From an uncultured Eubacteriales bacterium (lineage in GTDB: Bacteria; Bacillota; Clostridia; Oscillospirales; Oscillospiraceae), in the NCBI GenBank assembly GCA_949296115.1, contig CASFNR010000009.1:30949-94948 (forward strand): a stretch of 64,000 bases of DNA, in the 5' to 3' direction. The notes beneath the pieces were generated by a model. It searched no databases. It was not told the origin of the DNA and worked only from the letters and a program-made list of their open reading frames with translations. Within the stretch, counting starts at the first letter, position 1. Every line of letters starts with the position of its first letter. Below are positions 1-64,000 of this stretch, in pieces. The position numbers and the translations under genes were made by a program.

Positions 1-489
1 TGCCCACGGATCTTCCGCAGCCGGAATGCGGATTCCGCTCAAAATACTGGAATACTCCCACAGAAACCACTGCCCTGTGGAGCCTTTCCGGCGCAGCTTC
101 ACGGGCCGCGGAGAATCCGCCCCTGCGGTTTTGAGGTAGAGGCGCAGATAGCCGGGTTCCACATCCTGTGGTCTGGGGTCTGTCAGCACGTTCAGCGTGT
201 ATGGCACATGAGGGTGGTAGCCGTTTTCCGGCGATGCACCCTCAAAATAGGCAAGGGGCAGATAGGGTTTTCCCCGCAGACGATCCCGCAGGAACTGGCA
301 GTCATAGGGTGTCATGGTCCTGGGACCCCGCAGGAGATTCATTGCGGCAGTTCCGCCGTCTTTGTCTTTGTCAAACAGCGCCAGCGCACACAAAAACAGC
401 GCACAGATTTGTTCCGGCTGCTGTGCCGCTGCTGCCAGGGATTCAAACTCTGCTAGATTCCCCGGCAGTTTCTCAAGGATGACCTGTAT
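1..489 (-). CDS. Partial DUF6935-like protein (3' end beyond window)
   Basis: Reading leftward, 163 codons stay open to the window edge. The translation carries the blocks AMNLLRGPRTMTPYD, RGKPYLPLAYFEGASPENGY and KLRRKGSTGQWFLWEYSS, which I recognise as a clostridial family I recall as DUF6935; its function is unknown. No ATG, GTG or TTG sits at the expected N-terminus. Upstream in frame there is none, and the GTG just after the AAGGAG runs into a stop. The codon 7 nt after AAGGAG is ATA (487-489), where relatives as I remember them have Met, so the start is either ATA or a mutated ATG. It lies 14 bp after the receiver-like gene, so the two are probably cotranscribed. Confidence 0.6.
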   Translation of the reverse strand, partial: MQVILEKLPGNLAEFESLAAAAQQPEQICALFLCALALFDKDKDGGTAAMNLLRGPRTMTPYDCQFLRDRLRGKPYLPLAYFEGASPENGYHPHVPYTLNVLTDPRPQDVEPGYLRLYLKTAGADSPRPVKLRRKGSTGQWFLWEYSSILSGIRIPAAEDPWA

Positions 490-503
490 AAAACCACTCC
501 TTC

Positions 504-887
504 CTAAAGCGTATCGATCACGCCTGCCAGATACGCCGGCGATACCGATGCGTAGATAAAATTATCCACCAGCTGATCTTTCACAGCCTGGCGCACTTCT
601 GCGGCAAGCATTTGGTCTGCGGTTTCATCCACCAGCAGCAGAATCTTGCAGTCCCATCCAAAATTCTTTGCTTCCTTCCGGATTTTCAGCCGTTCATCCA
701 GCGTCCAGATACCCAGCCGTATGACTTCCAATACAAGGATATTGGCCCGGCAGGCTCTGCACAATGCAATCGTCTCTTCCGGCTTGGAAGAACGGTAGAC
801 CACATAATCCGGATCACTGGCCATCAGTGCCTGCATAACAGCCTCTGCCAAAAGGCCGCCCTTGATATCCAGTACGATTCTCCGCAT
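504..887 (-). CDS. Receiver-like (REC-fold) protein, phosphoacceptor Asp replaced by Glu
   Basis: A 127-residue protein with alternating hydrophobic strands like a CheY-type receiver: MRRIVLDIKG at strand 1, NILVLEVIRLG at strand 3 and KILLLVDE at strand 4. Where receivers have a phosphorylatable Asp (LLD-V), this protein has Glu54. There is no DNA-binding domain; it ends soon after a last helix. It could be a stand-alone pseudo-receiver or simply a distant fold relative. It is divergent from the signalling operon at 1123 and leads the DUF6935-like gene, 14 bp downstream. The assignment rests on pattern only. Confidence 0.5.
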   Translation of the reverse strand: MRRIVLDIKGGLLAEAVMQALMASDPDYVVYRSSKPEETIALCRACRANILVLEVIRLGIWTLDERLKIRKEAKNFGWDCKILLLVDETADQMLAAEVRQAVKDQLVDNFIYASVSPAYLAGVIDTL

Positions 888-1056
888 CTGCGCTTTGCCA
901 CCGCCTTCCGATTCTTTTGGAGGTTACACCTATATTTTAGCGGAAGCCCTTTCGCTTTGCCCCCGCCGATTGGCTAGGTTTTGCAATGATTTTTTCAATT
1001 TTTTCTGAAATCCATGACATCGATGGGTGCGCACAACAAAGGGCAGGAAAACCGTG

Positions 1057-1085
1057 TTGCCATTTTTTCGGCGCCATGGTATCAT
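1057..1085 (+). promoter_or_regulatory. Sigma-70/A promoter of the signalling operon
   Basis: TTGCCA (1057-1062), 17 bp spacer, TATCAT (1080-1085), about 37 bp before the ATG at 1123. The rest of the 888-1122 divergent gap shows nothing else clear. Confidence 0.55.
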
Positions 1086-1122
1086 AATAAGGGAATACAA
1101 ATGTGCACAGTGGAGGTACGGT

Positions 1123-2721
1123 ATGAGCAAAGCAGCAAAAAAGAGCATCCTGTTTGCCCTGGCCGCACTTGTGCTGATTGGCTTTGCCATGTGGGTGCGC
1201 TGGGCCAGCCGGAGCATTCTGCACCACGTTGGATGGGTGTATCTGCGCAGCGGGATCTATCTTTTTCTGTTCAGTGCATGGGGATTCTCCATTCATCTGC
1301 GTATTGTGCAGACCCAGGTGCGGCGGTATCTTCTGGGAATTTCCGGGCTGATGGTGCTGTGGATGCTGTTTCGTTCCATCAAGTACGCCATGAATCCGGG
1401 GGGCGTTTACCGATATCTGTGGTATGGGTATCATCTTCCCATGCTGTTTATTCCAACCCTGTCTGTGCTTCTGGTTATGTCCTTGGGACACCCAGAACAT
1501 TACCGGCCTCCCCGCTGGACCCGGGCAATGTATTTTCTGGCAGGGGGATTATTCCTTCTGGTATTGACAAACGATTTGCACCAGTGGGTCTTTACATTTC
1601 CCAATGGTGTGATGAGCGATTTGGATTACGGCTATGGAGCAGGGTATTATTTGGGGCTTGTATGGGAGCTGATGTGTGCGGCTTGGGCTATGGCGCTGAT
1701 CCTGATCAAATGCCGCCTGCCCCAAAGCAGGGTCTACCTCAGCCTGCCCCTGATCCCCTTTGCCTTTTCTGTGGCCTACGTTTACGCATATGTGACAAAA
1801 ATACAGTGGGTCTGGGTGCTGGCAGGGGATCTGACGGTTGCACAATGCTTGATGTTTGCCGGCATCTTTGAAAGCTGCATCCAGTGCGGCCTGATCCAAT
1901 CCAATCTGGGATACGACGAGCTTTTGGAAGCAACGACCCTGCCTGTGCAGATTACAGATGGGGATTTTTCTACGAAACACATATCCGCTGCCATGGAGCA
2001 TCCCTTGCTGCAGAGCCAGCTGCGGCAGATAACGGAAAACACCATGCGGCTGGACAGCAATACACTTTTGAAACACCATCCCCTTCGTGAAGAGCTGGAA
2101 CAGACCCGGGATGAGCTTCGGGATATTGGCGATCTTCTGGCAGCGGAAAATGCACAGCAGGCAAGACTCTTACAGCTGACGGAGAAAAACCGTCTGTATG
2201 ATATGATGGAAACCCAGACTGCCCCCCAGATTGCAATGCTGCAGGAGCGCCTGACGGAATTGAAGAAAACCAAGGATCCGGACAGTGCCAGACGTTTGCT
2301 TGGACAGATTATGATCATCGGAACCTATATCAAGCGCAGAAATAACCTGATCTTTGTGGGTGTTCAGCGGGGCGCAATCTCCATGCAGGAGCTGCGGCTG
2401 TGCCTGAACGAATCTGCGGAGAACCTGAACCTTTACGGCGTTCCCTGCAAGGTGATTGTCACTGGGGAAGGTATTTTTACCATGGAGCAGGGAGCGCAGA
2501 TTTATGATTTGTTTGAAGCGGTGGTAGAGGCGGGACTGGAATCGATGTCCTCACTGCTGATGTCCATAGAGATTGGGAAGCAGGTGGATGTGAATCTGTG
2601 TATCTCATGCACAGAGAATCTCTGGGGGCTGACCGACCGATTTCCCGGCCTTCAGTGGGAACGGGATGAAGATGGTCTGCAATATCTTACGCAGAAACTG
2701 GAGAAATCGGGAGGTAGGTAG
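1123..2721 (+). CDS. 7TM sensor protein with degenerate histidine-kinase C-terminus
   Basis: 532 residues starting at ATG 1123 after TGGAGGTACGGT. About seven hydrophobic helices fill residues 10-250, as in histidine-kinase N-terminal 7TM sensors. A coiled region follows (EELEQTRDELRDIGDLLAAE), then a domain resembling a kinase core (LLGQIMIIGTYIKRRNNLIF, YDLFEAVVEAGLESMSSLLM). I see no HisKA histidine, no N-box asparagine and no GxG boxes, so it is probably catalytically dead. The next two genes supply an active kinase and a regulator. It likely senses a signal at the membrane and passes it to the soluble kinase. Function is inferred from architecture and operon. Confidence 0.7.
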   Translation: MSKAAKKSILFALAALVLIGFAMWVRWASRSILHHVGWVYLRSGIYLFLFSAWGFSIHLRIVQTQVRRYLLGISGLMVLWMLFRSIKYAMNPGGVYRYLWYGYHLPMLFIPTLSVLLVMSLGHPEHYRPPRWTRAMYFLAGGLFLLVLTNDLHQWVFTFPNGVMSDLDYGYGAGYYLGLVWELMCAAWAMALILIKCRLPQSRVYLSLPLIPFAFSVAYVYAYVTKIQWVWVLAGDLTVAQCLMFAGIFESCIQCGLIQSNLGYDELLEATTLPVQITDGDFSTKHISAAMEHPLLQSQLRQITENTMRLDSNTLLKHHPLREELEQTRDELRDIGDLLAAENAQQARLLQLTEKNRLYDMMETQTAPQIAMLQERLTELKKTKDPDSARRLLGQIMIIGTYIKRRNNLIFVGVQRGAISMQELRLCLNESAENLNLYGVPCKVIVTGEGIFTMEQGAQIYDLFEAVVEAGLESMSSLLMSIEIGKQVDVNLCISCTENLWGLTDRFPGLQWERDEDGLQYLTQKLEKSGGR

Positions 2722-2727
2722 AAGGCT

Positions 2728-3696
2728 ATGGACAGAATTAAGGAGTGCTTCGATCAGCTTCCCGTTGGGGTCTGCTTCTTCGATAAAAACGGCGTAGTGC
2801 GACTGATCAACCACCGAATGCTTGCCATTGTGAGCCACTTGCGGAAAAATGGGGTGCAGACCCTTGCGGAATTGGAACATTCCCTCCAATCGCCGCCTGC
2901 AGCCGTTTGCTGCCTGAATCCGCAGCTTCAGATCTACCGTTTTCCGGACGGTAGGATGCTGCGCTTTGGGAAAGAACTGATCGCCACAAAAGCAGGCGTC
3001 CGGTATACGCAGATTACCGCCGCTGACGTGACGGGATTGATGCAGAAGCAGAACCAGCTGAAAGAGGAAAACGCAAAGCTGGAAGAGGCGAACCAGCGGC
3101 TTAGGACGCTTTTTGAGCAGATGCCGCAGATCATCCGGGAGGAAGAGACCCTTGCCATGAAGCTGCGGGTACATGATGATATCGGGCACAGCATCCTGGC
3201 CGCCCGGCGGGCGCTGCTGCAGCAGGCAAGCCTGGAGCAAATCCGTGCAAGTGCAGCACTGTGGGATCGCTCTATCGCCGTTCTTTACCGTTCCAATCAG
3301 ATGACGATGCAGCCGGAACCTCTGGAAGGAGCAAAAAAACGGGCAAATCAGATGGGCGTTAAGGTGCTGCAGGTGGGAGACGATCCGCCTACGCAGCATC
3401 TGCGCAGGCTGTGCGCACTGGCAATCCGGGAATGTGCGGCAAACTGTGCCCGCCACGCCGGCGGCACGGAGCTGTATGTACATTTTTGGCAGGAACAAAG
3501 CTGTATGAAGTTTTCCCTGACCAACAACGGTGCCCCGCCGGAAAAGGAAATTACGGAGGGCGGCGGACTTTCCATGCTGCGCCATCACGTGGAAAAAGCG
3601 GGGGGCAGGATGGAAATTCAGAGTCTGCCCCGTTTCAAGCTCATGCTCAGTTTTCCGAAAAAGGAGGAAACCGCATATGAGAGTGATGATCGTTGA
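2728..3696 (+). CDS. Soluble sensor histidine kinase, HisKA_3 type
   Basis: 322 residues with no membrane segment. The N-terminal 100 residues look PAS-like (PVGVCFFDKNGVVRLINHRM). A coiled coil (QKQNQLKEENAKLEEANQRL, about 106-125) leads to the HisKA_3 box LRVHDDIGHSILAARRALL, with predicted phosphoacceptor His149. The ATPase domain has an N-box-like ALAIRECAANCARHAGG and a G-box GGGLSMLRHHV. It starts 6 bp after the 7TM gene and overlaps the regulator gene by 20 bp, so the three are one transcript. It probably phosphorylates Asp53 of that regulator. The signal is unknown. Confidence 0.85.
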   Translation: MDRIKECFDQLPVGVCFFDKNGVVRLINHRMLAIVSHLRKNGVQTLAELEHSLQSPPAAVCCLNPQLQIYRFPDGRMLRFGKELIATKAGVRYTQITAADVTGLMQKQNQLKEENAKLEEANQRLRTLFEQMPQIIREEETLAMKLRVHDDIGHSILAARRALLQQASLEQIRASAALWDRSIAVLYRSNQMTMQPEPLEGAKKRANQMGVKVLQVGDDPPTQHLRRLCALAIRECAANCARHAGGTELYVHFWQEQSCMKFSLTNNGAPPEKEITEGGGLSMLRHHVEKAGGRMEIQSLPRFKLMLSFPKKEETAYESDDR

Positions 3697-4303
3697 AGAT
3701 CAAACCATGATTCGCAGTCTGCTGGAAAGCTATTTCCCTGCGGAGGAAGGCCACCGGATCGTTGCATCCATTCCCGGCGCGAAACAGGCGGTGGAGATTT
3801 GCCGGACAAGCCACGTGGATTTAATTTTGATGGATGTGCAGACAGAACACCGTGAGAATGGTTTGTCAGCTGTCCGACAGATCAAAGCCATGAACCCAAA
3901 AATCAAGATCATTGTTGTGACCTCGCTAATTGACAGCGCGGTTTTTGAGCAGGCACAAGCAGCAGGCGCCGATAGCCTTTGGTATAAGGATTCCACCCAG
4001 AACCGCCTGATGGAAGTGATCCGGCAGACAATGGCGGGGGAACATATCTTCCCGGACGCCCCGCCAATCGTGAATGTGGGTCTGGCAAAGAGTACAGAAT
4101 TTACAAAAACGGAGCTGAAGGTATTGCGGTATCTGCTTCGGGGACTGTCCTACACCCGCATTGCTTCCGAGATGGGCTGCGAAATGTCTACGGTCAAATT
4201 CCATGTGGCAAACATGCTGCAAAAAACCGGTCTGGAAAATAAGCTCCAGCTGGCACTGGCGGCGAGCAATGTGAAGATGATTGCAGATTTGGAAGAAACA
4301 TAG
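3677..4303 (+). CDS. NarL/LuxR-family response regulator
   Basis: 208 residues from ATG 3677, preceded by AAGGAGGAAACCGCAT inside the end of the kinase gene. The receiver domain has acidic Asp8 (IVEDQ), phosphoacceptor Asp53 (LILMDVQ) and Lys in WYKDS. A C-terminal LuxR-type helix-turn-helix spans about 138-200 (FTKTELKVLRYLLRGLSYTR, MSTVKFHVANMLQKTGL). It is the output of the upstream pseudokinase/kinase pair. Targets cannot be read from the sequence. Confidence 0.9.
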   Translation: MRVMIVEDQTMIRSLLESYFPAEEGHRIVASIPGAKQAVEICRTSHVDLILMDVQTEHRENGLSAVRQIKAMNPKIKIIVVTSLIDSAVFEQAQAAGADSLWYKDSTQNRLMEVIRQTMAGEHIFPDAPPIVNVGLAKSTEFTKTELKVLRYLLRGLSYTRIASEMGCEMSTVKFHVANMLQKTGLENKLQLALAASNVKMIADLEET

Positions 4304-4378
4304 AAGAACACCCAGGGAGCACGGTTCCTTGTAGATTGGCGGAGGATGGAAAGAGCGCATAGAAATAGGGAAGCTGGT

Positions 4379-4489
4379 ATGGCGGCATACTACGCATATG
4401 ATCCGCAAAGACGAACATATGAGGATAGGAACCCATATGAGCAAAAGCAGATGGAATCGATAGAATGCGTCCGGTCTGTTGATGGATGA
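4379..4489 (+). CDS. Possible small ORF, 36 residues
   Basis: ATG 4379 follows AGGGAAGCTGGT and encodes a short polar, Tyr-rich peptide (AAYYAYDPQRRTYEDRNPYE) ending at TGA 4487-4489. It lies between the response regulator and the integrase remnant. I do not recognise it; it may be a decayed piece of a larger gene or chance. The rest of the 4304-4705 gap holds only the fragment at 4531-4686 and the hairpin at 4511-4542. Confidence 0.25.
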   Translation: MAAYYAYDPQRRTYEDRNPYEQKQMESIECVRSVDG

Positions 4490-4510
4490 TTTTGGTCTAT
4501 AGTGTATAAA

Positions 4511-4542
4511 AAACCGGGATGACAGGATCGTCACCCCGGTTT
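4511..4542. terminator. Bidirectional hairpin terminator
   Basis: Arms AAACCGGGATGAC (4511-4523) and GTCACCCCGGTTT (4530-4542) with a 6-nt loop. The single mismatch becomes a G-U pair in the leftward transcript, which then runs into TTTTTTA. It would end integrase-side transcription and probably the signalling operon too. Confidence 0.7.
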
Positions 4543-4686
4543 TGCTAAGCTTGTTTTTTGTCTTTGCTTCTCTGCTGCAATCTCCTGCCGCATATTCTCA
4601 ATCATCACCATGCACTTTTTCTGACAATCTTCACAGGTTGGTGTGTGGTTATTGCGGGCCTTTTCAGAAAAGACTTTTCTCTGCTT
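4531..4686 (-). pseudogene. Cys-motif reading-frame remnant downstream of the integrase
   Basis: Immediately after the integrase, a 51-codon open stretch encodes HTPTCEDCQKKCMVMIENM and a charged helical tail. It begins after an in-frame TAA and has no credible start except internal ATGs. The spaced cysteines look real, but the frame has no N-terminus and its stop lies within the terminator hairpin. I read it as the 3' remnant of a small cargo gene; it may equally be noise. Confidence 0.3.
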
Positions 4687-4705
4687 TTATGCGGAATCTG
4701 TGGCC

Positions 4706-5947
4706 CTAAATTTCGCCCAACGCCTGTTTACGTCCGGATGTATGGGGCGGTCGTGGCGTGGCAGCTGGAGCGGTCTGCATGGCATTCAGACTGGCAATTG
4801 CCGACTTCTTTTGTTCAGCGATCAGGTGAATGTAGGTGTTGTACGTTATGGTAACGTCTGAGTGACCCAGAATCTCACTTACGGTTTTAACATCTACGCC
4901 GTTTTCAAAAAGGCGACTGGCAAACGTGTGGCGGAGGGAATGAAGACCATAGATCTTGTCCTCGGGGAAGCCTGCTGCTACAGCGATCTTTCGGAAGAGC
5001 CTGTCCAGGTATCTCGGAGGAATCGGTTTTCCGGATTCGCCTGAAAGGACGTGCGTACATTGCCCTGTGACGGCATAAAGCTTTGTTAGAGCATCGAACG
5101 CCTCGTCGTTCATATAAATTGTCCGCTCGCTGGTTTGCGTCTTAGCGGAGTCTTGTGTGACCGAAAGATACTTGGCTTCAGATTTGTTGTCACGGTTTTT
5201 GACCACTACGATAGTTTGGGCCACTGTGATGGTCCGGTTGTCAAATGACACATCCTCCCACCTCAGCCCCAGAAGCTCTCCCAATCTAAGGCCAGAATTG
5301 AGTGCGAGTTTGACAACGCCGCCCAGTCTGTAGATGGGCTTGCCGTTTTTATAGCGTTCTGCGGCGGCTTGACAGAGCTTTTCGGATTCCTCTTTTGTAT
5401 AACACTTGACTTTCGTTTTGGCGAAGGTCTTCTTTGCAGGGACAGACACTCCGAGCACAGGATTGCTTGCTACGGTTTTCTTGATCATCCCTGTTCGAAA
5501 ACACTCGTTTACTGCATCGTATGCCTTCTTAATTGTGGAATAAGACTTGCCCTCTTTTTTCAGGTCATTCAGCATCTTCTGCACATCGTCTGCATTGATT
5601 GCTCCGACCTGAAGGCTCCCAATATAGGGGACAACCTGGTACTTGATGGTCTGTTCCAGTCTGTCAAAGCTTTTGGGTTTCAGTTCGTTAGATTTGACAC
5701 TATGGAGCCAGTTGAGCATATAAGACTCCACCGTGCTTTTTTGGACAACAATTCTATCGTTCTTGTGGAGCTCATTTTGAAATTCCTTTAGTTTTTTCCT
5801 TACTTCTCTTTCTGTTTTGCCGTACAAAGCTTTGATCTTGGGCGTGCCGTTGTCATTTGTGCCAATGACAACTCTGGCTGTCCATGTGCCGTCTTTGCGC
5901 TGCGAGATAGATCCAGAACCATAATCTCTGCGTCGTCTGCCACTCAT
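4706..5947 (-). CDS. Tyrosine recombinase (site-specific integrase)
   Basis: 413 residues, complete. The N-terminal region has the AP2-like arm-binding pattern (YGSGSISQRKDGTWTARVVI), followed by a SAM-like core-binding domain (about 65-165) and a catalytic domain with Arg221 (NSGLRLGELLGLRW), His336-x-x-Arg339 (HSLRHTF), His362 (LGHSD) and nucleophile Tyr372 (TYNTYIHL). The RBS is AGGAGGGCAAATT. It resembles integrases of clostridial ICEs and phages. Its 5' end faces tRNA-Trp about 220 bp away, a usual attachment target, yet no excisionase, relaxase or phage gene accompanies it, so the element seems reduced to its integrase. Confidence 0.92.
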   Translation of the reverse strand: MSGRRRRDYGSGSISQRKDGTWTARVVIGTNDNGTPKIKALYGKTEREVRKKLKEFQNELHKNDRIVVQKSTVESYMLNWLHSVKSNELKPKSFDRLEQTIKYQVVPYIGSLQVGAINADDVQKMLNDLKKEGKSYSTIKKAYDAVNECFRTGMIKKTVASNPVLGVSVPAKKTFAKTKVKCYTKEESEKLCQAAAERYKNGKPIYRLGGVVKLALNSGLRLGELLGLRWEDVSFDNRTITVAQTIVVVKNRDNKSEAKYLSVTQDSAKTQTSERTIYMNDEAFDALTKLYAVTGQCTHVLSGESGKPIPPRYLDRLFRKIAVAAGFPEDKIYGLHSLRHTFASRLFENGVDVKTVSEILGHSDVTITYNTYIHLIAEQKKSAIASLNAMQTAPAATPRPPHTSGRKQALGEI

Positions 5948-6016
5948 AATTTGCCCTCCTGTTATAATATAGAATACCTCGCGACTTGCACCGCAAATGA
6001 TTTGGAAAGAATCTCC

Positions 6017-6040
6017 GTATTACAATCTGTATTACAATCT
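6017..6040. repeat. Tandem 12-bp direct repeat
   Basis: GTATTACAATCT occurs twice back to back (6017-6028, 6029-6040), about 70 bp upstream of the integrase start. This resembles arm-type integrase or excisionase binding sites; the function is inferred. Confidence 0.7.
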
Positions 6041-6072
6041 GAACGGGAAAGGTAGGGAATTATAGTGACACA

Positions 6073-6101
6073 CAAACAAGTGTTTGTCAAACACTTGTTT
6101 G
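6073..6101. repeat. Perfect 14-bp inverted repeat
   Basis: CAAACAAGTGTTTG (6073-6086), one T, CAAACACTTGTTTG (6088-6101). There is no T-tract after it, so it is more likely a protein-binding site or cruciform between the integrase and tRNA-Trp than a terminator. The rest of 5948-6170 shows only the tandem repeat and the tRNA terminator. Confidence 0.7.
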
Positions 6102-6131
6102 GTTATCCGGCGATTTTTGTTAATATATAAC

Positions 6132-6160
6132 AAAAAAGTCGTCCGAAACCGGACGACTTT
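6132..6160 (-). terminator. Terminator of the tRNA operon
   Basis: Leftward stem AAAGTCGTCCG/CGGACGACTTT with a 4-nt loop followed by a T-tract, 10 bp after tRNA-Trp. Confidence 0.85.
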
Positions 6161-6170
6161 CTGTGGGATT

Positions 6171-6246
<76 letters not shown>

Positions 6247-6276
6247 ATATGAAGAAAGGCTGACGCCTGAAGAAAC

Positions 6277-6353
6277 TGGTGGGCCTTCAGGGATTCGAAC
6301 CCGGGACGATCCGGTTATGAGCCGGAGGCTCTAACCAACTGAGCTAAAGGCCC
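6277..6353 (-). tRNA. tRNA with CAT anticodon (Ile2 or elongator Met)
   Basis: A 77-nt cloverleaf starting GGGCCTTTAGCTCAGTTGG, anticodon loop CTCATAA, T arm GGTTCGAATCC, CCA encoded at 6277-6279. The acceptor and D-arm sequence resemble the Bacillus Ile tRNA whose C34 is changed to lysidine, so I lean to Ile2, but elongator Met cannot be excluded by eye. Deciding needs comparison with all CAT tRNAs of the genome. Confidence 0.9.
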
Positions 6354-6390
6354 ATATAGGTCGCGGGTGATTCGCACCACCACGGACGCC

Positions 6391-6419
6391 ATTATAGCAC
6401 CGAAAAGGGATTCTGTCAA
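6391..6419 (-). promoter_or_regulatory. Promoter of the tRNA operon
   Basis: Perfect consensus TTGACA (6414-6419) and TATAAT (6391-6396) with 17 bp between, 38 bp before the first tRNA. Confidence 0.9.
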
Positions 6420-6445
6420 GCGGGAAATTCCACCCCGGGGAAGAA

Positions 6446-6474
6446 CCGCCCCTCCCGGAGAATGGGAGGGGCGG
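6446..6474 (-). terminator. Terminator of the envelope operon
   Basis: GC-rich 11-bp stem CCGCCCCTCCC/GGGAGGGGCGG with a 7-nt loop, 8 bp after the PAP2 stop. The leftward tail is only partly T-rich (TTCTT). Confidence 0.75.
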
Positions 6475-6481
6475 ATGAACG

Positions 6482-7075
6482 TCAGGCTGCTTCGTAGCGG
6501 CCTTTTCGTCTTACAGGAAGACGGGTCACGACCTTCCCCGCCAGGGCATTGCCGACCAGGCCGAAGAGAATGCCGGCAAAGAAGGAGAAGATCACGTCGG
6601 TGGGGTAGTGAACATACAGGTACAGCCGGGAGAACGCAATGAGAAACGCCAGAATCACCGCAGGGATTCCCATGAGCTTGTTGTTCTTCAGCAGCACCGT
6701 GGAGGCCTCGAAGGAGGCAATGGTGTGTCCGGATGGGAAGGAATAGTCGTGCATCCGATCCGTCAGCAGGGGAATGGTGACCCCCAGCTGCTCCTGCAGG
6801 TCGTAAGGGCGGATCCGCCCCACCAGGGGCTTCAGGGTGATGTTGCATACCACCAGACCCAAAAGCAGGGCAAAGCCCATGCCCAGGCCGATCTTCCGGG
6901 TTTTCCGGAAGAACAGCAGCAGCACCGCAATGGCAATCCAGAATACGCCCCCGTCGCCAAACAGGGTGATGATGGGCATGATGGTGTCCAGCAGGTCGCT
7001 TTTCAGGTTGGCCTGCATCCAGTCCAAAATGGGCAGGTCAAAGGCAACGGCCACTTGATTCATCAGTTCTGTCAT
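6482..7075 (-). CDS. PAP2-family membrane phosphatase
   Basis: 197 residues with about six membrane helices. The three PAP2 signature blocks are intact: KPLVGRIRP, SFPSGHT and SRLYLYVHYPTD. Such enzymes dephosphorylate lipid phosphates, for example undecaprenyl pyrophosphate or phosphatidylglycerol phosphate, at the outer membrane face; the substrate here is not determinable. It is the last gene of a four-gene leftward operon with a GT2-GtrA fusion and a phosphodiester glycosidase, which suggests recycling of an undecaprenyl-linked sugar carrier. RBS GGAAGGAG lies 8 nt before the ATG. Confidence 0.9.
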   Translation of the reverse strand: MTELMNQVAVAFDLPILDWMQANLKSDLLDTIMPIITLFGDGGVFWIAIAVLLLFFRKTRKIGLGMGFALLLGLVVCNITLKPLVGRIRPYDLQEQLGVTIPLLTDRMHDYSFPSGHTIASFEASTVLLKNNKLMGIPAVILAFLIAFSRLYLYVHYPTDVIFSFFAGILFGLVGNALAGKVVTRLPVRRKGRYEAA

Positions 7076-7078
7076 AGA

Positions 7079-8857
7079 TCAGGCTCCTTCCGTTGCGGCA
7101 GCGGTTTCCGCCGGGGCGGCAGTGGTTTCCTGGGCCACAGTGGCGGAGCCGGCGTCCTCAAACAGGGCGTACAGGGTCATGGGGGTGAGGGTGGTGCCCT
7201 CGGGGATGTTCACGATGCCGGAATCATCAGGCTGGAATACCAGGGTCAGGGTGGTCCGGCCGCTGTCGTCCACATCCTGCCGGACCCAGCCGGAAAAGAC
7301 CTTGCCTTCGGGGACGGAGGTAATCACCGGGGTGACAACCTGGGTGGAGGCAGTGTCATAGAAGTCGCTGACCAGCAGGGTGTCTCCGTTCATGAAGGTC
7401 AGGCGAACCCGGCCCACCGGCAGAGAGACGTCCACGTTGGTGGCGGTGACCACCATCCACTTGCCGGAGTCCTTCTTCTCGAAGAACAGGGTCCGGTCAT
7501 AATCAAAAGTTTTGACGGTGCCGTCGGTACGGGTCACGTTCAGGTCAATGGACACCCGGACGGAGAACATGGAGTCGCCGTAGCGGGCATAATTGGTGAC
7601 GGACTCGTTGGCGAATTCATAGCCGGAGTTGCCCTGCATCCAAAGGTCGCCGGAATTGACGATGTCGGAGTAGGCCTTGGAGGAATTGTCGAAATACTTG
7701 GCCACATCGCCCCGGTCTGCCCGTTCGATCATATACAGGCAGTTGGTGCGGGCGGCTTCCAGCGCTCGGTTTTTCTCTTCATCGGACATGGTGTTGCTTT
7801 CGGTGCGCTCGGTGAAGGTCCGGGTGGTTTCGTCGTAGGTGACTTCCATGGCGTTGCCGTCGGCATCGCTGATGGTCACGGTGGGCTGGGCCATCAGTCC
7901 GGTAATCTCCTGGGTGCACATCACCACGCCGCTGAGTCCCTCGGGCAGATATTCCTCCGCCTTGGTGGTGGCCTCCTGGATGGTAAAGCTTTCGTCCAGG
8001 GCGACCCCGTTGACGTAGGCGGTGTGGCCGTTGAGCAGTTCAATCCGGTAGGTTCCCTCCCGGGTAAACTGCAGCTCTACGGTACCCAGTTCCCAGTCGG
8101 GAATCTCGCCCAGGTTTTCCAGGGTGGTGTCGCCCACGTTGTTCTTGTCTACCAGGGTGAAGGTGGCGATGGTTTCGTCGCCCATCCGAACCTGGTATTT
8201 CTTATCGCCGGACAGACCGGCGGAGGTCTCCAGATAGGTCAGCTGGGTGGGGTCCACCTTCTGCTGCATATAGCTGACGAACTCTTCCTTGCCCTCGTAG
8301 GGGGAATCCTGGGCGCCGGAGGCCTCATACAGGGCGCTCCAGTCGGGATTGGTAAAGAGCTGCGTAAAGACTTGTTCCGCTTTTGCGGTGGGCTGGCTGG
8401 CCTCGAAATCTTCCAGCCATCCGTAGAGCCAGTTCATGCCGAAATAGGTGCCCACAAAGAACACCAGAATGAACATGAAATACAGCGTGTAGAAGATCAC
8501 GCCGCCGGTGCGGGGACCCTTCTTTTTCTTCTTCTGGGGCTGCTGGATGGGGGCTGCCGGTTTCCGGGGGCCGGAACCGGATACAGGGGGGACACTGGCG
8601 GGAGCCTTCGCCGGCCGGGAACCGGAAGGGTTTTTTTCTGCCGGAGCGGCGGTCTTTGCTCCGGACTTGGGGGAAGATGCCGCCTGTCTGGGGGCCTGGG
8701 ACTTGGCAGTTTTTGTGGTAAGCAGATCCTCGTCCCACTGCTCCGCTTTCGGAGCGGGCTTCTTTGCCTCCTTGGCGGCGTTTGCGGCCCGTTCCGCCAG
8801 CAGCTGCTCAATATCGGTGGCTTTTTTGCCCTTCTGATTGAATTTTCCCTGATACAT
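7079..8857 (-). CDS. Large single-pass membrane protein, function unknown
   Basis: 592 residues. A charged, Lys/Pro/Ala-rich cytoplasmic N-terminus (1-115, with a KKKKKG patch) is followed by one membrane helix (about 119-142, VIFYTLYFMFILVFFVGTYF). A long extracellular part of repeated beta-type segments follows, then an InlB-like stretch near the C-terminus (SVPEGKVFSGWVRQD, MTLYALFED) and a Thr/Ala/Glu-rich tail. It has no LPXTG motif. It sits between the phosphodiester glycosidase (11 bp) and PAP2 (3 bp), so it probably acts in the same surface process as scaffold or receptor. Confidence 0.8.
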   Translation of the reverse strand: MYQGKFNQKGKKATDIEQLLAERAANAAKEAKKPAPKAEQWDEDLLTTKTAKSQAPRQAASSPKSGAKTAAPAEKNPSGSRPAKAPASVPPVSGSGPRKPAAPIQQPQKKKKKGPRTGGVIFYTLYFMFILVFFVGTYFGMNWLYGWLEDFEASQPTAKAEQVFTQLFTNPDWSALYEASGAQDSPYEGKEEFVSYMQQKVDPTQLTYLETSAGLSGDKKYQVRMGDETIATFTLVDKNNVGDTTLENLGEIPDWELGTVELQFTREGTYRIELLNGHTAYVNGVALDESFTIQEATTKAEEYLPEGLSGVVMCTQEITGLMAQPTVTISDADGNAMEVTYDETTRTFTERTESNTMSDEEKNRALEAARTNCLYMIERADRGDVAKYFDNSSKAYSDIVNSGDLWMQGNSGYEFANESVTNYARYGDSMFSVRVSIDLNVTRTDGTVKTFDYDRTLFFEKKDSGKWMVVTATNVDVSLPVGRVRLTFMNGDTLLVSDFYDTASTQVVTPVITSVPEGKVFSGWVRQDVDDSGRTTLTLVFQPDDSGIVNIPEGTTLTPMTLYALFEDAGSATVAQETTAAPAETAAATEGA

Positions 8858-8868
8858 GGCTTACCTCC

Positions 8869-10011
8869 TTAGGACGCCGGCTTGACCAGCCAGTAGTTGG
8901 GCATCCGCCTGGGTTCAGACTGGAGCAGAGAATAGCTGTTGATCATCTGCACCTGACCGGCTTCACCGTAGCGGCCGTAGGTATCCCGGTAGTACATGAT
9001 GGAGGAGGAGCCGCCGTCCATGTTGCAGGCGTTGACTGCGCCATACTCCACCATGATGTCAATGATGTCGGCATAGGTGCCGCCCACGGAACCGGCCTGA
9101 CGGCCGTCAATGCACACGAAAATCACGGTGCCGTCCGCCCGCTGACCGATGGCAGTCCGGGGATTGAAGCCGGAGTTCATGTTATAGGCCTCCATGTTCA
9201 CTTCTCCGTTCATCACCAGCACCGGGCCGAAACAGCAGCCGTCCCGGATGTTCATTTCCTCGGCCTGGGCCTGGGTCAAATTGGTGGTGGAGACCACCAG
9301 CACATCATCGGTGGTAAAGCCGGCGAAGCCCTCCAGACCGGGCTGCTTGTCCCGGGTCCAGACACATCTTCCATTGGACATCACCAGACCCAGGGGATAG
9401 CTGCCGACAACGGCGCTGGTGGTGCCGTTGTCATAGAAGGCGCCGGCGTTGATGGCCGCCAGCACATTCTCCTCTTCCATGACGGCGTTGAGCCGCTTGC
9501 CGGGAATGCTGGTGGAGTAATTCTCTGTGGAAATACCCATATACACCAGAGAGGGGTCCCGGACGAGCATGATGTGGGCATTGTAGGTATCACCGGCGTA
9601 ATCCTCAATCCGGATGCCGTCGGGGTAGTTGTCCCATTCGTTGCTGGTGGAGGAAATGGCGGAATCCTTCTGAATGATGATCTGGGAGGTGTTCGTTACA
9701 TCATCGGTCAGGCTGCCGCTGCCGCTGCCGGCGGAGGTGATTTCTGCCACCCGCTCTTCTCCGATGAACAGGGCGGGCATCCACTTGGTGGCGCTGGCCT
9801 CGATCAGGGACATGGTCAGCTTTTCCTGGGCGGTGATGGAGGGGCCGTTGAAGATCAGGTTCATCACCAGAACCAATGCGGCCAAAGCCAGAATAATGAC
9901 CGTAAACAGCAGCAGGAAGAACCGTCGGACAATCCGGCCCAGCAGACCGCTGCCTTTTTTCTTCTTGGGCTGGGGGGAAACAGCATCTGGGTATTGCATT
10001 TTTTTACTCAT
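8869..10011 (-). CDS. Phosphodiester glycosidase family (NAGPA-like) exoprotein
   Basis: 380 residues. One N-terminal membrane helix (about 28-50) anchors an extracellular domain with the NAGPA/exopolysaccharide pattern: AAINAGAFYDNGT, a central FGPVLVMNGE, RTAIGQRADGTVIFVCIDGR and the hallmark NACNMDGGSSSIMYY. The family cleaves sugar-1-phosphodiester bonds; the bacterial substrates are mostly unproven. It is second in the envelope operon, after a polyprenyl-sugar synthase/flippase fusion, so a surface glycan or teichoic-acid-like phosphodiester is a reasonable target by inference. Confidence 0.88.
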   Translation of the reverse strand: MSKKMQYPDAVSPQPKKKKGSGLLGRIVRRFFLLLFTVIILALAALVLVMNLIFNGPSITAQEKLTMSLIEASATKWMPALFIGEERVAEITSAGSGSGSLTDDVTNTSQIIIQKDSAISSTSNEWDNYPDGIRIEDYAGDTYNAHIMLVRDPSLVYMGISTENYSTSIPGKRLNAVMEEENVLAAINAGAFYDNGTTSAVVGSYPLGLVMSNGRCVWTRDKQPGLEGFAGFTTDDVLVVSTTNLTQAQAEEMNIRDGCCFGPVLVMNGEVNMEAYNMNSGFNPRTAIGQRADGTVIFVCIDGRQAGSVGGTYADIIDIMVEYGAVNACNMDGGSSSIMYYRDTYGRYGEAGQVQMINSYSLLQSEPRRMPNYWLVKPAS

Positions 10012-10023
10012 AGTGTCAACCTC

Positions 10024-11124
10024 TTATTTGGATTTTTGCGGTGCAAAGACCCAGCGCTGCTGGATCATATAGCTCAGGAAGTACAGGGCCGTCATTACCA
10101 CGGCGTAGATCAGGGTCCGCAGACCGTTGGAACGGTCGCTGATGGCGAACAGGGTGTAGAAGCCCTGGGTCAGCAGCACCTGGGCGGCCATCTGGGGCAG
10201 GGCCAGGGTGTAGTAGCGGAGCATGGCTTTCTTGGTGTCCACCTGGGCGCAGAAAACCATCTGCTTGTTCAGGAAGAAGTTCAGCAGGGAGGAGATCACC
10301 CGGGCGCCCACTCCGGCGGCGGCGGTCAGGGCAAAGTGCTGAAGCAGCGGAGCCAGCAGCCAGCTCAGCAGGGAGAAGCTGGCGGTATCCACCACGGCGC
10401 TGATAATGGAACTGACGGTATAGCGAAAAAAGTGGGCAAGAATCAGCTTATAGATTCGCCAGGAGTCGTGAATCACCCGGAAGTGGGAACTTTTGTTCTC
10501 TTCGATGTACACCGTGCGGATTTTGACCTCATCGAAGGGAATCGCTTTGGTCTTGAAGGCCAGCAGCATATTGGTTTCGTATTCAAACCGGTCGCCGGCC
10601 ACATCCATCAGCTGTTCCACCACAGCCCGGGGAATGGCCCGCAGGCCGGTCTGGGTGTCCAAAATGGTCATTCCCACAAAAATTTTAAAAATGGCAGAGG
10701 TGGTGTGATTGCCGAACCGGCTCCGGGGCGGGACGTGGTCCAGTGTGAAGTCCCGGCAGCCCAGGGTGGTATGCCCGGTTTCCAGCATATGCTCGCAGCA
10801 GGCCCTGGTATCGGCGGGATGATGCTGGTTATCCCCATCCACCGTGACCACGCCCACGCCCTCCGGGCAATTCTCCAGAAAATAGCGGAAGGCGTTTTTC
10901 AGGGCGGCGCCTTTCCCCTTGTTTACCTCGTGGTGCAGCAGGTGAATTTCCGGATGCTGGGCATCCAGATCATGGAAGTAGTGAAGATTCTCCGGCTTGC
11001 TCCCGTCATTGACCAGGATAATATGGGAGAAGCCGTATTCCAGCAGGCCGTCCACCACGGCAATCAGTTTATCGTCCGGATCCAGGGAGGGAAGCACCAC
11101 CCAGATGTTGGATATATCGTTCAA
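10024..11124 (-). CDS. GT2 glycosyltransferase-GtrA fusion
   Basis: 366 residues. The N-terminal half is a GT2 polyprenyl-phosphate sugar transferase (ILVNDGSKPEN, NKGKGAALKNAFRY, VVTVDGDNQHHP, CRDF). The C-terminal 130 residues form a four-helix GtrA domain (FFRYTVSSIISAVVDTASFS). The protein may make and translocate undecaprenyl-phosphate-sugar, like separate GtrB and GtrA. It starts at TTG 11124: that codon follows AGAGG-CGACCGAT, and an in-frame TGA upstream excludes longer forms. It is the first gene of the four-gene envelope operon, with its promoter at 11176-11203. Confidence 0.9.
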   Translation of the reverse strand: MNDISNIWVVLPSLDPDDKLIAVVDGLLEYGFSHIILVNDGSKPENLHYFHDLDAQHPEIHLLHHEVNKGKGAALKNAFRYFLENCPEGVGVVTVDGDNQHHPADTRACCEHMLETGHTTLGCRDFTLDHVPPRSRFGNHTTSAIFKIFVGMTILDTQTGLRAIPRAVVEQLMDVAGDRFEYETNMLLAFKTKAIPFDEVKIRTVYIEENKSSHFRVIHDSWRIYKLILAHFFRYTVSSIISAVVDTASFSLLSWLLAPLLQHFALTAAAGVGARVISSLLNFFLNKQMVFCAQVDTKKAMLRYYTLALPQMAAQVLLTQGFYTLFAISDRSNGLRTLIYAVVMTALYFLSYMIQQRWVFAPQKSK

Positions 11125-11175
11125 ATCGGTCGCCTCTTTTCGTCAGCGCAAAATCAGTCATCTTAAGCTCCGTTT

Positions 11176-11203
11176 ACTATATCATATATTTTTCGGAATG
11201 CAA
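11176..11203 (-). promoter_or_regulatory. Promoter of the envelope operon
   Basis: TTGCAT (11198-11203), 16 bp, TATAGT (11176-11181), leaving a leader of roughly 45 nt. Confidence 0.65.
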
Positions 11204-11358
11204 AGGCTTTTCATAAAATCTTAATACAATTTGTCGAGGGAAAATACCGATATTCCATGGTCATTCTGCCGGAGAATTCTAGGACCGCCTGGTGTTACTT
11301 TGCCATCAGAGGGAGAAATTATGTGGAGAATCGAAAATTTCCTTCGGGGAGAAAAGGG

Positions 11359-11387
11359 TTGCATCTTGAAAAGATTTACGGTAAAAT
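11359..11387 (+). promoter_or_regulatory. Promoter of the ArsR-family gene
   Basis: TTGCAT (11359-11364), 17 bp, TAAAAT (11382-11387), about 25 nt before the RBS AAGGAAGGGGG. Confidence 0.5.
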
Positions 11388-11418
11388 AAGGTACATCACG
11401 AAGGAAGGGGGCGTACCC

Positions 11419-11712
11419 ATGCAGACAATGCCCAGCCGGGAAACCATGGACCAGATCGGGGACCTGTTCAAAGGCTTTGCCGACAGCACCCGGGTGCAGA
11501 TCCTCTTTCTGCTGGCCCGGCAGGAACTGTGCGTGACAGACATCGCCGAAGCGGTGGACCTGAGCCAGAGCGCCATCTCTCATCAGCTGCGGCTGCTCAA
11601 GCAGATGCACCTGATCAAATTCCGCCGGGAGGGGAAGAACATCCTCTATTCCCTTGCGGACGACCATGTGAAAACCATTTTGGAAATGGGCCTGGAACAC
11701 GTTCTGGAATAA
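11419..11712 (+). CDS. ArsR/SmtB-family regulator with alpha5 metal-site pattern
   Basis: 97 residues from ATG 11419 after AAGGAAGGGGG; longer in-frame versions lack an RBS. Winged helix with recognition segment SQSAISHQLRLLKQM. The alpha3 Cys motif is incomplete (ELCVTD, one Cys). The last helix carries Asp81-x-His83-x10-His94-x2-Glu97, the spacing known for zinc- or cobalt-type alpha5 sites in CzrA and SmtB. It therefore looks like a Zn/Co/Ni sensor and not an arsenic sensor. No metal exporter is adjacent; the target is unknown and may be its own promoter plus distant genes. Confidence 0.85.
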   Translation: MQTMPSRETMDQIGDLFKGFADSTRVQILFLLARQELCVTDIAEAVDLSQSAISHQLRLLKQMHLIKFRREGKNILYSLADDHVKTILEMGLEHVLE

Positions 11713-11718
11713 AACGGA

Positions 11719-11753
11719 AAAACCTCTCAGCGGTTTCACGCTGAGAGGTTTTT
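11719..11753. terminator. Bidirectional terminator between arsR-like gene and ABC genes
   Basis: Stem AAAACCTCTCAGCG/CGCTGAGAGGTTTT with a 6-nt loop; T-tracts in both directions suit the convergent genes. Confidence 0.85.
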
Positions 11754-11756
11754 GAT

Positions 11757-12479
11757 TTACAGCACTTTGGACAGAAAATCCTGAAGCCGGGGATTCTGGG
11801 GATTGCCGAACACCGCTTCCGGGGCGCCCTGCTCCAGAATTTTGCCCCCATCCATGAAGAGAATCCGGTTGCCCACTTCCCGGGCAAAGCCCATCTCGTG
11901 GGTGACCACCACCATGGTCATGCCGTCGGCAGCCAGTTCCTTCATGACGGCCAGCACTTCGCCTACCATTTCCGGGTCCAGGGCGGAGGTGGGCTCGTCA
12001 AAGAGCATGACCTTCGGGTTCATGGCCAGGGCACGGACAATGGCGATGCGCTGCTTCTGTCCGCCGGAGAGCTGGCTGGGATAGGAGGAAGCCTTCTCTT
12101 CCAGCCCCACCCGGCGCAGCAAGGTCATGGCCTGCTCTTCTGCCTGAGCCTGATTCATCAGACCGGTGCGGACCGGGGCCAGGGTAATGTTGTGCAGAAT
12201 GGTCATGTTGGGGAAGAGGTTAAAATGCTGGAATACCATACCCATTTTCCGGCGCACGGTGTCAATGTCGGTTTTGGGATTGGTAATTTCCACGCCGTCA
12301 AAGGTGATGGTGCCGGCGGTGGGGGGTTCCAGCAGGTTCAGGCTGCGCAGGAAGGTGGATTTGCCGGAGCCGGAGGGGCCGATGATGACCACCTTGTCCC
12401 CGGGATAGATATGCTCGGAGATGTCATTGAGGACCAGATGGTCCCCGAAGGATTTGCTCAGGTGTTTAACGTCGATCAC
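11757..12479 (-). CDS. Polar amino-acid ABC transporter, ATP-binding protein
   Basis: 240 residues, full-length GlnQ/HisP type: Walker [11 protein letters not shown]-loop [10 protein letters not shown], signature [15 protein letters not shown], Walker [15 protein letters not shown] and H-loop VVTHEMGFA. It starts within the permease gene end (14-bp overlap), so translation is coupled. With the permease and the binding lipoprotein it forms a complete uptake system. The specific amino acid cannot be assigned from these residues. Confidence 0.95.
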
Positions 12480-13227
12480 TTTGACGCAGCCTCCTTTCCA
12501 GAATGCTCAGCAGCCAGGAGAAGATGATGACCAGCACCAGGTAGATCACTGCGATGCCAAGCAATGGATACATCTGCTCGTAGGTCCTGCCGTAGATGGC
12601 CTGGGCGGCATAGACCAGCTCCTTGCCGCCGATGACGGTAATCAGGGAGGTATCCTTCAGCAGGATGATGAATTCGTTGCCCAGGGAGGGGAGAATGGCC
12701 TTGAAGGCCTGGGGGATGACGATGAAGCGCATGGTGTCGATGTAATTAAGACCCAGGCTTCGCCCCGCTTCTGCCTGACCGGGGTCCAGGGCCATCAGAC
12801 CGCCCCGGATAATTTCCGAGACGTAGGCGCCGGAGTTGATGCCCAGGGTCAGGGCACCGATCAGCGTATAATTCCGAGAGGAGGAGAAGATGACGAAGCC
12901 CATAATCAGCAGCTGCACCATCATAGGCGTGCCCCGGATGACGGTGACATAGATTTTGCACACCGTGTTCAGCAGCGCCAGAATGGGATTGTGGTGGCCG
13001 GGACGCTGCTGATCATGGGCAGTTCGGATCATGGCAACGATTACACCGAGGACAATGCCGATGGTCAGGGCCATGGCAGTGGCCATCAAAGTAGTGCCCA
13101 CACCTTTTAAATACTGCTGCCAGCGTCCGCCGTCAATGAACGCCTGATAGAATTTGACGTAAAACTCCTGGGAAAATGTGGCGGTACCTTCCCGCAAAAG
13201 GGGCTTCCATGCTTCGTACAGTTCCAC
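12466..13227 (-). CDS. Polar amino-acid ABC transporter, permease
   Basis: 253 residues from GTG 13227, placed 7 nt after AAGGAG; a longer TTG version upstream would overlap that RBS and is less likely. Five or so membrane helices and the HisM/GlnP permease motif ([36 protein letters not shown]) are clear. It is separated from the binding-protein gene by a strong hairpin, which probably lowers its expression relative to the lipoprotein. Confidence 0.93.
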
Positions 13228-13325
13228 AGACTCACTCCTTATCAATAATAACAAAATTGTAAAACGATTGCCTCCGGAAAATCCTCCGTTATGAGCACTT
13301 TCCGCAGGCCACCGAAAAAGCAGAC

Positions 13326-13352
13326 CCTAAGGGCGGGAGACCCGCCCTTAGG
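13326..13352 (-). terminator. Intercistronic hairpin after the binding-protein gene
   Basis: Perfect 12-bp stem CCTAAGGGCGGG/CCCGCCCTTAGG with a 3-nt loop, then GTCTGCTTTTT leftward. It is likely a partial terminator or 3' protector that raises binding protein over permease. Confidence 0.75.
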
Positions 13353-13362
13353 AAGAACATGC

Positions 13363-14232
13363 TTATTCGCCGAAATACTTGTCGTAAATGGCGGGAATGG
13401 TGCCATCCTCGTTGAGGTCCTTCAGGGCCTGGTTGATGGCATCCAGCAGAGCGGTGTTGTCCTTGTTCACACCGATGGCGTAGTTGTCGTCAGCCACGGA
13501 GCCGTCCAGCAGGACCAGACCGGCGTTACCGTTCACAAACTCCTGAGCGGGGTTGGCATCGATAACTACACAGTCGACCTGACCATTCAGCAGAGCCTGA
13601 ACAGCACTGGCGCCATTGTCATAAGGCGTGACATTCTCGTCGCCATAGGAATCGGAGGCGAAGATATGGCCGGTGGTAGCACGCTGGACACCGATCGTCA
13701 GACCTTCCAGGTTGTCCTTGTCCACGTCGGAACCTTCCTTCACGATGACCCGCTGGCTGCTGGAGAAATAGGTGTCGGTGAAGTTCATGACCATCAGACG
13801 GTCTTCAGTCACGGACACGCCGGCCATGACGATGTCACTCTTGCCTTCCTGGACAGCCAGCAGAGCGGCGTCAAACTCCATGTCGTCCACTTCCAGTTCC
13901 AGGCCCAGCTTCTTGGCAATGGCCTCGGCAACTTCCACGTCATAGCCTTCGAAGGAACCGTCATCGGCAACCATCTCGAAGGGAGGGAAAGCGGCGTTGG
14001 TGGACATGATCAGCTTGCCCACTTCAATGGTGGTGAAGGCGGCAGCCTCTGCAGCCTCGGTCTCGACGGCTTCCGTCTCGGCGGCGGCAGTGGTCTCAGC
14101 GGCAGCGGTAGTCTCAGCGGCGGCGGTGGTCTCAGCCGCAGCAGTGGTCTCTTCGGCGGCGGTGTTGCCGCAGCCGGCGAACATACCCGCAATCAGCAGG
14201 CAGCTCAGAGCGATAGCAAACAACTTTTTCAT
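13363..14232 (-). CDS. Amino-acid-binding lipoprotein (ABC transporter)
   Basis: 289 residues from the ATG at 14232 (AAGGAG 9 nt upstream); another ATG 21 nt earlier is also possible. Lipoprotein signal with lipobox AGMFAGC, then a low-complexity linker of about four ETTAAA units, then a type II solute-binding domain (SBP_bac_3): LIMSTNAAFPPFEM, GYDVEVAEAIAKKL, SDIVMAGVSVTEDR and VDCVVIDANPAQEF. It captures a polar amino acid outside the membrane for the permease and ATPase downstream. It is the first gene of the operon, under a consensus promoter. Confidence 0.93.
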   Translation of the reverse strand: MKKLFAIALSCLLIAGMFAGCGNTAAEETTAAAETTAAAETTAAAETTAAAETEAVETEAAEAAAFTTIEVGKLIMSTNAAFPPFEMVADDGSFEGYDVEVAEAIAKKLGLELEVDDMEFDAALLAVQEGKSDIVMAGVSVTEDRLMVMNFTDTYFSSSQRVIVKEGSDVDKDNLEGLTIGVQRATTGHIFASDSYGDENVTPYDNGASAVQALLNGQVDCVVIDANPAQEFVNGNAGLVLLDGSVADDNYAIGVNKDNTALLDAINQALKDLNEDGTIPAIYDKYFGE

Positions 14233-14293
14233 TTTCTTGCACTCCTTGTTCATAATTGAAAGAATCCTTCCTCAATACTGGATTCTTGTATGG

Positions 14294-14322
14294 ATTATAC
14301 TCCCCTTTGTATACACCGTCAA
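14294..14322 (-). promoter_or_regulatory. Promoter of the amino-acid ABC operon
   Basis: TTGACG (14317-14322), 17 bp, TATAAT (14294-14299). Confidence 0.8.
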
Positions 14323-14397
14323 TAGGGCGAATGCACAACAATTCCTTAAAAAACCTAGGTCTCCCCGGAAATGTTTCACAAATACAATGGTTCAAAG

Positions 14398-14485
14398 TGA
14401 ATAAATACATATATTCAGTTTTTATATTCGAAAAAGCAATTTGCAAGAATTGAATATGGATGTGTATTTAGCTGAATATTATTCA
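14398..14485. promoter_or_regulatory. Cluster of TGAATA/TATTCA palindromes (ARG-box-like)
   Basis: TGAATA and TATTCA flank 8 bp at 14398-14417; TGAATATTATTCA is a compact palindrome at 14473-14485, and a half-site TGAATA lies at 14451. They resemble ArgR half-sites but the spacing is not canonical. They sit in the AT-rich gap 14233-14601 between the amino-acid transporter and cbiL promoters. Apart from these and the two promoters I see nothing else in that gap. Confidence 0.35.
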
Positions 14486-14516
14486 AATCGAAAGATGGAG
14501 CCGGGGATTGGAAGCG

Positions 14517-14545
14517 TTGACTTGCCCTGGGGAATCTGGTATAAT
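14517..14545 (+). promoter_or_regulatory. Promoter of cbiL
   Basis: TTGACT (14517-14522), 17 bp, TATAAT (14540-14545). The leader is only about 50 nt, too short for a cobalamin riboswitch. Confidence 0.75.
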
Positions 14546-14601
14546 CAGTCCCAAATTGCGGGGCCCCGGATGAGGCTTCACACGGAAAAGGAGAATGAAC
14601 A

Positions 14602-15300
14602 ATGAAAGGGACATTGGTTGGCGTGGGTGTAGGCCCGGGAGACCCGGAACTGCTGACACTGAAGGCCATGAAACGGATGGAGCAGTGCGACGTCCTGGTG
14701 GTGCCGGATGCGGATAAGGGGGAGAGCACGGCTTATAAGATTGCCCTGCAGGCCTATCCTGCGTTGGCGCAGAAGCCCACGGTTACGGTGCGGATGCCCA
14801 TGACCCATGACATGGCCCAATGGCGGGCCAGCCACCGGGCGGCGGCGGACCAGATTGAGGAGCAGCTGGACGCCGGGAAAATGGTGGTATTTCTGACTTT
14901 GGGCGACCCCACGGTGTACGCCACCTATATTTATGTGCACAAAATGGTGGAGTCCGACGGCTACCCCACGGAAATTGTCAGCGGCATTCCTTCCTTCTGC
15001 GCTTCCGCTGCCCGGCTGAATATCGGACTGGCGGAGGGCAGCCAGATGCTGCACATTGTGCCCTCCTCTCACGGCATTTCCGAGGCCCTGAAAATGCCCG
15101 GTGTGAAGGTGCTGATGAAAGCCGGATCCAAGATGCCCCAGGTGCGCAGGGAGCTGATGGAGTCCGGCATGGAGGTCAGCATGGTGGAAAACTGCGGTAT
15201 GCCCCAGGAACACGTTTACCGCAGCGCGGAGGAAATCCCGGAAAACGCCGGGTATTTCTCCCTGATTATTGCCAAGGACCCGGCCAAGGGGAGAGAATAG
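14602..15300 (+). CDS. cbiL: Precorrin-2/cobalt-precorrin-2 C20-methyltransferase
   Basis: 232 residues, near the usual size. SAM-dependent tetrapyrrole methylase fold: GVGVGPGDPELLTLKA at the N-terminus, TLGDPTVYATYIYV, and EIVSGIPSFCASAARL. CbiL/CobI adds the C20 methyl group to (cobalt-)precorrin-2 in corrin ring synthesis. RBS AAAAGGAG before ATG. No other cobalamin gene is nearby and the gene has its own promoter, so either the rest of the pathway lies elsewhere or this copy is orphaned. Confidence 0.9.
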   Translation: MKGTLVGVGVGPGDPELLTLKAMKRMEQCDVLVVPDADKGESTAYKIALQAYPALAQKPTVTVRMPMTHDMAQWRASHRAAADQIEEQLDAGKMVVFLTLGDPTVYATYIYVHKMVESDGYPTEIVSGIPSFCASAARLNIGLAEGSQMLHIVPSSHGISEALKMPGVKVLMKAGSKMPQVRRELMESGMEVSMVENCGMPQEHVYRSAEEIPENAGYFSLIIAKDPAKGRE

Positions 15301-15332
15301 TCCCCATTCTCCAAATAATTTCCGGATTTCTC

Positions 15333-15361
15333 TTGTATCTTTCCACCATTTGTGGTAAACT
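15333..15361 (+). promoter_or_regulatory. Promoter of prfC
   Basis: TTGTAT (15333-15338), 17 bp, TAAACT (15356-15361); the leader is about 100 nt. Confidence 0.5.
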
Positions 15362-15471
15362 GAACCGGATTGATGAAAATTTGCTGTTTGGAGGAAATCT
15401 GGAGATGCACAGTCCAACGTAGGCCCTCCTGCGGATCTGAAAGAATGTATGTTTTGGAGGGTTTAAAATTT

Positions 15472-17064
15472 ATGTCACAACTTGTGGAAGAAATCAGCCG
15501 CCGCCGGACCTTTGCCATCATTTCCCACCCCGACGCCGGTAAAACCACCCTGACCGAAAAGTTCCTGCTCTACGGCGGCGCCATTGCCCAGGCAGGTGTG
15601 GTCAAGGGCAAGAAAAATTCCCGGGCCGCCACTTCGGACTGGATGGAGATTGAGAAGCAGCGTGGTATTTCCGTCACTTCTTCGGTGATGCAGTTCCAGT
15701 ATAACGGCTACTGCATCAACATTCTGGATACCCCGGGCCACCAGGATTTTTCTGAGGATACCTACCGTACCCTGATGGCGGCGGATTCGGCGGTGATGGT
15801 GATTGACGGCGCCAAGGGTGTGGAGCCCCAGACCCGGAAGCTGTTCAAGGTCTGCGCCATGCGGCACATTCCTATTTTTACCTTTGTCAATAAAATGGAC
15901 CGGGAGACCAAGGACCCCTTCGATCTGCTGGATGAAGTGGAGCGGGAGCTGGGAATTGAAACCTACGCCATGAACTGGCCCATCGGATGCGGCAAGGATT
16001 TCCAGGGCGTCTACGACCGGGAGAAGGCGGAGCTGCTGTTCTTCTCCGGCAACACCGGCAAGAAGCGGGCGGACAAGCTGGAGGTGGATCTGTACGATCC
16101 CCAGGTGGCCCAGCTGCTGGACTCGGAAGCCAAGCACCGCCAGCTGATTGAGGACGTGGAGCTGCTCTCCGCCGGCCGGGAGATGGACCTGGAAGCGGTT
16201 CGGGCCGGACAGCTGTCCCCGGTGTTCTTCGGCTCCGCCCTGACCAATTTCGGCATTGAGCCGTTTCTGGAGGCGTTCCTGAAGCTGACGCCGCCTCCTC
16301 TGTCCCGGACGGCGGACTGCGGTGTCATTGATGCCTTTGATCCGGACTTCTCCGCTTTTGTCTTTAAGATTCAGGCGAATATGAACAAGGCCCATCGGGA
16401 CCGGCTGGCCTTCATGCGGATCTGCTCCGGTAAATTCCAGCGGGATGCGGAATATTACCACGTCCAGGGCAAGAAGAAAATGCGCCTGTCCCAGCCCCAG
16501 CAGCTGATGGCGGCGGAGCGGGAAATCGTGGAAGAAGCCTACGCCGGCGACGTAATCGGCGTGTTTGACCCGGGCATCTTCTCCATCGGCGACACCATCA
16601 CCGTGCCGGGGAAGAAGTTCGCCTATTCCGGCATCCCCACCTTTGCCCCCGAGCACTTCTGCCGGGTGTCCGCCAAGGACTCCATGAAGCGCAAGCAGTT
16701 TGTCAAGGGTACGGAGCAGATCGCCCAGGAGGGCGCCATTCAGATTTTCAAGGTACCCAACTCCGGCATGGAGGAAGTCATTGTGGGCGTGGTGGGCACC
16801 CTGCAGCTGGATGTGTTCCAGTACCGGATGAAGAACGAGTACGGCGTGGAACTGCGGATGGAGATGCTGCCTTACGAGGAGATTCGCCGGATTGACGAGT
16901 ATCCCGGGGACCTGCAGGACCTGAACCTGGGCAGCGATGCGGAGCTTTTGGAGGATTATCGGGGCCGGAGCCTGCTGGTGTTCAGCAGCTTCTGGGCCAT
17001 CGATTTCACCTGCCGGAGAAATCCCGGACTGAAGGTATCAGAAATCGTGGTTTCCGAAGGATAA
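15472..17064 (+). CDS. prfC: Peptide chain release factor 3
   Basis: 530 residues, the normal RF3 length, from ATG 15472 after TTGGAGGG. GTPase motifs SHPDAGKTTL, DTPGHQDFSEDTYR and NKMDRE are intact, followed by translation-factor domain 2 and the RF3 C-terminal domain. RF3 recycles RF1 and RF2 from the ribosome after peptide release. The frame stays open 34 codons upstream, but that extension has no RBS and is not RF3-like. Confidence 0.97.
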   Translation: MSQLVEEISRRRTFAIISHPDAGKTTLTEKFLLYGGAIAQAGVVKGKKNSRAATSDWMEIEKQRGISVTSSVMQFQYNGYCINILDTPGHQDFSEDTYRTLMAADSAVMVIDGAKGVEPQTRKLFKVCAMRHIPIFTFVNKMDRETKDPFDLLDEVERELGIETYAMNWPIGCGKDFQGVYDREKAELLFFSGNTGKKRADKLEVDLYDPQVAQLLDSEAKHRQLIEDVELLSAGREMDLEAVRAGQLSPVFFGSALTNFGIEPFLEAFLKLTPPPLSRTADCGVIDAFDPDFSAFVFKIQANMNKAHRDRLAFMRICSGKFQRDAEYYHVQGKKKMRLSQPQQLMAAEREIVEEAYAGDVIGVFDPGIFSIGDTITVPGKKFAYSGIPTFAPEHFCRVSAKDSMKRKQFVKGTEQIAQEGAIQIFKVPNSGMEEVIVGVVGTLQLDVFQYRMKNEYGVELRMEMLPYEEIRRIDEYPGDLQDLNLGSDAELLEDYRGRSLLVFSSFWAIDFTCRRNPGLKVSEIVVSEG

Positions 17065-17321
17065 GGAAAAGCATCCGGGGCCCCTGGGACGAAGGAAAAC
17101 GGGGCCGGGTATTGATGGCTGCACCGTATAATTTGCCGAGAGGACTGACAGGGGAATTTGCCTCAGATGAAAGGACGGAAAACCGGCGGAATTCTGGATA
17201 TGTTTCCGGGCTTTCAGACTGCGCAGATGAAGCGAAAGAACCTGCCATGCCCGCAGGCCATAATTGTGTGGAGAGACTGTGGCGGGAAGCCTGGACAAGA
17301 AATGCAAAGGAAGTAGGGAAG

Positions 17322-18908
17322 ATGGAGAAAAACGAACCCGCGAGAAGAGAATGCTTTCGATTTTTCGAATATCTGTACCGAATCCGTTGGTATTTGGTAG
17401 TTTTTGCCGTCCTGTATGCAGCGGTGTACGGTCCCTGGGTGAACAATATCTATCCTCGTGTGGATACAGAAGAGATGCTCAATGTCCCACACAGCACGTA
17501 TGCCTGGATGGAGGTTGGCAGGCAGGGAATGGTTCTGACAAAATGGATTTCCGGGCTGGACTGGTATAACCCATTTGCGGAGTATTTTCTGGGCTATACG
17601 GCGTTGTTCGTTTCCTGCGTTCTGTTCGGATTTCTGTTCTGGCGGACAGGAGGAGGAAAGCTGGCGGCCTTCGGTGCCATGCTTCTGGCATTGATTTCCC
17701 CCATAATGGCCGAGCAGCTGTATTTTGAACTGCAGCTATTTGAGATTGGGCTGGCATATTGTTTGTGTGCGATGGCAGCTGCGGCAGCTTATTACGGTCT
17801 TTGGCACAGAAACTTGCTCTATGAGGGAATTTCTGTGGGACTGATGATTTGGGTATTCTCATCCTATCAAATATTGATTATACTGTATGTTGCTGTGGTT
17901 GTTACATCGTTCATATTACTGTATATCAATTGGACCATTGCAGGGAACCGGTGTGTGGACTCCGCCGTTTACCTCAGGCTGGCGGCCGGTCATATTGTTC
18001 TGTTTGCCATTGCCCTTGTGCTGAACACCGGAATCACGAAACTTTTCTTCACGTCTGCATTTGGGAGCAGTTACCTGAGTGGGTACTTTGCATGGGGAGA
18101 GGCGGATTTCACAACCCTTTTGAAGAATATTGTGTGGAATATTTTCTCGTCTTTGACCGGGAAAGAAAAGTACTACACGCCGTTTTATGGCCTGGCTGCC
18201 TGCGGCGCTGTGGCAATGACGATTGTAAGCGCGGCAGAAAAGAAGGACGCTCCCCTGCGCTGGCTCTGGGTGCTGGCCGAAACAGGGCTGCAGATTCTGC
18301 CTTTCGGAATGACAATTGTGTTTGGGGCGCCACCATCCGTACGTGTTCAGATTGTATATCCGTTTGTACTGGCAAGCAATTTTATAATCTTGGTGCGCTT
18401 GGGAGAGACGTTCCACTTCAGAAAGGCGATTTGCGGCGGTGTTGCCGTTTGCACAGTGATTTGTCTGTGGTCGCAATGCCTGATTACCCAGAGACTGGTT
18501 TATACGGACGTAATTCGGGGACAGGAGGATCTGCGCCTGGCGGCTGCCGTTGAACAGCGGATCGAGGAAGTATCGGAATGCTCCAAACCGATTGCGTTTG
18601 TTGGTGCATACGAGAATCAGCTTAATGCAGCGTGTACCCGAGGGGAGTATATTGGAAAATCAATATTTGCAGTTGACTATACCGTGGAACCGCACTACTT
18701 CTTCAGCTCCAACAGAATTTGCAATCTGCTCCGGATGGTGGGATTCCCGTTTACAAGCGTGACACAGGCCCAGATGCTTGCTGCGCGGGAGACCGCTCTT
18801 GAGATGCCGGTTTGGCCGGAGAAGGGGAGCGTGGTGGATGCCGGTGATTTCACAATTGTAAAATTGTCCGAAGATCATTGGGATTATGAGGTAGCTGATG
18901 TGCCTTAA
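17322..18908 (+). CDS. GtrII-like membrane glucosyltransferase domain protein
   Basis: 528 residues from ATG 17322 (AAAGGAAG region just upstream). About ten to twelve hydrophobic helices. The N-terminal block YPRVDTEEMLN followed by a long loop (GLDWYNPFAEYF) matches, as I recall, the glucosyl transferase GtrII family that modifies surface glycans using polyprenyl-phosphate-glucose. Its base composition and rarer codons differ from flanking housekeeping genes, which suggests transfer. A GtrB-GtrA-type fusion encoded at 10024-11124 could supply its donor lipid. The 257 bp before it hold no recognisable gene. Confidence 0.7.
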   Translation: MEKNEPARRECFRFFEYLYRIRWYLVVFAVLYAAVYGPWVNNIYPRVDTEEMLNVPHSTYAWMEVGRQGMVLTKWISGLDWYNPFAEYFLGYTALFVSCVLFGFLFWRTGGGKLAAFGAMLLALISPIMAEQLYFELQLFEIGLAYCLCAMAAAAAYYGLWHRNLLYEGISVGLMIWVFSSYQILIILYVAVVVTSFILLYINWTIAGNRCVDSAVYLRLAAGHIVLFAIALVLNTGITKLFFTSAFGSSYLSGYFAWGEADFTTLLKNIVWNIFSSLTGKEKYYTPFYGLAACGAVAMTIVSAAEKKDAPLRWLWVLAETGLQILPFGMTIVFGAPPSVRVQIVYPFVLASNFIILVRLGETFHFRKAICGGVAVCTVICLWSQCLITQRLVYTDVIRGQEDLRLAAAVEQRIEEVSECSKPIAFVGAYENQLNAACTRGEYIGKSIFAVDYTVEPHYFFSSNRICNLLRMVGFPFTSVTQAQMLAARETALEMPVWPEKGSVVDAGDFTIVKLSEDHWDYEVADVP

Positions 18909-19195
18909 ATCCACGGATCGGTTTGGTATACGGTGAATTCTGTTCTGCACTTCGGAGGCTGTACATGAAAATGTCCGGACATATGTGAATTCAGGATTCT
19001 ATGGGGAGATTCATCAGGAACTTGCAGCCCGTCTGGGATACTGAGCCTGTCTTTGCAAGAAATTGGAAGTGGAAAATTTTGTATGCTTTGTCTGCCGGTA
19101 CGGGATGGATGATCTGCAAAACCTGCAATATTGCCGGAGAGAAACAGATCACCAGTGCATAGTGATGGTTCAAGGAGCGCATTGTTGAATGAAAA

Positions 19196-19215
19196 GGCGG
19201 GGCGTATGCCCCGCC
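19196..19215. terminator. GC hairpin, weak terminator
   Basis: GGCGGGGC/GCCCCGCC with loop GTAT; followed rightward by CTCTTG, a poor T-tract. Confidence 0.45.
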
Positions 19216-19218
19216 CTC

Positions 19219-19247
19219 TTGCGTTCCGGGGAAAAGGGCGCTATAAT
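19219..19247 (+). promoter_or_regulatory. Promoter of the DUF5662/glycosyltransferase pair
   Basis: TTGCGT (19219-19224), 17 bp, TATAAT (19242-19247). Confidence 0.65.
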
Positions 19248-19290
19248 AACGATATGATTTTACTGGTCCTGAGAGAGGGGAGGCGGTGCC

Positions 19291-19869
19291 ATGAAGCCGT
19301 GGCAGCATTTCAAAACCATAACCAAGCACCGTTTGCTGGTGTGTCAGGGCTGTTTTCGGGTGGGCCTGTACTGGCAGGGATTGACGCATGATCTGTCCAA
19401 ATACTCTCTGACGGAATTTCTGCCCGGAGCGAAGTATTACCAGGGCGTCCGGAGTCCCAACGCCGCCGAGCGGGAGGACAAAGGCTACAGCGAGGCGTGG
19501 ATGCACCACAAGGGCCGCAACCGCCACCACTACGAATATTGGACGGATATGAACCGGGAGACCCGGCGTTATGAGTCCATCCCCATGCCCCGAAAATATC
19601 TGGTGGAAATGGTGATGGACCGTCGGGCAGCCTGCATGACCTACCAGGGGAAGGACTATCGGAACGATTCTCCCCTGCGCTATTTTGAAAAAAGCCGGGA
19701 ACGGGAACTGATGCACCCCCAGACCCGCCGGGAGCTGGGATATATTCTGGAAATGCTGGCCCGGGAGGGCGAGGGGGTCACGTTCCGCTATCTGAAGGAG
19801 TCGGTACTGGCGGGGGAGCCGTTCCCCTGGGAGAAGAAAGGAGAATGCGGGTGCACGGTGTCAAGCTGA
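19291..19869 (+). CDS. DUF5662 family protein
   Basis: 192 residues with the conserved pattern I associate with DUF5662: HFKTITKHRLLV, GLYWQGLTHDLSKYS, GVRSPNAAERE and WMHHKGRNRHHYEYW. The many conserved His and Asp residues (LTHDLSKY, HHKGRNRHH) suggest a metal-binding HD-like helical protein, but no activity is established. RBS GGGGAGG lies before the ATG. The next gene starts inside its 3' end, so the two are translationally coupled. Confidence 0.8.
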   Translation: MKPWQHFKTITKHRLLVCQGCFRVGLYWQGLTHDLSKYSLTEFLPGAKYYQGVRSPNAAEREDKGYSEAWMHHKGRNRHHYEYWTDMNRETRRYESIPMPRKYLVEMVMDRRAACMTYQGKDYRNDSPLRYFEKSRERELMHPQTRRELGYILEMLAREGEGVTFRYLKESVLAGEPFPWEKKGECGCTVSS

Positions 19870-20891
19870 CCATTCCCTCTGACATTCATCATGTCTGCCA
19901 GATTGTCACCGGATTTCTGATTCTGAAGGAGCAGGGGATGCCGGTGCAGCTGGAAAACCGCATTCGGGATCGGTCCTATCCCTTGCACGGGCTGCCGGTG
20001 GTGATGGCGGACTACCGGGGAAAGCGGATTTTCTACGATCTTTGGGACGGCTACCAGAACCCGGAGGGGATCCGGGAAGGGCTGGCGCACTGTGACTTTT
20101 GCTTCAAGCGCAGCTTTTCTCCGGAGAAGAACCGGGAATTATTTCCGGAATTTCGGGAAAAACTCTTCCCGCTGGGCTTTAACTACCATGTGACCCATCC
20201 GGATAACCCTGCCAATGAACCCTGGTGGAAGCATGTTGGAAAGCAGCTGCAAGGCAGAGCACCGGACCGGTATTTCCGACCGGAGGTCTTTGAGGGTACT
20301 GCGGAGCGCCGGGACGGACCGGCCAGAATATTGTTTCTCACCCGGCTGTGGGAGGAGGAACCCCAGCTGTCCCAGGAGGACAATGCCGAGCGCCGGGCCA
20401 TCAACGAAAGCCGGATTCACATCATCCGCACCCTCCGGGAGCGATACGGGGACCGTTTTTTCGGGGGACTGAACGATCTGCCCCTTGCCCGCAGCCTGGC
20501 TCCGGAGCTGATCGTGCCCAAGCAGTATACGGAGCGGATGCATTACCTGAATCTGCTGCACAGCTGCGACATCTGCATCGGAACCATGGGCCTGTACGAG
20601 AGCATCGGCTGGAAAACCGGGGAATATGTGGCGGCGGCCAAGGCCATTGTCAACGAGACATTCCGCTATCAGGTGCCGGGAAACTTTCTGCCCGGGCAAA
20701 ACTACCTGCCCTTTGAGACAGCCCAGGAATGCATTGACGCGGTGGATTGTCTGGTTTCTGACCCGGACCTGCTCTTTTCCATGAAGCAGGCGAACGAAAA
20801 TTATTACCGCTGTTACCTGAAACCGGAGGTGCTGGTGAGGAACACCCTGGAGGTTGTGGACAGCCAGCTGGATCAAGTGGGGAACAACTGA
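19851..20891 (+). CDS. Glycosyltransferase-like protein (GT-B fold)
   Basis: 346 residues if it starts at GTG 19851, which has 7 nt to AAAGGAG; an ATG 6 nt earlier is only 1 nt from that RBS. Features typical of GT-B sugar transferases include LFLTRLWEEE in the middle, LLHSCDICIGTMGLYESIGWK near the nucleotide-sugar site (Glu in LYESIGW) and a late helix. There are no membrane segments or signal peptide. It overlaps the DUF5662 gene by 19 bp. The acceptor is unknown. Confidence 0.6.
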   Translation: MHGVKLTIPSDIHHVCQIVTGFLILKEQGMPVQLENRIRDRSYPLHGLPVVMADYRGKRIFYDLWDGYQNPEGIREGLAHCDFCFKRSFSPEKNRELFPEFREKLFPLGFNYHVTHPDNPANEPWWKHVGKQLQGRAPDRYFRPEVFEGTAERRDGPARILFLTRLWEEEPQLSQEDNAERRAINESRIHIIRTLRERYGDRFFGGLNDLPLARSLAPELIVPKQYTERMHYLNLLHSCDICIGTMGLYESIGWKTGEYVAAAKAIVNETFRYQVPGNFLPGQNYLPFETAQECIDAVDCLVSDPDLLFSMKQANENYYRCYLKPEVLVRNTLEVVDSQLDQVGNN

Positions 20892-20898
20892 TTAAACT

Positions 20899-20937
20899 AA
20901 AATCGCCTGAATCCATTTGTTGGATTCAGGCGATTTT
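20899..20937. terminator. Bidirectional terminator
   Basis: Long 17-bp stem AAAATCGCCTGAATCCA/TGGATTCAGGCGATTTT with a 5-nt loop between convergent genes. Confidence 0.9.
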
Positions 20938-20943
20938 ATAAGG

Positions 20944-21681
20944 TTAGGGGTATGAAAACGTAATGGTATAATCCTCTCCGATGGCGGGGTAGGAGGTCAG
21001 AAGCCGCAGGAGAATCTCCTGGGCGTTTTTCTGTGCCTTGTCCAGAATTCCGTTTTCAATGGCCCGTTCCCTCATAGCCTCTTCCGTGGCTGCGTCGAAT
21101 TTGATCTTGTCGTCGATTGTGATGCTGTTGAACAGATTATTCTGCTCGTCCAGAACCTCGACACTGTCATTGTCAATTTCATAGGAGAGAATAGCAGCAG
21201 GCGGCATGGAAACGGTGATGGTTTTGTCCTCTTCGGACACCTGGAGGGAGACGGAGGAAAGATCAATGCCCGCCTTGATGGAGCCGTCCCACTTCAGCAT
21301 GAAGGATTTTTCCGTGAACGGAATATTCCAGTCCCGGAACTGCTTGGAATCCGTAAATCTGGCGGCATCTGTGAATAGGTATTCCACAGTGGCCAGCTCA
21401 CTGATGTCCTCAATATCCTGATAAATGGCTGCCAAATTGATTTCCGGCGAAACCGGGGTGACCACAACCGGTGTCTCAAGCAATTCCTGGATATAGGCGT
21501 TCAGCCTGGCAATTTCTTCCTCCGAACTGCGGCTGGCCTGACTACGGCCGGCAAACCAGGCCCAGCCCAGAAGCGCCGCAAGGAGGATACAGAAAATCAG
21601 CGTAAGGACCAGTCCCCGCTTCAGCCGGGATAGGGAGAACCCTTTCCTGCGTTTTTGCAAATCGGAATCCAATTGATTCAT
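20944..21681 (-). CDS. DUF4230 domain membrane-anchored protein
   Basis: 245 residues. A basic N-terminus and one membrane helix (about 23-45) lead to an extracellular domain with the DUF4230 pattern: SELATVEYLFTDAARF, GSIKAGIDLSSVSL, ITVSMPPAAILSYEIDNDS and LLTSYPAIGEDYTITF. Its function is unknown. It stands alone with its own promoter (21786-21814) and shares a terminator with the convergent glycosyltransferase gene. Confidence 0.85.
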   Translation of the reverse strand: MNQLDSDLQKRRKGFSLSRLKRGLVLTLIFCILLAALLGWAWFAGRSQASRSSEEEIARLNAYIQELLETPVVVTPVSPEINLAAIYQDIEDISELATVEYLFTDAARFTDSKQFRDWNIPFTEKSFMLKWDGSIKAGIDLSSVSLQVSEEDKTITVSMPPAAILSYEIDNDSVEVLDEQNNLFNSITIDDKIKFDAATEEAMRERAIENGILDKAQKNAQEILLRLLTSYPAIGEDYTITFSYP

Positions 21682-21785
21682 AGTATCCCTCTTTCTTTCG
21701 ATGGATAAACGGTTTGGCTCTTCCCAATGCCCCCATCCGTGATTTCGGAGCGTCTGCTGCGGATTGCCGGATGCTTTCGCCTTTC

Positions 21786-21814
21786 ATTCTATCACAGGCT
21801 GAACCTGCTGGCAA
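21786..21814 (-). promoter_or_regulatory. Promoter of the DUF4230 gene
   Basis: TTGCCA (21809-21814), 17 bp, TAGAAT (21786-21791); leader about 100 nt. Confidence 0.6.
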
Positions 21815-21875
21815 TCGGGTTCACCGTCAAAATTTAGGAAAGTAAAGCAAAAAAGGGATTCCGGAAAGAAAATAA

Positions 21876-21902
21876 CAGCCGCCCCGGAGTACGGGACGGC
21901 TG
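21876..21902 (-). terminator. Terminator of fba
   Basis: Stem of CAGCCGTCCCG with CGGGGCGGCTG (one mismatch) and loop TACTC or similar, followed leftward by TTATTTT. Confidence 0.7.
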
Positions 21903-21933
21903 CTGCAGTTGAAATGGGGGATTTCCGAGTAAA

Positions 21934-22872
21934 TCAGGCCTTGCCGGCGCAGCCCAGAACGTCCACCAGCTTGTGGCGAACCAGTTCCTTGATGTTGGCA
22001 CGGGCGGGCTTCAGGTACTCACGGGGGTCAAACTTGTCGGGGTGCTCGGCGAAGAACTTCCGGATGGTGCCGGTCATGGCCAGACGCAGGTCGGAGTCGA
22101 TGTTGATCTTGCACACAGCCAGCTCAGCGGCATGACGCAGCTGATCCTCGGGCACGCCGATGGCGCCGGGCATGACGCCGCCGTAGGTGTTGACCATCTC
22201 TACGTACTCCTGGGGCACGGAGGAAGAGCCGTGCAGCACGATGGGGAAGCCGGGCAGCTTGCGGATGACTTCTTCCAGGATGTCGAAACGCAGCTGGGGC
22301 TTGGTGCCGGGCTTGAACTTGTAAGCGCCGTGGGAGGTGCCGATGGCGATGGCCAGAGAGTCGCAGCCGGTCTTGGCGACGAACTCTTCCACTTCCTCGG
22401 GACGGGTGTAGTGGGAGTTCTCGGCGGAGACGTTCACTTCGTCCTCCACGCCGGCCAGAGCGCCCAGCTCGGCCTCAACCACAACACCGTGGTCATGGGC
22501 GTACTCCACAACCTTCTTGGTGATCTCAATATTCTCAGCGAAGGGCTTGGAGCTGGCGTCGATCATGACGGAGGTAAAGCCGCCGTCGATGCAGGACTTG
22601 CAGGTCTCGAAGCTGTCGCCGTGATCCAGATGCAGGCAGATGGGGATTTCGGGGCACTCAATCACAGCGGCCTCCACCAGCTTCACCAGGTAGGTGTGAT
22701 TGGCATAGGCGCGGGCACCCTTGGACACCTGCAGAATAACAGGGGCCTTTTCCTCCCGGCAGGCCTCGGTGATGGCCTGGACGATTTCCATGTTGTTGAC
22801 GTTGAAAGCGCCGATGGCGTAGCCGCCGTCGTAGGCCTTCTTGAACATCTCGGTAGTGGTAACAAGAGCCAT
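21934..22872 (-). CDS. fba: Class II fructose-1,6-bisphosphate aldolase
   Basis: 312 residues from ATG 22872 (AAAGGA 9 nt upstream). Zinc-binding and catalytic blocks are intact: ICLHLDHGDSF, SVMIDASSKPF, VEAELGALAGVED, AIGTSHGAYKF, IVLHGSSSVP and KINIDSDLR. It cleaves fructose-1,6-bisphosphate in glycolysis. It is transcribed divergently from the PPi-phosphofructokinase gene, the preceding step, with about 200 bp of shared regulatory DNA. Confidence 0.96.
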   Translation of the reverse strand: MALVTTTEMFKKAYDGGYAIGAFNVNNMEIVQAITEACREEKAPVILQVSKGARAYANHTYLVKLVEAAVIECPEIPICLHLDHGDSFETCKSCIDGGFTSVMIDASSKPFAENIEITKKVVEYAHDHGVVVEAELGALAGVEDEVNVSAENSHYTRPEEVEEFVAKTGCDSLAIAIGTSHGAYKFKPGTKPQLRFDILEEVIRKLPGFPIVLHGSSSVPQEYVEMVNTYGGVMPGAIGVPEDQLRHAAELAVCKINIDSDLRLAMTGTIRKFFAEHPDKFDPREYLKPARANIKELVRHKLVDVLGCAGKA

Positions 22873-22926
22873 TGGAATCAATCCTTTCTTAAAATAGCAG
22901 ACAGTGGTCCGCATTTTCTCGGTATC

Positions 22927-22954
22927 ATTATACCATAAATTTTCGGATTTTCAA
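22927..22954 (-). promoter_or_regulatory. Promoter of fba
   Basis: TTGAAA (22949-22954), 16 bp, TATAAT (22927-22932). Confidence 0.75.
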
Positions 22955-22963
22955 TAAAAATAT

Positions 22964-22992
22964 TTGCCATTTCCAGAGGTGCGTGCTATAAT
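22964..22992 (+). promoter_or_regulatory. Promoter of the PPi-phosphofructokinase gene
   Basis: TTGCCA (22964-22969), 17 bp, TATAAT (22987-22992); back to back with the fba promoter, 9 bp apart. Confidence 0.75.
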
Positions 22993-23079
22993 TCACAGGG
23001 TGGGCCGGAAATTCGGAGTTTTCCTGGAGAAGCCCACATGAAACAACGTAATTTATTATTTTTTGGAGGTAACGATATT

Positions 23080-24324
23080 ATGTCTGAAAAGACCCTTGTT
23101 GGCTCTCTGATTATCGGTCAGTCCGGCGGCCCTTCTTCCGTCATCAACTGCTCCGCCTACGGCGTAATCAAGGCCGGTCTGGAGAATCCCAACATCACCA
23201 CCGTCTACGGCGCCTTCCACGGCATCAAGGGCGTGCTGAACGACCAGCTGATGATCATGGATGAGGAAGATCCCGCTGAGCTGGAGAATATGCTCCACAC
23301 CCCCTCCTCCGCCCTGGGCTCCTGCCGCTACAAGATTGCCGATCCCGATGTGGACGACACCGACTACAAGCGGATTCTGGAGATCTTCAAGAAGTACAAT
23401 GTCCGCTACTTCTTCTACAACGGCGGCAACGACTCCATGGACACCTGCAACAAGATCTCCAAGTATATGAACCGGGTTGGCTATGAGTGCCGGGTCATGG
23501 GCGTGCCCAAGACCATCGACAATGACCTGGCCGGCACCGACCACTGCCCGGGCTTTGCTTCCGCCGCCAAGTACATCGCCACTTCCTTCATGGAAGTCAG
23601 CCGGGACAGCCAGGTGTATGACACCGGCATGGTCACCGTGGTGGAGTGCATGGGCCGTCACGCCGGCTGGCTGACCGCCGCTGCCGCTCTGGGCAACGTG
23701 AAGGGCGACGGCCCCGATCTGGTGTACCTGCCCGAGGTGGACTTCAGCATGGACCAGTTCATTGCTGACGTGAAGCGGGTGTATGCCGAGAAGAAGAACT
23801 GCCTGGTGGCGGTGTCCGAGGGCATCCATTATGCCGACGGAACCTTTGTGTCCGAGGCCAAGACCTCCGGCACCGACGGCTTCGGCCATGCCCAGCTGGG
23901 CGGTCTGGCAGCTCGTCTGACCGACATCATCAAGGCGGAGCTGGGTGTGAAGGTTCGTCCCATCGAGCTGAGCCTGCTGCAGCGCTGCGCTGCCCACTGT
24001 GCCTCCGGCACCGACATTGCCGAGTCCTTTATGTCCGGCAAGGTAGCGGTGGAGTCCGCTGTTTCCGGCATCACCGACAAGATGGTGGGCTTCAAGTGCA
24101 CCCGGGGCGCCGACGGCTACAAGTGCGAGCCGGAGCTGTTCGACCTGAGCCTGGTGGCCAACACCGAGAAGAAGGTTCCCCTGGAGTGGATCAACGAGGC
24201 CGGCAACGGGGTGAACCAGGGCTTCATCGACTACTGCCTGCCCCTGATTCAGGGCGAGACCAGCATGGTCAAGGAAGACGGCCTGCCCCGGTTTGTCCAC
24301 CTGAAGCGTGTCTTTGCCAAGTAA
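23080..24324 (+). CDS. pfp: Diphosphate-dependent 6-phosphofructokinase
   Basis: 414 residues from ATG 23080 after TTTTGGAGG. Phosphofructokinase family with GQSGGPSSVIN near the N-terminus. The donor-site residues are of the pyrophosphate type: GGNDS (115-119) with Asp where ATP enzymes have Gly, and PKTIDND with Lys144 where ATP enzymes have Gly. It should reversibly phosphorylate fructose-6-phosphate with PPi, saving ATP in a fermenter. It is divergent from fba and has its own terminator. Confidence 0.93.
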   Translation: MSEKTLVGSLIIGQSGGPSSVINCSAYGVIKAGLENPNITTVYGAFHGIKGVLNDQLMIMDEEDPAELENMLHTPSSALGSCRYKIADPDVDDTDYKRILEIFKKYNVRYFFYNGGNDSMDTCNKISKYMNRVGYECRVMGVPKTIDNDLAGTDHCPGFASAAKYIATSFMEVSRDSQVYDTGMVTVVECMGRHAGWLTAAAALGNVKGDGPDLVYLPEVDFSMDQFIADVKRVYAEKKNCLVAVSEGIHYADGTFVSEAKTSGTDGFGHAQLGGLAARLTDIIKAELGVKVRPIELSLLQRCAAHCASGTDIAESFMSGKVAVESAVSGITDKMVGFKCTRGADGYKCEPELFDLSLVANTEKKVPLEWINEAGNGVNQGFIDYCLPLIQGETSMVKEDGLPRFVHLKRVFAK

Positions 24325-24349
24325 GGTACAATCGGATTTACAGAATTGT

Positions 24350-24373
24350 GCGCCTGCCCGCCGGGGCAGGCGC
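24350..24373 (+). terminator. Terminator of the phosphofructokinase gene
   Basis: GCGCCTGCCC/GGGCAGGCGC with a 4-nt loop, then CTTTTC. Confidence 0.85.
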
Positions 24374-24443
24374 CTTTTCTGCACATGGGAGTCCGCCTGG
24401 TATGAGCGATTGTTTTTTCCAGAAAAGCACTTTTTTGCCTCAG

Positions 24444-24476
24444 CCGGTTGACAACCGGTATTTTGAGAATTATACT
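24444..24476 (+). promoter_or_regulatory. Promoter with palindromic operator, esterase operon
   Basis: TTGACA (24448-24453), 17 bp, TATACT (24471-24476). The -35 box lies inside the perfect palindrome CCGGTTG-A-CAACCGG (24444-24458), a likely repressor site. The AT-rich leader is about 40 nt. Confidence 0.7.
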
Positions 24477-24524
24477 ATACCACATGTTACAATTTATTTT
24501 CGTTTTCATCGGAGGAAATCGTAA

Positions 24525-25280
24525 ATGGTAATCGAGTGGGATGTGACCATTCCCAAACTGTCCGGGGAACAGACCCGGAGAACCTTTATCTACCTGCCGG
24601 AATCCTACGACCAGGAGCCGGAGCGCCGCTATCCGGTCCTGTATATGTTCGACGGGCACAATGTGTTTTTTGACGAGGACGCCACCTTTGGAAAGTCCTG
24701 GGGAATGAACCGCTATCTGGAAGAGAGCGGCAAACAGCTGATTGTGGTGGGGGTGGAGTGCAACCACGAGGGAAACCGACGTCTGGTGGAGTACGCCCCC
24801 ATGACCTATACCAACTCTGAGCACGGCACCATCAAGGGTAAGGGCAGCGTGATGATGAACTGGATGGTGAAAGAGCTCAAACCCAGCATTGACGAGAATT
24901 TCCGCACTCTGCCGGACCGGAAGAACACCGTTCTGGCCGGCTCCTCCATGGGCGGGCTGATGGCCCTGTATGGGGTGTGCGCTTACAATCACATTTTTCA
25001 GCGGGCGGCCTGTCTGTCTCCCAGCTTGTGGGTGTCCCCCGGGAAAGTCCTGGAGATGGTAGCCCGGGCCCACATCCGGCGGGATACCACCGTGTATATG
25101 GATTACGGCGAGTTGGAGATGTTCAGCCACGCGGCGACCCAGGAGGCCATGATTTCCACGGCACACCTGCTGCTGACCAAGCGGGTGAATCTGGCCTTCC
25201 GGATCGTCCCCGGGGGAACCCATTCCGAGGCTTCCTGGGAACAGCAGGTCCCCATTTTTATGGATTGTCTGAATTTGTAA
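24525..25280 (+). CDS. Alpha/beta-hydrolase-fold esterase (Fes/EsteraseD type)
   Basis: 251 residues, no signal peptide, so cytoplasmic. Putative esterase family pattern: RRTFIYLPESYDQEPE, YPVLYMFDGHNVFFDE, nucleophile elbow AGSSMGGLMALYG (Ser141) and a late GGTHSEASWE with the probable catalytic His. Relatives cleave ester bonds in siderophores, acyl sugars or S-formylglutathione. RBS GGAGG lies 9 nt before ATG. It is the first of three closely spaced genes with a second esterase-like protein and an ATP-grasp enzyme; the shared substrate is unknown. Confidence 0.85.
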   Translation: MVIEWDVTIPKLSGEQTRRTFIYLPESYDQEPERRYPVLYMFDGHNVFFDEDATFGKSWGMNRYLEESGKQLIVVGVECNHEGNRRLVEYAPMTYTNSEHGTIKGKGSVMMNWMVKELKPSIDENFRTLPDRKNTVLAGSSMGGLMALYGVCAYNHIFQRAACLSPSLWVSPGKVLEMVARAHIRRDTTVYMDYGELEMFSHAATQEAMISTAHLLLTKRVNLAFRIVPGGTHSEASWEQQVPIFMDCLNL

Positions 25281-25302
25281 TCAACGGATGAGGAGAGATA
25301 GA

Positions 25303-26055
25303 ATGGACATTCGCTATGAAAAGCACTGGAGCGGTTACCTCAACCGGGAGATGGAATTCAAGGTTTACGGCCACGGCGGCAAACCGGTGATGTTCATCCC
25401 CTGCCAGGCGGGCCGGTTCTGGGATTTTGAAGATTTCCACATGATCGACTACTGGGCCAAGTGGATTGAAGAAGGCCGGTGCATGGTATTCTCCGTGGAT
25501 ACCATTGACAATGAGGCCTGGGCCGCCAAAGGGGCGGATAACCGCTGGCGAATTGAAAATCACGAGAAGTGGTACAACTACATCGTCAACGAGATGGTGC
25601 CCACCATCAAGCATCTGGCGGGGCTGGCCAACGGCTATGACCAGGGAATCATGACCTTCGGCTGCTCCATGGGGGCCATGCATGCGGCGAACCTGTACTA
25701 CCGCCGGCCGGACCTGTTTGACAGCTGCTTTGCCATCTCCGGCCTGTATGATAATAAGGAGTTCTTCGGAGATTACTGCGACGATTTGGTCTATAACAAC
25801 TGTCCCTGCCTGTATTTACAGAACCTGCCGGACGATCACTTCTACAAGGACCTGTATAACAGCCAGAAGAGCCTGATTGTCTGCGGGCAGGGCGCCTGGG
25901 AGGAGCCGCTGCTGGAATCCACCCGCTGGCTGGACACGGTGTGCTGCCAGAAGGGCATCCACACCCGGTTCGAATATTGGGGCTATGACGTGAACCACGA
26001 CTGGCCCTGGTGGTATAAGATGGTAGACACCTATGTTCCCTGGCTGCTTGGATAA
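25303..26055 (+). CDS. Second esterase-family protein
   Basis: 250 residues from ATG 25303 after GAGGAGAGATAGA. A different subfamily from its neighbour: MDIRYEKHWSGYLNREMEFK, VMFIPCQAGRFWDFED, nucleophile elbow FGCSMGAMHAANLYYRRPDL (Ser122) and terminal NHDWPWWYKMV supplying His. There is no signal peptide. It starts 22 bp after the first esterase gene and 43 bp before the ATP-grasp gene. I know the family only as uncharacterised esterase or acetyltransferase-like proteins. Confidence 0.82.
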   Translation: MDIRYEKHWSGYLNREMEFKVYGHGGKPVMFIPCQAGRFWDFEDFHMIDYWAKWIEEGRCMVFSVDTIDNEAWAAKGADNRWRIENHEKWYNYIVNEMVPTIKHLAGLANGYDQGIMTFGCSMGAMHAANLYYRRPDLFDSCFAISGLYDNKEFFGDYCDDLVYNNCPCLYLQNLPDDHFYKDLYNSQKSLIVCGQGAWEEPLLESTRWLDTVCCQKGIHTRFEYWGYDVNHDWPWWYKMVDTYVPWLLG

Positions 26056-26098
26056 GGCGGCGGGGAATGGAAAGAGAGAACAAAGGAGCGACACAACC

Positions 26099-27292
26099 AT
26101 GAAAAACTTCGTATTTATTTCCCCTAATTTTCCCATGACCTACTGGAAGTTCTGCCGGGAGCTGAAGAACAACGGCATGCGGGTCCTGGGCATCGGCGAC
26201 TGCCCCTATGACGGACTGCTGCGGGAGCTGAAGGATTCCCTCCATGAATATTATAAGGTAAGCAGCCTGGAGAACAATGATGAAGTGTTTAAGGCTGTGG
26301 CGTTCTTCACCTTCAAGTACGGCAAGATCGATTGGCTGGAGTCCAACAATGAGTATTGGCTCATGCGGGATGCCTGGCTGCGCACGGAGTTCAATATCAC
26401 CACCGGCCCCAAGCTGGAGGAGATGGACAAGATCAAGTTCAAGTCCGTGATGAAGAAATACTATGCGAAGGCCGGTCTGCCCACCGCCCGGTATCACCTG
26501 GTGGAGGGCCTGGCGGACGCACTGGAGTTTGCCCATACCGTGGGCTATCCCGTGGTGGTCAAGCCCGACAACGGCGTGGGCGCCAACAACACCTACAAGC
26601 TGACCTGCGACGAGGATGTGCAGTGGTTCATCGACACCAAGGACGACAATGTGTACATCATGGAGGAATTTGTCAACGGTTATGTCCAGACCTTCGACGG
26701 CATTGTGGATTCCCATGGCAAGGTCCTCTTTGAGTCCGGCAATGTGACCCCCTATTCCCTGATGGACATTGTGAACACTGCCGGAGATTCGGTGTACTAT
26801 CTGGTGAAGGAACTGCCGGAGAAGATCCGGGATGCGGGTCTGCGGACCATCGAGGCCTTCGGCGTGAAGAGCCGGTTCATCCATCTGGAGTTCTTTATTC
26901 TGAACGAGGACCAGGAGGGCCTGGGCAAGAAGGGGGATGTGTTGGGCCTGGAGGTCAATATGCGCCCCGCCGGCGGCTATACCCCGGAGATGTACAACTA
27001 TTCCCAGGAAACCGACGTCTATAAAATCTGGGCGGATATGGTGGCCTTTGACTGCGATACCAAGGGTACCGGCAATCACCATTACTGCGCCTTCTATGGA
27101 CGGCGGGATGGCCGGCCTTATAAACTGGACGACTATGAAGTGATGATGAAGTACGGCAAGCAGATGGTCATGTGGGGACGGATTCCCGACGCCCTGTCCG
27201 GCGCCATGGCCAACCAGATGTATGTGGCCAATTTCGACACGGAGGAAGAAATGAACGCCTTCTACGCCGATCTGGCGGCTACATTCGAATAA
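26099..27292 (+). CDS. ATP-grasp ligase of unknown substrate
   Basis: 397 residues from ATG 26099 after CAAAGGAG. It has an N-terminal Rossmann-like preATP-grasp part (FVFISPNFPMTYWKFCRELK), then an ATP-grasp domain: KIKFKSVMKKYYAKAGLPTA, VVVKPDNGVGANNTYKL, YIMEEFVNGYVQTFDG and the metal/ATP block LGLEVNMRPAGGYTPEMYN. Such enzymes join a carboxylate to an amine or thiol via acyl phosphate. In operon with two esterases, it may build or salvage a small amide-linked metabolite; this is inference. A strong terminator follows. Confidence 0.85.
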   Translation: MKNFVFISPNFPMTYWKFCRELKNNGMRVLGIGDCPYDGLLRELKDSLHEYYKVSSLENNDEVFKAVAFFTFKYGKIDWLESNNEYWLMRDAWLRTEFNITTGPKLEEMDKIKFKSVMKKYYAKAGLPTARYHLVEGLADALEFAHTVGYPVVVKPDNGVGANNTYKLTCDEDVQWFIDTKDDNVYIMEEFVNGYVQTFDGIVDSHGKVLFESGNVTPYSLMDIVNTAGDSVYYLVKELPEKIRDAGLRTIEAFGVKSRFIHLEFFILNEDQEGLGKKGDVLGLEVNMRPAGGYTPEMYNYSQETDVYKIWADMVAFDCDTKGTGNHHYCAFYGRRDGRPYKLDDYEVMMKYGKQMVMWGRIPDALSGAMANQMYVANFDTEEEMNAFYADLAATFE

Positions 27293-27297
27293 TTCAG

Positions 27298-27328
27298 AAA
27301 AATCCCGGAGCGTTTGCTCCGGGATTTT
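27298..27328. terminator. Bidirectional terminator
   Basis: Stem AAAATCCCGGAGC/GCTCCGGGATTTT with loop GTTT between the convergent ATP-grasp and ogt genes. Confidence 0.9.
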
Positions 27329-27811
27329 CTATGGAAGAAAGGAAATGCCCTCATGGCGCAAAAGCCACGCTTTCTTGTCCAGTCCGCCGGCATAGCCGGT
27401 GAGCTGGCCGCCGCTGCCCAGGACCCGATGGCAGGGGATGAGGATGCTGACGGGATTGCGGCCTACGGCTCCGCCTACTGCCTGGGCGGACATCCGGGGG
27501 CGGCCCAGGGCGGCGGCAGCCTGCCGGGCAAGCGCTCCGTAGGTTCGGCTTTCCCCGTAGGGGATGTCCAGCAGGAGCTTCCAGATCAGGTGCTGGAAAG
27601 GCGTGCCGGGAGGCGCAAGGGGGATGGATGCCGCCGGCTCCGGCATTCCGGCGAAGTATCCGTCCAGCCACCGGCAGGTTTGTTCCAGAATGGGGTGGGG
27701 AAGGGCGGCCTGGCAGGCTCCGCGGTCCATCCAGATGCCGGTCAACCCCGTATCCCGGCAGGTCAAGGTCAGCAGTCCCAGGGGACTTTCATAGTTTTCG
27801 CAGAATTCCAT
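27329..27811 (-). CDS. ogt: Methylated-DNA--protein-cysteine methyltransferase
   Basis: 160 residues from ATG 27811, RBS AAAGGAGG. The acceptor motif SILIPCHRVLG carries Cys127, preceded by the helix-turn-helix region YGALARQAAAALGRPRMSAQ and the Asn of GRNP. The enzyme transfers alkyl groups from O6-guanine to its own Cys in a suicide reaction. Single-gene unit, reading against the ATP-grasp operon. Confidence 0.95.
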   Translation of the reverse strand: MEFCENYESPLGLLTLTCRDTGLTGIWMDRGACQAALPHPILEQTCRWLDGYFAGMPEPAASIPLAPPGTPFQHLIWKLLLDIPYGESRTYGALARQAAAALGRPRMSAQAVGGAVGRNPVSILIPCHRVLGSGGQLTGYAGGLDKKAWLLRHEGISFLP

Positions 27812-27883
27812 GGCTTCCTCCTTTTGGCAGTTTTGTCCATTATACCCCCGGTGATGCTGGAAGTCTATCGTAAAAAACATGGC

Positions 27884-27912
27884 TTGATTTTCCAGTGGGC
27901 CTTGACTATAAT
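27884..27912 (+). promoter_or_regulatory. Promoter of the DUF3737 gene
   Basis: TTGATT (27884-27889), 17 bp, TATAAT (27907-27912). Confidence 0.7.
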
Positions 27913-27948
27913 AGAGCGAAGATTTTGGAAGTAAGGAGATTTTCGTCG

Positions 27949-28794
27949 ATGACGAGAACAGAAATTCTGGGCCGGCAGTTTGATGCGGAACGGGCCCTGT
28001 ATCATTTGCAGAATGCAGATGTGATTGACTGCCGGTTTGCCGGCCCGGCGGACGGAGAATCGGTGCTGAAGGAAGCACGGGACATCAGGGTGGAGAACTG
28101 TGATTTTTCCCTGCGGTATCCCCTGTGGCATGTGGAGAAATTCCGGCTCCATGATTCCCGGATGGACGAACTGACCCGGGCGGCGATCTGGTATTCCCGG
28201 GACGGGGTCATCACCGACAGCGACCTGCACGGCATCAAGGCGGTGCGGGAGTGCGAAAACATCCAGCTGCGCAACTGCACCGTGATTTCGGAGGAGTTTG
28301 GGTGGAAGAGCCGGGGGATTACCCTGACGGACAGCGAAATTACCGCCCAGTATCTGTTTTTTGACAGCCGGGACGTAACACTGGACCGGGTGAAAATGCA
28401 GGGGAAGTATTCCTTCCAGTACATGGAAAACCTGACCATCCGCAACTCCATCCTGGACACCAAGGATGCCTTCTGGCACAGCAAGAATGTGACGGTGGAG
28501 AACTCTGTGGTAAAGGGGGAGTATCTGGGGTGGTTCTCGGACGGCCTGACCCTGGTGAACTGCAAAATTCAGGGCACCCAGCCGCTGTGCTACTGCAAAG
28601 ATCTGCGTCTGGTGGACTGCACCATGGTGGATACGGACCTGGCTTTTGAATATTCCGACGTGGAGGCGTCCATCATCGGTCATGTGGATTCCATCAAGAA
28701 TCCCCGCTCCGGTGAAATCCTGGTGGACAGCGTGGGGGAGGTTATCCTGGGCGATGCGGTAATGGAGTGTACCGGCAAGGTGACGCTCCGCTGA
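27949..28794 (+). CDS. DUF3737 family right-handed beta-helix protein
   Basis: 281 residues from ATG 27949 (AAGGAG 10 nt upstream). The whole chain consists of short repeating strands (VIDCRFAG, IRVENCDFS, IQLRNCTVIS, LTIRNSILD, VTVENSVVKG, LTLVNCKIQG, LRLVDCTMVD), the ladder of a parallel beta-helix, matching what I know as DUF3737. No signal peptide, so cytoplasmic. The fold is shared with polysaccharide lyases, but no catalytic role is established for this family. Confidence 0.88.
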   Translation: MTRTEILGRQFDAERALYHLQNADVIDCRFAGPADGESVLKEARDIRVENCDFSLRYPLWHVEKFRLHDSRMDELTRAAIWYSRDGVITDSDLHGIKAVRECENIQLRNCTVISEEFGWKSRGITLTDSEITAQYLFFDSRDVTLDRVKMQGKYSFQYMENLTIRNSILDTKDAFWHSKNVTVENSVVKGEYLGWFSDGLTLVNCKIQGTQPLCYCKDLRLVDCTMVDTDLAFEYSDVEASIIGHVDSIKNPRSGEILVDSVGEVILGDAVMECTGKVTLR

Positions 28795-28800
28795 ATGAAA

Positions 28801-28830
28801 AAATTCCCGAAGCAAGCGCTTCGGGAATTT
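28801..28830. terminator. Bidirectional terminator
   Basis: AAATTCCCGAAGC paired with GCTTCGGGAATTT around a 4-nt loop, A/T-tracts on both sides. Confidence 0.88.
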
Positions 28831-28834
28831 TTTG

Positions 28835-29518
28835 TTACAGATAATCCTTTTGGCTGCTGTCCTCCCAAGGCTCCTGTCTGGGGGGAGCAAACTGGGGGGG
28901 CGCCGCACTGGGTTGCTGCCGCCGGGGGGGCATGCCTTGATCCTTGTTCCGGTTGAAGAACAGGAAGAAGGGCCGGGTGATGCCGATGAGAATGCTCAGC
29001 ACCAGATACAGCACACAGTTGCTGGGGTCCAGAGACTTGTACAGATCGTACAGGGCCATGTAGTAGAGGATGGCGTAGGCAATTCCCACGCCCGCCAGGG
29101 GAAGGCACAGACCCAGCAGTCCCATCAGCGGCCCCATGATCATTTCCAGCAGATAGTCCTCACTGACGCCCTGCATGGCGGCAAATACCAGCTGACCAAA
29201 CAGAACGGTTGCCAGGACGGTCAGCGCAATGCCCAGCACAAAGCTGAGGATGCTCAGAGTCAGCAGGGACTTCCGCTTGGAGCGGTTGCGGCCCCGGACC
29301 ACATACTGATACTGGTCGGACAGAGAGCCCAGCAGCCATACATCTACCACGGGAATCCAGGCCAGCCAGGGCTTGTTCAGTCCCCGGCGCTTGGCAATGG
29401 TGTAGATGGCCAGGGCGGTCAGAATGTAAGTAACCAGGCTGATGACCAGGGAAGGAACCAGGGAAACCAAGCTGCTGAGCAATGTCACGGCCAATTCCCC
29501 CTCCGAAACCATATACAT
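28835..29518 (-). CDS. Multi-pass membrane protein, function unknown
   Basis: 227 residues from ATG 29518, 7 nt after GGGAGG. About five membrane helices. The segment after the first helix, AKRRGLNKPWLAWIPVVDVW, is common in small clostridial membrane proteins annotated only as hypothetical. The C-terminal 30 residues are Pro/Gln-rich and cytoplasmic. It lies just downstream of htpG on the same strand, but a terminator (29559-29596) separates them. Confidence 0.7.
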   Translation of the reverse strand: MYMVSEGELAVTLLSSLVSLVPSLVISLVTYILTALAIYTIAKRRGLNKPWLAWIPVVDVWLLGSLSDQYQYVVRGRNRSKRKSLLTLSILSFVLGIALTVLATVLFGQLVFAAMQGVSEDYLLEMIMGPLMGLLGLCLPLAGVGIAYAILYYMALYDLYKSLDPSNCVLYLVLSILIGITRPFFLFFNRNKDQGMPPRRQQPSAAPPQFAPPRQEPWEDSSQKDYL

Positions 29519-29558
29519 TGGAATACCTCCCAAACGTTCTTTTGGGATAGTCTATCAC

Positions 29559-29596
29559 AAACCCCGGGGAAAAGCAATCCTTTTCCCCGGGGTTTT
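29559..29596 (-). terminator. Terminator of htpG
   Basis: AAACCCCGGGGAAAAG pairs with CTTTTCCCCGGGGTTT around a short loop, 15 bp after the htpG stop. Confidence 0.85.
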
Positions 29597-29610
29597 CTGA
29601 ATCTTAGGAA

Positions 29611-31515
29611 TTACTGCATCAGCTTGCACACCAGTTCGGTGTAGGCGTAGGGGTCCTCCAGCGGCAGCTCAGCCATGAGCTGGGCCTGGTACATCAGAAG
29701 CAAGGCGTAGTCTTTGGCTTTCAGGGGGTCCTCGGTCATGGCCTTCTGCATGGCCTGGACGGCGGGATGGTCGGCGTTCAGCTCCAGAATCCGGCCCACC
29801 GGGAAGGCGAACTCCGGATTCACCCGCTTCATATATTTCTCCATTTCGAAGCTCATGCCGGCGTCGGGCACCATGCAGGCGGGGGCAGAGCCCAGGTTGG
29901 CGGACAGCCGGACCTCCTTCACCTGCTCGCCCAGGGACTCCTTGACGAAGGTGAGCATGCCCTTCAGTTCCTCAGCCTTTTCCTCGGCCTGCTTCTTCTC
30001 TTCCTCGGTCTGCAGACCCAGGTCCTCGCTGGAGGCGTTGCAGAACTTCTTCTCCTGATAGGTCATCAGGGTCTGGGGGATGAACTCATCCACATCCTCG
30101 GTGAACAGCAGCACATCGTAGCCCTTCTTATCCAGGGTCTCCACCTGGGGCAGCTTGGCCAGCCGGTCCTTGTTCTCGCCGGGAACGAAGTAGATCTTCT
30201 CCTGTCCCTCGGGCATGGCGTCCACATATTCCTTCAGGGAGATGGGTTTGCCCTGCTTGTGGGAGTAGAACAGCAGCAGGTCCTGGCAGGCATCCTTATG
30301 AGCGCCATAGTCGGACACGGTGCCGTACTTCAGCTGACGGCCGAAGGCGGCGTAGAACTTCTCATAGTTCTCCCGGTCATTGTCCAGCATGGACTTCAGC
30401 TCGGACTTGATCTTCTTCTCGATATTCCGGGCAATGATGGTGAGCTGACGGTTGTGCTGGAGCATTTCACGGCTGATGTTCAGACTCAGGTCCTGGCTGT
30501 CCACCACGCCCCGGACGAAGCGGAAGTGCTCGGGCAGCAGGTCCTCACAGTTCTCCATAATCATCACGCCGGCGCTGTATAGCTGCAGGCCGCGCTTATA
30601 GTCCTTGGTGTAGAAATCATAGGGGGCCTTGCCGGGGATATACAGCAGGGCTTTGAAGGACACGCTGCCCTCGGCGCTGGAGTGGATTACCCGCAGGGGT
30701 TTGGTGTAGTCGAAGAACTTGTCCCGGTAGAAGCTCTCATATTCCTCCTCGGACACGTCCTTCTTGGCCCGCTGCCAGATGGGAATCATGGAATTCAGGG
30801 TTTCCATTTCGGTATAGGACTCGTACTCCGGCGCTTTGGCCTCACTTTCTTCACCCTCAGGCTTTTCCACAGGCCGGGACTTGGTGACCTCCATGCGGAT
30901 GGGGTAGCGGATATAGTCGGAATACTTGCGCACCAGGGAGCGGATCTCGTATTCGTCCAGGAATTCGGAGAACTTGTCCTCCTCGGTGTCGGCCTTCAAG
31001 GTCATGATGATGTCGGTACCGGGGGCATCCTTCTGGGTTTCCTCGATGGTATAGCCGTCGGCCCCGTCGGAAACCCATTTCCAAGCGGTGTCCTCGCCGT
31101 ACTTCTTGGAGATTACGGTGACGGAGGAAGCCACCATGAAGGCGGAGTAGAAGCCCACGCCGAACTGACCGATGATGTCGATGTCCTCGTTCTTCTCCAT
31201 GGCCTGTTTGAAGCTCAGGGAGCCGGACTTGGCGATGGTGCCCAGGTTCTCTTCCATCTCTTCCTTGGACATACCGATGCCGTTGTCGGAGACGGTCAGG
31301 GTCCGGTTCTCCGGGTCCCGGGTGATGGTGATGGCGAACTCATCCCGGCTGATGCCCACCTTGTCATCGGTGAGAGCGGTGTAGGCCAGCTTGTCGATGG
31401 CGTCGGAGGCATTGGAGATAATCTCCCGGAGGAAGATCTCCCGGTGGGTGTAGATGGAGTTGATCATCAGGTCCAGCAGACGCTGGGACTCGGCTTTGAA
31501 TTGCTGCTTTTCCAT
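29611..31515 (-). CDS. htpG: Hsp90-family molecular chaperone
   Basis: 634 residues from ATG 31515, typical length. N-terminal ATPase with IISNASDAIDKL, DNGIGMSKEEM and GQFGVGFYSAFMV; middle domain with LNISREMLQHNR; C-terminal dimerisation region. HtpG remodels client proteins under stress. It is controlled by a perfect CIRCE operator (31547-31573) beside its promoter, so HrcA repression is very likely; in Bacillus subtilis, by contrast, htpG is not in the HrcA regulon. Confidence 0.97.
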   Translation of the reverse strand: MEKQQFKAESQRLLDLMINSIYTHREIFLREIISNASDAIDKLAYTALTDDKVGISRDEFAITITRDPENRTLTVSDNGIGMSKEEMEENLGTIAKSGSLSFKQAMEKNEDIDIIGQFGVGFYSAFMVASSVTVISKKYGEDTAWKWVSDGADGYTIEETQKDAPGTDIIMTLKADTEEDKFSEFLDEYEIRSLVRKYSDYIRYPIRMEVTKSRPVEKPEGEESEAKAPEYESYTEMETLNSMIPIWQRAKKDVSEEEYESFYRDKFFDYTKPLRVIHSSAEGSVSFKALLYIPGKAPYDFYTKDYKRGLQLYSAGVMIMENCEDLLPEHFRFVRGVVDSQDLSLNISREMLQHNRQLTIIARNIEKKIKSELKSMLDNDRENYEKFYAAFGRQLKYGTVSDYGAHKDACQDLLLFYSHKQGKPISLKEYVDAMPEGQEKIYFVPGENKDRLAKLPQVETLDKKGYDVLLFTEDVDEFIPQTLMTYQEKKFCNASSEDLGLQTEEEKKQAEEKAEELKGMLTFVKESLGEQVKEVRLSANLGSAPACMVPDAGMSFEMEKYMKRVNPEFAFPVGRILELNADHPAVQAMQKAMTEDPLKAKDYALLLMYQAQLMAELPLEDPYAYTELVCKLMQ

Positions 31516-31546
31516 AATAAACGTCACGTCCTTGTTCTGTATAGGT

Positions 31547-31573
31547 TTAGCACTCTAAGTGTCTGAGTGCTAA
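31547..31573 (-). promoter_or_regulatory. CIRCE operator of htpG
   Basis: TTAGCACTC, 9 bp, GAGTGCTAA: exact CIRCE arms bound by HrcA. It lies just downstream of the -10 box (31575-31580). Confidence 0.95.
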
Positions 31574-31574
31574 C

Positions 31575-31602
31575 ATTATAGCGCGTTCCGGGAAAAAAGC
31601 AA
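31575..31602 (-). promoter_or_regulatory. Promoter of htpG
   Basis: TTGCTT (31597-31602), 16 bp, TATAAT (31575-31580); the CIRCE covers the start region. Confidence 0.75.
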
Positions 31603-31723
31603 GGTCTTTGGAAAAAAGTTCTTTCTTTATTCATAATTTTGTGATAGCATTACACTGTATTGGTATGCGCCAGGGGGATTTTGCCCCCAAATGGACAATT
31701 TTCAGAAAATAAGGAGCATTCGG

Positions 31724-33328
31724 ATGATTACAGTCAGCAATCTTGGCATGCAATTCGGCGGGCAGTGGCTGTTCCAGCATGTGGACCTGCAGTTCCTGCC
31801 CGGCAACTGCTACGGCATTATCGGCGCCAACGGGGCGGGCAAGTCCACCTTCCTGCGGATTCTCACCGGGGACCTGGACTCCACCACCGGCAGCATCACC
31901 ATCGACCCGGACAAGCGGGTGTCGGTGCTGAAGCAGAACCAGAACGCCTACGATGAATATACCATCCTGGACACGGTGATTATGGGCAACCAGCACCTGT
32001 ACGAGGTGATGAAAGAGAAGGACGCCATCTACGAAAAGCCGGACTTCACCGACGAGGACGGACTGCGGGCAGCGGACCTGGAAGCGGAGTTCGCTGAACT
32101 GGGTGGCTGGGAAGCGGAATCCGATGCCTCCCGTCTGCTCCAGGGGTTGGGCATCGGCACGGAGCTGCACTATGATCTGATGGGCTCCACCGACCCCCGG
32201 CTGAAGGTGAAGGTGCTGCTGGCCCAGGCGCTGTTCGGCAATCCGGACATCGTCATGCTGGACGAGCCCACCAACAACCTGGATATTGAGGCCATCAACT
32301 GGCTGGAGGACTTCCTGCTGGACTTCCCCGGCATGGTCATCGCCGTGTCCCACGACCGGCACTTCCTGAATACCGTCTGCACCCACACCGTGGACATCGA
32401 CTACGGCAAGATCAAGATGTATGTGGGCAACTATGACTTCTGGTACGAGTCCTCTCAGATGGTCCAGGCCATGATCCGCAACAAGAACAAGCGCAACCAG
32501 GAGAAGATCGAGGAATTGCAATTGTTCATTCAGCGTTTCTCCGCCAACAAGGCCAAGGCCAAGCAGGCCACCGCCCGCCGGAAGCTCCTGGACAAGCTGA
32601 CCGTGGAGGAAATGCCCGCTTCCACCCGGCGCTATCCCTTTGTGGGCTTCCAGCCCGAGCGGGAGCTGGGCAAAGATGTGCTCACGGTGAAGGACGTATC
32701 CGTCACCGTGGACGGGGTGAAGCTCCTGGACAAGGTGTACTTCTCCGTGAACCGCACCGACAAGATTGCTTTTGTGGGTGAAAACGAGCTGGCTCAGACC
32801 GCCCTGTTCCAGATCCTCATGGGAGAGCTGGAACCGGATGAGGGCAGCATCAAGTGGGGCGTGTCCACCACCCGCAGCTACCTGCCCAAGGACAACACCC
32901 CTTACTTTGAGGGCAACAAGATGGAGCTGGTGGACTGGCTCCGTCAGTACTCCGTCAAGAAGGACGATGTGTACCTTCGGGGCTTCCTGGGGCGGATGCT
33001 GTTCTCCGGGGAAGATGCCTTCAAGAGCGTGGAGGTGCTCTCCGGCGGCGAGAAGGTCCGGTGCATGCTCTCCAAGATGATGCTGTCCGGTGCCAATGTG
33101 GTGCTGCTGGACCAGCCCACCAACCACCTGGACATGGAGTCCATTCAGGCGGTGAACAAGGGCCTGGAAGCCTTCCCCGGGGTGGTGCTGCTGGCCTCCC
33201 ACGACCATGAGATGCTGACCTCCGTGTGTAACCGGGTCATCGCCTTCCAGCCGGACGGCACCATTGTGGACCGCTACGGCACCTACGACGACTACCTGAA
33301 CTGGCTCAGCGAGCAGAAGAACAAATAA
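31724..33328 (+). CDS. ABC-F family ATPase (YkpA/YbiT-like)
   Basis: 534 residues from ATG 31724 (AAGGAG 7 nt upstream). Two fused nucleotide-binding domains, no membrane part. NBD1 has Walker A GANGAGKST and Walker B IVMLDEPTNNLD; NBD2 has signature VLSGGEKVRCML and Walker B VLLDQPTNHLD, but its Walker A is replaced by GENELAQTA. As I recall, this is normal in the YkpA/YbiT branch. ABC-F proteins act on ribosomes in translation or antibiotic protection. It starts a co-directional run with argS 20 bp downstream. Confidence 0.9.
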   Translation: MITVSNLGMQFGGQWLFQHVDLQFLPGNCYGIIGANGAGKSTFLRILTGDLDSTTGSITIDPDKRVSVLKQNQNAYDEYTILDTVIMGNQHLYEVMKEKDAIYEKPDFTDEDGLRAADLEAEFAELGGWEAESDASRLLQGLGIGTELHYDLMGSTDPRLKVKVLLAQALFGNPDIVMLDEPTNNLDIEAINWLEDFLLDFPGMVIAVSHDRHFLNTVCTHTVDIDYGKIKMYVGNYDFWYESSQMVQAMIRNKNKRNQEKIEELQLFIQRFSANKAKAKQATARRKLLDKLTVEEMPASTRRYPFVGFQPERELGKDVLTVKDVSVTVDGVKLLDKVYFSVNRTDKIAFVGENELAQTALFQILMGELEPDEGSIKWGVSTTRSYLPKDNTPYFEGNKMELVDWLRQYSVKKDDVYLRGFLGRMLFSGEDAFKSVEVLSGGEKVRCMLSKMMLSGANVVLLDQPTNHLDMESIQAVNKGLEAFPGVVLLASHDHEMLTSVCNRVIAFQPDGTIVDRYGTYDDYLNWLSEQKNK

Positions 33329-33348
33329 TGTTTGGAGCGGAATAGACA

Positions 33349-35100
33349 ATGGAAAAGATTCTGGATCTGATTACGGAGAAAATGCAGAAGGCCTTCTCCG
33401 ATGCGGGCTACGACCCCGCATTCAGCCGGGTGACGGTGTCCAACCGGCCCGACCTGTGTGAGTACCAGTGCAACGGCGCTCTGGCCGCTGCCAAGCAGTA
33501 CAGGTGCGCCCCCATCCAGATTGCCAAGGCGGTGGCGGAGAAGCTGGACGCCCGGGATTATGACATGGTGGAGGCGGTGATGCCCGGCTTTTTGAATCTG
33601 AAGCTCAGCGGCAGCTTCCTCCAGTCCTACCTGGAGCGGATGCGCACGGCTGAGGACTTCGGCGTGGAGAAAACCGGGACGGGAAAGACCATTGTGGTGG
33701 ACTACGGCGGTCCCAATGTGGCCAAGCCCCTGCACATCGGTCACCTGCGCTCCGCCATCATCGGCGAGAGCCTGAAGCGGCTGTACAAGTTTTATGGCTA
33801 TCACGCCATCGGCGACATTCATCTGGGGGACTGGGGCCTGCAGATGGGCCTGATTATTGCGGAGCTGCAGCGGCGGCAGCCGGAGCTGCCCTATTTCGAC
33901 CCGGACTTCACCGGGGAGTACCCGGCCCAGGCGCCCTTCACCATCTCCGAACTGGAGGAGATTTACCCCACCGCCTCCGCCCGGAAGAAAGAGGATGAAG
34001 CCTTCGCCCAGCAGGCCCACACCGCTACCTTTGAGCTTCAGCAGGGCCGCCGGGGATACCGCGCCCTGTGGCAGCACATTATGAACATCTCCGTGGCGGA
34101 CCTGAAGAAGAACTACGACAACCTGAACGTTTCTTTTGAAAGCTGGCTGGGCGAGTCCGACGCTGATCCCCTGATCCCCGCTATGGTCCAGGACCTGAAG
34201 GACCGGGGCCTGGCGGTGGAGAGCGAAGGCGCCTGGGTCATCCCGGTGGCGGAGGACACGGATAAGAAGGAAGTGCCGCCCTGCATTCTGGTGAAGTCCG
34301 ACGGCTCCGCCATCTACGCCACCACGGACCTGGCCACGCTGATTCAGCGGATGCGGGACTTCCACCCCGATAAAATTCTCTACGTCACCGACAAGCGCCA
34401 GAGCCTGCACTTTGAGCAGGTGTTCCGGGCCGCACGGAAGGCGGGCATCGTGCCGGAAACCACGGCGCTGGAGCACCTGGGCTTCGGCACTATGAACGGC
34501 AAGGACGGCAAGCCCTTCAAGACCCGGGACGGCGGCGTGATGCGGCTGGAACAGCTGGTGAAGGAGATGACTGACTTCGTCCGGGCCAAGGTGGTGGAGA
34601 ACCAGATCGTGGCGGAGGACGCCGTGGAGGACACCACCCGGAAAATCGCCATGGCGGCGCTGAAATACGGGGATCTCAGCAACCAGCCCACCAAGGATTA
34701 TATTTTTGACCTTGACCGGTTTGCTGCCTTTGAAGGAAACACCGGACCCTATATTCTCTACACCATTGTTCGGATCAAGTCCATTCTGGCCAAGTATGGT
34801 GCCTGGGAAAATCTGGAGATTCAGGAACCGGCCAACCCCTTCGCCAAGGACCTGATGATTGCCATTACCAAGTTCGCTCCCGCCCTGGAGGGCGCGCTGG
34901 CCGCCTCGGCGCCCAACCTGATCTGCGCCTACATCTATGAGCTGGCGGGCTGCGTGAACAAGTTCTATCATGAGACCCGGATTCTGGGGGAGGAAGATCA
35001 GAACAAGCAGGCGGGCTATATTGCGCTCATCGGCCTTGCCAAGGACGTGCTGGAACAGTGCATTGACATTCTGGGCTTCTCCGCTCCGGAAAAAATGTAA
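33349..35100 (+). CDS. argS: Arginyl-tRNA synthetase
   Basis: 583 residues, full length. N-terminal Arg-tRNA domain (SRVTVSNRPDLCEYQCNGAL), class I HIGH-type motif GGPNVAKPLHIGHLRSAIIG, a Lys-Phe-Lys-Thr segment (GKPFKTRDGG) in the KMSKS position, and a C-terminal anticodon-binding DALR domain (YILYTIVRIKSIL). It charges tRNA-Arg. It lies between ABC-F and CotH with 20 and 18 bp gaps, so all are probably cotranscribed. I see no T-box upstream. Confidence 0.97.
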   Translation: MEKILDLITEKMQKAFSDAGYDPAFSRVTVSNRPDLCEYQCNGALAAAKQYRCAPIQIAKAVAEKLDARDYDMVEAVMPGFLNLKLSGSFLQSYLERMRTAEDFGVEKTGTGKTIVVDYGGPNVAKPLHIGHLRSAIIGESLKRLYKFYGYHAIGDIHLGDWGLQMGLIIAELQRRQPELPYFDPDFTGEYPAQAPFTISELEEIYPTASARKKEDEAFAQQAHTATFELQQGRRGYRALWQHIMNISVADLKKNYDNLNVSFESWLGESDADPLIPAMVQDLKDRGLAVESEGAWVIPVAEDTDKKEVPPCILVKSDGSAIYATTDLATLIQRMRDFHPDKILYVTDKRQSLHFEQVFRAARKAGIVPETTALEHLGFGTMNGKDGKPFKTRDGGVMRLEQLVKEMTDFVRAKVVENQIVAEDAVEDTTRKIAMAALKYGDLSNQPTKDYIFDLDRFAAFEGNTGPYILYTIVRIKSILAKYGAWENLEIQEPANPFAKDLMIAITKFAPALEGALAASAPNLICAYIYELAGCVNKFYHETRILGEEDQNKQAGYIALIGLAKDVLEQCIDILGFSAPEKM

Positions 35101-35118
35101 AGCAAGGGACGGAACACC

Positions 35119-36921
35119 ATGAAGCACAGAGCCATTGGCATTGGGGTTTCCTGCCTGCTTCTGGCGGCACTGGGGATTTTCTTTTCCTGGGCAAAGGAGG
35201 AAACCGGCGCACCTATGCCGGAGCCTTCCCAGTGGGGCGGATATTACGACCGGCCCTTCGTGCTGGAACTGTCTGCGCCGGAGAACGGAGACATTTACTA
35301 TACTACAGACGGAAGCATTCCTACGGCGGAATCCGCCCGCTACCAGGGTGGCATTGAAATCCATGATCGTTCCCAGGCGACCAATGTCTACTCCACCATT
35401 CAAAATGTGGTGCGGGATTGGCAGAACTACACGCCGGACACCACCCCGGTTCCAAAGGGGACGGTTGTCCGGGCGGTTTTCATCAACGAGCTGGGAATTG
35501 AAAGCGAAGTCCTGACCCAGACCTACTTTGTTGGGATGGACCCCCCGGAGACGGGATATACCCTGTCCCTGGTATTCGAGTATGAGGACCTGTTCGGGGA
35601 TGAAGGAATCTATGTGACGGGAAAAGCCTATGATGACTGGTACCTGTCTGATGGGGACCCGGCCCGGATGCCGGTTCCCAATTATGAGCAGGATCTGGAG
35701 GCGGTTGCCCAGGCCGAACTGATGGACAGCGCCGGAGACGTGATGAATCAGCCGGTGGGACTTCAAATTCAGGGCGCTTCCGCCAGAGGCGCAGCCAAAA
35801 AGCGGTTTACCCTGACCGCCCGGGAGGAGTACAGCGGCAGCCAGACCTTTGACGCCGCGCTCTACGACGGCGTCATCACCCACTCGGTGATGCTGAAGGA
35901 CTGCCTGCCGGAGGCAATTCTCCCGGAACTGGTTGCGGACCGGGATGTGTCGGTGCAGCAGTGCGTTCCGGTTCAGGTGTACCTGAACGGGGAATTCTGG
36001 TACACCAGCTATATGCTGGAACGGTATGACAATCAATATTTTCGCCAGTATTATGAGGTCAATAACCGAATTCTGGTGAAGGACGGAGAAATGGACCAGG
36101 AATCACTGGCAGCCCTGGGGCTGGATGTGTACAGGGAATTCCTCTACTGGGTCCAGAACACGGATTTTTCAGACCCGGAACAGTGGGCGCAGATGCAGCA
36201 GGAGACGGATATTCAGAGCTACATCGACTACCTCGCCATCAACTACTGTATGGGAAATTACGACTTCTATGATGAGCACAATTACGTTCTCTGGCGCAGT
36301 CTCTACCCGGGAAGCGGCGAATACGAGGATATGCGCTGGCGCTGGTGCATTTATGACATCGACGTGATGATCTGGGCGGGTGACGACCCGGGGTTTGACG
36401 ACCATGCGGCGCTGAACCTCTTTACCGATCCGGCGGTTTACGGCATCGCCAATACCAGCCTGTACCGGGCGCTGAAGGGAAACGAGGATTTCTGCCGGCA
36501 GTTTGTCCTGTCCTTTCAGGACATTGTGAACAATAATTTTGCCCCGGAGCGGGTGGAACAGGTGCTGGAGAAGTTCGGCTGTGATTTGGACTGGATGGAC
36601 GGCTTCTTCCGCAGGCATCCGGCCTATGCCCTCAGCCACCTGGCAGAGGAATTTGACCTGACCGGAACCCTGGAAACCGTGAAAATTACGGCCCAGAACC
36701 CAGCCGGGGGCACGGTTACGGTGAATACATCTCAGATTGACTTGTCGGAGGGAACCTGGTCAGGTCAGTATTACACAGACTACCCTATTACTGTGACGGC
36801 TCAGGCCAATCCGGGCTATCGGTTCGCAGGGTGGAAAGGAGATTCCGATGGAACAGAGACGACCATCACGGTCCGCCTGGATGGCGGAGCGGCTCTGGAA
36901 GCCGTTTTCCTTCCGGAGTGA
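35119..36921 (+). CDS. CotH-kinase-domain surface protein
   Basis: 600 residues. An N-terminal hydrophobic signal/anchor (about 5-25) is followed by a chitobiase-like strand (ENGDIYYTTDGSIPTAESAR), then a CotH domain (about 140-520) with LQIQGASARGAAKKRFTLTA and the acidic RWRWCIYDIDVMIWAGDD that supplies metal-binding Asp residues. An InlB-like repeat ends the protein (NPGYRFAGWKGD). CotH kinases phosphorylate serine on spore-coat proteins; many extracytoplasmic homologs are unassigned. It precedes VTC and DUF4956 genes, a recurrent trio. Confidence 0.9.
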   Translation: MKHRAIGIGVSCLLLAALGIFFSWAKEETGAPMPEPSQWGGYYDRPFVLELSAPENGDIYYTTDGSIPTAESARYQGGIEIHDRSQATNVYSTIQNVVRDWQNYTPDTTPVPKGTVVRAVFINELGIESEVLTQTYFVGMDPPETGYTLSLVFEYEDLFGDEGIYVTGKAYDDWYLSDGDPARMPVPNYEQDLEAVAQAELMDSAGDVMNQPVGLQIQGASARGAAKKRFTLTAREEYSGSQTFDAALYDGVITHSVMLKDCLPEAILPELVADRDVSVQQCVPVQVYLNGEFWYTSYMLERYDNQYFRQYYEVNNRILVKDGEMDQESLAALGLDVYREFLYWVQNTDFSDPEQWAQMQQETDIQSYIDYLAINYCMGNYDFYDEHNYVLWRSLYPGSGEYEDMRWRWCIYDIDVMIWAGDDPGFDDHAALNLFTDPAVYGIANTSLYRALKGNEDFCRQFVLSFQDIVNNNFAPERVEQVLEKFGCDLDWMDGFFRRHPAYALSHLAEEFDLTGTLETVKITAQNPAGGTVTVNTSQIDLSEGTWSGQYYTDYPITVTAQANPGYRFAGWKGDSDGTETTITVRLDGGAALEAVFLPE

Positions 36922-36928
36922 GGAACCC

Positions 36929-37639
36929 GTGCTGCCAGCGGGAGAGGAGCGGTTTCGAAACGAGCTGAAATATGTTTGCTCAGAGGGAGAACTGCAGCAG
37001 ATTTTAGCCAGGATTCGCCCGCTGTGCCGTCCGGACAGCCATGCCGGACCCAATGGTGTGTACAGCATCCGCAGCGTCTATTTCGACGACCGGGACAACA
37101 CCTGCTTTTTTGAAAACGAGAATGGCGTGGATCCCCGGGAAAAGTTTCGCATCCGGATTTACAACGGCTCCGATGACCGGGTTACGCTGGAATGCAAGCG
37201 AAAAGAGCGGGCCATGACCCACAAGGCCAGCTGCCCCCTGACCCGGGCACGCTGTGAGGAGATCCTGGCGGGGGAATGCGCCTGGCATCCGGAGGACCCG
37301 CCGCTGCTGCGAAAATTTTATGCCCAGTGCGCCCAGGACTGCCTGCGGCCAAAGGTAATCGTGGCTTATGAACGAACCCCTTTCGTGTATCCGGCGGGAA
37401 ATGTCCGGATTACCTTTGACCGGAACATCGGAAGCACCGCTGACATTGGATGCTTTTTCCAGCCTTATCTGCCGCTTCGGCCGGTGATGCCCACAGGGCG
37501 GCATGTGCTGGAGGTAAAGTATGACCAGTTCCTGCCGGAATTTCTGTATTCCGTGATGAACCTGGGGAGCTTGCGGCAGAGCGCCTTTTCCAAATACTAT
37601 CTGTGCCGGAAATTTACTGTAGGGAGAGAGGAAACATGA
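36929..37639 (+). CDS. VTC-domain protein (putative polyphosphate polymerase)
   Basis: 236 residues if it starts at GTG 36929. VTC-domain blocks: RNELKYVCSEGELQQIL, YSIRSVYFDD, KFRIRIYNGS, VTLECKRKERAMTHK, VIVAYERTPFVY, RITFDRNIGS and HVLEVKYDQFLPEF. In yeast Vtc4 these basic strands polymerise ATP phosphate into polyphosphate; bacterial members are mostly inferred. Alternative start: ATG 36848 has a perfect AAAGGAG, but that RBS overlaps conserved GWKGD codons of cotH and would give a 74-bp overlap. The stop overlaps the next start (ATGA). Confidence 0.88.
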   Translation: MLPAGEERFRNELKYVCSEGELQQILARIRPLCRPDSHAGPNGVYSIRSVYFDDRDNTCFFENENGVDPREKFRIRIYNGSDDRVTLECKRKERAMTHKASCPLTRARCEEILAGECAWHPEDPPLLRKFYAQCAQDCLRPKVIVAYERTPFVYPAGNVRITFDRNIGSTADIGCFFQPYLPLRPVMPTGRHVLEVKYDQFLPEFLYSVMNLGSLRQSAFSKYYLCRKFTVGREET

Positions 37640-38307
37640 GCATACAAGACATTCTGAAGAAATCCTTTTTGAGTCAGTTTGACTCAGACCTGTCCACCAC
37701 TTCCATTCTGCTGACGCTGCTGGTGGCGGCGGTGATAGGCATTTACATTTTTGTGATCTACCGGATGGTCTGCCGGAAGGCGTTTTATTCCAAATCCTTT
37801 GCCATCTCCCTGCCGGTGATTGCCATGATTACGGCATCCATCATCATCTCCATTCAGTCCAATGCGGTGATTTCCCTGGGCATGGTGGGCGCACTGTCCA
37901 TTGTCCGGTTCCGGACGGCGGTGAAGGAGCCTATGGATCTGGCGTTCCTGTTCTGGACGATTTCCGTGGGCATCATCTGCGGGGCCTCCCTGTATGAACT
38001 GGCGCTGGAGGCTTCCCTGCTGATAACCATTGTCATGCTGGGGCTGCATTTTGTGCCCAACGCCCGCCCGGCGCTCCTGCTGCTGGTAAATGGCCGGGAC
38101 CCGAAAATTCAGGAGCCGCTGAACGAGGTGCTGAAAGCCAATACCAGCTTCTACAAGGTGAAATCCCGGAACCGGACGGCGGAGGGCATTGACCTGATTG
38201 TGGAACTGAAAACCGCCGGGGAGGAGGCCCTTCTGGAGCAGGTGCTGGCCATCCCCCAGGTTGCCTCTGCGACACTGATGACCCACGATGGTGAAATTAC
38301 ATATTGA
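37636..38307 (+). CDS. DUF4956 membrane protein
   Basis: 223 residues from ATG 37636, sharing ATGA with the VTC stop. Four membrane helices in the first 140 residues with the conserved LGMVGALSIVRFRTAVKEP block of DUF4956, then a cytoplasmic alpha/beta domain of about 80 residues (DLIVELKTAGEEALLEQVLA). DUF4956 commonly accompanies VTC-domain and CotH genes, so it may form the membrane part of that machine. The exact role is unknown. The operon terminator follows at 38321. Confidence 0.9.
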   Translation: MSIQDILKKSFLSQFDSDLSTTSILLTLLVAAVIGIYIFVIYRMVCRKAFYSKSFAISLPVIAMITASIIISIQSNAVISLGMVGALSIVRFRTAVKEPMDLAFLFWTISVGIICGASLYELALEASLLITIVMLGLHFVPNARPALLLLVNGRDPKIQEPLNEVLKANTSFYKVKSRNRTAEGIDLIVELKTAGEEALLEQVLAIPQVASATLMTHDGEITY

Positions 38308-38320
38308 GGGTAAAAATACT

Positions 38321-38353
38321 GCCCGGCAGTTCAATTAAGCTGAACTGCCGGGC
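38321..38353. terminator. Terminator of the CotH/VTC/DUF4956 operon
   Basis: Perfect 13-bp stem GCCCGGCAGTTCA/TGAACTGCCGGGC, 7-nt loop; serves both convergent operons. Confidence 0.85.
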
Positions 38354-38361
38354 GCTTTCGT

Positions 38362-40128
38362 TTACGGCTTCATCGCTTCCAGAGCCAGGGCGTTCTGGGT
38401 TGTGTACAGCTGGGCGTAAATTCCGCCCCGGGCCAACAGCTCCTCGTGGGTGCCGCACTCGGTGATAACACCGTCGGCGATGGAGACAATCCGGTGAGCG
38501 CTGCGGATGGTGCTCAGCCGGTGGGCGATGATCAGGGTGGTGCGGCCCTGGGCCAGGGCGTCGAAGGCCCGCTGGATTTTCGCCTCGGTGACGGAATCCA
38601 GGGCAGAGGTGGCTTCATCCAGAATCAGAATGGGAGGATTCTTCAGGAAAATCCGGGCGATGGCAATGCGCTGCTTCTGCCCGCCGGAGAGAAGGGTTCC
38701 CCGCTCTCCCACATAGGTCTGGAAGCCGTCAGGCATGGCCTGAATGTCATCGTAGATTTCTGCCTTTTTCGCCGCTTCCACCACCTCTTCCATGGTGGCG
38801 CCGGGCTTGCCGTAGCGGATATTCTCCAGAATGGTGTCGGCGAACAGGAATACATCCTGCTGCACAATGCCGATATTTTCGTGGAGACTGCGCTGGGCGG
38901 CCTTGCGGATGTCCAGACCATCGATGGCGATGGTGCCGGAGGAGACGTCATAGAACCGGGGAATCAGCTGGCACAGGGTGGATTTTCCGCCGCCGGAGGG
39001 ACCCACAATGGCCACGGTTTCCCCGGGGTTGATGGTCAGGGATACGTCATGGAGCACGTCCAGGTCCCCGCCGTAGGCGAAGGACACTTTGTCCACGGTG
39101 ATTTCTCCCTTGGCCTGCCCCAGACTCCGGGCGTCCGGGGCGTCCTGGATGGTGGGCTCCATGGCCATCACGGAAACAAACCGCTTCAGTCCGGCGAAGC
39201 CGTTGGCAAACATCTCCGAGAAGCTGCTGAGCTTGCGCATGGGGTTGACAAAGGACGCAATGTACAGGTTGAAGGTAATCAGGTCCCGGTAGTCCATCTG
39301 GCCCTTCATCACATAGTAGCCGCCGAATCCGATGACCACCACATTCAAACTGCACAGGAAGAACTCCACACTGCTGTTGAACATACCCATGGCCTTGTGG
39401 AACTGCCGTTTGGAGGTCTTGTAGATTTCATTGGCGGCGTTGAACCGGGCCCGCTCCACGTCCTCGTTGCCGAAGGCCTTGGCGGTACGGATGCCGGAGA
39501 GACTGCTTTCAATCTCCTGGTTGATGTGCCCGGTTTTTTCTTTGGCAGCGGCGGAGGCCCGGCCCATCCGGGTGCGCATGGTCATCACCACCACCAGGAA
39601 AATGGGAATCATGGTTGCCACCATAACGGCCAGCTCCCAGCGGATGGAGACCATCACCGCCAGGGCGCCGCAGATGGTGAGGATGGAGGTGAGCAGATCC
39701 TCCGGGCCGTGGTGGGCCAGTTCCGTCAGTTCGAACAGGTCGCTGGTGAGACGGGCCATCAGCTTGCCGGTCCGGTTCTGGTCGTAAAAGTCAAAGCTCA
39801 GATCCTGCATGTGGCTGAACAGGTCTTGACGGATGTCTGCTTCCACCCGGATGCCGAAGGTATGGCCGTAATAGCACACGATAAAATTCAGGCAGGAGCG
39901 GAGCACATAGCTGAGAATCACCGCCGCCATAATCAGGAAGAAGGTCCGGAACATCTGATTGGGCAGCAGGTCGTACAGGGCGGTGCGGGTCACCAGGGGA
40001 AAGGCCAGGTCGATGGCTGCAATTCCAACGGCGCACAGCACGTCGATGGCGAACAGTTTCTTGTGGTTGCCGAAGTAATGCAGAAAAATAAGTAGGGGCG
40101 AGCGTTTCTGATAATCTTGGGTAGTCAT
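38362..40128 (-). CDS. ABC exporter, fused permease-ATPase
   Basis: 588 residues from ATG 40128, RBS AGGAGG 9 nt upstream. Six-helix ABC membrane domain (about 15-310), then an ATPase with Walker A GPSGGGKST, signature [16 protein letters not shown], Walker B ILILDEATSALD and H-loop IIAHRLST. MsbA/LmrA-type half-transporter that acts as a dimer; as a single gene it probably homodimerises. The substrate (lipid, drug or peptide) is not evident. Confidence 0.94.
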   Translation of the reverse strand: MTTQDYQKRSPLLIFLHYFGNHKKLFAIDVLCAVGIAAIDLAFPLVTRTALYDLLPNQMFRTFFLIMAAVILSYVLRSCLNFIVCYYGHTFGIRVEADIRQDLFSHMQDLSFDFYDQNRTGKLMARLTSDLFELTELAHHGPEDLLTSILTICGALAVMVSIRWELAVMVATMIPIFLVVVMTMRTRMGRASAAAKEKTGHINQEIESSLSGIRTAKAFGNEDVERARFNAANEIYKTSKRQFHKAMGMFNSSVEFFLCSLNVVVIGFGGYYVMKGQMDYRDLITFNLYIASFVNPMRKLSSFSEMFANGFAGLKRFVSVMAMEPTIQDAPDARSLGQAKGEITVDKVSFAYGGDLDVLHDVSLTINPGETVAIVGPSGGGKSTLCQLIPRFYDVSSGTIAIDGLDIRKAAQRSLHENIGIVQQDVFLFADTILENIRYGKPGATMEEVVEAAKKAEIYDDIQAMPDGFQTYVGERGTLLSGGQKQRIAIARIFLKNPPILILDEATSALDSVTEAKIQRAFDALAQGRTTLIIAHRLSTIRSAHRIVSIADGVITECGTHEELLARGGIYAQLYTTQNALALEAMKP

Positions 40129-40155
40129 AATTTCGATCCTCCTGTTTCTTCCCCT

Positions 40156-40183
40156 ATTATACAGGAATCGAAAAAAGATGCAA
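40156..40183 (-). promoter_or_regulatory. Promoter of the ABC exporter
   Basis: TTGCAT (40178-40183), 16 bp, TATAAT (40156-40161). Confidence 0.7.
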
Positions 40184-40193
40184 CTGTCCGCCG

Positions 40194-40221
40194 TTGAAAA
40201 ATATGGGAAATGTGGTATACT
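40194..40221 (+). promoter_or_regulatory. Promoter of the pseudouridine synthase gene
   Basis: TTGAAA (40194-40199), 16 bp, TATACT (40216-40221). Confidence 0.7.
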
Positions 40222-40248
40222 GCCAGCAGAAGGAAAGGGGGAAGCATT

Positions 40249-40836
40249 TTGGACATTCTCTATTCGGACCGGGAAATCGCGGTGTGCGTCAAACCGGTGG
40301 GACTGGATGCGGAACAGGAGGTACCCCAGGCACTGACGGAGCAGCTGGGCGGGACGTTTTACCCGGTTCACCGGCTGGACCTGAATGTGGGCGGCGTGAT
40401 GATCTATGCCCGGACCCGGCAGGCTGCGGCAGAACTGTCCCGGGCGGTACAGGAGGGGACCATGGTCAAGGAATATGTGGCCCTGGTCCATGGCTGTCCG
40501 GCGGAAACCGGGGACTGGGAGGACCTGCTGTGGAAGGACGCCCGGCGGAACAAGGTGTTTGTGGTAAACCGGGTCCGGGGCGGGGTAAAGAAAGCCAGAC
40601 TGGAATACACCTGCCTGGAACGGCGGGAGCATACCAGCCTGGTTCGGGTCCGGCTGCACACTGGCCGGAGCCATCAGATCCGGGTTCAGTTTGCCAGCCG
40701 GGGCTTCCCTCTGGTGGGGGACCATAAATACGGGGCCAGGGATGATGCCCCGGCCCCCATGCTGTTTTCTTTCAGGATTACGCTGCCCTGGCGGGGAAGG
40801 ACCCGGTCCTGGGAACGGCTGCCCGATTGGGCGTAG
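40249..40836 (+). CDS. RluA-family pseudouridine synthase
   Basis: 195 residues from TTG 40249, which follows GAAAGGGGG by 7 nt; no ATG in frame has an RBS. The catalytic motif VHRLDLNVGGVMIYA contains Asp44, and the C-terminal KARLEYTCLE and LHTGRSHQIRVQFASRG blocks fit the RluA group. No S4 domain. Short members modify rRNA or tRNA uridines, but the site cannot be predicted. Its stop is 3 bp from the convergent MATE gene with no terminator visible between them. Confidence 0.9.
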   Translation: MDILYSDREIAVCVKPVGLDAEQEVPQALTEQLGGTFYPVHRLDLNVGGVMIYARTRQAAAELSRAVQEGTMVKEYVALVHGCPAETGDWEDLLWKDARRNKVFVVNRVRGGVKKARLEYTCLERREHTSLVRVRLHTGRSHQIRVQFASRGFPLVGDHKYGARDDAPAPMLFSFRITLPWRGRTRSWERLPDWA

Positions 40837-40839
40837 AAA

Positions 40840-42186
40840 TCATTGGGTGACGTACTTGCTCTGCCACTTTCCGGAGAGAATCCGGGGCAGGAAGAAGCTG
40901 ACCCGGCAGACCCAGTCCAGAATCATGGCAATCCAGACGCCAATGGCGCCCATCTGAAGGGAAACACACAGAATCCAGGAACCAACCACCCGGAAGGTAA
41001 CCATGGACCCTACTCCAACCCACATGGTGAATTTCACGTCGTTGGCGGCCCGCAGGGCGTTGGGCAGGACGAAGGAGGTGGGCCAGAGCACAATGGCGCA
41101 GCCGCTGTGAATCAGAATCAGCGTCCGGGCCAGGGCAATGGTTTCCGGCGTCAGAGAACTGTACAGGCCGATCAGCTGGTTGACAAACAGAATCAGCAGT
41201 GCATTGCTGATGCCCAGCAGCGCATAGGTCCAGCCCATCAGCTTTTTGATGTAGAATTTGGACTGCTCCGGGTCCCCGGCGCCGACACTCTGGCCAACCA
41301 CGGTGACCATGGCCAGGCCCATGGCCTGCCCGATGACAATGCCCACGCTGTCTAGGGTGTTGGCTACCGCATTGGCGGAGGTCTGGGTGGTGCCGAAGAG
41401 GGCAATCATGCTGACCACCACCAGCCGTCCCAGCTGGAAGATGCTGTTTTCGCAGGCGGAGGGAACGCCGATGCGCAGAATGCTGCGCATCATATCCCGG
41501 TCCACATGGAACAGCCACTGCCGCTGCAAATGAAGATCCTGCTTCTTCTGGGCGGCCAGGGTCAGAATGACAGCGGCGGCAACCGCCCGGGAAACCAGGG
41601 TGGGGATGGCCACGCCGGCAACCCCCATCTTCAGCACGAAGATGCACAGGGCGTTGCCCACCACGTTGATGAGGTTCATCAGCAGGCTGACCTGCATGGA
41701 AACCTTGCTGTTGCCGGTGCTGCGGAAAACAGCAGCCCCTGCGTTATACAGAGCGATGAAGGGAAAGGACAGGGCGGTAATCCGCAGATAAATCAGCCCG
41801 GCGTCCATCACCGCCTGATCGATGCTGCCGAAGAACAACTTCAGCAGGCCGTTTGCGAAGATTACACACAAAATCGCTGCCACGGTACCCAGAACTGCCG
41901 CCATGATTACCAGCTGGCCGGCGCTTTTCCGGGCTTTTTCCATCTGCCTTGCGCCGAGGAACTGGCTGGTGACCACGGCGCCGCCGGTAGCCAGGGCGGC
42001 AAACAGAATCAGAATCACGGCGTTGATCATGTCCACCAAAGACACGCCGGAGATGGCGGCTTCTCCCACGGAGGAGACCATGACGCCGTCGCACATGCCT
42101 ACCAGAATTGTCAGCCCCTGCTCGATTACCAGGGGGATAATCAGCCGGATTAACCGCTGATTGGAAAACAGTCGCTGCTGCTCCAT
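40840..42186 (-). CDS. MATE-family efflux transporter
   Basis: 448 residues, about twelve membrane helices in two repeated halves. MATE features: LIRLIIPLVIEQGLTILVGM at the start, VDMINAVILILFAALATGGA, GAAVFRSTGNSKVSMQ, and the second-half VVGQSVGAGDPEQSKFYIKK. Such proteins export cationic drugs or metabolites in exchange for Na+ or H+. Single gene with its own promoter at 42219-42247. Confidence 0.94.
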   Translation of the reverse strand: MEQQRLFSNQRLIRLIIPLVIEQGLTILVGMCDGVMVSSVGEAAISGVSLVDMINAVILILFAALATGGAVVTSQFLGARQMEKARKSAGQLVIMAAVLGTVAAILCVIFANGLLKLFFGSIDQAVMDAGLIYLRITALSFPFIALYNAGAAVFRSTGNSKVSMQVSLLMNLINVVGNALCIFVLKMGVAGVAIPTLVSRAVAAAVILTLAAQKKQDLHLQRQWLFHVDRDMMRSILRIGVPSACENSIFQLGRLVVVSMIALFGTTQTSANAVANTLDSVGIVIGQAMGLAMVTVVGQSVGAGDPEQSKFYIKKLMGWTYALLGISNALLILFVNQLIGLYSSLTPETIALARTLILIHSGCAIVLWPTSFVLPNALRAANDVKFTMWVGVGSMVTFRVVGSWILCVSLQMGAIGVWIAMILDWVCRVSFFLPRILSGKWQSKYVTQ

Positions 42187-42218
42187 TTCTGCACCCTCTC
42201 TTTTTTACCATTTCTTAT

Positions 42219-42247
42219 ACTATACCACCGGCAGGAAAAATTTGCAA
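42219..42247 (-). promoter_or_regulatory. Promoter of the MATE gene
   Basis: TTGCAA (42242-42247), 17 bp, TATAGT (42219-42224). Confidence 0.7.
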
Positions 42248-42282
42248 CCGGTACGCAGATACGGGACAGAAGGGAGCAGAAC

Positions 42283-42310
42283 GCCCCCGGCTTGTTGAAA
42301 GCCGGGGGCA
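42283..42310 (-). terminator. Hairpin after the Na/Pi symporter gene
   Basis: GCCCCCGGCTT/AAGCCGGGGGC with a 5-6 nt loop; weak T-tract leftward. Confidence 0.65.
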
Positions 42311-42317
42311 TCTGACG

Positions 42318-44063
42318 TTATTTGAGGCTGTACTTGGCGGCAAAGGCCTGATACTGCTCGCCGAACTGGGTATTCTCAATCCGGGCGGAGCGGAGGGATT
42401 CGTGGGTGTTCATATCGTGATGAGCCATATCCACCACACAGCCGGCAATGTTGGAGCAGTGGTCGCCTACCCGCTCCAGAGCGGTGAGCAGGTCCGACCA
42501 GACAAATCCGCTCTCAATGCTGCAGGAGCCCTGCTGCATCCGCAGAATGTGGTGCACCCGGAGCTTTTCTTTCAGGTCGTCGATAACCTGCTCCAGAGGC
42601 TCCACCTGATAGGCCATATCCAGGTTGTTCTCCCGGAAGGCCCGGAAGGACAGATCCACAATTTCGTCCACCGCCCGGGTCAGCACCGCCAGTTCATGCT
42701 TAGCGGTGTCGGAGAAGTCCAGATGCTTCTTCTGCAGCTCCTCGGCAGACTCCACCAGGTTCAGGGCATGGTCACCAATTCGCTCGAAATCATTCAGGGA
42801 CTTGAGGAGCATGGCGGCTTCGCTGCTGTCAGCGTCGCTGATTTTCAGGGCGCTGAGTTTCACCAGGTAGGTGCCCAAGATATCCTCGTAGTGATCGGTG
42901 AGGTTTTCCTCCTCCCGAATCTGCTTGGCCAGCGCCGGATTGAACTCCCGCACCAGGGCCACGCCGTCGTGGATGGCCTGGGCAGCCACGTCGGCCATCT
43001 CAAAGGTCAGACTCTGGCAGCGCTCCAGGGCGATGGAGGGGGTGGTGAGCAGACGCTCGTCCAGTTCCGCCACCACTTCCGGCTTTTCGTTGTCCGGCAC
43101 CAGCCGGCACACCAGCTTCTCCAGCAGGTCCCCGGAGGGCAGCAAAATGGCAGTGCAGATGACATTGAACATTGTGTGGCAGATGGCGATGCCCAGGTAG
43201 GTGGCCTGTTCACCCAGGATGGCGGGGGCCAGCAGGGTCTGCACAGCGGTGAAGAGAATCAGGCAGATCATGGTGCCCAGAATGTTGAACATCAGGTGAA
43301 CCACAGCAGCCCGTTTGGCGTTCTTGGTGGTGCCCACGGAGGAGAGCATGGCGGTGATGCAGGTGCCGATGTTCTGGCCCATGATGATGGGGATGGCGGC
43401 GGCGTAGCTCACCGAGCCGGTGGTGGACAGAGCCTGCAGAATACCCACGGAGGCGGAGGAGGACTGGATGATGGCGGTGAGCACCGCGCCGGCCAGCACG
43501 CCCAGAATGGGGTTGGTGAACAGCAGGAACAGCTGCTGGAAGGCGGGCACATCCTTCAGCCCGGATACGGCGTCGGACATGGTCTCCATGCCGAACATCA
43601 GCGTGGCGAAGCCCAGGAAGATCATGCCGGTGTCCTTTTTCCGGCTGTCCTTCAGGAACATATAGTACACGATACCCCAGACCGCAAGGATGGGCGTAAA
43701 GGAGCTGGGCTTGAGCAGCTGCACCAGCACATTGCTGCTCTCAATACCGCCCAGGGACAGGATCCAGGCAGTGACAGTGGTGCCCACATTGGCGCCCATG
43801 ATCACGTTGATGGCCTGGCCCAGGGTCAGAAGACCCGAGTTTACGAAGCCCACCACCATCACCGTAGTAGCGGAGGAGGACTGGATCACAGCGGTTACCG
43901 CCAGGCCCGTGAGAAAGCCCAGCATCCGGTTGGTGGTGAGTTTGCCCAGCAGCGCCCGCAGGCTGGCGCCCGCCCGGCGCTCCAGGGCCTCGCCCATGAC
44001 GTTCATGCCGAACAGGAACAGGCACAGGCCGCCCACCATGGTCAAACAGTCAAAAATATCCAT
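42318..44063 (-). CDS. Na/Pi symporter (NptA type) with PhoU-like domain
   Basis: 581 residues. The membrane half has the duplicated QSSSA signatures of Na+/phosphate cotransporters (AVTAVIQSSSATTVMVVGF, AIIQSSSASVGILQA). Residues from about 350 on form a PhoU-like helical bundle (DFERIGDHALNLVE, RVGDHCSNIAG). It imports phosphate with Na+; the PhoU part may sense or regulate. It lies just downstream of a PhoP/PhoR-like pair, with phased TTTACA boxes in its own promoter region, so phosphate starvation control is likely. Confidence 0.93.
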   Translation of the reverse strand: MDIFDCLTMVGGLCLFLFGMNVMGEALERRAGASLRALLGKLTTNRMLGFLTGLAVTAVIQSSSATTVMVVGFVNSGLLTLGQAINVIMGANVGTTVTAWILSLGGIESSNVLVQLLKPSSFTPILAVWGIVYYMFLKDSRKKDTGMIFLGFATLMFGMETMSDAVSGLKDVPAFQQLFLLFTNPILGVLAGAVLTAIIQSSSASVGILQALSTTGSVSYAAAIPIIMGQNIGTCITAMLSSVGTTKNAKRAAVVHLMFNILGTMICLILFTAVQTLLAPAILGEQATYLGIAICHTMFNVICTAILLPSGDLLEKLVCRLVPDNEKPEVVAELDERLLTTPSIALERCQSLTFEMADVAAQAIHDGVALVREFNPALAKQIREEENLTDHYEDILGTYLVKLSALKISDADSSEAAMLLKSLNDFERIGDHALNLVESAEELQKKHLDFSDTAKHELAVLTRAVDEIVDLSFRAFRENNLDMAYQVEPLEQVIDDLKEKLRVHHILRMQQGSCSIESGFVWSDLLTALERVGDHCSNIAGCVVDMAHHDMNTHESLRSARIENTQFGEQYQAFAAKYSLK

Positions 44064-44136
44064 AGCAATCTGCCTTTCTTCTTTTTTCAGACAGGGTTAG
44101 TTTATCAAATCTATGTCAAATCCATTACCACCCCAT

Positions 44137-44161
44137 TGTAAAATCCGTGTAAAGTTGTAAA
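44137..44161 (-). promoter_or_regulatory. Pho-box-like repeats of the Na/Pi symporter
   Basis: TTTACA at 44161-44156, 44153-44148 and 44142-44137 reading leftward. The last two are spaced exactly 11 bp apart (TTTACA-5-TTTACA), as in Bacillus PhoP boxes. The same arrangement precedes the regulator gene. Confidence 0.7.
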
Positions 44162-44164
44162 AAA

Positions 44165-44187
44165 TCCCGCCGGAATATCCGGCGGGA
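44165..44187 (-). terminator. Terminator of the PhoP/PhoR-like operon
   Basis: TCCCGCCGGA/TCCGGCGGGA with a 3-nt loop, then TTTTTT leftward; the Pho boxes begin right after. Confidence 0.88.
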
Positions 44188-44205
44188 CAGGGAAAATTGG
44201 GTGTG

Positions 44206-45882
44206 TCAGGCGGTGTGGGTTTCCTCCCGGGGGAAGCGGATGGTGATGGCGGTGCCCTCCCCTTCCCGGCTCTCCAGGCGCAGCTGCGCTCCCAGAATCC
44301 GCACTGCGTGCTTGACGATGCTCAGGCCCAGCCCGGTGCCTCCCACGGCCTTGGAGTGGCTCTTGTCCACCCGGTAGAACCGTTCAAAGACCCGCTCCTG
44401 ATGAGCTTCGGGAATGCCGATGCCGGTGTCCCGGACCTCCAGGGTCACGGCCTCTTCCTCCGGGGTTACCCGGATGGTGACGCTGCCGCCGGGGCGGTTG
44501 TACTTGATGGCGTTGTCCACCAGATTGAACACAATGGCGCTGATCAGCTGGGGGATGGCCCGGATCTCTCCGGCACTGCCCTCCAGGGTCAGCTTCACCT
44601 GGGAAAGTTCCGCCGCCGCGGTCAGCTCTGTCACCTTTTCCCGGGCAGCGGCGTACAGATCCACCGTCTCCCACTGCATATCCGCCGCCCCCTCATCCAG
44701 CCGGGACAGCCGGAGAATGTCCTCCACCAGCCGGATCAGCCGCTGGGTTTCCGAATAAATCTTCTGGGAAAAGCGGAGCATATCCTCGCGGGGAACCATC
44801 CCCGCCTGCATCAGTTCGGCATAACCGGAGATGGCGTGCAGCGGGGTTTTCAATTCGTGGGAGACGTTGGCGGTGAATTCCCGCCGCAGCTCCTCGGCCC
44901 GGTACTTTTGGGTGACGTCGAACAGCAGCAGCACCACACCGAAAATCTCTCCGTCGGACTTTACCGGGTTAACGGCGGCCAGATACTGCCCGGCAGACAG
45001 GGAGACGGTCTGCTCCTTTTTTGTGCCGGAGAGGGCCAGGTCAACCAGCGCCTGAATCTCTCCATTCCGATTGGCAATGCCAAAATCTGCCCCCAGGCAG
45101 TTGGGCGTGACCTCCAGCAGAGAAGCGGCGGCGGGGTTGATGCTGAGAATGGTGCCGGAGCTGTTGAGCAGCACCAGCCCCTCGTTCAGGGACCGGGTGA
45201 CGGTATTGAATTCCTTCTGCTTCTGCTTCAGTTCCGTGGACTGGGCCCGGAGCTGCCGCTGCTGAGAGTCCAGGCGGCGGAGCAGGGGCTGAATTTCCTC
45301 AAATTCCTCATTGGACAGGGGATTGTCCAGACTCAGGTCGTTCAGGGGTTTCAGTACTTGCCGGGACAGCCGTCGGGACAGAAGGTATGCCAGAATCAGC
45401 ATTCCGCCCAGAATCAGCAGCAGGCTGTCGGCCATTTGCAGCATCAGTCCCAGGGGGGAACTCTGGGTTACCGAGAGCCGGAGCACCGTTCCGTCGCTCA
45501 GCTTCTGCGCCACATAGACCGAACGCTCCATCAGCGTGCCGGAATAGCGGACGCTCTGGCCAAAGCCCTGGGACAGGGCCTGCTGCACTTCCTCTCGTTG
45601 AAGATGGTTTTCCAGGGAAGCGGCATCCTCCTGACTGTCATATCGTACCGTTCCGTCCGGGGAAATCCAGGTAATCCGGCAGTCCAGAGCCCGGTCCAGC
45701 GCCAGAAGGAATTGCTCGCCCTCCTGAGAGACTGCCTGAGCGGCCAGGGAAACCTCCACTTGGAGCTGCCGAGCCTGCACTTTGGTAAAATAAGCGTTTA
45801 CCGCACCCAGAACACACGCAACGGTGCACAGAAGCACCGCCAGCGCCACGGCGAACATGGCCCGAAACAGCCGTTTGGTCAT
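44206..45882 (-). CDS. PhoR-like sensor histidine kinase
   Basis: 558 residues from ATG 45882, after GGAGGGACCCCA. Helix 1 (about 8-30), an extracellular sensor (30-145), helix 2 (about 150-168), a linker, a PAS domain (about 228-325), then HisKA with FTANVSHELKTPLHAISGYA (His342) and HATPase with NLVDNAIKYN, DTGIGIP and GTGLGLSIVKH. The layout matches PhoR. Its start overlaps the regulator stop (ATGA). It should phosphorylate that regulator when phosphate is scarce; the signal is inferred from the neighbouring Na/Pi symporter. Confidence 0.92.
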   Translation of the reverse strand: MTKRLFRAMFAVALAVLLCTVACVLGAVNAYFTKVQARQLQVEVSLAAQAVSQEGEQFLLALDRALDCRITWISPDGTVRYDSQEDAASLENHLQREEVQQALSQGFGQSVRYSGTLMERSVYVAQKLSDGTVLRLSVTQSSPLGLMLQMADSLLLILGGMLILAYLLSRRLSRQVLKPLNDLSLDNPLSNEEFEEIQPLLRRLDSQQRQLRAQSTELKQKQKEFNTVTRSLNEGLVLLNSSGTILSINPAAASLLEVTPNCLGADFGIANRNGEIQALVDLALSGTKKEQTVSLSAGQYLAAVNPVKSDGEIFGVVLLLFDVTQKYRAEELRREFTANVSHELKTPLHAISGYAELMQAGMVPREDMLRFSQKIYSETQRLIRLVEDILRLSRLDEGAADMQWETVDLYAAAREKVTELTAAAELSQVKLTLEGSAGEIRAIPQLISAIVFNLVDNAIKYNRPGGSVTIRVTPEEEAVTLEVRDTGIGIPEAHQERVFERFYRVDKSHSKAVGGTGLGLSIVKHAVRILGAQLRLESREGEGTAITIRFPREETHTA

Positions 45883-46556
45883 TGGGGTCCCTCCATCCGG
45901 TAGCCCACGCCTCGGACGGTGCGGATATATTCCCCGCATTCGCCCAGCTTGGTGCGCAGGGTGCCGATGTGCACATCCACCGTCCGGGTTTCGCCCAGAT
46001 AGTCCGTACTCCAGATGCGCTCCAAAAGCTGGTCCCGGGTGAAAACACGACCGGGATGCTCCAGAAAGAGCTTCAGAAGTTCAAATTCCTTCAGCGTCAG
46101 CTCCACCCGCCTTCCCTGAACCTGAACGGTGTGGGACAGGGGGTCCATCTCCAGCTGGCCCATGCCGATGCTGCTCCGGGGGACCGATGCTTCACCGGCA
46201 CGCCGGAGGACAGCCCGAATGCGGGATACCATCTCCATCATGCCGAAGGGTTTGGCCAGATAGTCATCCGCTCCCTGATCCAGCCCCACCACCTTGTCAT
46301 ACTCCGTACCTTTGGCGGAGGCCATAATCACAGGGACCCGGGCCGTGGCGGCGTGACTGCGCAGCCGCCTGAGAATTTCCAGGCCGTCCATCTCCGGAAG
46401 CATAATGTCCAGCAGAATCAGCTGCGGTACCACCTGCTCCAGAGCCTGGAACAGACCGGCACCGGTGGGGAACCCTTCCGCCTCAAACCCGGAGGCCCGA
46501 AGGGTATAGAGCATCAGCTCCCGGATGCTTTCATCATCCTCTACGCAATAAATCAT
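45879..46556 (-). CDS. PhoP/PhoB-like OmpR-family response regulator
   Basis: 225 residues from ATG 46556 (GGGGAGG 6 nt upstream). Receiver with Asp50 (LILLDIMLPEMDG) and Lys in SAKG, then a winged helix ending in the typical VDVHIGTLRTKLG and YIRTVRGVGYRM. Upstream it has TTTACA-5-TTTACA (46636-46652), identical in spacing to the site before the Na/Pi symporter gene, so it probably binds both and autoregulates. First gene of the operon. Confidence 0.93.
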   Translation of the reverse strand: MIYCVEDDESIRELMLYTLRASGFEAEGFPTGAGLFQALEQVVPQLILLDIMLPEMDGLEILRRLRSHAATARVPVIMASAKGTEYDKVVGLDQGADDYLAKPFGMMEMVSRIRAVLRRAGEASVPRSSIGMGQLEMDPLSHTVQVQGRRVELTLKEFELLKLFLEHPGRVFTRDQLLERIWSTDYLGETRTVDVHIGTLRTKLGECGEYIRTVRGVGYRMEGPQ

Positions 46557-46635
46557 ACACTGCCTCCCCTTGCAAATCGGATACCATTTCACCTTTGATA
46601 GTACCGGATTCCCGTAAGAAAAACAAGCGCTGTTT

Positions 46636-46652
46636 TGTAAAATCCCTGTAAA
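46636..46652 (-). promoter_or_regulatory. Pho-box-like repeat of the regulator operon
   Basis: TTTACA (46652-46647), GGGAT, TTTACA (46641-46636), 11-bp period; differs by one base from the copy at 44137-44153. Confidence 0.7.
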
Positions 46653-46657
46653 GCATT

Positions 46658-46682
46658 GGGGCGGAGCCAGCGGCTCCGCCCC
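46658..46682 (-). terminator. Hairpin after the MalY-like gene
   Basis: GGGGCGGAGCC/GGCTCCGCCCC with a 3-nt loop, 9 bp after the stop; little T-tract. Confidence 0.6.
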
Positions 46683-46691
46683 AGAGTGACA

Positions 46692-47897
46692 TCAGGCATT
46701 GAACACATACCGATCCAGCCGCCGGAAAGCCTCCTCCACCCGGCTGAGGGGCAGAGCCAGATTCATCCGGATATGGGTCTGGCCGTGGAAGGCCCGGCCA
46801 TCCTGCCAGATGACGCCCACGTCCCAGCCTGCTTTCAGCAGCTCGTCCATGGTTTTTCCATGGGCTTCCAGCCACTTGCCGCAGTCCAGGAACAGCATAT
46901 AGGTGCCCTGGGGCTTGCTGACGCTGACACCGTCAAAATGCTCGGCGATGTATTGACAGGCGAAGTCCACGTTTCCGGTGATGACCTGGCGCAGCTCCTG
47001 AACCCATTCCTCGCCCTCCGGCTGATAGGCGCCGATCAGGGCATACATGGACAAGACGTTCATGGAGTTGTAGTGGCTCAGGGAGGACTCCTTGTCGCAG
47101 CGGTCCTTGATGGTTTTGTTGTAAATCACGTGGTAGCTGCCTACCAGTCCCGCCAGATTGAAGGTCTTGGAGGGGGCATACAGAGCCACGGTCCGCATTT
47201 TGGCATCCTCGCTGACAGACTGGGTGGGGATGTGCTTGTGACCGGACAGGAGAATGTCGCTCCAGATTTCGTCGGAGACCACCATCACGTCGTACTTCTT
47301 GTACAGGGCCATGGCAGTTTCCACCTCCCAGGCTTCCCAGACCCGGCCGCAGGGGTTGTGGGGGGAGCAGAAGACAGCGGCGTGAATCTTCTCCTCCGCC
47401 AGCTTTTTCTCCATGTCCTCAAAATCCATTCTCCAGATTCCCTGCTCGTCCAGCTTCAGGGGAGAGTGGACGATGTGATAACCGTTGTTGGTCAGGCAGC
47501 CGGTGAAGCCCACATAGGTGGGAGAATGAACCAGTACCTTGTCTCCCTTGGAGCAGAACACGTTCAGGGCGGTGACCACGCCGCCCAGCACGCCGTTTTC
47601 ATACCCGATGTTCTCCCGGGCAACGGTCATGCCGTTGTGGGTTTTCTGCCAGCGGATGATGGCATCCAGGTACTCGTCTCTTGGGCGGAAGTAGCCGAAG
47701 GTCGGATGCTGGGCCCGCTGGATCATGGCCTGCTGGATGGTGGGAACTACCGGAAAATTCATGTCCGCTATCCACATGGGGATGACATCGAATCCCTCCC
47801 GGGGGGTGGGATAGGCAGAGCCGGGAGCGCCCACCGCATCCACAGCGATGGCATCCTTGCCCTGACGCTCCAGAATGGAGGTAAAATCGTACTTCAT
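46692..47897 (-). CDS. MalY/PatB-type PLP aminotransferase or C-S lyase
   Basis: 401 residues, fold type I class I/II aminotransferase. N-terminal block IPMWIADMNFPVVPTIQQAM and GVLGGVVTALNVF are characteristic of MalY/PatB. SPHNPCGRVW and VVSDEIWSDI bind PLP, and APSKTFNLAGL holds Lys244. MalY-type enzymes are cystathionine beta-lyases; this enzyme may cleave cysteine conjugates. Single gene; promoter at 47937-47965. Confidence 0.92.
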   Translation of the reverse strand: MKYDFTSILERQGKDAIAVDAVGAPGSAYPTPREGFDVIPMWIADMNFPVVPTIQQAMIQRAQHPTFGYFRPRDEYLDAIIRWQKTHNGMTVARENIGYENGVLGGVVTALNVFCSKGDKVLVHSPTYVGFTGCLTNNGYHIVHSPLKLDEQGIWRMDFEDMEKKLAEEKIHAAVFCSPHNPCGRVWEAWEVETAMALYKKYDVMVVSDEIWSDILLSGHKHIPTQSVSEDAKMRTVALYAPSKTFNLAGLVGSYHVIYNKTIKDRCDKESSLSHYNSMNVLSMYALIGAYQPEGEEWVQELRQVITGNVDFACQYIAEHFDGVSVSKPQGTYMLFLDCGKWLEAHGKTMDELLKAGWDVGVIWQDGRAFHGQTHIRMNLALPLSRVEEAFRRLDRYVFNA

Positions 47898-47936
47898 GGC
47901 GCAGTCTCCTTTGTCTCTATCAAGATAGCACTATTA

Positions 47937-47965
47937 ATTATAAGAATGGGAGCGGAAAATAGCAA
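47937..47965 (-). promoter_or_regulatory. Promoter of the MalY-like gene
   Basis: TTGCTA (47960-47965), 17 bp, TATAAT (47937-47942). Confidence 0.7.
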
Positions 47966-47983
47966 GAGCCAGAATGCAAAAAG

Positions 47984-48011
47984 CCGCCCGCTCCCGGATG
48001 GGAACGGGCGG
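47984..48011 (-). terminator. Terminator of the leucine-rich lipoprotein gene
   Basis: CCGCCCGTTCCC pairs with GGGAGCGGGCGG around a short loop, then CTTTTTG leftward. Confidence 0.8.
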
Positions 48012-48019
48012 AAGAAAAT

Positions 48020-49561
48020 TTATTCATCGGGCAGGAACTGCTCCAGATAGTCGTAGTTGAAGGCCTCACGGACCACCGTCTTGTAATACTCGTTGAAGGT
48101 TTTGCCGTTGTCGTCATACCGCCAGCCATAACCGTAGGGATTGGAATAGCCGTAGAACACGGTGATGCAGTCGGGCTTGGGATGAATTTCAACGAACAGG
48201 TTCTGCTGTTCTGTAGAGGCCTTGGGGCTCAGGCACATGAACCGCTTCAGGGGCAGGGTTTCCAGGGGCATATAATCCGTGACCTTGGAATAGCAGATGT
48301 TCAGGTAGGTCAGGCTTTCGCATTCCGCCAGAGGTTCCACACTTTCCAGCTTGTAGCAGTAGGCCAGTTCCAGCCAGGTCAGCTTTTTGCAGTTTTCAAA
48401 CCCCTCCAGGGTTTTCACGGCGCTGCCGGAGGCAATCAGGACTTCGATGTTGGGCATATAGCTCACGAAACTCAGGTCGGTCAGGGTTTCGTTATGGCCG
48501 ATGTCCATGTATTTGACATCCTCGCAGTATTTCATGGGGCCGCAAGTGGAATCGGTGACATTGTAGACGGCCCGGATGGTGTCGGTGTCCGTCAGGGCAT
48601 TGTACCGGCCGTCCACGCCGAAATACACCCGCCAGACCACCTTGGGACCGTCCCGGAAGTCCTCCCGGATGCCTGCCAGAACCTCGCTGTCAATGCCGCA
48701 GTTGTCCAGGACAAACCGGGTGCAGTTGTCCAGAATGGGCAGGACCCGGCGGATCTCCGCCTCCCCCTCGTTGCCGATGGACTGATTTTTGAATTCTACG
48801 GTTTCATCGGCGGTGGAGATGGTCTTCCCAAACAGGGTAAAGGAGTAGTGGAAGGTGATCCGGGGTGCTGCATCCTGAAGGGTTGCCACATCCTCAATGC
48901 GCAGGTCACTGCTTAGCTCCACATCCGTCAGGTGCGTCAGCAGGCCCAGCCGGGGCGCCACATCCGTCACCTGGTCGGATGTAAGACCGGTCAGGTCCAG
49001 CTCCGTGGTGTCCTGGGAATAGGTCTGACCCAGAATGGTCACCGCATAGTCGAAGGACAGCTCCGGATAGGCCTCGACCAGGGCATCCATCTGCTCCGTG
49101 TGCAAGGTAATGCCCGGCAGGGAGAGTACCTCCAGATTGGGCAGATACTGGAGATTTTCCAGCAGCAGCTCGAATTCGTAAGTCCCGGCTTCCAGGGTGG
49201 CCTGGGTTGCACTGTTGCCGATTACCCCGCCGCCAAAATCCACGGCGTAAGTGACATCAATGCCGGGATGCTTTTCCATATAATCCAGGATGGTGCTGTA
49301 GCAGTCGCTGCCGGTGAGATCCACGGACTTCAGATTGGGATAGGAATCCAGCAGGTATAGCTCCCCGGCTTTCATGACGCCTACATAACGCTCCACGGAC
49401 TCTTTGGTGGTGGGTTCCGTCTGGGCCTGGGTCTCCGGCGGGAGGGTGGGAGGGGTGGTCTGCGAGAGCGGTGAGGAGTGAGTTCCTCCGCAGCCGCCGC
49501 ATATCAACACAGCGGCCATCAGGCCGCCGAAAAGGGCAGTTTTCTTAAAAGAGAATTGCAT
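48020..49561 (-). CDS. Leucine-rich-repeat secreted (lipo)protein
   Basis: 513 residues from ATG 49561 (GGAGG 9 nt upstream). Signal sequence ending VLICGGCGG, probably a lipoprotein although the lipobox is not canonical. A Thr/Pro/Glu linker follows, then irregular leucine-rich repeats across the chain (NLQYLPNLEVLSLPGITL, LTELDLTGL-like units, MPNIEVLIASGSAVKTL, CKKLTWLELAYCYKLESV). Surface LRR proteins usually bind proteins or glycans; the partner is unknown. No operon partner. Confidence 0.82.
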   Translation of the reverse strand: MQFSFKKTALFGGLMAAVLICGGCGGTHSSPLSQTTPPTLPPETQAQTEPTTKESVERYVGVMKAGELYLLDSYPNLKSVDLTGSDCYSTILDYMEKHPGIDVTYAVDFGGGVIGNSATQATLEAGTYEFELLLENLQYLPNLEVLSLPGITLHTEQMDALVEAYPELSFDYAVTILGQTYSQDTTELDLTGLTSDQVTDVAPRLGLLTHLTDVELSSDLRIEDVATLQDAAPRITFHYSFTLFGKTISTADETVEFKNQSIGNEGEAEIRRVLPILDNCTRFVLDNCGIDSEVLAGIREDFRDGPKVVWRVYFGVDGRYNALTDTDTIRAVYNVTDSTCGPMKYCEDVKYMDIGHNETLTDLSFVSYMPNIEVLIASGSAVKTLEGFENCKKLTWLELAYCYKLESVEPLAECESLTYLNICYSKVTDYMPLETLPLKRFMCLSPKASTEQQNLFVEIHPKPDCITVFYGYSNPYGYGWRYDDNGKTFNEYYKTVVREAFNYDYLEQFLPDE

Positions 49562-49679
49562 GCATGAGGGCCTCCGATAACGCATAATTATGTTTACTAT
49601 AGCACAGCATTCCCCGAAAATCAAGAAACTGCCGGGGAAAGGGGCGGATTAAATAATCCTTAAGCCGGAAATGGCAAAA
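49562..49679. other. Gap between lipoprotein gene and MITE-like element
   Basis: AT-rich stretch upstream of the lipoprotein start; nothing clear beyond a probable promoter region. With the element at 49680-49930 it fills the 379-bp gap to clpB. Confidence 0.5.
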
Positions 49680-49930
49680 GGCAGCCGGAGTACCGGCTGC
49701 CTCAGACTATCGAAAAACCCCTTCGGGGCTTTTCGACAGATTTTTGCAGTCTGCTGCGCGCATAATTTGTCCCCCGATGGGGGACAAATTCCACACTTGC
49801 AGCCTGTAAAGTATGTTCCGCCAGGTACACGCCCCGGCGGAACATCGTTCGAACTTTATTTGCCGCCATGGGCGGCAAACTCTGTGAGACTTTTTTGACA
49901 CACTCAGGCAGCCGGTAACCCGGCTGCCTG
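49680..49930. mobile_element. MITE-like element made of six nested palindromes
   Basis: 251 bp without a gene. Ends: GGCAGCCGG-AGTA-CCGGCTGCC (49680-49701) and CAGGCAGCCGG-TAAC-CCGGCTGCCTG (49905-49930). Just inside them, the revcomp of the left flank (TTTTTCGATAGTCTGAGG) resembles the right flank (TTTTTTGACACACTCAGG), so the whole is an imperfect inverted repeat. Between lie further hairpins: 49711-49735, AATTTGTCCCCC/GGGGGACAAATT (49764-49790), ATGTTCCGCC/GGCGGAACAT (49813-49845) and TTTGCCGCC/GGCGGCAAA (49859-49879). It could be a non-autonomous transposon or a structured RNA; the right hairpin may also terminate clpB. Confidence 0.6.
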
Positions 49931-49940
49931 GAATGAAGGA

Positions 49941-52532
49941 TTATTTCAAGATCAGTTCGCCGTTTTCCGCATCCACGGTGACGGTCTGGCCGGGGGCAAT
50001 GTCGCCCCGGAGCAGCCGTTTGCTCAGCATGGTTTCCACGGTGTGCTGGACATACCGGCGCAGAGGACGGGCGCCGTACTGCGGGTCGTAGGCCGCATCC
50101 ACAATGGCGGACTTGGCGGCGGGGGTCAGCTCGCAGCGAATCTGCTGATTTTCCAGGCGGCTGTTCAGCTTGTCGATCTGCAGATCGATGATCTTGGTCA
50201 CATTCTCCTTGGTCAGGGGCTTGTAGAACACAATCTCGTCCAGCCGGTTCAGGAACTCGGGGCGGAAGGACCGGCGCAGCAGGGCTTCCACCTGGGCCTT
50301 GGCCTGGGGGTCGATGGTGCCGTCGTCATGGACGCCGCTGAGCAGGAACTCGGAACCCAGGTTGGAGGTCAGAATCAGGATGGTGTTCTTGAAGTCCACC
50401 GTCCGGCCCTGGGAGTCGGTGATCCGGCCGTCATCCAGCACCTGCAGCAGCACGTTGAATACATCCGGGTGGGCCTTTTCCACTTCGTCAAACAGCACCA
50501 CACTGTAGGGCTTGCGCCGCACGGCCTCGGTCAGCTGACCGCCCTCCTCATAGCCCACATATCCGGGAGGCGCACCAATCAAACGGGACACGGAGAATTT
50601 CTCCATGTATTCGGACATATCAATCCGCACCAGGTTGTTCTCGTCATCAAACAGGGCCTGGGCCAGAGTTTTCGCCAGCTCGGTTTTGCCCACGCCGGTG
50701 GGTCCCAGGAACAGGAACGACCCGATGGGGCGGTTGGGGTCCTGGATGCCGGCCCGGCTGCGCTGGATGGCCTCGGTGACGGCCTGAACTGCCTCGTCCT
50801 GACCCACCACCCGCTTGTGCAGGGTTTCGTCCAGGTGCAGCAGCTTCTCACGCTCTCCCTGAACCAGCCGGGACACGGGAATGCCGGTCCACCGCTCCAC
50901 AATCCGGGCAATCTCTTCTTCCGTGACCCGGTCCCGGAGAATGTTGCTCTCCTTGGCGGCCTGGGCCCGGCGCTCCTCTTCCTCCAGCTGACGCTTGGCT
51001 TCGGGGAGACGGCCATATTTCAGCTCGGCGGCCTTTTCCAGGTCGTAGCGCTGCTCCGCTGCTTCGATCTGCCGGTTCAGGTCCTCAATGGTCTCCCGCA
51101 GCTGCTGGACCTTGCCGATGGCATTCTTTTCATTTTCCCACTGGGCCTTCATTGCATTGAACTTGTCCCGTTCCTCTGCCAGCTCTTTCTGCAGCTCGGC
51201 AAGACGGCCCTTGGACAGTTCGTCCTCTTCCTTCTTCAGTGCGGCTTCCTCGATCTCCATCTGGATGATCTTCCGGGACACGGCGTCCAGCTCGGTAGGC
51301 ATGGAGTCCATCTCGGTGCGGATCTGGGCGCAGGCCTCATCCACCAGGTCAATGGCCTTGTCCGGCAGGAACCGGTCGGTGATATACCGATGGGACAGGG
51401 TGGCGGCGGCGATGATGGCGGAGTCGGCAATCTTCACCCCGTGGAACACCTCGTAGCGCTCCTTCAGGCCCCGGAGGATGGCAATGGTGTCCTCCACCGT
51501 GGGTTCGTCTACCATGACAGGCTGGAACCGACGCTCCAGGGCGGCGTCCTTCTCAATATACTGGCGGTACTCATCCAGGGTGGTGGCGCCGATGCAGTGC
51601 AGCTCCCCCCGGGCCAGCATGGGCTTGAGCAGATTGCCCGCATCCATGCTGCCCTCGGTTTTGCCCGCACCCACAATGGTGTGCAGCTCATCGATGAACA
51701 GAATGATCTGCCCCTCGGACTGCTTGACTTCGTTCAGAACGGCCTTCAGACGCTCCTCAAATTCGCCCCGGTATTTGGCACCGGCAATCAAGGCGCCCAT
51801 ATCCAGGGAGAAGATGGTCTTGTCCTGGAGGGACTTGGGCACATCTTTCTTCACAATCCGCTGGGCCAGTCCTTCGGCAATGGCGGTTTTGCCCACGCCG
51901 GGCTCGCCGATGAGCACCGGGTTATTCTTGGTTTTCCGGGACAGAATCCGAACCACATTCCGGATTTCCTCGTCCCGACCGATTACCGGGTCCATCTTCT
52001 GCTCCCGGGCACGCTTCACCAGGTCGGTGCCGTATTTCTCCAGGGCGTCGTAGGTGCCCTCCGGGCTGTCGGAGGTGACCCGCTGGTTGCCCCGAACGGC
52101 CTGCAGGGCCTTCAGGGCATTCTCCTTGGTAATCCGGTAGGTTTCAAACAGGGACTTTACGTCTCCCCGGGCGGTTTCCAGCAGCGCCAGGAACAGGTGC
52201 TCTACGGAGACGAATTCGTCCTTCATGGATTCTGCCTGGGCTTCTGCGGCGGTGAAAGTGGCGTCCAGATCGGCGCTGATATAGAACCGGTCCGCCTCCC
52301 GGCTGGCTTTGACGCCGGGGATTTTCCGCAGCTGGGCGGCAGCGGCAGCATCCAGACTTTCCACGGTGACTTCCATTTTCCGCAGCAGCTGGGGAATCAG
52401 CCCTCCATCCTGCCGCAGCAGGGCCAGCAGCAGGTGAACCTGCTCCAACTGCTGATGAGAATTTTGCACAGCCAAATTCTGTGCGCTCTGGACAGCTTCC
52501 AGAGATTTCTGGGTATAGCGGTTGAAATTCAT
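49941..52532 (-). CDS. clpB: ClpB disaggregase (Hsp100)
   Basis: 863 residues from ATG 52532, RBS AAGGAAGG. N-terminal Clp repeats ([20 protein letters not shown]), NBD1 with [15 protein letters not shown], a long coiled-coil middle domain (about 405-530), NBD2 with [15 protein letters not shown], and a C-terminal small domain ([13 protein letters not shown]). It threads aggregated proteins together with DnaK. The promoter carries a perfect CIRCE, so HrcA control is very likely. Confidence 0.97.
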
Positions 52533-52556
52533 AGCGATCCTTCCTTTCCTTGGCAT

Positions 52557-52583
52557 TTAGCACTCCTCGCTTGAGAGTGCTAA
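52557..52583 (-). promoter_or_regulatory. CIRCE operator of clpB
   Basis: TTAGCACTC, 9 bp, GAGTGCTAA; exact arms, about 25 bp before the ATG and downstream of the -10 box. Confidence 0.95.
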
Positions 52584-52596
52584 TTCTTTTGCCTTC

Positions 52597-52624
52597 ACTA
52601 TATCCCATTTTGAAAAAAAGTCAA
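52597..52624 (-). promoter_or_regulatory. Promoter of clpB
   Basis: TTGACT (52619-52624), 16 bp, TATAGT (52597-52602). Confidence 0.75.
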
Positions 52625-52726
52625 GGCCCGGGATAAAAAAGCTACAAATTGTTCACAACTGGACATACTGAACAAAATTCCGGAGGCATCTTCTCTGTGC
52701 TTAAAACATTCTTAATATTTTATGCC

Positions 52727-52807
52727 TTATTTTTTAATATCGAGAGGGTATAATAGCCTCAGAAACGGCAAGGATATTAAGCTTTGATTGATATCGTTCT
52801 TTTTCAT
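52727..52807 (-). CDS. Possible 26-residue peptide
   Basis: ATG 52807 lies 7 nt after GAGAGG and encodes a small basic peptide (KKNDINQSLISLPFLRLLYP, then DIKK) before TAA. No homology known to me. It lies in the otherwise gene-free 52533-52952 stretch, which holds the clpB promoter/CIRCE on the left, an AT-rich middle, a hairpin (52829-52873) and the permuted-lipoprotein promoter. No clear promoter precedes this ORF, so it may be chance. Confidence 0.25.
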   Translation of the reverse strand: MKKNDINQSLISLPFLRLLYPLDIKK

Positions 52808-52828
52808 TTTCTTACCTCTCTTTTCTCT

Positions 52829-52873
52829 GAAAGAATCCCAATGCGGTCTGGTCAACCGTGTTGGGATTCTTTC
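52829..52873. repeat. Long-armed inverted repeat
   Basis: GAAAGAATCCCAA (52829-52841) and TTGGGATTCTTTC (52861-52873), with an inner CGGT/ACCG pair. No T-tract rightward; leftward it runs towards the 26-residue ORF. Possible terminator or protein site. Confidence 0.55.
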
Positions 52874-52877
52874 ATTG

Positions 52878-52905
52878 TTTACCTTTCCCCCAAATGTGAT
52901 ATAAT
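52878..52905 (+). promoter_or_regulatory. Promoter of the permuted lipoprotein gene
   Basis: TTTACC (52878-52883), 16 bp, TATAAT (52900-52905); leader about 40 nt. Confidence 0.65.
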
Positions 52906-52952
52906 GGCAGGACTCTGCCCCATGAAGAGAATACCCCGAAGGGAGATCAAAG

Positions 52953-54695
52953 ATGCGAACATATGGGAAATGGATTCTGGCAGTGCTGCTGGCGCTGCTG
53001 ATGACAGGCTGCGGGGAAAGACAGGAACTTCCCCAGCAGGAAACCACCACTCCGATTGAAACCATGCCGGATTCATCCGCTGCATCGGCGGAAATCCGAC
53101 AGGCTCTGGGCCTGCTGCTGGAGCGCAACTATATTGCGGAGGACCTTCTGGGGGGAGGGCGGATTCCGGCGGCATCCCTGGTGCCGACGGGCATCCTGGA
53201 TGGAGACGGAACCTGGTTCGCCCGGAATGCCGGTGGGAATGAGAGCTGGCCGGGATATTTTAACACGGACAAGATGGGATTTGAGGAAAATTATGCCCAG
53301 GCGTATGCGACCTTGTCCCGGTATTTCCAGCGGGACGCCGCCGGAAACTTTCTGGAGGTACCCACCCTGACCTGCCTGTGCCGGGAGGAAGAGCAGCAGA
53401 CTGCCCTGGGAGAGTATCTTTGCTCCGCTCTGGGGACAGTGGGTATTTCGGTGGAATTGGAAATTCTGGATGAAACGGCATACCAGGAGACGCTGACGGC
53501 AGGGGATTACTCCTTTGTCATCGAAACCAAAACCGCCGCCTGCAACAGTCCGCTGGTGTTCCTGGAGGACTGGATCACAGAAAACTGGCAGGGCTGGGAC
53601 CGGAATGGAACATACGACCTGGATCTGACCCAGTGGGGGCTGCCCGTTTCCGTTACCGCTGGAACCTGGGCGGAAACCTACGACGTGCTCATAAAGGAAA
53701 TCCGGACCTGCGCTGATTCGGAAAACCGATCCGCCATGATGCACCTGGCAGAGGATTTTCTCCTGTCTGCGGGGGTGGTGACGCCGCTGTACTTCGGGAC
53801 GGAAGTAAGCCTTCAACATCCCGATGTAACGGGCGTATCCTGGAACCCGGCGGGAGGCTGGGATTTCCGCCGCACCAGCGTGGGCGGCGGCGGAAGGCTC
53901 CTGACTGTATGCCTGTCTGCACCGGTGGATTCCCTGGACCCGGCGGCTTGTTCCGATGTGGATGGAAATACGCTGATTTCCCACCTGTTTTCCGGCCTTG
54001 CCCGGTGGAAGACAGATGACCAGGGAAAAACGGCACTGGTGCCGGACTGCGCCCAGACGCTGCCGGCGGGGGCGGTGCAGCCGGACGGCACGGTGGTCTA
54101 TACCTACCGTTTGAAAGAGGGACTGATCTGGTCCGATGGACAGGCCCTGACGGCGGGGGACTTTGCCTATGCCTGGAACCGGGCCGCTGCCATGGCCGGA
54201 GAAACCGGACAGGCGGAAATCTGGAGCCGGGTGCAGACTGTGAAAGCGCTGGATGACCGAACCCTGCGGGTGACGCTGACCGAGCCGGTCTCCTTCTGGA
54301 ATGAACTGTTGGCAGAGCCTGCTTTCTTCCCGGTGCGGGAGGATGTGGTGTCCGTTCCCGGGTGGAGCGCCAATCCTGCCGGATGGGTGTCCAACGGAGC
54401 ATATACCTTGAATCAATGGGATCATAATAACCTGGTTGTCCTCCGCCGGAACGAAAACAGTCACCACGCACAGGAGACCACCATGGAGGAAATCCGTTTC
54501 TATCTGTCAGATACTCCTGCCAGTATGCTTTCCAACTTCGAAAACGGCTTCTTCCAGGTGATTACCGATTTTCCCCGGGAGCAGACCGGGGCAATCGGGG
54601 AAGCCAATTCCCAATGTCTGCAGGTGGAAGGGGCAATGGAAAGCGGCTTCCTCCGCTGGAATGCCGGCCAGTCCCTGCTGCCCGGTGCTTCATAA
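52953..54695 (+). CDS. OppA-type peptide-binding lipoprotein with swapped halves (circular permutation)
   Basis: 580 residues; RBS AAGGGAG 7 nt before ATG. Lipoprotein signal with lipobox LMTGC (Cys20) and a Thr/Glu/Pro linker. Residues 46-309 match the C-terminal half of SBP_bac_5 proteins: IRQALGLLLERNYIAEDLLG, the PTGI loop, GISVELEILDETAYQETL, and the usual chain end AEDFLLSAGVVTPLYFGTE. After GGGG (311-314) come the usual N-terminal features: LTVCLSAPVDSLDPAACSDV, LFSGLARW, LKEGLIWSDGQALTAGDFAY, VSNGAYTLNQWDHN, ending FLRWNAGQSLLPGAS where IRQAL would normally follow. All parts of one domain seem present, reordered. No permease genes are adjacent. Confidence 0.85.
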   Translation: MRTYGKWILAVLLALLMTGCGERQELPQQETTTPIETMPDSSAASAEIRQALGLLLERNYIAEDLLGGGRIPAASLVPTGILDGDGTWFARNAGGNESWPGYFNTDKMGFEENYAQAYATLSRYFQRDAAGNFLEVPTLTCLCREEEQQTALGEYLCSALGTVGISVELEILDETAYQETLTAGDYSFVIETKTAACNSPLVFLEDWITENWQGWDRNGTYDLDLTQWGLPVSVTAGTWAETYDVLIKEIRTCADSENRSAMMHLAEDFLLSAGVVTPLYFGTEVSLQHPDVTGVSWNPAGGWDFRRTSVGGGGRLLTVCLSAPVDSLDPAACSDVDGNTLISHLFSGLARWKTDDQGKTALVPDCAQTLPAGAVQPDGTVVYTYRLKEGLIWSDGQALTAGDFAYAWNRAAAMAGETGQAEIWSRVQTVKALDDRTLRVTLTEPVSFWNELLAEPAFFPVREDVVSVPGWSANPAGWVSNGAYTLNQWDHNNLVVLRRNENSHHAQETTMEEIRFYLSDTPASMLSNFENGFFQVITDFPREQTGAIGEANSQCLQVEGAMESGFLRWNAGQSLLPGAS

Positions 54696-54704
54696 CAGAA
54701 CCAA

Positions 54705-54729
54705 TCCCGTCCCGGGCACCGGGACGGGA
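54705..54729 (+). terminator. Terminator of the permuted lipoprotein gene
   Basis: TCCCGTCCCGG/CCGGGACGGGA with a 3-nt loop, then AATCTTTT, 9 bp after the stop. Confidence 0.85.
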
Positions 54730-54735
54730 AATCTT

Positions 54736-54764
54736 TTGACATTTTTCCGGTTCTCTGGTATGAT
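54736..54764 (+). promoter_or_regulatory. Promoter of the SpoU/GNAT/ProX/APH operon
   Basis: TTGACA (54736-54741), 17 bp, TATGAT (54759-54764). Confidence 0.8.
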
Positions 54765-54794
54765 AGGAGAAATTTTCGGAAGGAAGTGGATGAA

Positions 54795-55610
54795 TTGGCC
54801 AATGTGGTGGAGATTACGGATTTTTCCGCACCGGAACTGGATGTCTATGCCCGGCTGACCGAGGCCCAGCTGCTGAACCGGTTTGAACCCGCCAAGGGGC
54901 TGTTCATTGCAGAGAGCCCCAAGGTGATTCACCGGGCCCTGGACGGAGGCTGCCAGCCGGTGTCCATGCTGATGGAGCGCAAAGACATCACCGGCGCCGC
55001 CCGGGAGATTCTGGAGCGCTGCCCGGACATTCCGGTGTATACCGCCGATGAGGAGCTGCTGTGCAATCTCACCGGTTACCACTTGACCCGGGGGGTGCTG
55101 TGCGCCATGCGGCGGCCCCAGAATCCGTCTCTGGAGGAAATCTGCGCCGGAGCCAGCCGGATTGTGGTGCTGGAGAACATCATGAACCCCACCAATGTGG
55201 GTGCCATCTTCCGCTCTGCCGCTGCCCTGGGCATGGACGGCATCCTGCTGACCCCGGGATGCAGCAACCCGCTTTACCGGCGAAGTGCTCGGGTGAGCAT
55301 GGGCACGGTGTTCCAGATTCCCTGGACCTTTACCCCCGCCTGGCCGGAGGAGGGAATGGCTGCCCTGTCCCGGCTGGGATTCAAGACCGCCGCCATGGCC
55401 CTGCGGGGGGACTCGGTGTCCATTGACGACCCCGGCCTGATGGCGGAGGAAAGGCTGGCGGTGGTTCTGGGCAGCGAAGGAGATGGCCTGGCGGATACCA
55501 CCATCGCCGCCTGCGACTATACGGTCAAAATCCCCATGTTCCACGGGGTGGATTCTCTGAATGTGGCGGCGGCCAGCGCCGTGGCCTTCTGGCAGCTGCG
55601 GAAAGGGTAG
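54795..55610 (+). CDS. SpoU/TrmH-family RNA 2'-O-methyltransferase
   Basis: 271 residues from TTG 54795, 10 nt after GGAAGGA; a GTG at 54786 abuts that RBS. An N-terminal substrate-binding part (PAKGLFIAESPKVIHRALDG) and a knotted SPOUT domain: VVLENIMNPTNVGAIFRSAA, ILLTPGCSNPLYRRSARVSM, VVLGSEGDGLAD and VKIPMFHGVDSLNVAAASAV. The family 2'-O-methylates rRNA or tRNA, with some members giving thiostrepton-type resistance. First of four tightly linked genes. Confidence 0.9.
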   Translation: MANVVEITDFSAPELDVYARLTEAQLLNRFEPAKGLFIAESPKVIHRALDGGCQPVSMLMERKDITGAAREILERCPDIPVYTADEELLCNLTGYHLTRGVLCAMRRPQNPSLEEICAGASRIVVLENIMNPTNVGAIFRSAAALGMDGILLTPGCSNPLYRRSARVSMGTVFQIPWTFTPAWPEEGMAALSRLGFKTAAMALRGDSVSIDDPGLMAEERLAVVLGSEGDGLADTTIAACDYTVKIPMFHGVDSLNVAAASAVAFWQLRKG

Positions 55611-55619
55611 GCGAAAAGT

Positions 55620-56165
55620 ATGGAATATAAAGAAAAGACCTTGGTGTTAAAAAATGGAGAGATAGCTTTGCTTCGGAAGATGGAACCATCGGACGCAGAA
55701 CAAATGCTGATCCTGCTGAAGGAAGCGGCGCTGGAGAGTCCTTACCTTCTCCGCTATCCCCAGGAGCGTGGCATGGATATCCCTGGAGAAATTGCATATC
55801 TGGAGCAAATCTGCCACTCAGACAACAAAATCATGCTTGCCTGTATGGTGGAAGGCCGGCTTGTGGGAAATGTGTCCCTCCGGGGAAATGATTTGCTCAA
55901 AATCCGGCACCGGGCAGAGTTGGCTCTGGTGGTGCGCAAGGCCTACTGGCGGCAGGGAATCGGCAAAGCCATGCTCACCGAGGCCGTTGCGCTTGCCCGG
56001 AATCTGGGCCTGCAATATCTGGAACTGGATTATATTGACGGCAACGCCCGGGCAAAGGGATTGTACGAAAGTTTGGGCTTTCAGGAGATTTCCCGGATTC
56101 CCCAGGCGTATTGCCAGCCCGACGGAACGATGGCGGATGCGGTGATGATGCGCAAATGCCTGTGA
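55620..56165 (+). CDS. GNAT-family N-acetyltransferase
   Basis: 181 residues, 9 bp after the methyltransferase gene. GNAT fold: N-terminal strand GEIALLRKMEPSDAEQML, acetyl-CoA block ALVVRKAYWRQGIGKAMLTE (Q/RxxGxG/A), and LGLQYLELDYIDGNARAKGL with YESLGFQEI. The pattern is near to RimJ/RimL and aminoglycoside-type acetyltransferases, but the substrate is undetermined. Cytoplasmic. Confidence 0.92.
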   Translation: MEYKEKTLVLKNGEIALLRKMEPSDAEQMLILLKEAALESPYLLRYPQERGMDIPGEIAYLEQICHSDNKIMLACMVEGRLVGNVSLRGNDLLKIRHRAELALVVRKAYWRQGIGKAMLTEAVALARNLGLQYLELDYIDGNARAKGLYESLGFQEISRIPQAYCQPDGTMADAVMMRKCL

Positions 56166-56185
56166 CAAAGAAAGAGGGAAAGAGA

Positions 56186-56737
56186 ATGGAACTGTATCAC
56201 GGACGCCCCGCCGACTGCACCGGGCGGCTGGAAAAAGAAATTCGGTGCTATGATTTGCTGGACAGCCTTGGGGTTTCCTACCAGCGGGTGGACCATCCCG
56301 CCGCCATGACCATGGAGGCCTGTCTGGAAATCGACAAGGCGCTGGGGGCCTTGATCTGCAAGAATCTGCTGCTGTGCAACCGGCAGCAGACGGCCTTCTA
56401 TCTGCTTTTGCTGCCGGGAGAAAAGCAATTCCGGACCAGCGTACTGTCCAAGATCATTGGTTCCTCCCGGCTGAGCTTTGCCAGCGGGGAACATATGGAG
56501 CGCCTTTTGGACATCACCCCCGGCTCCCTCAGTGTGCTGGGATTGATGAACGACCATGAGAACCGGGTGCAGCTGCTGGTGGATACGGATGTGCTGGAGG
56601 AGGAATTCTTTGGCTGCCATCCCTGCATCAACACCTCCAGCCTGCGATTTTCCGTTGCCGACTTGATGGAGAAGGTGATTCCAGCCATGGGCCACAGCCC
56701 CAGATTGGTGACCTTGCCCGTGGAGGAAGAGAAATGA
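56186..56737 (+). CDS. YbaK/ProX-type aminoacyl-tRNA deacylase
   Basis: 183 residues from ATG 56186 (GAGGGAAAGAGA upstream). Single YbaK-like editing domain: VSYQRVDHPAAMTMEACLEI, LICKNLLLCNRQQTAFYLLL with the conserved KNL Lys, GSSRLSFASGEHMERLLDIT, PGSLSVLGLMND, and FFGCHPCINTSSLRF. ProX proteins hydrolyse mischarged Ala-tRNA-Pro. Its end overlaps the phosphotransferase start by 4 bp (ATGA). Confidence 0.9.
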   Translation: MELYHGRPADCTGRLEKEIRCYDLLDSLGVSYQRVDHPAAMTMEACLEIDKALGALICKNLLLCNRQQTAFYLLLLPGEKQFRTSVLSKIIGSSRLSFASGEHMERLLDITPGSLSVLGLMNDHENRVQLLVDTDVLEEEFFGCHPCINTSSLRFSVADLMEKVIPAMGHSPRLVTLPVEEEK

Positions 56738-57519
56738 ACCGGACGCCTGCGTTTCTGCCTTTGGGGGAGCTTCCGGCGGAGCTTCGGCCCTTGGCGGAAG
56801 GCGCTTCTGTCCTGGACAGCAGCTGCTCCTCTGGGGCCCGGGTATATCTGCTTCAGGGCCGGGAGGAATGCTTCTTAAAGACCGCTCCAGGCGGAACGCT
56901 GGAGAAGGAAGCCGCATTGACCGGCTTTTTCCACAGCAAGGGGCTTTCCCCAGAGGTGCTGGCCTACTGCCCGGGGGAGCGGGATTGGCTGGTGACCCGG
57001 CGGGTGCCGGGGGAGGACTGCGTTTTCCCTGCCTATCTGGAAAACCCCAAACGGCTGTGCGATACCCTGGCGGTGCTGCTGCGGCAGCTCCATGAGACGG
57101 AGGCATCCGGCTGTCCGGTGCCGGACCGGCTCTTGTCCTACCGGGAAACCGCCCGGCGGAATTACGAGGCGGGCAAGTACGATGCCGCATTGTTTCCGCC
57201 GGATTGGGGTTTTTCCTCCCGGGAGGTGGCGTGGAATCAGGTGGAAACCGGGGGTGGATTCCTTCGCCCGGAGGTGCTGCTCCATGGGGATTACTGCCTG
57301 CCCAATATCATTCTGGACAACTGGCGGTTTTCCGGCTTCGTGGACCTGGACAGCGGGGGCGTGGGAGACCGGCACATCGATCTGTTCTGGGGGGTATGGA
57401 CCCTGTTTTACAATCTGAAAACCAACGCCTATTATGACCGCTTCCTGGATGCTTACGGCCGGGACAAGGTGGAGCCGGAAAAGCTGCGCACCGTGGCGGC
57501 GTTCGAAGTATTTGGGTAA
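56734..57519 (+). CDS. APH(3')-like aminoglycoside phosphotransferase
   Basis: 261 residues, full-length for APH(3'). N-lobe Lys49 (ECFLKTAPGGTLEKEA), hinge WLVTRRVPGEDC, catalytic HGDYCLPNIILDN (Asp186, Asn191) and metal-site GFVDLDSGGVGDRHIDLFW (Asp204). The canonical Gly after DL is Asp here (DLD for DLG), a change near the substrate site. It may phosphorylate aminoglycosides or a cellular amine or sugar; resistance is not proven. Last gene of the operon. Confidence 0.88.
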   Translation: MNRTPAFLPLGELPAELRPLAEGASVLDSSCSSGARVYLLQGREECFLKTAPGGTLEKEAALTGFFHSKGLSPEVLAYCPGERDWLVTRRVPGEDCVFPAYLENPKRLCDTLAVLLRQLHETEASGCPVPDRLLSYRETARRNYEAGKYDAALFPPDWGFSSREVAWNQVETGGGFLRPEVLLHGDYCLPNIILDNWRFSGFVDLDSGGVGDRHIDLFWGVWTLFYNLKTNAYYDRFLDAYGRDKVEPEKLRTVAAFEVFG

Positions 57520-57525
57520 AAAAAT

Positions 57526-57554
57526 GCCTGGAACCGTTTGAAACAGTTCCAGGC
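57526..57554. terminator. Bidirectional terminator
   Basis: GCCTGGAAC/GTTCCAGGC extended by CGTTT/AAACA with one mismatch; A/T-tracts on both sides, between convergent APH and gdhA genes. Confidence 0.88.
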
Positions 57555-57571
57555 GTTTTGCTTTTGGTGAC

Positions 57572-60203
<2,632 letters not shown>

Positions 60204-60229
60204 GATCTTCCTTCTTTATCCTCTAATGG

Positions 60230-61591
60230 TTACTTCCCGACGCAGAACCGCTCAAAAATCCGGGCGGTGATGTCCTCCCGGACGGTAGCGCCGGTTACTT
60301 CGCCCATGGCCTCCATGGCCTCTTCCACGTCGGTGAGAACCGCATCGGGGGTTTGCCCCAGCTGAAGTCCCCGGAGGCACCGCAGCAGTGCCTCATAGGA
60401 CCGTCGGCAGGCGTCATATTGCCGGGCGTTGGTGAGAATGGAGCCGTCACAGGGGGCCTGCCCCGCAAACATCGCCTCCACCATATCCGCCAGCTGATCC
60501 AGCCCCTGGCCGGTTTTGGCGCAGACGGAGATCACCGCCATAAAGGGCAGATCGCTGGGGTCCACCTGGGCGCCCAGGTCGGACTTGTTCACCAGGGCAA
60601 TGGCATTTTCATGATCCAGGCACAGGTCGATGATGTCCTGATCCTCCTGGGTCAGGGGCTGGGAGCCGTCGCAGACGAAGAGCACCAGATCAGCCTGCTC
60701 CATGGCTTCCCGGGAGCGCTGCACGCCCATGGCTTCCACGGTATCGGCGGTTTCCCGGATCCCGGCAGTGTCAATGAGCCGCAGCCGGGTGGCGCCCAGC
60801 ATGACGCTCTCCTCCACCGTGTCCCGGGTGGTGCCGGGGATGTCGGTGACGATGACCCGGTCGTAACCCGCCAGGGCGTTCAGCAGGCTGGACTTGCCCA
60901 CGTTGGGTTTGCCCACAATGGCAGCGGCCACACCCTGCCGGAGAATCCGCCCCTGACCGTAGGTTTGCAGCAGGGCATACAGAGCCTTGGCATGGCTGCG
61001 GAGCATGGCGGCGTAGGATTCCAGTGCGAAATCCTCAATATCCTCGTCGGGGTAATCCAGCACGGCGTGAAAATGGCTGCAAAGATTGGTCAGGTCGTCA
61101 TAGATGGGGGCCAGCTTCTTTTGCAGCACCCCGCCCACCTGACCGGCGGCGTTGGCGGCGGCGTCGGCGGTATCCGCCTCAATCAGGTCGATGACTGCTT
61201 CCGCCTGGGTCAGATCCAGTTTTCCGTTGAGAAACGCCCGCTTGGTGTATTCTCCCCGTTTGGCGGGCAGGGCGCCGGCCTGATACAGGGAATCCAGTCC
61301 GGCGGCCAGCACAGCGGGAGAACCATGGCAGTGAAATTCCACCGTGTCCTCCCCGGTGTAGCTGTGGGGGCTGCGGCTGACCACTGCCATGCATTGGTCA
61401 ATGACCCGCTCCTGCTTGTCCCGCAGGACACCCAGCACCAGCTTCCGGTCCGGAATGTCCTGGAGCGCCTTCCCGCTTTGGGTGGTGAATACACGGTCGG
61501 CAACAGCAATGCAGTCATCCCCGGACAGGCGGATGATGCCGATGGCGCTGACCTGGCTGCCGGTGGAAACTGCCGCAATGGTATGAGACAT
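60230..61591 (-). CDS. mnmE: tRNA modification GTPase MnmE
   Basis: 453 residues, normal length. N-terminal folate-binding domain (SHTIAAVSTGSQVSAIGIIR), helical domain, inserted G domain with GKPNVGKSSLLNAL, DIPGTTRDTVEES and NKSD, and the invariant C-terminal CVGK with Cys. With MnmG it installs cmnm5U34 in tRNA. RBS AAGGAG lies before ATG 61591. Between Nudix and cysteine desulfurase genes, 34 and 26 bp gaps. Confidence 0.97.
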   Translation of the reverse strand: MSHTIAAVSTGSQVSAIGIIRLSGDDCIAVADRVFTTQSGKALQDIPDRKLVLGVLRDKQERVIDQCMAVVSRSPHSYTGEDTVEFHCHGSPAVLAAGLDSLYQAGALPAKRGEYTKRAFLNGKLDLTQAEAVIDLIEADTADAAANAAGQVGGVLQKKLAPIYDDLTNLCSHFHAVLDYPDEDIEDFALESYAAMLRSHAKALYALLQTYGQGRILRQGVAAAIVGKPNVGKSSLLNALAGYDRVIVTDIPGTTRDTVEESVMLGATRLRLIDTAGIRETADTVEAMGVQRSREAMEQADLVLFVCDGSQPLTQEDQDIIDLCLDHENAIALVNKSDLGAQVDPSDLPFMAVISVCAKTGQGLDQLADMVEAMFAGQAPCDGSILTNARQYDACRRSYEALLRCLRGLQLGQTPDAVLTDVEEAMEAMGEVTGATVREDITARIFERFCVGK

Positions 61592-61625
61592 GAAAAGACT
61601 CCTTCTCTAAAGATAAAAATCTTCC

Positions 61626-62234
61626 TTATACGTCCAGAAACGCCAGGGGGTCGCCTTCGCAGGCGATGAAATGCATCAGCATATAGGCGCACATGATGGC
61701 CACATGCTCCTCCCGCAGAATCCGGCGGCATTCCTCCCGGTCGGCGATGACCACCTGGATGTCCTCCGACTCCTCCTGATGCAGGTTGGTGGCGTCTCCG
61801 GTGCAGTAGCCATAGACGGTGGCGCAGCTTTCGTCGGTCATACCGACGGTGGTGTAGAAGGGGCGGGAATAGCTGCCGCCCTCTTTTGGGGTGAAGGTCA
61901 GGCCGGTTTCCTCATACATTTCCCGAATTCCCGCTGCCAGCATGTCCTCCCCCTCTTCCACCAATCCGGCGGGGAATTCGTAGACATAATCCCCCAGCGG
62001 GTAGCGGAACTGCCGGACCAGAACGACGTGGTCCTTCTTGTCCCCGTAAACGCCGTAGAGAATCACACCGTCCGGCTTATACGCTCTGCTGACGGCCTTT
62101 AACTGGTCAATCTCTTTGGCCCGGGATGCTACAAAATAGGGGCCAACCCGCCCGCTGCGGCGGACAGCCTGAAATTCATACAGGTTGAGAAAGCGGTTGT
62201 GAGTCTGCTTTTCAATTCCTTTGATTCTGTCCAT
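61626..62234 (-). CDS. Nudix hydrolase (ADP-ribose pyrophosphatase-like)
   Basis: 202 residues; the Nudix box is intact ([20 protein letters not shown], then TGL). The preceding [20 protein letters not shown] is the pattern of ADP-sugar pyrophosphatases. Likely cleaves ADP-ribose or related nucleotide sugars. RBS AGGAGG; promoter at 62261-62289. Probably first gene of the mnmE operon. Confidence 0.92.
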
Positions 62235-62260
62235 AACTGCCTCCTGGGAAATAATACACC

Positions 62261-62289
62261 ATTATAGCAGTCTGGGATAAAAAAAGCAA
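62261..62289 (-). promoter_or_regulatory. Promoter of the Nudix/mnmE operon
   Basis: TTGCTT (62284-62289), 17 bp, TATAAT (62261-62266). Confidence 0.8.
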
Positions 62290-62321
62290 CATCCGGGGAT
62301 ACTTGCCTGGAGGTGGCAATC

Positions 62322-63728
62322 ATGACAGATCAGGAAATTCGAGACCGGTTTCAGGGAACCGGGGACTTTATTGCCCGGGAGCTGTGCTGCTGCGGCTGCA
62401 AACTGTATGCCTATGCCATAGACGGGCTGGTATCCGGGGCGGATATGTCGGAGTTTGTGCTCCAGCCCATTGCCCGCAGTCTGCGGGGGGAGACGATGGA
62501 GTCGCTGTACCATGCGGCCCTGAATGGAGCGGTATATAATAGTGTGGCGGATAACTGTCCGGATTTGGACACGGCTGTCTCCAAACTGGTGAATGGCTTC
62601 TGCGTGGTCCTGTTTCCGGAAGCTGGTGCGATTGCTTTTGAGGTGAAAACCGGTGTCAGCCGGGGCCCCTCCGCACCGGAGGTGGAGAACACCATCAAAG
62701 GACCCAAGGACGCTTTCGTGGAGACCATCCGGGTGAATACCAGCCTCCTGCGGCGCCACCTGCGCACACCGGATCTGCGGATTTACGGTACCACCGTGGG
62801 GCGGAGAAGTCTGACCAACGTGGCGGTGATCTGGATTGAGGGAATTACCAACCAGCATTTGGTGGAGAAGATGAAACGCCGTCTCGCCTCAATTGATATT
62901 GACGGTCTGGTGTCCCCGGCAGCGGTAGAAGAGTATATCACCGGCTCACGACTCACCGCCTTTCCCCTGCTGCAGTACACGGAGCGACCGGATCGCTTCG
63001 CCCAGGGTCTTCTGGACGGGAGAGTGGGACTGATTGTAGACGGGCTTCCACTGGCGTACCTGGCCCCGGCGGACCTGGGCTATCTCATGGAAAGCTCCGA
63101 GGACCGGAGCCGGGACTTTATCACAGCATCCTGCATCCGGGTGCTGCGCTACGGTGCCCTGCTGACGGGTCTGCTTCTGCCGGGTTTCTATATCGCCATG
63201 GTGAAGTTCCATCAGAACTGGATACCGCCCCAGTTGCTGGAGATTATCCTGAACAGCAAACAGGGCGTGCCGTTTACCACGGCGGCAGAGGTGCTGGGAC
63301 TGCTCATTGCCTACGAGCTGCTTCAGGAGTCCGGCATCCATCTGCCCCAGGCAATCGGGCAGTCGGTATCAACAATCGGCGGCATTTTGGTGGGCACGGC
63401 GGCGGTAGAGGCGGGACTGCTATCTCCCATGGTCCTGATTGTGGTCAGTGTGGCGGGCGTCTGCGGTTTCGTGCTGCCCAATCGGGACCTGGCGGAGGGA
63501 ATCCGGGTGTGGCGGTTTGCCCTGGGGGTGCTGGCGTCCTTGCTGGGACTATGGGGCGTAATCGCAGGATTTGCGGTGTTGGTATTCCATCTGGCGACGC
63601 TGAAATGTCTGGGGGTTCGATTCCTGACGCCATATCCCAGTGGAAGAGGACTTCTGCGGCGAAGATTGAAGAACCAGAAGCGCAGAGATTACAGACTCCA
63701 CCCGGAGGATGAAACCAATCAAAAATGA
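62322..63728 (+). CDS. GerA-family spore germination protein
   Basis: 468 residues from ATG 62322, 8 nt after GGAGG. A hydrophilic N-terminal domain (1-270) with the GerAA features [40 protein letters not shown] and [20 protein letters not shown], then four to five membrane helices ([57 protein letters not shown]). It is the A subunit of a nutrient germinant receptor in the spore inner membrane. No B or C subunit gene follows; rRNA promoters come next. Strong evidence that the organism forms spores. Confidence 0.95.
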
Positions 63729-63753
63729 AATTGAAAAAAAGGGAAAAAGGGTA

Positions 63754-63782
63754 TTGACAAAGGGGGAGGGGTGTGCTAGTAT
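63754..63782 (+). promoter_or_regulatory. rRNA operon promoter P1
   Basis: TTGACA (63754-63759), 17 bp, TAGTAT (63777-63782), with an A-rich tract upstream like an UP element. Confidence 0.85.
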
Positions 63783-63847
63783 ATGCAAGCTGTCTGCGAG
63801 GGCAGCGAAACACCTCAAAGAAATTTGAAAAAACTTGAAAAAAGTTC

Positions 63848-63876
63848 TTGACAAATGGAACTGAGCGTGGTAGAAT
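63848..63876 (+). promoter_or_regulatory. rRNA operon promoter P2
   Basis: TTGACA (63848-63853), 17 bp, TAGAAT (63871-63876), 94 bp after P1; both are followed by GCAAGCT and CTGCGAG sequences. Confidence 0.9.
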
Positions 63877-64000
63877 AAGCAAGCTAACTGCGAGAGCGGA
63901 AAGCGAGTTCTGTACCTTGTAAATTGAATAACACAAGACGAACAAAACACCTTGGACAATTAATGGATTGTTTAAGCGTAAGCGAAAAAACAGCCAACGA
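63877..64000 (+). promoter_or_regulatory. 16S rRNA 5' leader (partial)
   Basis: After P2 the sequence has the clostridial pre-rRNA look: TGTACCTTGTAAATTGAATA (BoxA-like/processing leader) and CAAGACGAACAAAACACC. The mature 16S start is not inside the window, so rRNA genes presumably begin just beyond position 64000. Confidence 0.7.

Follow-up and report, generated by a model that had tools for sequence, protein, structure and literature searches.

The gene at positions 52953-54695 of the window (the whole 64,000-nucleotide stretch of DNA analysed here; features lie on the forward strand unless stated otherwise) raises the question of whether an OppA/DppA-type peptide-binding lipoprotein exists in nature with its halves exchanged, as an earlier note on this DNA had claimed, and, if so, how often the order has changed and what the rearranged protein does. 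The open reading frame is intact over 580 codons with no internal stop, as the note had read it. The predicted protein matched a single Pfam family, SBP_bac_5 (PF00496, 368 HMM positions), with 139.2 bits against a cut-off of 32.4, and the match fell into two parts, residues 47-211 aligning to HMM positions 217-364 and residues 375-554 to HMM positions 12-191. Scanned alone, the two halves reached HMM positions 217-364 and 12-193. The normal order of SBP_bac_5 was not found; the halves map to complementary, non-overlapping regions of the profile in swapped order, and the break lies at a single point between HMM positions 193 and 217, both as the note had proposed. No duplicated or missing segment was seen in the profile alignment or in alignments to OppA and DppE structures in the PDB. 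The PDB alignments gave the chain order as the first block, the old C-terminal residues (about 70, 238-310), GGGG and the old N-terminus, and the same was obtained for one typical relative.

Four segments were mapped on the basis of the open reading frame, the Pfam match and alignment with relatives, in the normal order A1-A2-B1-B2. The window protein begins with a signal peptide and a lipobox-like motif with Cys20 (52953-53012), followed by segment B1 (residues 46-237; 53088-53663), normally the third quarter, which contains the OppA ligand stretch, here degenerate. Segment B2 (residues 238-310; 53664-53882), normally the C-terminal block, was placed by alignments and segment models, and the GGGG linker read in the sequence behind it (53883-53894) joins the old C-terminus to the old N-terminus. 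Segments A1 (residues 315-414; 53895-54194), normally the N-terminal quarter, and A2 (residues 415-580; 54195-54692), normally the second quarter, were placed by Pfam and segment models, and the new C-terminus at the end of A2 is the break point. The earlier note had also given the gene its own promoter, ribosome-binding site and terminator. A ribosome-binding-site-like AAGGGAG (52939-52945) was read 7 nt before the ATG; the promoter-like site TTTACC-16-TATAAT (52878-52905, 10/12 match) and the terminator-like stem with a weak T run (54705-54729) are consensus matches only. Promoter-like sites in the gene region numbered 5 against 1.6 expected and terminator-like sites 4 against 2.6 expected, and the terminator is not clearly above chance.

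Matches at E 1e-20 or better were found in 47 of 136 genomes of the genus. As read from the match tables, 32 of the 136 carry the swapped order, nearly complete in 29 and as a partial match across the junction in 3; 11 carry the normal order and 4 others have short or distant matches only; in none of the 136 do both orders occur as close relatives. The ortholog search proposed in the earlier note thus turned up 31 further genomes of the genus with the swapped order. As the order recurs in these and in the named assemblies given below, a misassembly at the junction near 53880-53895, conceivable in that the source is a draft assembly of 85 contigs, is excluded. Of the outcomes that the note had listed as contrary to its reading, namely two halves matching one region of the profile, an unswapped order and a misassembly, none came true.

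The premise of the note that SBP_bac_5 proteins keep one order did not stand, as one OppA/DppA-type lipoprotein occurs among the relatives in four gene orders: the normal order, CP-I (B1-B2-A1-A2, as in the window), CP-II (B2-A1-A2-B1) and CP-III, which is cut inside B1. The distinct set comprised 53 CP-I, 12 CP-II, 27 CP-III and 41 canonical proteins (133 rows). A sample of 400 genomes of the family contained at least two more window-type swapped genes in other genera, and the tables showed the CP-II pattern (match from about 222-255 to about 546-578) in at least 21 genomes; 12 candidates were fetched, 11 of them from those 21 genomes and one from G048, and all 12 were CP-II. CP-I was also found in assemblies deposited as Atopobiaceae or Coriobacteriaceae, and CP-III in assemblies deposited as Erysipelotrichaceae; all of these sources look like metagenome-assembled genomes. 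A single-sequence search of genome contigs with the window protein gave no match, a search of the same contigs with alignment A1 was kept to the best 80 of at least 505 relatives, and a search of a viral collection gave one partial relative. In all 92 CP-I, CP-II and CP-III proteins measured, a stretch of 2-5 residues between the segment B2 and A1 models links the old ends. The lipobox Cys read by the note is invariant in 31/31 CP-I proteins of alignment A1 (Cys20 in the window protein) and 26/26 CP-III proteins of alignment A3, with the starts of relatives picked by a lipobox pattern and L062, which is cut by a contig end, left out of A1. L090, the only CP-II protein scanned against Pfam, gave a single normal-looking SBP_bac_5 match to HMM positions 2-367 of 368, so that such permutants are easily missed in annotation.

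With a profile of the junction, one match spanning the B2-A1 junction was obtained in 15 of 295 genomes of an order sample and in at least 11 of 398 genomes of a phylum sample, the window genome being included in both. Eighteen places were fetched and mapped, one of which was again the genome of L153. Eight of the 18 belong to a distant group, CP-IV, which has the order of CP-III and lies before opp genes; none of the four sequences read has a lipobox. Of the CP-IV genomes, G983 consists of a single contig of 3.3 Mb. In a ninth CP-IV member (L200:3806-5491), from the single-contig genome G1163, one in-frame stop interrupts the gene, possibly through sequencing error, readthrough or decay, and a CP-II-like gene in L211 (G616) is broken into two ORFs.

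By a script distance rule, the binding-protein gene lies behind oppF on the same strand in 44/53 CP-I, 10/12 CP-II, 27/27 CP-III and 28/41 canonical rows; among the misses, L156_CP1 and L084_CP2 fail the distance rule only, 5 rows run off the ends of their contigs and the other 12 canonical ones are mostly distant outgroups. OppB, OppC, OppD and OppF of L153, whose neighbours are Opp permeases and ATPases by Pfam, served as probes. Where the contig reaches, the usual operon order is oppB-oppC-oppD-oppF followed by the binding-protein gene as the fifth gene. Compared with the Opp proteins of L153, those encoded in CP-I and CP-III operons and in canonical operons of the family mostly showed 66-91% identity, with the exceptions of L156 (60-69%) and L137 (34-58%), and those of CP-II operons 52-71%. 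As permuted and normal forms mostly lie behind oppF and the other opp genes are similar, the receptor gene changed while the operon stayed. As most permuted genes stand directly behind oppF, their products most likely act as receptors for complete peptide importers, a predicted role in which the protein would fold into the usual two-lobed cleft and feed peptides to OppBC. The absence of a nearby permease, pointed out in the earlier note, holds for the window and fails for most relatives, which adjoin oppBCDF. The role of a sensor, also suggested there, is unsupported since most relatives are in opp operons, and could still apply to the orphan copy in the window.

Some loci carry further binding-protein genes. 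In L129, L130, L131 and L170, which come from assemblies of Atopobiaceae/Coriobacteriaceae, a normal-order binding-protein gene comes after the CP-I gene; a second, distant oppBCDF set lies further on in L129, L130 and L170, and at least oppB precedes the end of the locus in L131. Two CP-I genes per genome, one of them in an opp operon, were found in G087 (L047, L061) and G118 (L049, L058). No oppF was found upstream of the second gene within the stretch fetched, and escape from the operon may therefore have happened more than once.

L153 and L076 are a sister pair of a permuted and a normal-order protein, 86.6% identical over 558 aligned residues once the permuted L153 was rotated. L153 ends in ILPATAK where L076 has ILPADSGLTGVEAENARAEIR, reads NDMAAVEAENARAEIR near its start, and has YKYFMYCTVPTGSSISVCLASEPDTLDP at the fusion against the L076 end YKYFMYCTIG. 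To judge from these junction sequences, the change is a clean re-joining. That two unrelated half-genes were fused, instead of one gene being permuted, is very improbable: beyond the swapped order itself no support for it was found, whole rotated chains match normal-order homologs as in this pair, and permuted and normal-order homologs occupy the same operon position. For the tandem duplication that the earlier note had suggested as the route, a close look at L153 found neither an intermediate nor a remnant second copy. Directly downstream of the permuted gene in L153, beyond a stem that by eye resembles a terminator, lies a B-half fragment of another binding-protein subfamily (L153:7730-8374); it was considered as a duplication remnant and rejected, being 40% identical to L184 against 33% to L153 itself.

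The structure prediction proposed in the earlier note gave a confident AlphaFold2 model of the window protein (pLDDT 87.5, pTM 0.80), and a CP-III protein, L141, was modelled similarly (pLDDT 86.7, pTM 0.82). In Foldseek, OppA and DppE were the first matches to the window model and the 50 matches listed were OppA/DppA-like chains, with sequential alignments of 224-276 columns, under half of the 580-residue chain, and query TM of 0.31-0.38. The first 26 matches to the L141 model covered 377-394 columns (query TM 0.44-0.50, rmsd 3.7-8.9). Such short alignments are what a sequential aligner should return for a permutant. Profile mapping, relatives in both orders, operon position and the confident fold prediction together support the central claim of the note, that the window gene encodes a naturally circularly permuted peptide-binding lipoprotein, here of the OppA/DppA type.

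The cuts were located at about 278-286 for CP-I and between about 320 and 360 for CP-III (1b05 chain numbering), and at about 443-447 (3o9p) or 450-456 (8are) for CP-II. Domain III of OppA comprises about residues 271-486. In an Ami-system protein, lobe 2 corresponds to domain III, residues 297-582, and the available text of that source states that this organisation occurs in OppA too (PMC11192437). With the anchor and termini positioned by sequence mapping, and lobe limits taken from the Ami-system protein (available text of PMC11192437) and from the OppA domain limits given above, we infer that the mapped cuts lie inside lobe 2. With cuts at such places, the lipid-anchored end would sit on lobe 2 instead of lobe 1, and the old ends, joined by their short linker, would close up lobe 1. 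As the lipobox is absent from the four CP-IV sequences read, relocation of the anchor cannot be the whole story. A placement of the CP-I cut at the inter-lobe hinge loop, the site of the AliC domain swap (as described in the available text of PMC11192437), was considered and dropped, as the alignments were read to place the cut beyond the next strand, within lobe 2.

The number of order changes was assessed with trees. A first tree, with a far outgroup that gave long branches, was the only one to place the window protein, which grouped with L034 and L043 (support 99); other outgroups were used later. The short ORFs L064, L134, L140 and L151 were left out of the first tree set and of a larger quick tree, which was also built without L001, L034, L137, L156 and the far canonical proteins L129, L130, L131 and L170. 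A 67-row tree of rotated sequences comprised a hand-picked subset of the 133 rows, and AU groups were picked after a first tree, so that their p values are to some degree post hoc. In this tree, CP-I as a single clade was rejected (AU p=0.0012, log-likelihood 104.5 lower), because L153 groups with the normal-order L076 and L082 in both receptor and permease trees, and with L172 in the receptor tree. CP-I thus arose, or reverted, more than once. CP-III was a single group in the 67-row tree (94/77) and not in three other trees, including the larger quick tree. For CP-IV, joining to the CP-I/II/III family with the inner canonical rows was rejected (p=0.0017); this value was relied on as the fairer test, another with three inner canonical rows left out giving p=2e-5. 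CP-III and CP-IV as one clade gave p=4e-7, in a tree where CP-III is itself not one group. L002 and L190 were left out of the CP-IV trees.

Fewer permutation events, with one or two permuted ancestors and a later return to normal order in some lines, would fit several of these results. CP-I without L153 as a single clade was not rejected (AU p=0.386), the family's canonical rows as a single clade were (AU p=0.0014), and CP-II is a single group in the 67-row tree except that the canonical L188 (L188:1790-3529) nests inside it with support 100/99, possibly a return to normal order or a repeated origin of CP-II; CP-II without L188 as a single clade was borderline (AU p=0.054). Returns need new permutations too, however, and the number of order changes stays high, the 67-row tree requiring 9 against a minimum of 3, and CP-IV stands outside the family; we consider a history of so few events unlikely. 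Gains and returns of an order are not distinguishable by such change counts. In the permease tree, in which operons with identical OppF were collapsed, operons without OppC, OppD and OppF were left out and the rows L129_CAN, L130_CAN and L131_CAN are CP-I operons, CP-I needs 9 changes and some receptors stand apart from the relatives of their operons. Receptor and permease trees disagree for L058, L061 and L044, which suggests that receptor genes may have been exchanged between operons. Taken together, these comparisons indicate that the permutation is real, common to many species, repeated and mostly found within opp operons.

The copy in the window has departed from this arrangement. It stands between a divergent clpB (49941-52556, reverse strand) and a gene for a SpoU-family rRNA methylase (54786-55610), with no oppBCDF genes beside it. 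The same clpB-spoU locus holds a gene in G047 (L034) and a front-truncated gene in G058 (L064), and G048 (L043) has a counterpart with the downstream flank only. The window protein is about 51-54% identical to its syntenic counterpart L034, against 71-99% for seven neighbours. The dN/dS value for this pair was 0.385, with 0.02-0.30 for the seven neighbours and 0.17-0.31 for three operon-borne CP-I pairs; being below 1 and only somewhat above the operon-borne pairs, it shows that constraint remains on the window copy. As dS was also high (1.07, against 0.25-0.62 for flanking genes), allele exchange may account for some of the divergence. The window protein departs from the consensus in 23 of the 119 columns that do not vary among 29 other CP-I proteins, 10/27 in the ligand stretch against 13/92 elsewhere (Fisher p=0.013, with the region chosen after seeing the sequence). 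All four OppA ligand residues checked, R404, R413, W416 and D419, are replaced, by L, I, K and A; among the 29 other CP-I proteins of alignment A1 (L034 excluded), the columns of W416 and D419 show no variation and those of the two Arg residues very little. Asp419 of OppA anchors the amino group of the ligand according to the available text of PMC9967938. A close OppB was not found in the window genome G000 (about 90% complete; best 37%), nor in G047 (best 35%) or G058 (best 36%), which are 85-90% complete so that absence is uncertain; OppB in three operon-bearing genomes was 76-83% identical. Judging by the residues replaced, the window copy most likely no longer binds peptides in the manner of OppA. 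In the lineage of the window, a CP-I copy would thus have come to stand at the clpB-spoU locus without its operon and have lost its ligand-contact residues, and it may since have been re-purposed or be drifting under weakened constraint.

Drift could also mean that the gene, orphaned and unneeded, is becoming a pseudogene, as the front-truncated gene of L064 at the same locus and the altered invariant columns, concentrated in the ligand stretch by the post hoc comparison above, would suggest. This appears improbable, since the 580 codons have remained without a stop despite great divergence, dN/dS is 0.385, and the signal peptide and lipobox-like motif are kept. A minority possibility that deserves somewhat more weight is that the protein is still a receptor for peptides or another ligand and shares a permease encoded elsewhere, on contig C5 or C7, where other Opp-type permease genes of G000 encode OppB homologs of 37% and 34% identity, respectively. 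Several binding lipoproteins per permease are described for the Ami system in the available text of PMC11192437, and the ORF is intact and partly constrained; the four replaced ligand residues (R404L, R413I, W416K, D419A) and the lack of any permease found close to the one the protein evolved with speak against it. The reading preferred here, that the gene is a natural OppA/DppA-type permutant with the usual fold, that its relatives behind oppF serve as receptors, and that the window copy is orphaned and likely binds otherwise than OppA, is given a joint probability of roughly 85%.

Compared with OppA and DppE (SBP_bac_5, cluster C; PDB 8are, 8ay0, 1b05), the window protein shares the family profile and lipobox and, as far as predicted, probably the fold, and most relatives also share the oppBCDF operon and the ligand residues. 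OppA and DppE have the normal segment order, whereas the window protein is permuted and has lost the ligand residues and the operon. The nearest precedent found is TpMglB-2 (Tp0684) of Treponema pallidum, for which a 'cluster Bc' was proposed and which is likewise a natural permutation of a lipid-anchored binding protein of an ABC importer; glucose binding and a ligand-induced conformational change are reported for it despite the permutation (available text of PMC4990184). It differs in its cluster B sugar-binding fold, which the window protein lacks (PF00496 only; OppA/DppA-like PDB matches), in its cut site, the first three N-lobe strands having moved to the end, and in that the available text of PMC4990184 describes one order, against several in the OppA/DppA-type family. 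It was the only relevant case of natural permutation among binding proteins in the literature covered, most subscription papers and bioRxiv preprints lying outside that scope. For the unrelated permuted GTPases (YRG/YlqF, cpRAS), too, one fold is reported to have been permuted in nature more than once (available text of PMC2430557).

Circular permutation is usually studied by engineering. Related bacteria with the same transporter and a receptor in four chain orders provide a natural experiment on tolerance to re-wiring, in which one can test where a two-lobed receptor may be cut and still dock on the same permease, and whether a shift of the lipid anchor between lobes is selected. CP-II permutants such as L090, which pass as normal Pfam matches, are a warning for annotation. 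A wider account can be put forward only tentatively, at slightly less than even odds: Opp-type receptors would have undergone five or more permutations (two CP-I, CP-II, CP-III and CP-IV), by cuts in lobe 2, with the operon kept and the anchored end on the other lobe, and one copy in the window genus would have left the operon and be turning into a lipoprotein with a new role.

Between clpB and the binding-protein gene, a hairpin of 20 pairs was observed at window positions 52812-52874, with a pyrimidine-rich lead and an invariant CGGTCTGGTCAACCG. A search of Rfam with the hairpin and the gene surroundings gave no convincing match (one at E 0.8, far below the gathering score). Its 19-base pattern occurred with at most 2 mismatches in 21 of 136 genomes of the genus, the reversed control giving 5 hits, and the hairpin was present at 14 of 16 places fetched, L239 and L241 looking like chance. 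The stem covaries: 96.8% of cells were paired and both partners had been exchanged in 6 pairs, a level that 19 of 500 shuffles attained. At 12 of the 14 places clpB lies near the hairpin. The hairpin possibly represents a new small RNA or leader.
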